A stretch of 25,749 bases of DNA, taken from IMG/VR virus record IMGVR_UViG_3300027841_000013, positions 1-25,749 of that record; one strand, given 5' to 3'. This DNA comes from a virus. The notes below the pieces were generated by a model. The model was not told the origin of the DNA and did no database searches. It saw only the letters and a program-made list of their open reading frames with translations. Made by a program: the position numbers and the translations under genes. Of this stretch, positions 1-25,749 are shown one piece after another. Position 1 is the first letter of the stretch, and every line of letters begins with the position of its first letter.

Positions 1-712
1 CGGTGATTGCACCTGGGATAGCGCCAGCCCCAAGGAATGTAGAGCCAATAGCCGCGCCGCCGGCTGTCCCGATGACCATACCTTCGCCAGCACGGCGGGA
101 GACTGTGTTCGCGGCATGGACTACGGTCCCGCCCGTCTTCGCGGCCAAATTCAGCGCGTAGTCGATCCCTTCAAACTCGTCGCGGGCCATGGCTTTGGCC
201 TTGCGGTCTGCTATGATGCCTTCCTTGCTTGTGTCGCCCAAAACGTGGTAATCGAACAGGTCATAGCCGAGTTGCCCAACATCCTCGCGCCCCTGTTCGT
301 ATCCCTGAGTTACCGCGCCAACGGTCGTTTTCACGGCGTCAACGGTTTTCCCCAGGTTTCCAAGCGCTTCGTAATCGTTCGCGGAAATTGCCGCCGTTGA
401 CATATCGCGGGAATAGTATTCTTGCAGCCGCTTGTCCCGCGCCACGGCCTCTTGGAACATCTTGTGCTGTGCCGCTTCGGGGAGTTCGCGCAAGACGTTA
501 ATTGGGATTCCGGTTGTCCGTGAATCCCGGAATGCTTGCGCCTCTTGTTCCGGCGTGGTGAGTTGGTTGGCGACGGATAGATTGGTGGACGCTTTATCTT
601 CTACAGGTTCAATAAATTGGTCCATCCAGTCGAGGTTTTCGGCTTTCGGATTGGCCCCGTTGCCTCCACCGCCGCCTTCAAGCTGATCCATCCAATCGAG
701 AGTATCGGCCAT
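1..712 (-). CDS. Internal virion protein D-like (T7 gp16-like position), N-terminal part
   Basis: The frame stays open from an ATG at 712 to the window edge, so about 237 residues are visible and the C-terminal part is missing. The start shares one base with the TAA of the upstream gene (TAATG), which indicates translational coupling. The N-terminus carries LDWMDQ twice (residues 5-10 and 27-32), separated by a glycine-rich linker. A Gly/Ala-rich hydrophobic stretch lies around residues 212-236, next to the window edge. Position last in the gp13-gp14-gp15 series suggests the large ejection protein that forms part of the DNA channel across the cell envelope. No lysozyme or transglycosylase motif is visible in the part present, so the assignment rests on gene order and is an inference. 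Confidence 0.6.
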   Translation of the reverse strand, partial: MADTLDWMDQLEGGGGGNGANPKAENLDWMDQFIEPVEDKASTNLSVANQLTTPEQEAQAFRDSRTTGIPINVLRELPEAAQHKMFQEAVARDKRLQEYYSRDMSTAAISANDYEALGNLGKTVDAVKTTVGAVTQGYEQGREDVGQLGYDLFDYHVLGDTSKEGIIADRKAKAMARDEFEGIDYALNLAAKTGGTVVHAANTVSRRAGEGMVIGTAGGAAIGSTFLGAGAIPGAIT

Positions 713-2355
713 TATTTCACCTCAATCGGATGGCCAAGTATGGCGTGTTTTTTGTATAGGCGAATGGTTCTATCATTTACCGGTTTCTTAGCCGATTTCA
801 AAATCATTTCGATGTTGTCCCGCTCTTCCCGCGTTACGTCTGGCAACCAATCGCGGCCCCGTCCGGCTTTCACGGCGGCTAGATATGTTGCGTCTTTTCC
901 GTATCCAAATCCGCCGTCTTTCGTTTCACCCATGGCGATAAACTGCGCGGCCAGCTTGGTCAACGTGGTATCGTTTACTGGTGCGCCAGGCGGCAAAGCC
1001 GCTTGCACTGCCTCGAAAATACCGGGATAACTGTCTGTTCCCTTCCCGTCAGGATCAAGCCGTTTCACAACGCTATCAAGGGTCGTCTGTTCCAGTTCCC
1101 CCTTGTTCCCGCCGACGTTGTAGCTTTCGAGGATGTCGGATTGCTGGGAAGCCGTAAGTCCAGCCATGGAAGCATCGGCCAACACTTGCGCGTCCGATTT
1201 GTATGCCCCGGCGTCGATGTTGCGGCGGATTTGATTCATTGCCAGGAGCCGATTGGTAGCCGTGCCCGTTTCGGCGGATTCGGTCGGTTTCGGGCGCAAG
1301 CTTTCCGCCAGTTGGATGGCTTTGTACTTGTTCTCGCTGTCCTGCAATTTCGGCAAGATGCTTTCCATGGCGCGGGGATTGTTCCGGTTGGCGACAAGGA
1401 AGTCCAAGGCGCGGCCCCATTCATCATCCTTGGCCTGCTTCTGCATGTACTCTTTTTCATCCCACCGGGCCTTGACGGCCTTGATGATGGCGTCTTCACG
1501 CTCCCCGGCGTGGTTTTCTCGAACGTAGGACAATTGCTCCGAAAGAGTCGGAAGCGTTGCGCTCACCTCGTCGGCGGTATTTTGAACAAAGGCGAGGTCG
1601 GCGTGTTCTTGAATGGCCTTGTTGATCTTGTCGGTTGACAAGGACGAAATGTCGTCTTTGTTCTTCTCGAAATATTCCTTTGCCGCTTCCACGTTGCCGC
1701 GTTGCAAATAGTTGTCAATCGCCCCGGTGTGCGCCTTGGTTGTGTATTCTTTGCGGAAATTCTCATACTGTGGGGAGTTTTTCGGAATGCCCTTTCTGGT
1801 GGCCAGGGAATCGACCGTTGCGTTGATCGTCTGCAACGCCGTGTCCGCACCCGGCGTGCCGGCGTAAAGCACCACGTCGCCCACGGATTGCTCAAGAATC
1901 GCCGTATCTTCGGCGTCAAACATCTTAACCATTTCGCCGCGTTCATGGGTCGATACCCGCTCAAGTCCAGATTGATAAGCCGATTCCGCGAACTCTTCGA
2001 ACTTGACCTTGGCCAGACCTTTCAGGTCCGCGCCGAGCTTCGCCCGGAATTGCTGCGATTGTTTTTCATAGTCGGCGCGGAGATTCATTGCCGCTTCGCC
2101 TTGCCGGTAAAGCGCCCCGGTGTCGGGATTCTGGAGATAGTCGCTTACCTGACCGGCGAACATGCGATAAGCCTTTTTCGCCGAGTATTCCTCTTGTTGG
2201 CGTTGAACGGCCAGCATATCGTCGGAAACGTTGCCGAGACTTTGGGCTAGGCCGGACGTATCCACGCCGAAAGCTCCCCGCGTGTCGAATGACTGTTGGG
2301 GAATTTGGACCCGTTGCGGGCTTATTTGCGGCTGATAGATTGGGACTTTCGGCAT
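712..2355 (-). CDS. Internal virion protein C-like (T7 gp15-like)
   Basis: A 547-residue, mostly soluble and helix-rich protein with no signal peptide or membrane segment. The N-terminus is rich in Pro and Gln (residues 1-25) and is followed by long charged helical stretches, for example LAVQRQQEEYSAKKAYRMF. Start ATG at 2355 has a strong GGGGGAG ribosome site. It lies between a gp14-like and a gp16-like gene in the order used by T7-like and BPP-1-like podoviruses, where this protein is an ejected virion core component involved in DNA delivery. The family assignment depends on synteny, size and composition rather than a diagnostic motif. Confidence 0.6.
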   Translation of the reverse strand: MPKVPIYQPQISPQRVQIPQQSFDTRGAFGVDTSGLAQSLGNVSDDMLAVQRQQEEYSAKKAYRMFAGQVSDYLQNPDTGALYRQGEAAMNLRADYEKQSQQFRAKLGADLKGLAKVKFEEFAESAYQSGLERVSTHERGEMVKMFDAEDTAILEQSVGDVVLYAGTPGADTALQTINATVDSLATRKGIPKNSPQYENFRKEYTTKAHTGAIDNYLQRGNVEAAKEYFEKNKDDISSLSTDKINKAIQEHADLAFVQNTADEVSATLPTLSEQLSYVRENHAGEREDAIIKAVKARWDEKEYMQKQAKDDEWGRALDFLVANRNNPRAMESILPKLQDSENKYKAIQLAESLRPKPTESAETGTATNRLLAMNQIRRNIDAGAYKSDAQVLADASMAGLTASQQSDILESYNVGGNKGELEQTTLDSVVKRLDPDGKGTDSYPGIFEAVQAALPPGAPVNDTTLTKLAAQFIAMGETKDGGFGYGKDATYLAAVKAGRGRDWLPDVTREERDNIEMILKSAKKPVNDRTIRLYKKHAILGHPIEVK

Positions 2356-2364
2356 CGCTCCCCC

Positions 2365-2859
2365 TTATCCCTGGCTATTCCGGTAATATCGGCTTGCGCC
2401 GCTGGCCACGGTCCCGGCTGCCGAAAGAATGCTTGACTTCGCGGCGTTGCGCCCCGCCGTTTTGGACAGCCCGCTTTGCGTCAACAGGTTTCGCGCCTGC
2501 TGGTTGTATCCATACATGGCGGACTCCGTGTTATACCGGCTCATTTCAATATCACGCGCTCCCTGTTCGGCATAATCCATCGACCATGATAGCGGGGTTC
2601 CGCTCCCGAGTTGAACATTTCCGGCGGCGTAGGCGACTTGGCCCTGGGCTTGTCCGCGTGCCTGCGCCAAGCGAAGTTCTTCCCGTTCGATTTCTCCAAG
2701 CCTGGCGGCATTGTCGGCCTGATATTTCGCGGCAACGGCGTTGTTATATTCAACCTTGCTTTGAAATTCGGCCTGTTGCTTTGCTTGTTGTCCCTGGCTG
2801 TACTGGCTATAAGCGGAGAGCGCCGTTGACGCCACCATAATAATTGCCGGATTACACAT
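2365..2859 (-). CDS. Internal virion protein B-like (T7 gp14-like)
   Basis: A 164-residue protein that begins with a short hydrophobic segment (MCNPAIIMVASTALSAYSQY) and continues with a long Gln/Ala-rich helical part (QGQQAKQQAEFQSKVEY), a typical profile for gp14-family virion core proteins. In T7-like phages this protein leaves the capsid at infection and forms an outer-membrane pore. The C-terminus has an Ala/Gly/Ser-rich stretch (SILSAAGTVASGASRYY). The ATG overlaps the end of the gp13-like gene by 8 bases, so the two are translationally coupled. Assigned from composition and gene order. Confidence 0.68.
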   Translation of the reverse strand: MCNPAIIMVASTALSAYSQYSQGQQAKQQAEFQSKVEYNNAVAAKYQADNAARLGEIEREELRLAQARGQAQGQVAYAAGNVQLGSGTPLSWSMDYAEQGARDIEMSRYNTESAMYGYNQQARNLLTQSGLSKTAGRNAAKSSILSAAGTVASGASRYYRNSQG

Positions 2860-3325
2860 GTTTTACCCCCATCCAGAACTTGCGGAAAAGGTCATTTTCT
2901 TTGCCGTATGGTGCCGGTTCTTCAATCGTGAATCCGCACCACTGGAGCCAGTCGATTGAAAGGATGTTCTTCGCATGAACATAGTTTTCAAGTCTGCTGT
3001 GCATGTTTCGAATTTTGTCGGCATACACAAGAGACCATCGAAGAAACTCTTTTTTGTGCTCATTGATAGTCTCCGTCGCCAACATCCACGGTGATCCAAC
3101 AGGTGAAAACGGAGTAATTGCAGCAACCCCAAACATGCAATAGGGGATATCCCTACAATCTGCAAGCACTTTAGCATAATGCGAACCGTCGAACGAATAT
3201 CTAAGTGCTTCGTATGGTGAATGGTTGTGTGAAGCCCATACTTCTTCGCGGTCGCTTTCTCGCATACCGTCCGCGACAATAGCGAAATCTTCCAGCCGTA
3301 CAGTGCGAACTTTCGGATTATCCAC
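2852..3325 (-). CDS. gp13-like internal virion protein A (GNAT-like fold family)
   Basis: A 157-residue protein resembling the phage gp13/DUF2833 family, which looks like a degenerate GNAT acetyltransferase and is needed for virion maturation in T7. Visible family features are the opening VRTVRLEDFAIVADGMRESD, a central CMFGVAAITPFSPVGSPWML strand region, and a late IDWLQWCGFTIEEPAPYG segment that matches the GNAT C-terminal 'GF' region. The start codon is GTG at 3325, with GGAG about 10 bases upstream inside the preceding gene; the overlap with the TTPB-like stop is 8 bases. Its place just after the tail tube genes fits this role. Confidence 0.72.
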   Translation of the reverse strand: MDNPKVRTVRLEDFAIVADGMRESDREEVWASHNHSPYEALRYSFDGSHYAKVLADCRDIPYCMFGVAAITPFSPVGSPWMLATETINEHKKEFLRWSLVYADKIRNMHSRLENYVHAKNILSIDWLQWCGFTIEEPAPYGKENDLFRKFWMGVKHV

Positions 3326-5618
3326 CTAAGTCAATCTCCGGCATGACGGCATTAATCGTTAACGGGAGCGGGTCGCGTTGTTGAATAACAAGCGTTCCAT
3401 TGATCCCCCACACACTTTGAACCAGAAGCTCTTTGTCGCCGGTAAATAGTCCCGTCGCCTCCCCGTAGACTTCATCACTTCGCCATTTGGCTTCTGTCAT
3501 GCGCGACGTGTCCGGTCCTGCCCACATCCCCCTTGACGCTTCCAGCCTTGCAAAAAGCCGGACGACTCTCCGCTTCCTGCCGTTCGCCCCCTGTACTTCC
3601 AGCGGTAGCATTTCGATTGTCGGCGTCGGTATCGGCAACCCGGCATGGGCGACGGTTGCCGCTTGCGGGATAGTCACAGCCCCGGACGTTACGGTCAATC
3701 CCTTCCACACGGAACCGTCGGCCAGAACGTCAACGGTTTCTCCCTCAAGGTGGTCAAGGCCGGAAAGCGTGGTTGTCGCCGCACCGCTGTATGATAACGC
3801 TGAATCAAGGAAGACGCCAAGTGTAACGTCGCTTGCCGCTTGTCGATCCGTTAAGTATTCCACATACCGAACTGTTGATCCGCCAATTGTTCGATTGACG
3901 ATAAAGCATACTTCGTCCGAAGCTCCTATCCCAGGTATAGCCGCCACGCTTTCAAACGTTCCGTCGGTTGAATGCTGCGCCCACCCCCATACTTCATGCT
4001 CTTTCAAGTAGGTGAACGAAAGCAACGATCCGTCCGACATGATGCACCAAATAACAGAATTCGGCCGCTGTTGGTATGCCCATTCCTTGACCGTCTTCCC
4101 GTCAAATAGGTGTTGAGATAGTACGCTCAGGTTGTTCGCTTCGTACTTATCGACGGCGAATGAGTACCCCAAGTCCTGAACCGTCGCCCCGTCCCGCTGG
4201 ACAAATAGCACGGTTGATCCAATGACCAGCGGCGGAACGTCGGAACAACCACGGTACGACTGAACTCTTAGGTTAATACTCGTCGGCGTCAATGCGTCTG
4301 AGTTGGCCCCTGAATCCATGATCCACTCGGCCCCACTGGTCAGGACGATGAGCTTATCAAGAGGGACGATATGTCGGATCTCGTTGACCTGCCGCGAAGC
4401 TATTGTCACTTCGATCATGTCCGTGTCTTTCAGCGGACGCGATTTCGAAAAGTTGTAAAATTGGCCTGTCTGACTTGCCCATATCGTTTGCGAATCGGAA
4501 TCGCTTGCAGCGTAAACAAGGCGTTGCTCGAAAATACCGACGGCCCCAGGATAATTTGAACTTGCGAACGGGTTGTAACTCTCCTTAGGCCCATCACTAA
4601 CATCCGGGTCGATGTTGTCGTCGGTGTAGGTTGTCCCGGTAACGGTCCCAATCCACCCGAAATAACCACGGCTGGATTTGTATACGTTGTAGGCTTCCGC
4701 TCCTGATACAGAACTCCATGCCAGAGCCACGGTTGCACCGGACGCCCATGGGGTATCGACGTCCTCATCCACAGCGGTACACGGCAAGCTTTCCTCTCCA
4801 TTGATAATGCTGGAGACTTGATAGCTGATTGTCCGCGCCGGCAACGCCCCTTCGGAATAGGTGGCGGTCAATCCAGTTGGGGCCGTGGCGGTGGGCGCAA
4901 ACGTGATGGTTGCAAACGTCCACTTGTGATGATCGGTTCTGGTCAAGGTCCGCTGTGCATAATCAGGGTGCGCCAAATACATGGTGTCAGCGCTTTGGGT
5001 GAACTTAATTTTTGCCAAAGCCGCGTATGAATAAGGCGATACTACGCGAAAAGTGCATGAAACAGCGGTATCGTCGCCAGCGTCGGGGTCGGAATCATCC
5101 GGCATTCTTATATAAATGGTACTGAAACCAAGGGAATCGTTGTCGCCCCACGCCCATTCCCCAGCCGAAAGCGCCCCGATTACTCCAACTGTTGCCGTTG
5201 TAGAAGAGAAAAACACCTCATCGCTTGCCGGTTGCGGGAACGCAGGGTCGGCGTCGGCGCTTGTGGTTAAATAATACTCGCTCGTCCCGCTGCCGCTGGC
5301 TGTCCATTTCCAATCGGAATCCGACAACGGGCGAAGGACTAGCCCGCCATCCTTGATTACGCGCATTATCCCATTGGTAAACTCAAGAAAATACGACTGT
5401 TCCACGTTGTAGCTGAACGGGATAAGTCGTCCTGCTGCGGGTGCTTTTCCGACAAAATACGTTCCAGGTCGGTTTTCAACGCCTCCCTGTGGGCGCACAA
5501 TGAAATTAAGACAGGTCTTTAGCCCGCTTTGATATTTCGAAAGATCGACGCGCCCGTACATCGACGGGGCAAGCTCTCCGGAAGCGAATGACGGTTGCGC
5601 TGTGCGCGTTATCGGCAT
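3318..5618 (-). CDS. Tail tubular protein B-like / tail nozzle protein
   Basis: A large 766-residue virion protein. The N-terminus (QPSFASGELAPSMYGRVDLS, then KYQSGLKTCLNFIVRPQGG and NRPGTYFV) is a recognisable signature of a common podovirus structural protein that follows the TTPA gene. Much of the rest is beta-rich, with a fibronectin-III-like stretch around residues 245-345 (APTGLTATYSEG...SGAEAYNVYKSSRGYFGW). It probably builds the distal tail tube (nozzle). It starts three bases after the stop of the TTPA-like gene. The family is recognised with fair confidence; equivalence to T7 gp12 is inferred from position and size. Confidence 0.7.
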   Translation of the reverse strand: MPITRTAQPSFASGELAPSMYGRVDLSKYQSGLKTCLNFIVRPQGGVENRPGTYFVGKAPAAGRLIPFSYNVEQSYFLEFTNGIMRVIKDGGLVLRPLSDSDWKWTASGSGTSEYYLTTSADADPAFPQPASDEVFFSSTTATVGVIGALSAGEWAWGDNDSLGFSTIYIRMPDDSDPDAGDDTAVSCTFRVVSPYSYAALAKIKFTQSADTMYLAHPDYAQRTLTRTDHHKWTFATITFAPTATAPTGLTATYSEGALPARTISYQVSSIINGEESLPCTAVDEDVDTPWASGATVALAWSSVSGAEAYNVYKSSRGYFGWIGTVTGTTYTDDNIDPDVSDGPKESYNPFASSNYPGAVGIFEQRLVYAASDSDSQTIWASQTGQFYNFSKSRPLKDTDMIEVTIASRQVNEIRHIVPLDKLIVLTSGAEWIMDSGANSDALTPTSINLRVQSYRGCSDVPPLVIGSTVLFVQRDGATVQDLGYSFAVDKYEANNLSVLSQHLFDGKTVKEWAYQQRPNSVIWCIMSDGSLLSFTYLKEHEVWGWAQHSTDGTFESVAAIPGIGASDEVCFIVNRTIGGSTVRYVEYLTDRQAASDVTLGVFLDSALSYSGAATTTLSGLDHLEGETVDVLADGSVWKGLTVTSGAVTIPQAATVAHAGLPIPTPTIEMLPLEVQGANGRKRRVVRLFARLEASRGMWAGPDTSRMTEAKWRSDEVYGEATGLFTGDKELLVQSVWGINGTLVIQQRDPLPLTINAVMPEIDLGG

Positions 5619-5621
5619 GAC

Positions 5622-6206
5622 TTAAAGCCTCGCATTAACGAAAGATTTACCGATTTCAAGCACCCTGTTCCCGCCGCTCCGCCCGTCTACTGTTCGGGCT
5701 TCGGAAAGCGTTTGCTTGAACATGTTCATCATGGCCCCGACGTAGTTCGGATCACGGGATAGCGGCATTGCAAGATCGGCGGAAAGACGGTATGACAACG
5801 CTTCAACGAAAAGATCGTCGAATTTGGTTGTGTCGGTTTCGTCGTATGTGTATTTCAGCCATGCCGTTGATTCATCCGTTTGAATTGTCTGCCCAAGCGC
5901 CTCAAACTCGACCTTTTCATAGTCCGGGTAAACGGTCCCATCCGGCAACACTTCGATTACCCGCAGGCAATCTGCCGGCTTTTGATAAACATACTCGTAT
6001 CGGTAGGAAGTTTCCGCGCTCAATTCCGCCAGTTGTGCAACTTTCGTTGCGAATGACCAAGCGTGTCCGCGTAAGGTCGCCTTTCTCGCGTCGTCAAAAA
6101 ACTGACGGCAATAAGCCGCTTCCGTTGATTGCTCGTTAATGGATTGGATCGGGGCTTGCCCTACGCGAAGCAAGGCTTTGTTGCAGATGGATATTTGACT
6201 TGCCAT
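5622..6206 (-). CDS. Tail tubular protein A-like (gatekeeper)
   Basis: A 194-residue protein beginning ASQISICNKALLRVGQAPIQ, which is the classic opening of phage tail tubular protein A (T7 gp11-like). Further family features are YCRQFFDDARKATLRGHAWSFA (residues about 32-53) and the YEYVYQKPADCLRVIEV segment. In the family this protein forms a ring between the portal and the nozzle, closing the channel and anchoring fibres. An AAGGGGGC ribosome site precedes ATG at 6206. The downstream TTPB-like gene follows at once. Confidence 0.87.
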   Translation of the reverse strand: MASQISICNKALLRVGQAPIQSINEQSTEAAYCRQFFDDARKATLRGHAWSFATKVAQLAELSAETSYRYEYVYQKPADCLRVIEVLPDGTVYPDYEKVEFEALGQTIQTDESTAWLKYTYDETDTTKFDDLFVEALSYRLSADLAMPLSRDPNYVGAMMNMFKQTLSEARTVDGRSGGNRVLEIGKSFVNARL

Positions 6207-6215
6207 GTCGCCCCC

Positions 6216-7511
6216 TTAAAGGTGAAGAATGACTTTCCCGAAGATGAGAGAGATGCCGGAACTGGTTGAACTTCCACCCGACTTTGTGGCATACGCCGGA
6301 CTTCCGGTAATGGCGATTGCCGTTGGTGATGCTGTGGCGACGTAGGTTTTTGTTGCAACGGCGTCAGCGCCAGTAATAGCGACGGTTCCAGGCCCGGCAA
6401 TGCTTGCGTACCCGGTTGCGGCGTTGGCATCGCTTCCGGTGATGACGATTGTGCCAGGGTCGGCGCTGGTAATGTGAGTTTGTACGCCTGTTGCTGGTGC
6501 GCCAGAAATAGAGACAATTCCTGGTCCTGCGCTGGAGACGGTCGAGCCGGTCGGCGTGTAAACGCCTTCCGCTGGGAATCCCGCGATTGCAATGCTTGCA
6601 GCGGTAGCAAGCGAAACGAGCGAACGGATGCCGGACGCGACGGAACCGGCGATTGATACGGTACCGCTATTGGCGCTTGAAACGCTGGTTTTTACTCCTG
6701 TAGCGGAGGTTCCGGATATTGCAATGTTTCCAGGATCGGCGGAAGAGTTGGTGTTCCCTGTCGCCGGGATAGAATACACCGGGCGCGATACCGGCATGAC
6801 AAGAGCATATGGGGTGGCGTAAAACTGCAACATTTGATCGGCGGTCAGTGCGTCGGCGACGATAATCAGCAACCGATGGTCAAATGTTCCGTTGCCGCCA
6901 GACCACTGCCCGCCCGCCTTGAACGTCTGAGTAGCGCCCATGGCGGCGGTATGTGCCGCCGAGTTGGAAAACCGGCCTTGGTAATAACCAGAAACCGTTG
7001 TTCCGTCCCATGTCGCGCCACACATTATTTCCGCGCCATTGGTGACCGCCCCTCCGGATAGTCCTACCGCCACTCCGGACTTGTAATACCACGAGATGAC
7101 ATTAGTCGATGACGACTGGTAAAGCCCAAGATCGTATCCGGTCCCGCCGTCCTGAAAATTCCCCAGAAAAAAATTCGAGACTGTCGGCCTGGCAACCACG
7201 CCAACCGACGAAATAACCGTGTATTTTGACGACGTTGATCCGAGAATTGAAGAAAGCGTTTTCCCGGCGTTCCACTTGTTCGCTGTCCCGCACCTATACC
7301 CATTCACCACCCATAATGGGGACGTGGTAGACAGGTTGTTGCCGTTGGTTGTCTGGTCGGAGACGCTAATCCCTCCGCCTTCCCAAAAAGGGACAACAGC
7401 CTTGAGCAATCCGGGATCACCAAAAATTCTTCCGGCGTTCTCGAATATTGCCCGTTGTATTGCGTCAGGAGGCCCCCACATTGGGGGTCTTATGTCGGGC
7501 CGGAAAATCAT
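6216..7511 (-). CDS. Phage tail protein with ConA/LamG-like domain and 22-residue repeats
   Basis: A 431-residue protein in two parts. Residues about 40-240 look like a concanavalin/LamG-type beta sandwich of the kind found in phage appendages; the end FDHRLLIIVADALTADQMLQFYATPY resembles the 'ALTADEI..LY.NP' closing helix of that group. Residues about 256-415 are seven tandem repeats of about 22 residues with the core S(A/P)xPGTIAITG...ATGV (one copy is 26 residues long). The ATG overlaps the stop of the upstream gene (ATGA). A role as fibre, appendage or capsid decoration is likely but not proven; carbohydrate binding is inferred from the fold. Confidence 0.66.
   Translation of the reverse strand: MIFRPDIRPPMWGPPDAIQRAIFENAGRIFGDPGLLKAVVPFWEGGGISVSDQTTNGNNLSTTSPLWVVNGYRCGTANKWNAGKTLSSILGSTSSKYTVISSVGVVARPTVSNFFLGNFQDGGTGYDLGLYQSSSTNVISWYYKSGVAVGLSGGAVTNGAEIMCGATWDGTTVSGYYQGRFSNSAAHTAAMGATQTFKAGGQWSGGNGTFDHRLLIIVADALTADQMLQFYATPYALVMPVSRPVYSIPATGNTNSSADPGNIAISGTSATGVKTSVSSANSGTVSIAGSVASGIRSLVSLATAASIAIAGFPAEGVYTPTGSTVSSAGPGIVSISGAPATGVQTHITSADPGTIVITGSDANAATGYASIAGPGTVAITGADAVATKTYVATASPTAIAITGSPAYATKSGGSSTSSGISLIFGKVILHL
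6260..6746 (-). repeat. Tandem repeats of about 66 bp encoding seven degenerate 22-residue units
   Basis: Within the ConA/LamG-like protein gene the translated units align as SSADPGNIAISG..., SSANSGTVSIAG..., SLATAASIAIAG..., SSAGPGIVSISG..., TSADPGTIVITG..., SIAGPGTVAITG... and ATASPTAIAITG.... The DNA copies have diverged, so these are old repeats rather than a recent expansion. The pattern predicts a regular beta-rich stalk. Confidence 0.8.
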
Positions 7512-7894
7512 GCGGCGTAGGTACTCTGAGAGATTCGGCAGTTAACGGCGGTCGCCGACTGCGCGGTGTCGGTGTTGGTGACACGCACCTGAAACTCGCC
7601 GACAAGATTAGCATCAACCGTGACCGTTTTCGTAACTGTGGTGCCTGCCGTAAACGGCACCGGAACCGTCCACGCCGACGCTTGCGATTCGTAGGCCGGT
7701 GTGTTAGCCGATTCGCGTTCGATCAGGATGTTGCATCCTTTGGTCGCGCTGGCGTTGTAAGTCACATCCACGGCGACGGTGGTACTGGTCTTGGCGGCGT
7801 TGGACACCGCGCCGAAAACATAGTTTCCACTGGCGGCAATCGTTTGGTTCTGCGTTCCAAGGTCGGAAAAGTTACCTTGCGTAAACCCACCCAT
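7508..7894 (-). CDS. Hypothetical structural protein (Ig-like beta-rich)
   Basis: A 128-residue protein. I place the start at the ATG at 7894 rather than 7912, because GGAGGT lies six bases upstream and the ATG overlaps the previous TAA (TAATG). The sequence is rich in Thr, Val and Ala with alternating hydrophobic strands (TSTTVAVDVTYN, TVTKTVTVDANLVGEFQVRV), suggesting an immunoglobulin-like beta sandwich. Such small proteins next to tail genes often serve as decoration or adaptor proteins. No specific family recognised. Confidence 0.6.
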   Translation of the reverse strand: MGGFTQGNFSDLGTQNQTIAASGNYVFGAVSNAAKTSTTVAVDVTYNASATKGCNILIERESANTPAYESQASAWTVPVPFTAGTTVTKTVTVDANLVGEFQVRVTNTDTAQSATAVNCRISQSTYAA

Positions 7895-8349
7895 TACATC
7901 ACCTCCCGACACCGCTCAACCATCGCGGTGGTGATTTCGCTGTATCCAAGTTGCTGCGCTCTGCTGGTCTTGGTTTCGGCCAGGGCCTTGATTGCGGCGG
8001 CTTCGGCGGCGGTCAGTAGTCCGCCGAGGGCGAACTGGTCGATCATCCCCCGCGCTTCGGCCAGGGAAATATCCACCCCACCCGCCGAAACGTCGGTCAG
8101 CATCCGGCAAATGCGCTGCATCACCCGGTCGGGCATGGCCTCCAGAGCGTCGAAGACCGCCGTAGCTCGTTCCGCACCAAGGACGGCGAACAGTGTGCGC
8201 TCCGAAATCATGCGCTCCGAAAGCGACAAATAGCGCGGATCGTTCAGGTCGGCGGCGACTTGTTCGGAAGTCAGCGCGGAATATCTCTGTGCTTCCGTAT
8301 TTGAGACAAGCTCGTTAAAAAGGGGTTGTAGGCTGCTGTTAAGTTCCAT
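7894..8349 (-). CDS. Hypothetical helical phage protein
   Basis: A 151-residue, mainly alpha-helical protein (ELNSSLQPLFNELVSNTEAQ at the start; AGGLLTAAEAAAIKALAETK-like helices near the end). No signal peptide, membrane segment or catalytic motif. It follows the upstream gene with almost no gap and is coupled to the downstream gene through TAATG. The profile, with the RYLSLSERMISERTLFAVLG segment, resembles small helical proteins often encoded beside podovirus tail genes, but I do not recognise a named family. Confidence 0.6.
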   Translation of the reverse strand: MELNSSLQPLFNELVSNTEAQRYSALTSEQVAADLNDPRYLSLSERMISERTLFAVLGAERATAVFDALEAMPDRVMQRICRMLTDVSAGGVDISLAEARGMIDQFALGGLLTAAEAAAIKALAETKTSRAQQLGYSEITTAMVERCREVM

Positions 8350-8350
8350 C

Positions 8351-8611
8351 TCAAACCTCCACGGTATGCAAAATCATTTCTCCGGAAACACTTCGATGCC
8401 ACTTAACTTGTCGGATTCCGATTTCCTTCATCTTTTCCCGTATTGCCGGAATGTCAGATATGCGCCCGGTTGCACCCTTGATTTCGGCGACGTCTCCGAC
8501 TATCGAAACTACCGCCGCAAAGGAATATGGATCTCCGTGATTTTCGTGCGATTCGCCGGACCGCAACAAAAAGATGGGAGTCGTGGTTATCGGCTCTAGA
8601 GTTGCCCCCAT
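8351..8611 (-). CDS. Hypothetical phage protein
   Basis: An 86-residue protein with a mixed alpha/beta pattern (SFAAVVSIVGDVAEIKGATG, then a helix IPAIREKMKEIGIRQVKWHR). The spacing of strand, glycine-rich turn and helix is faintly reminiscent of half of a GNAT domain, which is not enough to assign a function. AGGTGA lies six bases before ATG at 8611. It sits in the continuous structural operon between two beta-rich proteins. Confidence 0.58.
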   Translation of the reverse strand: MGATLEPITTTPIFLLRSGESHENHGDPYSFAAVVSIVGDVAEIKGATGRISDIPAIREKMKEIGIRQVKWHRSVSGEMILHTVEV

Positions 8612-8622
8612 GAAGTCACCTG

Positions 8623-9057
8623 TTAGGTAATCGTTCCTTGGCCAATGGTCATTATGGTTCCGGCTGTCGCGTCATTGTTGAAGTTGATCGTAAACGTCTC
8701 CGTCGCGGCAAGATCGACGTTGCTCCCATGGTCCCACCAGCAAATGAGCTTGTCGCCGGTCGAGGTGTCGTTATACAGCCCGTAGTATCGGAACGTCGGC
8801 ACGGTATCGGTCGCCGTAATCACAACGGCGTCACTGGAAAGCACGGTATCCGTCGCGTCGGACACGGCAATCGTTACTGTTGGTTGTCCGCCGCTGACGT
8901 TGGTGTACGCGATTTGGCCGGTCAGGTCGGCCGCCTCGTCCATGTCGGCGGTCGGAGCCGTCGAAGACAGAAATAGCTTGATGGTGTCCGTGCCGAAGTT
9001 GTGAACACCCTTTGCCAACTGCTCTGCAAAGTCGTTGAAAATGTTAATTGTCGCCAT
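8623..9057 (-). CDS. Putative virion-associated beta-rich protein
   Basis: A 144-residue protein opening MATINIFNDFAEQLAKGVHN, followed by DTIKLFLSSTAPT and strands rich in Thr, Asp and Val. Small proteins with this opening are frequent in podovirus head/tail regions and are usually annotated as structural. No signal peptide or enzymatic motif is seen. An AAGGAGACA ribosome site precedes ATG at 9057. A role as a minor head or tail component is inferred from the neighbourhood only. Confidence 0.62.
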   Translation of the reverse strand: MATINIFNDFAEQLAKGVHNFGTDTIKLFLSSTAPTADMDEAADLTGQIAYTNVSGGQPTVTIAVSDATDTVLSSDAVVITATDTVPTFRYYGLYNDTSTGDKLICWWDHGSNVDLAATETFTINFNNDATAGTIMTIGQGTIT

Positions 9058-9066
9058 GTTGTCTCC

Positions 9067-9312
9067 TTATGATTGGTCTGGGGTGGCGTATGTCAGAACG
9101 TACCGGTCGCCCCACGCGGTGGAATATCCCGTTGAGCCGAAACAATACAGCGCTTGTTTTGTGGATATCTCAACTTGCACGACACACCACGCCCCGGCTG
9201 GAGAAACCAGACCGATATAATGATAAGTCCCGGTGTTTTCGTAGTCGGTGTACAGCAGCGAATTTAGAATATCGTTCGGCCGTAACCGATCAATAAACTC
9301 CGCGTAACTCAT
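9067..9312 (-). CDS. Hypothetical phage protein
   Basis: An 81-residue protein rich in aromatic residues and beta strands (TYHYIGLVSPAGAWCVVQVEIS). The ATG overlaps the stop of the upstream gene, so it is translationally coupled in the structural operon. Length and gene order suggest a minor virion component; no family recognised. Confidence 0.58.
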   Translation of the reverse strand: MSYAEFIDRLRPNDILNSLLYTDYENTGTYHYIGLVSPAGAWCVVQVEISTKQALYCFGSTGYSTAWGDRYVLTYATPDQS

Positions 9313-9713
9313 TAGTCGATCTTCCGGAGAGTGAGCGTAATGCAGTAGTTGTTAGTCGCGGTCGTCCCGGCGGTCGTGAACATGATATCCCCGGTGTCTC
9401 CGGCGGCGGTAATCTGCATCCCACCAAAAGCGGAAAAGTCGAAAGACCCGCAACCTGGGGCCAGAACAAGCGCATTGACGTCTGTGGTATGGTCAAAACT
9501 GATCTTGACGGACGTGTAACCGCCGATGCACCACTGAACCTTCTCAATGGCCAACATGGACGGCTCGGTCCCGTCCGGCCCGGTCAACGTTGATTTGTCG
9601 ACCTTGACAACGTTAGTTTCGGCTGTATCCACATAGATATTCAGGAACGTGGCCGCGTAGTATTTTTTCGGGTCTTGTGTCTGGTGGACGTGTGTTGCAA
9701 CGGTAGCGGCCAT
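9312..9713 (-). CDS. Hypothetical structural protein (beta-rich)
   Basis: A 133-residue protein composed largely of beta strands (KYYAATFLNIYVDTAETNVV, YTSVKISFDHTTDVNALVLA, TNNYCITLTLRKID). A decoration or cement-like role is plausible for such proteins near the capsid genes, but this is inference. The start is directly preceded by the stop of the 9714-9983 gene, and its own stop overlaps the next ATG. Confidence 0.58.
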   Translation of the reverse strand: MAATVATHVHQTQDPKKYYAATFLNIYVDTAETNVVKVDKSTLTGPDGTEPSMLAIEKVQWCIGGYTSVKISFDHTTDVNALVLAPGCGSFDFSAFGGMQITAAGDTGDIMFTTAGTTATNNYCITLTLRKID

Positions 9714-9983
9714 TTATGCCCCCTGCATCATGGTTGGATAGACGCTCGACATGTTAATGTCCGGGTCGTCAATTGTGAGTTGTTCGAGTTCCAGAACGGT
9801 CACGGTTTTCGGCATCCCATCTTCACCGGTTTTGCTTTCGATTTCGACAACTTTTGCCGTGGCCGTTAACCGGAACGCCGCGCCAGGCTGTGCCCGTTCG
9901 AGTTTTTGCAGTTTCGACGCCCTGGCGTCAAGCTCAAGACGCGGCTTTTGCTCAAGCGATTCGTCCATGTTATACAGGTCCAC
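9714..9983 (-). CDS. Hypothetical phage protein
   Basis: An 89-residue protein. The first half is charged and helical (DESLEQKPRLELDARASKLQ), the second half has strands (FRLTATAKVVEIESK, VTVLELEQLTIDDPDINMSS). GGGAGG lies before the ATG at 9983. It is embedded in the late operon with no gap to its downstream neighbour. No function can be assigned. Confidence 0.57.
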   Translation of the reverse strand: MDLYNMDESLEQKPRLELDARASKLQKLERAQPGAAFRLTATAKVVEIESKTGEDGMPKTVTVLELEQLTIDDPDINMSSVYPTMMQGA

Positions 9984-9994
9984 GGCGGCCTCCC

Positions 9995-10270
9995 TTATTT
10001 CGCTTCGATTTCTTGCAGCATGGCGGCGAGTTTGTCCCGTCCGGTGCGCGGAGCCGACTTAACGCCGTATTCCGCCAGTTTTCCCCTCAGATATTCCGAG
10101 TCTTTGCCGGGATAAAGCTCTTCCGGCTTCGGCTCTTCGATGATTTCGACCTGTTCGATCTCTTCGAGGATCTCTAGGTACCTGGCGCTCGGCCCGTTGT
10201 AAATGAACACGTCGCCGGGATAACGTAGCGAACCGTCCACAAAGCATTTCTCTTTGGCGCGTACTTTCAT
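9995..10270 (-). CDS. Hypothetical head-region protein
   Basis: A 91-residue protein opening MKVRAKEKCFVDGSLRYPGD with an acidic middle (EILEEIEQVEIIEEPKPEEL). The first 30 residues resemble the small beta-barrel 'xxGxxRxPGDVF' segment seen in several short phage head proteins, while the C-terminal half (YLRGKLAEYGVKSAPRTGRD) resembles a SAP/HeH-like helical element. These likenesses are weak. The gene follows a strong hairpin after the capsid gene group. Confidence 0.57.
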   Translation of the reverse strand: MKVRAKEKCFVDGSLRYPGDVFIYNGPSARYLEILEEIEQVEIIEEPKPEELYPGKDSEYLRGKLAEYGVKSAPRTGRDKLAAMLQEIEAK

Positions 10271-10288
10271 ATCTCACCCATGTGGTTA

Positions 10289-10312
10289 GGGGGAGAGCCG
10301 AAGCTCTCCCCC
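10289..10312 (-). terminator. Strong hairpin with UUCG loop after the capsid genes (partial terminator or mRNA stabiliser)
   Basis: Read on the minus strand, GGGGGAGAGC-TTCG-GCTCTCCCCC is a perfect 10-bp stem with a UUCG tetraloop in the 53-base gap after the Bbp16-like gene. It is followed by TAACCACA rather than a T-run, so full intrinsic termination is unlikely. Such hairpins after capsid genes often attenuate read-through or protect the 3' end of abundant capsid mRNA. Confidence 0.6.
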
Positions 10313-10323
10313 ATTGTCAGTTG

Positions 10324-10773
10324 TTACAGCGCGTCAGGAAGAGCGGTCCATCCGTGAGGATCAAGGGTCAGACCGGCGGTAATCATGCCGGTGTCGAAAC
10401 CAGCGGTCGCCACCACGAAGTTGATCCCGAGATACCGTTCGTAGTTGGCTTTGACCGGAAGTTGCCAAACGAATTTGGTTCCGAGTGCCAGAGCCGCCTT
10501 GAGAATCGTCCCGGACGAAAGATGAATCGTCGAGGTGGAGGCGTGAATGCTGGCCGAGTCGTCGGACACAAGGCGGATATCCAAGGTCGCCGAGTCTCCG
10601 CCGTCGGTGAAAGCCTCAGTGACAACGGCATACAGATACACGGGTTGCCCGTTGCCAATGTCTTGCAGCGTCGGGGAGCTGCCAAGGTCGATCTGGTTGG
10701 TAGCCAGGTAAGTCCCGGCCTCTTGGTCGAGGTCGTAGCTTTCGCAAAACTCAAGTCGTTCGTCGAGAATCAT
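10324..10773 (-). CDS. Bbp16-like capsid protein
   Basis: A 149-residue protein resembling the Bbp16 family of BPP-1-like phages, thought to be a capsid decoration or stabilising protein. Typical elements are the opening MILDERLEFCESYDLDQEAG, the central QPVYLYAVVTEAFTDGGDSA strand region and the late YERYLGINFVVATAGFDTGM followed by LTLDPHGW. It lies directly after the major capsid gene, the place this family normally occupies. The ATG has GGAG upstream in the 13-base gap. Its mRNA ends in a strong UUCG hairpin. Confidence 0.75.
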   Translation of the reverse strand: MILDERLEFCESYDLDQEAGTYLATNQIDLGSSPTLQDIGNGQPVYLYAVVTEAFTDGGDSATLDIRLVSDDSASIHASTSTIHLSSGTILKAALALGTKFVWQLPVKANYERYLGINFVVATAGFDTGMITAGLTLDPHGWTALPDAL

Positions 10774-10786
10774 GGCTCATATCTCC

Positions 10787-11788
10787 TTAGGAAATGGCGG
10801 TTTCGGTGTTAAGGATGGCGTCACAGCGCTTGACCGGTACGCCGTCGAAGGTCAGAACGTGTTTCCCGGCGACTTGATCCATGGTAAGGGTCGAGGACGC
10901 CACCTTGTTGGCAATCTGCCGACGAAGGAACGACTTGATCGTCCGGTTGCAGTAGAACACGGGACGTCCCATTTTCATTGACGGCAGAAGTTCGAGAGCC
11001 TGGGCCATGAGGTCGATGAGGTCGTCGCCGCTGGCCGCGTTCTTGGTCAGGTCGGAAACTTCAATGTTCGGGATACGGACGATGTACCGCCAGTCGCGGA
11101 CGGTCAGGCCGCAATCCCAGCGGTAATGTGTCCGGTAGGCTTCATATCGCCCGCCGTTCGAACCGTTGGCGTCTTCGATGGTAACTTGGCCCTTGTCGGT
11201 CATTTGCAGACCGGCCCTGGAACCCTTCGGGTAGATGCCGTGGACGGTATTGGGGCCCCAACAAACCAGCCAAATGCTGGTATTGTCGGTGTCGTTCGAG
11301 CTGCCCTTGATAACGTTCGAACCGTTCTCGGCGGTGGTGAGGTTGAAGCGAGGGGCAAGTCCGGTGAATCGCTCGGGATAGGTCGCTTCGTCGCCGTAAA
11401 ACAGAGTAGTGGCGAGGGCCTGGTTCATCCCCTCAATGTGAGCGCGGTCTTCGGACAGGCGGAAAGCGGCGGCGTTCCCATTGAGATCGGCCAGGGCCTT
11501 GTCAACTTCGGCGTATGCTTCCAACATGCCACAGTTGTCAGTTACTTGCAAAGTGCGGGATTTGGTCGGCTGTACGCCGCCATAGAGTTTCCGCCACGTC
11601 GGTTCGGGCAATCCGGAGCGGATGGTAGTGCGGTGACCGGTGGCAAGGTTACCCTCAATCCAAGTCATGTCCTCAAGGACTTCGTTGGTTTCGGTCAACA
11701 GTTCGGCAATCATGTCGATTTTGCCGTTGGGGTCGAGTCGCTTGCTTACATCAAGCAAGGTCGGATTGGTAACTGCAAGAGCTCCCAT
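10787..11788 (-). CDS. Major capsid protein
   Basis: A 333-residue protein resembling the BPP-1-like major capsid family (HK97 fold expected). Recognisable segments are the opening NPTLLDVSKRLDPNGKIDMI, the MTWIEGNLATGHRTTIRSGLP block (residues about 41-60) and WRKLYGGVQPTKSRTLQVTD. It lies between the scaffold and the Bbp16-like gene, as expected. AAGGAG lies six bases before ATG at 11788. The 83-base leader contains a small GNRA-type hairpin (11811-11824, CCGCC-GTGA-GGCGG on the minus strand), which may stabilise this abundant message. Confidence 0.88.
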   Translation of the reverse strand: MGALAVTNPTLLDVSKRLDPNGKIDMIAELLTETNEVLEDMTWIEGNLATGHRTTIRSGLPEPTWRKLYGGVQPTKSRTLQVTDNCGMLEAYAEVDKALADLNGNAAAFRLSEDRAHIEGMNQALATTLFYGDEATYPERFTGLAPRFNLTTAENGSNVIKGSSNDTDNTSIWLVCWGPNTVHGIYPKGSRAGLQMTDKGQVTIEDANGSNGGRYEAYRTHYRWDCGLTVRDWRYIVRIPNIEVSDLTKNAASGDDLIDLMAQALELLPSMKMGRPVFYCNRTIKSFLRRQIANKVASSTLTMDQVAGKHVLTFDGVPVKRCDAILNTETAIS

Positions 11789-11871
11789 GGTGTGTTCTCC
11801 TTTTTACGTGCCGCCTCACGGCGGGAAGTTTATTGTTACGGGCCTGTCTCACGACGGTCCTTGGTGCGTTG

Positions 11872-12465
11872 TTACATCTTGTCGTAAAGCGTATTTAGCA
11901 TCTTCTGTTCACTGGGGACGTTCCCGGTTGTCCCCTCGTGAAACTGTCCCTCAGAAAATCGCTTGCCCAGTTCGGCCAGAGCTTTGATTACTGCCGGGTT
12001 ATTGCCCAACATCGGATCATCGGCAATCATTTTGCCGCCGTCGCTGAGGTTTTTGAGCGCGACCTTGGCCAAGCCGACTTCGGCCAGTGGAATCTTGGCG
12101 GCTTCCGCCCTCATGTTCGTCCAGAACTCTTGGACGGCTTTTTGTTGGTCGGCCTGAACCTTGGCGTAAACATCAACCAGCTTTTGGGCCTGTTCTTGCG
12201 TAAGGTTCAGTTCTTTGAAGATCGGCGTTGCCGCTTCGATCACGGCGGCGTCTTGTTCGATTCCCTCCGGCATAGTGAATGCTTCGTAGGTCTCCGGAGC
12301 GCCGGTCTTCTCTTCGTTTTCCTTCTGTTCGGTTGTTCCTTCGGTGGTCGCTTCGCCCTGGGTGGTTCCCTGCTGTTCGTCGGTTGCCGTTGCCAGGACT
12401 GTTTCGACCGTTTCCGTCCCCGCCGATTCGGTGGAGTTCTGCACGTTGGTCGCGTCTTCGGTCAT
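11872..12465 (-). CDS. Putative scaffolding (capsid assembly) protein
   Basis: A 197-residue acidic protein. Residues 1-60 are low complexity (Thr, Glu, Gln), followed by a helical region containing FKELNLTQEQAQKLVDVYAK, a motif common in phage scaffolding proteins of podoviruses. The C-terminus (PSEQKMLNTLYDKM) is short and basic-acidic mixed, a typical coat-binding tail. It lies between the Bbp19-like gene and the major capsid gene. It should act inside the procapsid and leave on maturation. No protease motif is seen. Confidence 0.82.
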   Translation of the reverse strand: MTEDATNVQNSTESAGTETVETVLATATDEQQGTTQGEATTEGTTEQKENEEKTGAPETYEAFTMPEGIEQDAAVIEAATPIFKELNLTQEQAQKLVDVYAKVQADQQKAVQEFWTNMRAEAAKIPLAEVGLAKVALKNLSDGGKMIADDPMLGNNPAVIKALAELGKRFSEGQFHEGTTGNVPSEQKMLNTLYDKM

Positions 12466-12737
12466 GTCGTTTGTCCTTTGATAGAGTTTTCTTTTTGCGC
12501 CTTCCAGAACAATTCCGGGCAGGCTTCCATTACATCTGCGTAAAACCCAAGGGTTAATTCACGCTTACCCTCGTTGTAAAACGTGCTCGAATTGCCGGTG
12601 AAACACTTTCTGAAAATGTTTCCAGCCTCAAGAAATCGCCACATGAATCGGCGACCTTCCACCGTGGCCATGACGGCGCGAATATCGTCAAGCTCAATTT
12701 GGCGCTCAATGGCCTGAACCTTTTCGCGGTCTGTCAT
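12462..12737 (-). CDS. Bbp19-like phage protein
   Basis: A 91-residue protein containing the hallmark of the Bbp19 family: a GRRFMWRFLEAGNIFRKCFT segment, then GNSSTFYNEGKRELTLGFYA and DVMEACPELF. The biochemical role of the family is unknown; it is linked to the head genes of BPP-1-like and related podoviruses. The stop overlaps the scaffold start by 4 bases. AGGGA precedes ATG at 12737. Confidence 0.83.
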   Translation of the reverse strand: MTDREKVQAIERQIELDDIRAVMATVEGRRFMWRFLEAGNIFRKCFTGNSSTFYNEGKRELTLGFYADVMEACPELFWKAQKENSIKGQTT

Positions 12738-12738
12738 G

Positions 12739-12927
12739 TTAATTCCCTGCTACCACGAGAACATCGCGGATCTCAACATCCTCGAAGTCAGGGTAATTGC
12801 ACACGTACATATATCCGTCGATTGTTTCTAGCTTTTGCCGATGGGTGAAACACACAACACGGTCTCCCCCGACTTCTTCCCGCTTTTTAGTGAGAAGTTC
12901 AATGTATTGGTCCAGTGTTATTGTCAT
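12739..12927 (-). CDS. Hypothetical small phage protein
   Basis: A 62-residue protein (opening MTITLDQYIELLTKKREEVG) with a helix followed by strands (RVVCFTHRQK, YMYVCNYPDF, EIRDVLVVAGN). It overlaps the portal stop by 4 bases and ends just before the Bbp19-like gene, so it belongs to the head operon. No function recognised. Confidence 0.6.
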   Translation of the reverse strand: MTITLDQYIELLTKKREEVGGDRVVCFTHRQKLETIDGYMYVCNYPDFEDVEIRDVLVVAGN

Positions 12928-14603
12928 CGCGTTGGCCTCCCAAGTAGTGCGTCAAGTGCGCTGTTACTGTCCATCGGTGCGTCGGCCATGGCCTTTACCG
13001 ATTGCGCCGCCGGCTGAATCATCGCCATTGCCGATTGTGCCATTTGCTGTTGCGCCCTGGCTTGACGTTTCGCGGCGACTTGATCGTCAGGTACCACAAG
13101 AGAAGGCGGAACCCCGGTCAAATCTGCATAAACGTCAACCGCTTGATCGAAGTCGATCTTATCAAGCACTTCCGGGTTTGCCGCCGCCAACTGACCGGCG
13201 AACCCGAAGAACTGATTTACAGATGTGGTCGCCACCATCTTCTGCGCCTGAGCCAGAATGCTGATGTATTCCACCTTGATTTCGGTCCCCTGCAATTGCT
13301 CAGGAGCGGGCGGGACCATGTTGTTTTCAAGCATCAGCTCAAATGCACGGTCAATCAGCGGGTCAAGTAGTTCAGCGTGAAGCCGCTCAAGCACCGGCCC
13401 AAGCATAATCAACTTCTCTTCGTGTCGTTCTGCGATCTCGGTGGCCGTAATACCGGAGCGTAGCGGCTGGTTCGCCAGCATAAGAAACAGGTCGTTGTAA
13501 AAACCCGTCCGGATTTGCAGCCTTGTCGCGTCGATCTTAAATTCAAGCGCCTGGAAGTCGGGGCGCATTTCGTACAGTGGCCGAAGTCCCTGCGTTCCGG
13601 TCATCTCGTCAATGGCCGTCACGCCTCCGGGCATGGTGTTGATAATGGTCTGTTTGAGGTCTGACGGCCCGACAAGCGGCGGGTCCACCGACTTATCCAG
13701 GGCGATCAATCCTTTTTCCTGCATCTTTTGCAACATCTTGACATTGCCAAGAGTCACATGACCGGGGCCGACGCCGTATGCTTTGTTGCTGATTACATCC
13801 CAGCGCGGGGCCACAACCGGAAAGGATTTGAATCCGGAAATGTCCAGCACCTTGTCTTCGCGGCTTGAGCACTCGAAATACACGCTTCGGAACGGACGAC
13901 CTAGAAAATCCTTTGCCTTAACGCGGTCATCGTTCGGTTCAACCAGCCATGCGATTTTAAACAGCGTCTCGCTTTGCCCGTTTTCGTAAGCGTTGATTAC
14001 CTGTTCCGATACGTTGTCACGGCCAAACCGTTCGACCAACTGTCGAGCGTTCATGTAACAATAGGTCAAGAAAGTGTTGGGACGAAGCTCCGCGCTCAAT
14101 CCGATACGATATTCCCCCACGGTGAACGGGCGAACGCGCAAAAGTGTGTCGAATTGAAACAGCATGGCCATGGCCGCCGTGCCAAAACCGCCCAACTCTT
14201 TGTATGTGTGATGCAAGCCCTGGTATACGTTCGACCGGCTGAACACATACCGCATCTCGTTTTCGACGGTATGAAGCCATTGCTTAATTTCTGGGTCTTC
14301 GGACATTTCCCCGTTTGACAATCCCAACCGGAACCACGGTCGCGCTGGGGAGGTCAATCCGCTCTGCATCCCGGCGGCTAGCACCTCAATCGCATACGTC
14401 GCCGTTGAATCGATGATGCTTAAATCCTTGCGGTCGTAGTCTTCAAGGTCGCTGCTGGCGTCGGTTGCGCTCAGGCCGATACCTGACCACGGCAAGATGT
14501 ACTCTTGCAGGTCGCGGTATGCCGGCCGCGTCTGTTCGAAAACATCGTCAAGTTGCTTCGCGACTTCAAGCAGGTGTTTCCGTATTTCCGGGATGTTCGC
14601 CAT
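12924..14603 (-). CDS. Portal protein (head-tail connector family)
   Basis: A 559-residue portal of the podovirus head-to-tail connector type. Family features are the opening YRDLQEYILPWSGIGL, the IIDSTATYAIEVLAAGMQSGL segment and the following TSPARPWFRLGLS (residues about 63-95), and the FGTAAMAMLFQFD motif. Near the C-terminus is a Gln/Ala-rich stretch (VAAKRQARAQQQMAQSAMAM). Twelve copies should form the ring through which DNA is packaged and ejected. It follows two small genes after TerL and precedes the Bbp19-like and scaffold genes, a standard order. Confidence 0.93.
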   Translation of the reverse strand: MANIPEIRKHLLEVAKQLDDVFEQTRPAYRDLQEYILPWSGIGLSATDASSDLEDYDRKDLSIIDSTATYAIEVLAAGMQSGLTSPARPWFRLGLSNGEMSEDPEIKQWLHTVENEMRYVFSRSNVYQGLHHTYKELGGFGTAAMAMLFQFDTLLRVRPFTVGEYRIGLSAELRPNTFLTYCYMNARQLVERFGRDNVSEQVINAYENGQSETLFKIAWLVEPNDDRVKAKDFLGRPFRSVYFECSSREDKVLDISGFKSFPVVAPRWDVISNKAYGVGPGHVTLGNVKMLQKMQEKGLIALDKSVDPPLVGPSDLKQTIINTMPGGVTAIDEMTGTQGLRPLYEMRPDFQALEFKIDATRLQIRTGFYNDLFLMLANQPLRSGITATEIAERHEEKLIMLGPVLERLHAELLDPLIDRAFELMLENNMVPPAPEQLQGTEIKVEYISILAQAQKMVATTSVNQFFGFAGQLAAANPEVLDKIDFDQAVDVYADLTGVPPSLVVPDDQVAAKRQARAQQQMAQSAMAMIQPAAQSVKAMADAPMDSNSALDALLGRPTR

Positions 14604-14604
14604 G

Positions 14605-14814
14605 TTATTGTCCTAATAGGGTTTTCTGCTGAGTTGTCGCGGTTGTCCCGCCGAGTGTTCCGCCTGTCTTGTTGGTAGATGCAATGCCAGCCAGCGCCGC
14701 CGCTCGTTTCTTGGCGTCGTCGCGGGAAATCTGCATTCCTTCGTCGGCGCGTTTCAGTGGCTCAGGAGGGGGCGGAGGCGGAGCCGGTGCTTTAGGTGAG
14801 GAGCCAGTACACAT
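14605..14814 (-). CDS. Hypothetical small proline-rich phage protein
   Basis: A 69-residue protein starting MCTGSSPKAPAPPPPPPEPL; I place the start at 14814 because GGAGG lies upstream and a longer reading would run through the upstream gene. The proline-rich N-terminus is followed by a helix (ISRDDAKKRAAALAGIAS) and a Gly/Thr-rich tail. This resembles small proteins found upstream of podovirus portal genes. Function unknown. Confidence 0.65.
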   Translation of the reverse strand: MCTGSSPKAPAPPPPPPEPLKRADEGMQISRDDAKKRAAALAGIASTNKTGGTLGGTTATTQQKTLLGQ

Positions 14815-14818
14815 GTTT

Positions 14819-15160
14819 TCAACCTCCCAATATCGTTCTTTTGTCTTCTGCGGCGATGGCGCGGAGTCTGTTGTTTCTGTTTTCGGCTTTTTGATACGCG
14901 GCCATATCGGCTTGGTATTTCGACGTTTCCGCCCGCTTTGCAGCGCCCATCTTGAGGAAGTCTGCCTTTTCAGTGAATCCTTTGCCAAGCAGGGTGTTGC
15001 TTTCACCAAATACTCCGGCCGGGTCGAGCGTTGACGGCCCCAGCGTGTTGTACGCTTTGGAGATAACACTTTTCTTGCCAAATATTCGCTCGGTAGGCTC
15101 CTGCAAGGTTCCCCACCGGAATGCTTTGGACACTGCGCTATCTGGTGATATTCCGCACAT
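14819..15160 (-). CDS. Hypothetical phage protein
   Basis: A 113-residue protein opening MCGISPDSAVSKAFRWGTLQ with a Lys/Ala/Glu-rich helical C-terminus (KRAETSKYQADMAAYQKAEN) that may form a coiled coil. It lies between TerL and a small proline-rich protein; both begin MC(T/G), a pattern common in small virion-associated proteins. Function unknown. Confidence 0.62.
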   Translation of the reverse strand: MCGISPDSAVSKAFRWGTLQEPTERIFGKKSVISKAYNTLGPSTLDPAGVFGESNTLLGKGFTEKADFLKMGAAKRAETSKYQADMAAYQKAENRNNRLRAIAAEDKRTILGG

Positions 15161-15166
15161 CGTCCC

Positions 15167-16477
15167 TCACGAAAACAGCTTGTACTTGTTGTTTGCTTGG
15201 ATCGGGAACTTATCCGCGTCCTCTCGTCTGCTCACCTTTTGCGCGAACGTCAATGCCAGCGCGTCGGCTGGGTCCGGACTGAATGCAACGCGCTTTTTAA
15301 TCTCTTCCTTTTTTTCAAGCTGCATTCTGTTCGCCGCGTCAAACGAATAGGTCGGAACCACAATCGAACTCATAAGTTCTTGATTATGTGGCAACGCTCC
15401 GCCCAATCTGAGCCATTCTGCGAGCGTGTCCCACATTTCGGCACGTTTGTTGGCGTATCGCTGGTTATCGTTCGCCCGCCCGCCGAAATTGACTTCCACA
15501 ACCCTGTGCCCAAGCTGGCGGAGTCGGTCGATAACACCCTCCCCGCGTCCGGCGTCGATGAACACACCGTCGGGCTTCCAGTCGAATATCTCTTGGGCGA
15601 CGATCCCGGCAAGAGTCATGTTGTCAAGGTCGCGGTAAATTTTCGGCTCGAAACATACAAGCCCCTGTCTGCGAATGATTACCGACCTATCGTCTCCGAA
15701 GCGGGCAACGTCAACGCCGATTACGCGCGGGGATCGGTTGTAATCCTCAAGCCTGATATTCTTTCCAGCCGCCGCCGTTACAACGTCAATCGGAATCAGC
15801 GTGTTTTCCGAAGAGGCATTGAAATCACACAGGAACTCTTGCCGATATTGCGCGTCCGACATGGTTGACTTTGCCAGGGTCAATTCCTCGTCGTCCAGCC
15901 AGTCGAGTCCGTGCTTTGTGCGTTCGACTGAGAACAAACCGGCATACCATGTCGGGTCTTCCTGTGCCTTGAAATACAGTTCCGAAAATAGGTTGAACCC
16001 TTTCGGCGTCCCAATAAACAGGCACCATCCCTTGCGGTCTGATAGCGCCGGTCGAATGATCTCGCCCCATATCGCGGGCCTCATGTCGGCCACTTCGTCG
16101 AGCACACATCCGTCCAGGTAAATACCGCGAAGAGATTCCGGGTTGTCGGCCCCGTAAACGCGGATACGAGCACCGCCAGGATATTCAATCCACAACTCTG
16201 ACTCGTTTATTTTCACCCCAGGAATAGGGAGAGAGAACTGTTTGAGATAACCCCAAGCGACGTCTTTCGCCTGGCGGAGATACGGGGCGATATATGCAAG
16301 CCTCGCGTCTCTGGTTTCGGCTGTAATCGCGGAATCAATGAGCGCATTAACGGCAAGAACTGTTTTGCCAAAACGTCGGTGACAAACGAGGACGGAAAAG
16401 CGGCGGAGATTTTCGTGGATCTCCAATTGGAACTTGTTGGGCGCGTAACCCGTGTGTATCAGGTCAACCGCTTCCAT
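15167..16477 (-). CDS. Terminase large subunit
   Basis: A 436-residue packaging motor with both expected domains. ATPase: Walker A-like CHRRFGKT (residues 32-39), Walker B VLDE (125-128) and a coupling FIGTPKG motif (154-160). Nuclease (RNase H-like): GVDVARFGDD with D256, FIDAGRG with D308, and DPADALALTF with D402/D405. It cuts and pumps phage DNA into the procapsid with the small subunit and the portal. The ATG overlaps the TerS-like gene by 14 bases. Confidence 0.96.
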   Translation of the reverse strand: MEAVDLIHTGYAPNKFQLEIHENLRRFSVLVCHRRFGKTVLAVNALIDSAITAETRDARLAYIAPYLRQAKDVAWGYLKQFSLPIPGVKINESELWIEYPGGARIRVYGADNPESLRGIYLDGCVLDEVADMRPAIWGEIIRPALSDRKGWCLFIGTPKGFNLFSELYFKAQEDPTWYAGLFSVERTKHGLDWLDDEELTLAKSTMSDAQYRQEFLCDFNASSENTLIPIDVVTAAAGKNIRLEDYNRSPRVIGVDVARFGDDRSVIIRRQGLVCFEPKIYRDLDNMTLAGIVAQEIFDWKPDGVFIDAGRGEGVIDRLRQLGHRVVEVNFGGRANDNQRYANKRAEMWDTLAEWLRLGGALPHNQELMSSIVVPTYSFDAANRMQLEKKEEIKKRVAFSPDPADALALTFAQKVSRREDADKFPIQANNKYKLFS

Positions 16478-16739
16478 CCTTTGGACTCCTCGGGATACCA
16501 GTTGCCACGCGGACCAGCTTTATTTCACCGCTGACATTGTTGTTCACGTCCTTCGGGATGATCTTCGACACAAGGCCCATGAAGGCGGCGGGGTTTTTTT
16601 TGGCTTGTTCAACCAAATAATCCGACCCGCCAACTTGGTCCAGTGCGCGGATAATCATTTCTTTGATTTCGATAGTCTGCTTAGTGACAGACCCTTTCGG
16701 CCTGCCGGGAGAGAATTTATTTCCTTTAGGAGCTGCCAC
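16464..16739 (-). CDS. Putative terminase small subunit
   Basis: A 91-residue protein with the basic opening APKGNKFSPGRPKGSVTKQT, typical of a group of small DNA-binding phage proteins placed upstream of TerL, followed by a helical middle (IEIKEMIIRALDQVGGSDYL). The start codon is GTG at 16739 with a weak GGTGA upstream. It overlaps TerL by 14 bases, supporting a TerS role in recognising the packaging site. Family resemblance and position both support this; no HTH can be delimited with certainty. Confidence 0.75.
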   Translation of the reverse strand: MAAPKGNKFSPGRPKGSVTKQTIEIKEMIIRALDQVGGSDYLVEQAKKNPAAFMGLVSKIIPKDVNNNVSGEIKLVRVATGIPRSPKDGSG

Positions 16740-16780
16740 AAATCACCAAAGTTTTGAAAAGTTTATGAATCTTGGCACGA

Positions 16781-17098
16781 TTATTTCCCAACAAAAGGGA
16801 ATTTCAGCCCAGCGCCAATCATGGCCAGCCATATCAGCCCGACCAGCGCCAAGGCGAGTAACCCTTTCCAAATGTAATTTGTTGCATCGGTATACGCTTT
16901 TGCGAGGTGAACCAGAATATTTGCATCGGCCTGGGAAACTGTTTGCAGTTTTACCCGTTCGGCCTCGGTAAATTTACAATGGTGTGCGTTGGCAATGGCC
17001 TCTGAAATGGCCTCTATATCGGCGGGAGTTAAGACAAGTTTACGTTTTTCGTGGTAATTTTGGGGATCTTGCGGGTCTTCGCCTTGAAAATATACCAT
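16781..17098 (-). CDS. Hypothetical phage membrane protein with C-terminal membrane segment
   Basis: A 105-residue protein. I choose ATG at 17098 because AGGGGG lies six bases upstream; the alternative ATG at 17104 directly abuts that G-run. The N-terminal 75 residues are soluble and helical (LTPADIEAISEAIANAHHCK). One strong membrane helix lies near the C-terminus (GLLALALVGLIWLAMIGAGL). It is the first gene of the late module on the minus strand. A lysis or membrane-anchoring role is possible but unproven. Confidence 0.68.
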   Translation of the reverse strand: MVYFQGEDPQDPQNYHEKRKLVLTPADIEAISEAIANAHHCKFTEAERVKLQTVSQADANILVHLAKAYTDATNYIWKGLLALALVGLIWLAMIGAGLKFPFVGK

Positions 17099-17212
17099 AC
17101 TCATCCCCCTTGAACATGACCGCCAAAAAAATGACGATATCAATCGGATAGCACAGTTCTTTTTTTTTTGCAAAATAAATCAAAACATTTCTCTTTTTAT
17201 TGATTATTTGTG

Positions 17213-17241
17213 TTGACAAGAAATCAAAGGGGTGATAAAGT
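17213..17241 (+). promoter_or_regulatory. Sigma70-like promoter of the plus-strand island
   Basis: TTGACA (17213-17218), 17-base spacer, TAAAGT (17236-17241). It lies 43 bases before the first plus-strand gene, in an AT-rich region. The -35 is a perfect consensus match and the -10 has the invariant T, A and T. Confidence 0.7.
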
Positions 17242-17249
17242 TAAATCAC
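17232..17249. promoter_or_regulatory. Candidate operator overlapping the -10 box
   Basis: An 18-base imperfect palindrome, GTGAT-8-ATCAC, spans the -10 element of the plus-strand promoter. A bound repressor would block RNA polymerase. The ribbon-helix-helix-like protein encoded two genes downstream is one possible ligand. This is an inference from position. Confidence 0.4.
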
Positions 17250-17284
17250 AGTGAAGGACAAACCAACAAACAAAGGAGTCAGCC

Positions 17285-17464
17285 ATGAGTTACGATTGCA
17301 AGCGCGGTTACATGGATCACACAGAAGCAGGGATTTTCTGGTTCGGCAACGACGGTTTCAATGGCGAGCTTATCGGAACCTACACCGATGAAGAAGCGGC
17401 CGACGTTTTCAAAATGGCGATGAATGACGCTCATTCGGTTTTTAACCCCGTTGCAGAGGCTTAA
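17285..17464 (+). CDS. Hypothetical small protein, first gene of plus-strand island
   Basis: A 59-residue protein beginning MSYDCKRGYMDHTEAGIFWF and ending FNPVAEA. AAAGGAG lies seven bases before ATG. It is acidic and aromatic-rich with no membrane segment. It is the first gene after a strong promoter, ends three bases before the next ATG-containing gene and is oriented opposite to all neighbouring phage modules. No family recognised. Confidence 0.7.
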   Translation: MSYDCKRGYMDHTEAGIFWFGNDGFNGELIGTYTDEEAADVFKMAMNDAHSVFNPVAEA

Positions 17465-17466
17465 CC

Positions 17467-17655
17467 ATGAGGGGCGGCACAAGAAAAGGGGCCGGGCGAA
17501 AGCCTGGCTCTGTCAAAACTGAACATCGCGGCACAGTTAAGCAAGTCCGCTGGACTGTGGCAGAATGGCAACAAGTAGAATCAGCGGCACAGGCGTCGGC
17601 ACAGACTCCGAGCGAGCTTATAAGGTCGTCAACTTTGGACAGGGTGGAAAAATGA
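17467..17655 (+). CDS. Ribbon-helix-helix-like DNA-binding protein
   Basis: A 62-residue basic protein. The N-terminus MRGGTRKGAGRKPGSVKTEH carries the GG(T/x)RKGAGRKPG motif frequent in small phage and plasmid RHH (CopG/Arc-like) proteins. The strand VKQVRWTVAEWQQVESAAQA fits the RHH ribbon plus first helix, and TPSELIRSSTLDRVE fits the second helix. It may regulate its own operon through the palindrome at 17232-17249 (inference). Its stop overlaps the next start (ATGA). Confidence 0.68.
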   Translation: MRGGTRKGAGRKPGSVKTEHRGTVKQVRWTVAEWQQVESAAQASAQTPSELIRSSTLDRVEK

Positions 17656-17849
17656 CAGCAATCGAAACGGCGTATCAGTATGGTAAAGCTAATGCCTTGC
17701 TCCAGAACAAATGCGACAAAGTTCGAGCAAGGCTTGAAGATGGTGATAGTATGCCTTTGTGCGACAAAATGGCGCTAAAGGAAGCTTTTACAGTGGTAAC
17801 TCCAGAAATGGAATCTGCATACAGGGAGGGGTTTCAACTGGTACATTAA
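17652..17849 (+). CDS. Hypothetical small protein
   Basis: A 65-residue helical protein (TAIETAYQYGKANALLQNKC) coupled by ATGA to the RHH-like gene. The longer reading from 17565 lacks a ribosome site and overlaps the RHH gene, so I prefer 17652. Function unknown; likely an accessory gene of the plus-strand island. Confidence 0.6.
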   Translation: MTAIETAYQYGKANALLQNKCDKVRARLEDGDSMPLCDKMALKEAFTVVTPEMESAYREGFQLVH

Positions 17850-17872
17850 AGCTTAACGGGAGGTGGTGACAT

Positions 17873-18226
17873 ATGGGATTTAGATCAACTTTTACGACAG
17901 AAGATTACGGTCTTTTGTGGCCTCAATGGTTCAGAGACAAATACTCTGGCGCGATATGGTTTGCCGCCGACGGAAGCGGCCCGCTGAACTCGGTAGGCGA
18001 AGCAAAGACCTATGGGCTATGGTCCTATTTACACGATGACATTCAAGCCGCAATTGACTGGGACAAATTTTCAGGCAAATTTGTTCTGGTTTACCTGCAC
18101 GAATGCGGAGGAATTACACGGTGTCAAATTGAGAAGGATGTAATACGTTGGACAGAACCATCCGGATGGAAACCGTCCGACGGCGTAGAACATAACTACC
18201 ACTGCTACGGATGTTCGGATGTGTAG
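17873..18226 (+). CDS. Hypothetical protein, last gene of plus-strand island
   Basis: A 117-residue soluble protein with many Trp, Tyr and Gly residues (DYGLLWPQWFRDKYSGAIWF; WTEPSGWKPSDGVEHNYHCY). GGGAGGTGG lies upstream of ATG at 17873. The C-terminus HNYHCYGCSDV has closely spaced His and Cys that could bind metal, but they are too few for a defined motif. The gene ends 12 bases before an intrinsic terminator. No family recognised. Confidence 0.65.
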   Translation: MGFRSTFTTEDYGLLWPQWFRDKYSGAIWFAADGSGPLNSVGEAKTYGLWSYLHDDIQAAIDWDKFSGKFVLVYLHECGGITRCQIEKDVIRWTEPSGWKPSDGVEHNYHCYGCSDV

Positions 18227-18237
18227 CTAAATTGCAA

Positions 18238-18272
18238 GGCCCACAACCAGACTTTGGTGTGGGCCTTTTTTT
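18238..18272 (+). terminator. Intrinsic terminator of the plus-strand island
   Basis: GGCCCACA (18238-18245) and TGTGGGCC (18258-18265) form a perfect 8-bp stem followed by seven Ts. On the minus strand the stem is followed only by TTGCAATTT, so termination of the opposing transcript would be weaker. Confidence 0.9.
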
Positions 18273-18462
18273 ACAATCCGTTTTTCGCCAAGAACCGTTC
18301 TATCTCTTCTGAAACTGTCATGGCCGCGATGATTCTATTTCGTGCCCACACCTCCATTTCCGCAAGCCTGGCATTTTGAATTTCTTCGGCTAAATGCTCC
18401 AACAATTTCAGGTATTCAACATCGACAAGAATTGCCTTGGATATTTTGTGGTTTGTTGCCAT
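18271..18462 (-). CDS. Hypothetical small helical protein
   Basis: A 63-residue protein (opening MATNHKISKAILVDVEYLKL), almost entirely helical with alternating charge (LLEHLAEEIQNARLAEMEVW), suggesting a dimerising or DNA-associated small protein. It follows the 18470 gene after 7 bases, and GGAG lies upstream of its start. It is the last gene of the leftward early module, ending within the opposing terminator. Function unknown. Confidence 0.6.
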   Translation of the reverse strand: MATNHKISKAILVDVEYLKLLEHLAEEIQNARLAEMEVWARNRIIAAMTVSEEIERFLAKNGL

Positions 18463-18469
18463 GTTTGGA

Positions 18470-18724
18470 TTACTCCGTATTTGCGGATTTATGGTTTTGC
18501 GTCAGTAGCGTAAGCGCATCTCGCGTCTGTTTCAGTACATCTTCGTACTCTAAAATCCGTTCATTCAGTTCTTCATTGCTCCCCTCATACTCGCACCCGT
18601 GATTTGACATTTTCAGGTATCGAGTGCCGTCTTCGCGCTCCAGAACCCAAGCTTTCGAGTCTGATCCCCAACCATCCCACAGCACCGTGAATTCCATCAA
18701 CACCTTATCTTTTGCTTGTTCCAT
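18470..18724 (-). CDS. Hypothetical small phage protein
   Basis: An 84-residue protein with a strand-rich first half (LMEFTVLWDGWGSDSKAWVL) and a helical C-terminal half (NEELNERILEYEDVLKQTRD) likely to form a coiled coil. AAAGGTGAG precedes ATG at 18724. It is the first gene downstream of the tRNA-like element. No family recognised. Confidence 0.6.
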   Translation of the reverse strand: MEQAKDKVLMEFTVLWDGWGSDSKAWVLEREDGTRYLKMSNHGCEYEGSNEELNERILEYEDVLKQTRDALTLLTQNHKSANTE

Positions 18725-18751
18725 GTCTCACCTTTCTCGTTAAAAAATTAG

Positions 18752-18834
18752 TGGAGCGTGTAGGAGTTGAACCCACATCCCGAGCATAGTGCGCACTATG
18801 TTGCCTCGTGACCTACCGATTAATCGAACGCTCC
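18752..18834 (-). tRNA. tRNA-like gene with aberrant anticodon arm (isotype not assignable)
   Basis: An 83-base tRNA-like sequence without encoded CCA. Acceptor GGAGCGT/ACGCTCC pairs perfectly; D arm GATT-AATCGGTA-GGTC and T arm GTGGG-TTCAACT-CCTAC look normal. Between them, where 17 bases are expected, are 28 bases that fold as CGAG/CTCG, a 5' GCAA bulge, and a tip made of the perfect 16-base palindrome CATAGTGCGCACTATG. A 7-base anticodon loop with T33 cannot be drawn. A class II reading (long variable arm) was tried and gave no good anticodon stem. It may be a tRNA pseudogene or a tRNA mimic. Confidence 0.6.
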
Positions 18835-18859
18835 GTGTTTTGATACGATTGAATGATGG

Positions 18860-18907
18860 TTTTAACCAGTCATTCGACGGGTAAAGCCCGTCAATTCCGC
18901 GTTAGGC
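18860..18907 (-). repeat. attC-like site 5 (after DUF551-like cassette)
   Basis: Minus strand: R'' GCCTAAC (18901-18907) contains the stop codon of the cassette gene; the arms ATTGACGGG / CCCGTCGAAT pair around a 5-base loop with one unpaired base in the R'-side arm; R' is GTTAAAA (18860-18866), slightly off consensus. 48 bases long, the same length as site 1. Confidence 0.75.
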
Positions 18908-19123
18908 TGGTATATCCAACCATTCAGTTGGGTGTAAAATATGAGAACGCCCCCCGTGTAACCGAAACCATCCGGCCGGAACTGCCAAACATCGGTTTCC
19001 GTTGACCATTCTTTCCGGTCGTTTCATCTGCCACCGGACCAAATCGGGCTGGTAGCTTTCTTCCCTTATAAGAATCGGGCGGTCCATCGGTGATGTCTCT
19101 ATCGGTTGCCAACCGTGTTTCAT
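18902..19123 (-). CDS. DUF551-like protein (cassette gene)
   Basis: A 73-residue protein starting MKHGWQPIETSPMDRPILIR, the typical opening of DUF551 proteins (W-QPIET-P-DG-PIL), which are common in phages and of unknown function. The family pattern continues with strands carrying Trp and His near the C-terminus (AGWFRLHGGRSHI, PTEWLDIPA). I choose 19123 because GAGGTG lies upstream; the longer frame would start inside the attC site. The cassette start box GTTAGGC lies 13 bases upstream, and the TAA stop lies inside the R'' box GCCTAAC of its own attC. Confidence 0.82.
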   Translation of the reverse strand: MKHGWQPIETSPMDRPILIREESYQPDLVRWQMKRPERMVNGNRCLAVPAGWFRLHGGRSHILHPTEWLDIPA

Positions 19124-19135
19124 TTTGCACCTCAT

Positions 19136-19234
19136 GCCTAACCATAAAATCAGCCGGAAGTGGTTACGCTTGCTATTCTCGACAAACTCGGTGGCGCTCC
19201 GGCTGTCTGCGCCTCCGGCTATCATGCGTTATGC
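19136..19234 (-). repeat. attC-like site 4
   Basis: Minus strand: R'' GCATAAC (19228-19234) includes the stop codon of the 19229-19441 gene; arms AGCCGGAG / CTTCCGGCT pair with one unpaired base on the R' side; R' GTTAGGC (19136-19142) fits the GTTRRRY consensus exactly. 99 bases long, the best single match to a canonical attC in the array. Confidence 0.87.
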
Positions 19235-19441
19235 CAAATGACCAAATTCATTTAGCATCTGTGCCCGCACTTTCCACCCGGCCTCGTGCTCTTGCCCGGT
19301 GATTTTTCGGTATCGCCTCACTGCGGCGCTGGTAAACGACACTGTTCCAGAGCATGACGTATTCATACGCTCAGCAATCCAGTCGTAATCTGTCTGAGAC
19401 ACTTCAACAATTCTTCCGGAATCAATATGTAAAAATGGCAT
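19229..19441 (-). CDS. Hypothetical cassette protein
   Basis: A 70-residue protein, MPFLHIDSGRIVEVSQTDYD..., with a strand-turn-helix opening and a basic middle (SAAVRRYRKITGQEHEAGWK). The ATG lies inside the R' box GTTATGC of the preceding attC, and its GGAG ribosome site lies in the attC stem; an alternative ATG at 19447 is too close to GGAG. The TAA stop lies inside the next R'' box (GCATAAC). The gene therefore fills its cassette edge to edge. No family recognised. Confidence 0.7.
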   Translation of the reverse strand: MPFLHIDSGRIVEVSQTDYDWIAERMNTSCSGTVSFTSAAVRRYRKITGQEHEAGWKVRAQMLNEFGHLA

Positions 19442-19526
19442 AACCATTCACTCCAGCGGACCCGGTTTAGCGGTGTGCTCCTGGCCAAGGTCCGGTGGCC
19501 GGGTCCGCTGAGTTCAATCGTTGTTA
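19438..19526 (-). repeat. attC-like site 3b (end of the gene-less mini-cassette)
   Basis: Minus strand: R'' TAACAAC (19520-19526), arms ACTCAGCGGACCCGG (plus 19499-19513, reverse complement) and CCGGGTCCGCTGGAGT (19450-19465) pairing over 15 bp with a single extra base, and R' GTTATGC (19438-19444). The one-base bulge lies in the same arm as in sites 1, 4 and 5. Confidence 0.83.
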
Positions 19527-19549
19527 CGGACGCTTCGCGCCCGTAACAA
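19444..19549 (-). mobile_element. Gene-less mini-cassette of 106 bp
   Basis: Bounded by crossover points of sites 3a and 3b. It starts with TTGTTACGG and its R'' side reads CCGTAACAAC, a 10-base match to its own start box. Only about 22 bases lie outside the attC, with no room for a gene. The stretch shares 25 identical bases with the end of the 19973-20494 cassette, suggesting a decayed relative that lost its gene. Confidence 0.65.
19519..19543. repeat. 25-bp direct repeat, copy 1
   Basis: Identical to 19968-19992 (starts CGTTGTTACGGACGCTTCGC, ends GCCCG). It covers the mini-cassette's short spacer and R'' box. Confidence 0.95.
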
Positions 19550-19642
19550 CGCGGCGCGGTGATCTGGGCTGGTTGTTCGGCGCGCAGCGCCAACCAGCCA
19601 GTGAAGCGGTCCCTGCGGGCAGCTCACCGCGCCGCGTTATCT
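19544..19642 (-). repeat. attC-like site 3a
   Basis: Minus strand: R'' AGATAAC (19636-19642) containing the TAA of the cassette gene, outer arms AACGCGGCGCGGTGA / TCACCGCGCCGCGTT (15 bp, perfect), an inner 9-bp stem GGCTGGTTG / CAACCAGCC, and R' GTTGTTA (19544-19550), which departs from the RRR consensus. 99 bases long. The unbroken stem is less typical of attC than the other sites. Confidence 0.7.
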
Positions 19643-19891
19643 ATCATTCCTTGCGCCCCGATATGCACGGCCAGAGACATTGGCCCCATTATCCATATCA
19701 TCGTGCATGTCAGTAAGCATACAGCCAGCATTTACGGATAATGTTATTGTTTCAGAAACATCCGACGATGGTACGCCGACCTTGCAAACGATCAGATTAG
19801 TATCGGTTGTGTATATTAGTAAGTTTTTTGGTTTACGCTTTGCTAAGCGGTTCATGTCGTCAATCCATTTCTGTTCCACTGACGTCAACAT
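19637..19891 (-). CDS. Hypothetical cassette protein
   Basis: An 84-residue soluble protein, MLTSVEQKWIDDMNRLAKRK..., with a basic helix followed by beta strands (NLLIYTTDTNLIVCKVGVPS) and an acidic segment rich in Asp and Met (MLTDMHDDMDNGANV). I choose ATG at 19891, five bases after GGAG; ATGs further upstream lie in the attC. The start box GTTATCT lies 22 bases upstream, and the stop lies inside the R'' box AGATAAC. No family recognised. Confidence 0.66.
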   Translation of the reverse strand: MLTSVEQKWIDDMNRLAKRKPKNLLIYTTDTNLIVCKVGVPSSDVSETITLSVNAGCMLTDMHDDMDNGANVSGRAYRGARNDR

Positions 19892-19912
19892 AGTCTCTCC
19901 GATCAACATGAT

Positions 19913-20000
19913 AGATAACCAGCGGGTCAAAGCCCGACTCGGTTCCCTCGCGGTTTACCCGCAAGGCCGTTGTTACGGACGCTTCGCGCCCGCGTTAGCT
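19913..20000 (-). repeat. attC-like site 2
   Basis: Minus strand: R'' AGCTAAC (19994-20000), arm GCGGG pairing with CCCGC before R' GTTATCT (19913-19919). A second possible R'' (TAACAAC) lies inside it at the gene's stop codon, in the 25-bp repeat, so the left boundary is ambiguous. AGCTAAC matches the cassette's own start box GTTAGCC at 6/7. Confidence 0.65.
19968..19992. repeat. 25-bp direct repeat, copy 2
   Basis: Identical to 19519-19543, 449 bases apart. Here it encodes the last residues of the 19973-20494 protein and its stop codon. Confidence 0.95.
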
Positions 20001-20494
20001 CTCAGCAATTCACAGCGCGCCAGCCATCCGGCCTTGTCTCCGGCCGCAAGGTACGGAGCCGCCAGTTCGAGCGTGCTCAGCGCGTTGCTGTAATACGTGA
20101 TGCCCTCGCCGTTGCGGCCCCATAGGTTTGTGATCCCAAAGCACTCGGCCAGGGCTTGAATGCTTGCGCCGTGCGGTTTCTCGGCCACGGCCGGGCCGTT
20201 AGCGAAAATCCAGTCAAGGTCGCTCTTTTGCTTGCGCTCGGCCTCGTCCTCGTCTTCCCAGGCTTGCAGCTTGTCCAGGCGTCCGGACTCGATCAGCGTC
20301 AACTGGCTGCCGTAGTACCAAGCACACTGGCCCTTGCCTTTCAGGTGCAGCGTGAAACTGTTTCGGTCGCTGCCGCCATGCTGGTCGGCGTAGCTGCCAA
20401 GCACGATGGCTTCGCAGTCGGACGTGAAGTGTCGCATATTCGGCCCAAGGTCTTTGGCCACGCGAACCCAGTCGCCTTTCTGAAACTTTTGCAT
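19973..20494 (-). CDS. Hypothetical cassette protein, SH3-like N-terminus
   Basis: A 173-residue protein, the largest cassette gene. The N-terminus MQKFQKGDWVRVAKDLGPNM begins like a small SH3/KOW barrel (KGDWVRV), continuing with CEAIVLGSYADQHGG and FTLHLKGKGQCAWYYGSQLT. The middle is acidic and helical (LQAWEDEDEAERKQKSDLDW), and the C-terminal half is helical. GGAGAGA precedes ATG at 20494. The reading frame passes through the first R'' candidate (AGCTAAC read as Ala-Asn) and ends in a second TAAC. No catalytic motif seen; function unknown. Confidence 0.75.
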   Translation of the reverse strand: MQKFQKGDWVRVAKDLGPNMRHFTSDCEAIVLGSYADQHGGSDRNSFTLHLKGKGQCAWYYGSQLTLIESGRLDKLQAWEDEDEAERKQKSDLDWIFANGPAVAEKPHGASIQALAECFGITNLWGRNGEGITYYSNALSTLELAAPYLAAGDKAGWLARCELLRANAGAKRP

Positions 20495-20518
20495 TACTCT
20501 CTCCTATCGTTGGCTTAA

Positions 20519-20566
20519 GGCTAACCCTGCGTTCCAGCGGACGTGCCGCTGAACTCCACGTTAAAT
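20519..20566 (-). repeat. attC-like site 1 (left by the resident gene)
   Basis: Minus strand: R'' ATTTAAC (20560-20566) fits RYYYAAC exactly; arms GTTCAGCGG / CCGCTGGAAC pair with one unpaired base around a 5-base loop; R' is GTTAGCC (20519-20525). 48 bases. It lies 13 bases after the stop of the membrane protein gene. Confidence 0.8.
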
Positions 20567-20579
20567 ACCAAATACCTGA

Positions 20580-20924
20580 TTAACTTCGTTTCACCAGTAA
20601 AACGAGAAGAGGTGTCAAGACTATTGCAAATATAGGCAACAGTACCCGCCCTGCGACGTAAGGAACAAAGAAAACCAGCTTGCCAAAGGCATTCCAACTG
20701 TCCCAATTATCGCGCTGATGCTTTTGCATAAGCCCTCGGAGATCGATATACTCCAAGTATTTAACAACGGCATGGAGCATAAATCGTTGATCGTGGTTCA
20801 GTAGATTACAAATTATCAGTTTGGTTTTCTTGTCCGGCATCGACTTAAAGATTTGACCGCCGAAGCCAACTCGGTATTGCCTGGCGTGTTCGCAATCGAA
20901 GTTGCACATCCTTGGCTTCGGCAT
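20580..20924 (-). CDS. Hypothetical protein with C-terminal membrane region
   Basis: A 114-residue protein. The N-terminal part has Cys and His in CNFDCEHARQYRVGFG; the C-terminal 40 residues are hydrophobic (LVFFVPYVAGRVLLPIFAIV, then LTPLLVLLVKRS), enough for one long or two short membrane segments. The ATG follows the stop of the Lar-like gene by one base (TGACATG), so it belongs to the phage operon. It is followed by an attC-like site but has no cassette start box upstream, so it looks like the resident gene next to the insertion point. No family recognised. Confidence 0.65.
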   Translation of the reverse strand: MPKPRMCNFDCEHARQYRVGFGGQIFKSMPDKKTKLIICNLLNHDQRFMLHAVVKYLEYIDLRGLMQKHQRDNWDSWNAFGKLVFFVPYVAGRVLLPIFAIVLTPLLVLLVKRS

Positions 20925-20925
20925 G

Positions 20926-21135
20926 TCAATATTTCCTCAATTCGGCCAGTGCCCGCGTATTCCACTTGTCCTTCGCCTTTTTGCCGATGTAATCGTCCGG
21001 CACTACTGCGCCGCATGTCTCGCATTTCACTGATTCCCCGCCGTCGCCGTGCCCAAACGTAACGCGGCCCATCCGAGTTTTTGTCCCGCCACAAAACGGG
21101 CACGGCAACAATCTTAGTTGTGTTGAATCAGTCAT
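20926..21135 (-). CDS. Lar-like zinc-ribbon protein (restriction alleviation family)
   Basis: A 69-residue protein with the Lar-type zinc ribbon: PCPFCGG (C12, C15) and KCETCGA (C38, C41), followed by the closing KDKWNTRA motif (W58-N59). In lambdoid phages Lar eases host type I restriction; many relatives have no tested function. I place the start at 21135, where AGGAGG lies upstream, rather than at the longer frame. The C-terminus ALAELRKY is nearly identical to that of the adjacent upstream gene. Confidence 0.8.
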   Translation of the reverse strand: MTDSTQLRLLPCPFCGGTKTRMGRVTFGHGDGGESVKCETCGAVVPDDYIGKKAKDKWNTRALAELRKY

Positions 21136-21140
21136 TGTTT

Positions 21141-21329
21141 TTAATACCTCCTCAGTTCGGCCAGTGCCCGAGTCAAATCCATGCTGGCTCGGCGGACAGT
21201 TCCAGTGTGTTTCGGGGACCACATGATACTGCTGGACAAGTCGTCCAGCGTCGCGTCTTCAAGTCTTCGGATAGCGGCACTCAGTCGGGCCATTTCGAAT
21301 TTCACCACGGCAATCTTATCTTTTTTCAT
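21141..21329 (-). CDS. Hypothetical small phage protein
   Basis: A 62-residue basic helical protein, MKKDKIAVVKFEMARLSAAI..., ending LTRALAELRRY. I choose ATG at 21329 because GGAGG lies just upstream; the longer reading uses TTG without a ribosome site. The last codons (CTGAGGAGGTAT) also provide the Shine-Dalgarno of the next gene. Shares its C-terminal 8 residues, save one, with the Lar-like protein. Function unknown. Confidence 0.6.
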   Translation of the reverse strand: MKKDKIAVVKFEMARLSAAIRRLEDATLDDLSSSIMWSPKHTGTVRRASMDLTRALAELRRY

Positions 21330-21412
21330 AAACCTCCAAATTTCGTTTTTAAGATGTTTTTTTTCAAAAGCCTTATCGTGGTATGCGTTGTGCTGTGTTC
21401 GTCGAACCTGTG

Positions 21413-21562
21413 TCAATCCTGTTCGATTGGCGCATGTTTCGTGCTAACTGGCGCGAAGTGTTTTGCGATTAGTTTCAGAAACGCGTCCTTCATCGCCTTT
21501 TCTTCCCGCCATTTTCGTTCGGTGTCCGCCAGCGCTTCCCTGAGTCGTTCGATTTCAGTCAT
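21413..21562 (-). CDS. Hypothetical small coiled-coil protein
   Basis: A 49-residue protein: opens MTEIERLREALADTERKWRE and ends HAPIEQD. The start overlaps the helicase stop by eight bases (ATGACTGA), a strong sign of real coupled translation. The heptad pattern of the first 25 residues predicts a coiled coil. It could be a helicase partner, but that is inference from the overlap only. Confidence 0.55.
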   Translation of the reverse strand: MTEIERLREALADTERKWREEKAMKDAFLKLIAKHFAPVSTKHAPIEQD

Positions 21563-22844
21563 GGTTTACCCTTTCGGTGTCAAAAAACCTTGTCCGACTC
21601 CCCATCCATAGACACGGAACCGAAACGTTCCTTTCTCCCTGACGTTGTTTGCCGATGATGATTTCCGCTTTCGCCTGGTGCGCTTTCGTGCTGTGCTCGC
21701 CGTCTTCGATTTTGTCCTGGCATTTTTGACATCCGGCGGCTTCCCTGTATGGGAATAGGATCACGTCGGCGTTGTTTTCAATCATTCCCGATCCGCGCAA
21801 GTCACTCATTACCGGTTTACGTTTATCTTTTTCACTCCCACGGTTTAGTTGCGAAAGCAACATCACACAGATTTTCAATTCCTTCGCCAAGTTTTTAAGG
21901 CCGGTTGTGATGTTGTCTAGTTCCATCACCTCCTTGCTTTTGTCGTATTTCATTATTTGTAGATAGTCAATAAGCATAAGATCCAGACCGCTTTTTTTTG
22001 CTTTTCTGACTTTTCTTGTCAGTTCTGATAGTGTTATTCCTGCCGGGTCGTCAATTAACATGGGCCAGTCGCTCATTTTCCCGACAGATTCGGTAATCCT
22101 CGGGAAATCAAAGTCGCGCAACCGCTGGGGAGCGCGGATCAGACTAAGCGGAACACACGAACTAGACGCTACTGACCGCATTAAAAGCTGTTCCGTGGTC
22201 ATTTCGCAGGAAAAGACTAGCGTTTTGAATCCATGGCTTGCCGCCGATTCAGCCGCCCCGAGTGCAAAACTAGTTTTACCCATGCTAGATGATCCGGCGA
22301 CAATGACAAGATCGCCGTGGTGCATCCCTTCGGTGTAAAAATCAAGGGCTTCGATTCCATAACTCATGCCGGTAATTTTTCCGTTTTGCTTATAACGCCG
22401 GTCGATTTCCTTCATGAGTTTAGCAAGTCCTTTTTTCATCGAAACCGGTTCCGATTTTGACATTTCAGTCAGGCTTGCCGTGTATCTTTCGATCAAGATA
22501 TTGGCTTCTTCTGGCGATTGGACCGAAACCAATTGACGGCCAAGGCTTTGAATTTTCCGTTTCGTCGCCTCTAGTTCAAGGTTTTGACAATGGCTTGCGA
22601 GAAAAGCGGTTGTGAACTCCAGGTCTACCCATGAACAAATCGTCGTTGCTGGCAAACCGGTTGCCGCCGAAACGGACGCAACATCTCCGCCTTCCATTTC
22701 TTCCAGGTAAAGGAAGGCTTTTTTGTACTCTCCCGTGAACCAATCGCGATGGACCGCGTTAGTTATTTCGTGGATGGTTTCCGGGAATAGTATCATCGTC
22801 GCGATGATTACGGCCTGTGTTTGGTCAATCTTCTGTTCACTCAT
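21555..22844 (-). CDS. DnaB-like replicative helicase
   Basis: A 429-residue protein with the DnaB domain order. The N-terminal helical domain covers about residues 1-105 (DQTQAVIIATMILFPETIHE). The RecA-like C-terminal domain has Walker A AGSSSMGKT (183-191), an FSCEM motif (211-215), Walker B DLMLIDYLQ (288-296), SQLNR (331-335) and the IIIGKQRQGER motif near residue 396. It unwinds DNA at the phage fork. An extra GCQKCQDK Cys pair (C372, C375) lies before the final motif, where DnaB proteins usually have only a short acidic loop. It overlaps the initiator-like gene by 8 bases; no DnaC-like loader is visible. Confidence 0.93.
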   Translation of the reverse strand: MSEQKIDQTQAVIIATMILFPETIHEITNAVHRDWFTGEYKKAFLYLEEMEGGDVASVSAATGLPATTICSWVDLEFTTAFLASHCQNLELEATKRKIQSLGRQLVSVQSPEEANILIERYTASLTEMSKSEPVSMKKGLAKLMKEIDRRYKQNGKITGMSYGIEALDFYTEGMHHGDLVIVAGSSSMGKTSFALGAAESAASHGFKTLVFSCEMTTEQLLMRSVASSSCVPLSLIRAPQRLRDFDFPRITESVGKMSDWPMLIDDPAGITLSELTRKVRKAKKSGLDLMLIDYLQIMKYDKSKEVMELDNITTGLKNLAKELKICVMLLSQLNRGSEKDKRKPVMSDLRGSGMIENNADVILFPYREAAGCQKCQDKIEDGEHSTKAHQAKAEIIIGKQRQGERNVSVPCLWMGSRTRFFDTERVNHD

Positions 22845-23604
22845 CCCAGAAACCGCGCCTCTTCATTGTTTCGATTAGCTTAGCCTCGTTTTCGTCTTTG
22901 GGGACGTAAGGTCCGGACGTGTCTTTGACTTCGGGAGGGGGTTTGTCTCGTATCGCCGTTAACCGCTGGATGATGTTCCGCTGGCGGTACATGTGGACGT
23001 CGCCTCCACATAGCTGATACACGTCCTCGATTACGGAAACTGGATTTCCGGCGGCAAGAATTTCGCGGACTATTTTTAGTGGGGGGACGCTTGACAGCCC
23101 GCAAGTCTGCAAATGCAACTTTTTTATTTCTTCCACTTCCGTTTCGAAATCGCGCGCGACAGCTTCTAAGGTCTTTATCTTCTCTTCTCTTCTCTTCTCT
23201 TCTCTTGGTAACGGTGGCGGCGTTACTTTTTCGTTACCTTCGCCGTTACCTGGAAAATTCTCTTTAAATTTCGCAACCCTACGAGCCGTCAATGCTCTGC
23301 TTTTTGCCGTGTTTCCGTTGTGTTTTTCGAAGCCAGGGAGTGAAATTCCGTCTGCGTTGACTGCCAACCACCCCACTTTTTGAACCGCTTCGCAGAATCC
23401 AGTAACGCCAATTATACGGTCTAGTAACGCAAAAGTAACGCTAGCGGCGTTACCATTTACCGTTTGTTGGTCAAACCACCGCCACAAACGGAACAGTTTT
23501 CCAACCGTCAAATCTGGGTCGTCCCATCCCATTGTTGCGGTTATGGCCAGAACTTCGGATTTTTCAGGTGTGCATAATTCTACCTTTATCCAATCACCGG
23601 CCAT
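22837..23604 (-). CDS. Phage replication initiator-like protein (wHTH N-terminus)
   Basis: A 255-residue protein beginning MAGDWIKVELCTPEKSEVLA and continuing MGWDDPDLTVGKLFRLWRWF, a recognisable family of phage replication proteins encoded next to DnaB-like helicases. Residues 1-105 probably form a winged-helix DNA-binding domain (LLDRIIGVTGFCEAVQKVGW). A purine-rich linker (PREEKRREEKIK) follows and is encoded by a pentanucleotide repeat. The C-terminal part is helical and ends KRRGFWDE. The likely role is origin binding and helicase recruitment, inferred from family and position. Confidence 0.75.
   Translation of the reverse strand: MAGDWIKVELCTPEKSEVLAITATMGWDDPDLTVGKLFRLWRWFDQQTVNGNAASVTFALLDRIIGVTGFCEAVQKVGWLAVNADGISLPGFEKHNGNTAKSRALTARRVAKFKENFPGNGEGNEKVTPPPLPREEKRREEKIKTLEAVARDFETEVEEIKKLHLQTCGLSSVPPLKIVREILAAGNPVSVIEDVYQLCGGDVHMYRQRNIIQRLTAIRDKPPPEVKDTSGPYVPKDENEAKLIETMKRRGFWDE
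23178..23206. repeat. Pentanucleotide tandem repeat (TCTTC, 5.8 copies) inside the initiator gene
   Basis: 29 bases of unbroken TCTTC units on the plus strand (GAAGA on the coding strand), encoding the EEKRREEK linker. The unit length is not a multiple of three, so gain or loss of a unit shifts the reading frame. Confidence 0.9.
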
Positions 23605-23609
23605 TTATC

Positions 23610-23789
23610 CTACCCCCTTTTCACACCAAGACGTTTGAGGGCTTTCGATACCGTGAATGGAGTAAGATTTAGCGCCCTGGCACATTCAGTTATGGTTGTC
23701 ATTTCTTGAGTTCGCAGGTAATCCAAAATTCTCTTTTCGTTTTGTTCCCGGATTAAAGCGTTGTGCTTACCTCTTCCATTGATAATCAT
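23610..23789 (-). CDS. Small winged helix-turn-helix protein
   Basis: A 59-residue protein: MIINGRGKHNALIREQNEKR, then a compact HTH in ILDYLRTQEMTTITECARAL and LNLTPFTVSKALKRLGV (residues about 18-56). I choose ATG at 23789 because GGAGG lies upstream and a new promoter precedes it; the longer frame runs through the terminator. It is the first gene of the replication operon and may regulate it. Its stop lies just before the initiator start. Confidence 0.77.
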   Translation of the reverse strand: MIINGRGKHNALIREQNEKRILDYLRTQEMTTITECARALNLTPFTVSKALKRLGVKRG

Positions 23790-23820
23790 AAACCCTCCGA
23801 GTTCGTTTTTTGTCTTGCTT

Positions 23821-23849
23821 AGTGTAATAGTTATGGTTGGTGATTGCAA
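23821..23849 (-). promoter_or_regulatory. Sigma70-like promoter of the replication operon
   Basis: Minus strand: TTGCAA (plus 23844-23849), 17-base spacer, TACACT (plus 23821-23826). It lies directly downstream of an intrinsic terminator and 31 bases before the wHTH gene. Confidence 0.68.
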
Positions 23850-23858
23850 GCCCTTTTT

Positions 23859-23900
23859 AAAAAAAACAAAACCCCCAAAAGATCGAAATCTTAAGGGGGT
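23859..23900 (-). terminator. Intrinsic terminator after the nuclease-like gene
   Basis: Minus strand: arms ACCCCCTTAAGAT and ATCTTTTGGGGGT around a TTCG loop (11 of 13 pairs), followed by TTTGTTTTTTT. It separates the cro-tRNA-nuclease transcript from the replication operon and may be the site where an antiterminator acts. Confidence 0.88.
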
Positions 23901-23944
23901 GTTGTCCCGGCTCTCCGGCCCGTCACGCATAGTCTAAGCCCGCG

Positions 23945-24427
23945 TTATAAGCCCTTTGGCAGTCCTTCGTAGACCAAATCAAAATGCCCACGAACCACCA
24001 TCCTTCGAAGGGCGGAGTACATCATCTGCGTCTCGCACCGTTTATTGCCATCGAACGGCTTGCCATGCCACCATCCGCAGTTACCGGGCACACCATGCAC
24101 CTTCTTGATCTGCCTCGGTAGCGCATACAGCAGCCCCCATCCTTCGGGTAAATCGGCCATGGTGATAATATCGGGCGGGCAGAGAAAAAACCGCCAATCT
24201 CCCATCCCGCGCTCCGGCGTCTGGCGAAACGGCTTGACCTTGTCGGCCAGAAAATCCGCCCGCGAAGTTTTGCACTCAACCATGATAGAAAGACCATCAC
24301 GCCAGCCAATTGCGTCAGGCAGTTCTCCGTTGTGGGTCGATGCCTTGAAGTCATCGCGGAAAACAACTCCGCACCCCTGGTTTTTTAACCATCTTTCAGC
24401 CTTCAAAACCAATTCTTTGTGTGTCAT
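23945..24427 (-). CDS. PD-(D/E)XK nuclease-like protein
   Basis: A 160-residue protein with a catalytic pattern of the PD-(D/E)XK superfamily: PDAIG (P37-D38), then VECKTSRADF (E51-C52-K53), preceded by a helix (KELVLKAERWLKNQGCGVVF). This layout resembles VRR-NUC and related small phage nucleases that may cut branched DNA. Substrate unknown. GAGG precedes ATG at 24427. It lies between the tRNA-Thr gene and a strong terminator. Confidence 0.75.
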   Translation of the reverse strand: MTHKELVLKAERWLKNQGCGVVFRDDFKASTHNGELPDAIGWRDGLSIMVECKTSRADFLADKVKPFRQTPERGMGDWRFFLCPPDIITMADLPEGWGLLYALPRQIKKVHGVPGNCGWWHGKPFDGNKRCETQMMYSALRRMVVRGHFDLVYEGLPKGL

Positions 24428-24477
24428 TTTGACCTCGGTGCATGGGGCTTATAACCCGTCGCTCAAGCGTTATATTT

Positions 24478-24552
24478 TGGAGCCACCGGCAGGAATCGAA
24501 CCCGCGTTTTACTCATTACAAGTGAGTTGCCTAGCCTCTAGGCTACGGTGGC
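24478..24552 (-). tRNA. tRNA-Thr (anticodon TGT)
   Basis: 75 bases including an encoded CCA. Acceptor GCCACCG/CGGTGGC, D arm GCCT-AGAGGCT-AGGC with a short 7-base loop, anticodon arm ACTCA-CTTGTAA-TGAGT with T33 and anticodon TGT, variable loop AAAAC, T arm GCGGG-TTCGATT-CCTGC, discriminator T. It reads ACA codons and probably supplements host supply. Confidence 0.95.
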
Positions 24553-24563
24553 GTCGACGGTTT

Positions 24564-24681
24564 ATGCTTCCTGCCTGGCCTCACCCGGATTCTACGCCAG
24601 CCCTTCGCCGTGGTGCATTCCGGTTCCTAGCCCACGATCTACTCCAATTCACCGGGGGTCATTGCTGACCGAAGGAAGCAT
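24564..24681 (-). ncRNA. Possible structured RNA between MazG-like gene and tRNA-Thr
   Basis: A 118-base stretch closed by a perfect 8-bp inverted repeat (ATGCTTCC/GGAAGCAT). Inside, minus strand, are GGTCA-GCAA-TGACC (perfect stem with a GNRA loop), CGTGG/CCACG and CTGGC/GCCAG helices, and a CCCGG/CCGGG pair that would make a pseudoknot with the last stem. It contains no useful ORF and lies 11 bases before the tRNA. I do not recognise a known RNA family; it could also be a processing leader of the tRNA. Confidence 0.4.
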
Positions 24682-24691
24682 ATTGTTAGAT

Positions 24692-25024
24692 TCATTCGCT
24701 CGCTGTTTGTCTTTCCAATCCGCCCGCCTTATCCGCCATCATCATGGCAAAGTTGGCGACGTCGGCGGCTTCACCGGCCACATTGTGTCTGGCCATGGCC
24801 GTCATGTCGCGGGTCCGAAGCGAGGGGTTTTTCTTAAACCTCTGTTCCGCGAAATAAAGATTGACAAGCGCCCGCGCCAGTTCGCAAGATTCTTGTAACA
24901 ACCGCCAAAGTAGATAGCTTTTCTTGCAGTTAAGCCACGATCCCTTACCGATGTTTTTGGCCTGGTTCAACTTTGCCAGCATGATAAGACTGAATTTAAA
25001 TACCTCATCATCCCCGCGTATCAT
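24692..25024 (-). CDS. MazG-like nucleotide pyrophosphohydrolase-like protein
   Basis: A 110-residue, all-helical protein. The segments LLQESCELARALVNLYFAEQ and HNVAGEAADVANFAMMMADK look like the E-x(2)-E ... E-x(2)-D metal-binding helices of all-alpha NTP pyrophosphohydrolases (E-AAD at residues about 84-87). Such phage enzymes may trim nucleotide pools. The family link is tentative. The start overlaps the Cro stop by 17 bases and the two are cotranscribed. Confidence 0.55.
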   Translation of the reverse strand: MIRGDDEVFKFSLIMLAKLNQAKNIGKGSWLNCKKSYLLWRLLQESCELARALVNLYFAEQRFKKNPSLRTRDMTAMARHNVAGEAADVANFAMMMADKAGGLERQTASE

Positions 25025-25187
25025 CGTCCACCGCCTTTAGTGCGCCCTTTGTTATTGATTCGAGCTGATAAGCCCTGGCAATCGGGACATCCTCGCCCCA
25101 CATGTAAACAGCAGGGCACGAAATGCCTAGAGCTTTCGCGACGTTTTGAACGTTTCCAAAATGCTTTTTTACATCTTCCGTTTTCAT
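25008..25187 (-). CDS. cro: Cro-like repressor (P22 Cro type)
   Basis: A 59-residue protein, MKTEDVKKHFGNVQNVAKAL..., very like P22-type Cro (KKDVIDHFGTQRAVAKALGIS in pattern). The HTH is VQNVAKALGISCPAVYMWG (about residues 13-31), and the tail LESITKGALK is also typical. I choose ATG at 25187: AGGAGG lies eight bases upstream, while the longer frame has no ribosome site. It is the first leftward early gene. It should bind operators in the adjacent divergent region and reduce early transcription. Confidence 0.88.
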   Translation of the reverse strand: MKTEDVKKHFGNVQNVAKALGISCPAVYMWGEDVPIARAYQLESITKGALKAVDDDTRG

Positions 25188-25209
25188 CTTTCGCACCTCC
25201 TTTGTGAAA

Positions 25210-25238
25210 AAGGTAACAGGGATTGCATTTAATTTCAA
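25210..25238 (-). promoter_or_regulatory. Leftward early promoter (cro)
   Basis: Minus strand: TTGAAA (plus 25233-25238), 17-base spacer, TACCTT (plus 25210-25215), 22 bases before the cro start codon. Confidence 0.6.
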
Positions 25239-25260
25239 GGGGCCTTACCAAAGCGCCCTT
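25237..25260. promoter_or_regulatory. Candidate Cro/repressor operator
   Basis: A 24-base imperfect palindrome with half-sites AAGGGnnCTT (AAGGGGCCTTAC and, on the other strand, AAGGGCGCTTTG; 8 of 12 matches). It touches the -35 of the leftward promoter and lies between the two divergent promoters. Confidence 0.5.
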
Positions 25261-25280
25261 ATTTTTTTTCAAAAATATCA

Positions 25281-25309
25281 TTGACAGGCGAGATAAGCTG
25301 GTTTAGTGT
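25281..25309 (+). promoter_or_regulatory. Rightward sigma70-like promoter
   Basis: TTGACA (25281-25286), 17-base spacer, TAGTGT (25304-25309). An inverted repeat TGTTG-tttc-CAACA (25307-25320) covers the expected start site and could be another operator. Confidence 0.65.
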
Positions 25310-25355
25310 TGTTTCCAACAGGCCGACGCCAGCGAAGGGAAGAGGAGGGCAGACA

Positions 25356-25749
25356 ATGAAACTCTACAAACTGACAGACCAAAACGGAAAAACGCAGAAC
25401 GACACACAGTGGGGCGAAGGCGTGACTATAATGAATAGTCCGAAAGAAAATCCGCAACTGTGTTCCGGAGATGTTCTTCACGCCTACACTGGCCTTGACT
25501 TGGCGTTTCTGATGAATCCGATTCATGCCAATATTTCGGATCCGCGAGTTTTCGAGGCGGAGGGAGATGTTGTCGTTTTCGATCCGTTGAAGGTCGGATG
25601 TTTTACTCTGACGACGACAAGAGAGATCGAAAAGCCGTGGTGGGTCGGCCATGAAGACGAGAAACGCGTTCGAGTATTGTTCGCCGTACTGTGCGCGGAA
25701 TCCGTCAACAGAAACTTATCCATTGGGAAACACCTGGAAACGTTGAAAT
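25356..25749 (+). CDS. DUF7666-like phage protein, N-terminal part
   Basis: About 131 residues are visible; the frame runs off the window. It opens MKLYKLTDQNGKTQNDTQWG, followed by LCSGDVLHAYTGLDLAFLMN and a beta-rich middle (RVFEAEGDVVVFDPLKVGCF), the pattern of phage proteins grouped as DUF7666-like, function unknown. A GAGGAGGG ribosome site precedes ATG at 25356. It is the first rightward gene from the divergent control region, where a lambdoid phage would usually place its repressor; the repressor may lie further right. Confidence 0.65.
   Translation, partial: MKLYKLTDQNGKTQNDTQWGEGVTIMNSPKENPQLCSGDVLHAYTGLDLAFLMNPIHANISDPRVFEAEGDVVVFDPLKVGCFTLTTTREIEKPWWVGHEDEKRVRVLFAVLCAESVNRNLSIGKHLETLK

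Follow-up and report, generated by a model that had tools for sequence, protein, structure and literature searches.

Integrons are bacterial gene-capture devices, the genes of which are read in the direction of their attC sites from one promoter, and bacteria swap resistance genes as integron cassettes. In 'reverse' integrons the integrase gene intI is flipped and precedes sense cassettes. The integrase IntI recombines the folded bottom strand of attC, which fixes the orientation of the cassette to attI and normally permits expression from the cassette promoter Pc (PMC11023631). Inversion of the Vibrio cholerae integron, with the bottom strands placed on the lagging template, sharply raised cassette excision (PMC11023631). 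In 2023, 17 phage CALINs, i.e., attC clusters without an integrase, were published with DNA methyltransferases among their cargo, and IntI1 recombined five of six tested phage attC sites (Qi et al., PMC9892861). The CALINs of the virulent phages Tetrasphaera phage TJE1, Pseudoalteromonas phage H101 and Polaribacter phage P12002L (PMC9892861) consist, like the array described here, of attC-bounded cassettes without intI. The present array is very probably an integron cassette array, integrase-less within its record, that gives a podovirus-like phage a slot for gene exchange in its early operon and has a phage-adapted antisense design.

The window, the whole stretch of 25,749 bases that was analysed, is a complete IMG/VR record, linear and without end repeats, and represents a 25.7-kb fragment. 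A podovirus-type phage is encoded on its minus strand, with genes for a terminase, a head-tail adaptor (portal), a major head protein, tail tubular and other tail proteins, a DnaB-like helicase, a replication initiation protein and a transcriptional regulator. The contig of the array thus qualifies as a phage genome, with terminase, portal, capsid and tail genes all present. The best GenBank phage matches of the terminase were 46-48% identical. Just upstream of the array, the phage operon includes a Lar-like restriction alleviation gene (20926-21222); its neighbour, the ORF at 21141-21416, has nearly the same terminal sequence. The fragmentary record had no match to the integron integrase model TIGR02249. 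As the record is a linear 25.7-kb fragment, this absence applies to the record and not necessarily to the whole phage.

The sequence-only reading had placed six attC-like sites in the array and proposed a check with an attC covariance model. The model used (R1) was trained on 49 sites of bacterial integron loci located with an IntI alignment, none of them from the window, and strong covariation among the training sites backs the attC structure. Four of the six sites were recovered, with E-values from 1e-9 to 8e-5 and scores of 26.1 to 45.2 bits, while the next-best score in the window was 11.4 bits:

18860-18907, plus strand: attC of cassette Z, 30.1 bits
19136-19234, plus strand: attC of cassette E, 26.1 bits
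19438-19526, plus strand: attC of cassette D, 30.4 bits (match to 19524), fold z-score -4.6
20519-20566, plus strand: attC of cassette A, 45.2 bits, E-value 1e-9

All four have R''/R' boxes, an L''/L' stem and one extra base in the L'' arm. The other two borders, 19544-19642 and 19913-19975, are present at the positions proposed and were not scored as attC by R1 (6.9 bits or none). Both carry proper boxes and fold strongly (z-scores -6.9 and -2.5, respectively), and they are degenerate attC sites or sites of another type. A weight matrix of attC ends, which is independent of R1, ranked the same four sites at the top and assigned them to the plus strand by 16-35 bits. Canonical attC sites, e.g., of R388, have the extra unpaired base in the 5' arm when read on the coding strand of the gene; in the window, the arm with the extra base lies on the plus strand. 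As control of the polarity call, 113 of 113 R1 matches in bacterial loci (training sites included) and 154 of 156 in viral contigs with intI were on the strand expected from intI. With at least two attC sites no more than 3 kb apart and, in the record, no neighbouring intI, the array has the composition of a CALIN. Rfam scans of the window yielded no attC family. BLAST searches with the array gave none or chance matches against plasmids and one 30-bp chance match against phages. A 27-nt remnant at 24449-24475 (TTATAACCCGTCG/CTCAAGCGTTATAT), adjoining a tRNA-Thr, resembles the two ends of one attC joined without the hairpin between them (11.0 bits, E-value 0.5).

The five cassettes proposed earlier are present, yet the array begins earlier, at the box GTTAAAA in position 18739, which adds an ORF-less sixth cassette (18739-18901). 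The array thus extends over 18739-20566 with six cassettes (Z, E, D, C, B and A), four of them with ORFs (A, B, D and E). The features of the array and its flanks are:

18470-18724, minus strand: phage ORF downstream of the array, its ribosome-binding site GAGAAAGGTGAG starting right after the left crossover point
18739-18907, plus strand: cassette Z, start box GTTAAAA at 18739 and R'' box TTTTAAC at 18860, without ORF
18755-18837, minus strand: tRNA-like element in cassette Z with a 7-bp acceptor-like stem, a T-arm-like hairpin and a disrupted anticodon arm
18901-19234, plus strand: cassette E, start box GTTAGGC at 18901 and R'' box GCCTAAC at 19136
18902-19135, minus strand: ORF of cassette E, start at 19135 or 19123, with the DUF551-like motif WQPIETSPxDxxIL...PTxWLxIP
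19228-19526, plus strand: cassette D, start box GTTATGC at 19228 and R'' box GCATAAC at 19438
19229-19441, minus strand: ORF of cassette D, about 70 aa without assigned family, filling the cassette, stop codon TAA inside the box
19520-19642, plus strand: cassette C, box pair GTTGTTA/TAACAAC, without ORF, with a hairpin and a long stem at 19544-19642
19636-19975, plus strand: cassette B, start box GTTATCT at 19636, R'' box AGATAAC at 19913 and R' box GTTGTTA at 19969, degenerate attC
19637-19912, minus strand: ORF of cassette B, about 90 aa, ribosome-binding site GGAGAG inside the cassette
19969-19994, plus strand: putative remnant of a second copy of cassette C, a 25-bp exact repeat of 19519-19543
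19994-20566, plus strand: cassette A, start box GTTAGCT at 19994, R'' box GGCTAAC at 20519 and R' box GTTAAAT
19973-20494, minus strand: ORF of cassette A, 173 aa, N-terminal half SH3-like by fold, a phage protein family
20580-20924, minus strand: phage ORF upstream of the array in the direction of transcription, bordering the empty site on the right, its stop codon separated from the array by 14 bp

The tRNA-like element was not called as a tRNA by ARAGORN or Rfam. Judged from the letters, the 25-bp exact repeat (about 19520 and 19969) marks a second cassette C copy with an internal deletion.

Insertion of circular cassettes predicts that the start box of a cassette pairs with the R'' box of the same cassette. 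The sequence-only reading had seen this pattern, and it holds exactly: the start box is the reverse complement of the own R'' box at seven of seven positions in cassettes Z, E, D, C and B and at six of seven, with one mismatch, in cassette A. At the four variable bases of each box, own-cassette pairing reached 23 of 24, a value attained by the identity permutation alone among 720 permutations, versus 8 of 24 for the two boxes of one and the same site. In the arrays surveyed below (335 segments), the own-cassette match was 3.6 of 4 bases in bacterial and viral loci alike, and boxes within one site matched at 2.8 of 4 in bacterial and 2.5 of 4 in viral loci. That the sites are fortuitous inverted repeats, or transcription terminators that separate small phage genes, as weak scattered finder matches elsewhere in the window might suggest, has a negligible probability: for the four scored sites this reading is refuted by the E-values against a background of 11 bits, and the unique box pairing speaks against it as well. 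A further perfect box pair, GTTAAAT at 20560 and ATTTAAC at 20759, was rejected as an additional cassette that would cut the ORF 20924-20580; no attC follows at 20759, where the candidate reached 24.5 points and a matrix score of -2.9, and the pair is probably due to chance.

The array occupies a defined position in the phage genome. When the flanks are joined at the outermost G^TT, the minus strand reads from the end of the ORF 20580-20924 through a short spacer into CGAGAAAGGTGAGACATG, i.e., the ribosome-binding site and the start of the ORF 18470-18724. This is a compact intergenic region; the array thus fills a gap between two phage genes and breaks neither. An empty or variant insertion site was not found, a search with a 25-mer of the left flank matching only the contig L003. 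This contig of 7.5 kb, which comes from another metagenome (IMG 3300004155) and is 100% identical, was the only close relative of the window among the viral contigs. Its position 1 corresponds to position 18902 of the window, so that it covers the array no further than cassette Z, and no variant arrays were seen. The contig breaks off a single base after the G^TT crossover predicted for the junction of cassettes Z and E, which may reflect an assembler break where the next cassette varies in the population, or chance. No attC was found in the more distant terminase relatives (L004-L017), and the ORF 20580-20924 had no relative in the viral contigs.

All cassettes had been described in the sequence-only reading as running in the direction of the phage. 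For the ORFs this is correct; the attC sites, however, point in the opposite direction, which had been missed. With attC on the plus strand and the ORFs of cassettes A, B, D and E on the minus strand, in the direction of phage transcription, four of four ORFs are antisense to attC. A gene co-directional with its attC, a usual though not strictly defining trait of cassettes, is absent from the array. It was considered whether the cassette genes really lie in sense on the plus strand, where cassette A contains an ORF of 115 aa, and the minus-strand ORFs are spurious. We regard this as highly improbable. At least for cassette A, the best case, the minus-strand ORF is real: its protein has a 67% identical relative in the viral contig L307 and a full-length fold match to a protein of Klebsiella phage Miami (E-value 8.7e-12, 36% identity, TM 0.73; pLDDT of the structure model 73). 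The minus-strand ORFs of cassettes A and B have internal ribosome-binding sites, and that of cassette E encodes the DUF551-like motif. In L307 two attC sites (28 and 31 bits) lie near the homolog, and their polarity is again opposed to the genes. No relative of the cassette A protein was found in the genome contigs or in five integron-bearing genomes. The ORF of cassette E had no Pfam match, although DUF551-like ORFs are antisense in the viral arrays L201, L226 and L239, too; family searches with the ORF of cassette B yielded sub-threshold matches only.

Gene direction relative to attC was surveyed in three sets: bacterial intI loci, viral contigs with intI, and viral contigs retrieved by an attC DNA pattern that is blind to gene direction. 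In bacterial intI loci, 65 segments were sense and 7 antisense (n=72); 26 contigs were sense, none antisense and 3 tied. Viral contigs with intI had 32 sense and 75 antisense segments (5 contigs sense, 26 antisense, 2 tied), and the contigs found by the attC pattern 24 and 110 (6 sense, 38 antisense, 2 tied). In total, 185 of 241 viral segments and 64 of 79 viral contigs were antisense (11 contigs were sense), as counted for one attC subtype and IntI1-like integrases, without correction for relatedness and with some possibly bacterial contigs, e.g., L147, included. Fisher's test on the segments, with related contigs counted separately, gave p = 2e-25. Genes flanking the antisense arrays were co-directional with the cassette genes at a ratio of 155:45. 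Homology bore out the strand: when the longest ORFs of each strand were searched, the viral antisense ORFs yielded 20 Pfam families and the viral sense ORFs 7, versus 49 for the bacterial sense ORFs and none for the bacterial antisense ORFs. The viral antisense families were mostly phage anti-restriction or DNA-modification genes, led by N6_N4_Mtase (7) and Dam (3), followed by DNA_methylase, MT-A70, Mom, DUF551 and PAPS reductase (2 each) and including Lar and RNA ligase. Methyltransferases in L245, L223, L191, L246 and L252 and the RNA ligase in L263 were opposite to the attC polarity given by the model. Terminase genes were present on 11 array contigs. L152 is clearly a phage, with a RecE-like exonuclease, a methyltransferase, an antisense array, an IntI homolog and tail fibre genes. 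IntI-like integrases are encoded on no fewer than 270 IMG/VR stretches, many with adjoining attC arrays; 80 of the stretches (L105-L184) were kept.

Integrons of Proteobacteria, chromosomal or mobile (class 1, R388), share with these arrays the attC sequence and structure, the box pairing, the cassette sizes and the geometry of attC to intI. They differ in that the genes run with attC from Pc next to attI, with the few antisense segments counted above, and that the cargo is bacterial. In the viral contigs with intI, attC is placed relative to intI as usual and only the genes are flipped, thus cassettes and intI form one phage operon. The 'reverse' integrons of Treponema denticola and others (PMC6557892) have intI and cassette genes likewise co-directional, but there intI rather than the genes is flipped. 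Inversion of the genes is not universal in phages, since the cassettes of TJE1 are sense (attC and ORFs both on the plus strand), without intI. Rctr41k (L022, KX853513) apparently carries a complete integron with intI in reverse orientation: at 4680-9434, an IntI 45% identical to IntI1, annotated in the deposited record only as 'integrase-like', is followed by about five attC-like sites and a methyltransferase, the cassettes being sense and intI reversed. TJE1 and Rctr41k reach co-direction differently from the antisense arrays. P12002L (L305) leans antisense with weak scores. In this isolated phage, attC candidates at 30005-30059, 38032-38093 and 38876-38939 lean to the plus strand, with methyltransferase and Mom-like genes on the minus strand; inversion may therefore occur in a cultured phage.

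The antisense design can be understood from the mechanism of integration. IntI would recombine the folded attC bottom strand, and circular cassettes would enter at G^TT with plus polarity. Since the attC polarity opposes the phage operon, only cassettes with genes against attC would be transcribed by the phage. The cassette genes would then be transcribed from a phage promoter within the minus-strand operon, without Pc. In related viral contigs encoding IntI, the genes point towards intI, so that cassettes and then intI may form a single co-directional operon; phages would keep the attC-intI geometry and obtain expression from an operon running the other way, in which only inverted cassettes are useful. 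As the fragmentary 25.7-kb record holds no integrase, we infer the cassette movement, for which IntI might come in trans from the host, from another phage infecting the same cell or from the part of the genome that has not been sequenced. An added or alternative benefit may be that the attC bottom strand, being the coding strand, is exposed; if genes follow the fork, it would also lie on the lagging template. It is possible, if not the expected case, that antisense cassettes are favoured mainly for recombination and not for expression: with the bottom strand on the coding strand, which transcription exposes, and also on the lagging-strand template if genes and fork run the same way, cassettes would be excised and shuffled more while the phage replicates. 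The far higher excision of the inverted V. cholerae integron (PMC11023631) is in line with this, but co-direction with the operon explains the pattern equally well, and both may hold together.

An exchange slot has to be weighed against a relic, an array that was taken over from a host integron in a single event of illegitimate or homologous recombination and is now immobile. Such a capture has been proposed for phage CALINs by Qi et al. (PMC9892861); the lack of IntI in the 25.7-kb fragment, the degenerate borders of cassettes B and C and the deletion of one cassette C copy would agree with it. Both ends of the array, however, resemble exact G^TT junctions, joining the flanks yields a natural intergenic region, four of four antisense genes are not expected from bacterial arrays with 7 of 72, and the cargo of cassette A is phage-type. 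A relic is therefore unlikely. We favour the exchange slot, and it appears probable that phages own a separate integron lineage and a pool of inverted cassettes, i.e., anti-restriction and DNA-modification genes antisense to attC, which would be exchanged by phage-encoded IntI and expressed in the phage operon instead of from Pc; the phage of the window would be a member with intI lost or not shown.

The sequence-only reading rightly recognized integron cassettes in a phage operon whose record has no integrase. Its judgement of the case as unusual needs to be qualified, as phage CALINs were already published and attC arrays are frequent among IMG/VR contigs. The apparently new part is the systematic inversion of genes against attC, for which we know of no earlier report. 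The literature searched, with preprints and most subscription papers outside its scope, contained no report of antisense cassettes in phages, and in Qi et al. (PMC9892861) the gene polarity relative to attC goes unmentioned. Annotation tools that assume sense cassettes may miss or mislabel antisense arrays. Two questions become testable: is cassette polarity under selection for expression or for exposure of the bottom strand, and do phages maintain a cassette pool apart from that of bacteria? Reversed cassettes would explain expression without Pc, and the reversed-gene phage integron, if true, would serve phages as a dedicated means of exchanging counter-defence genes with one another.
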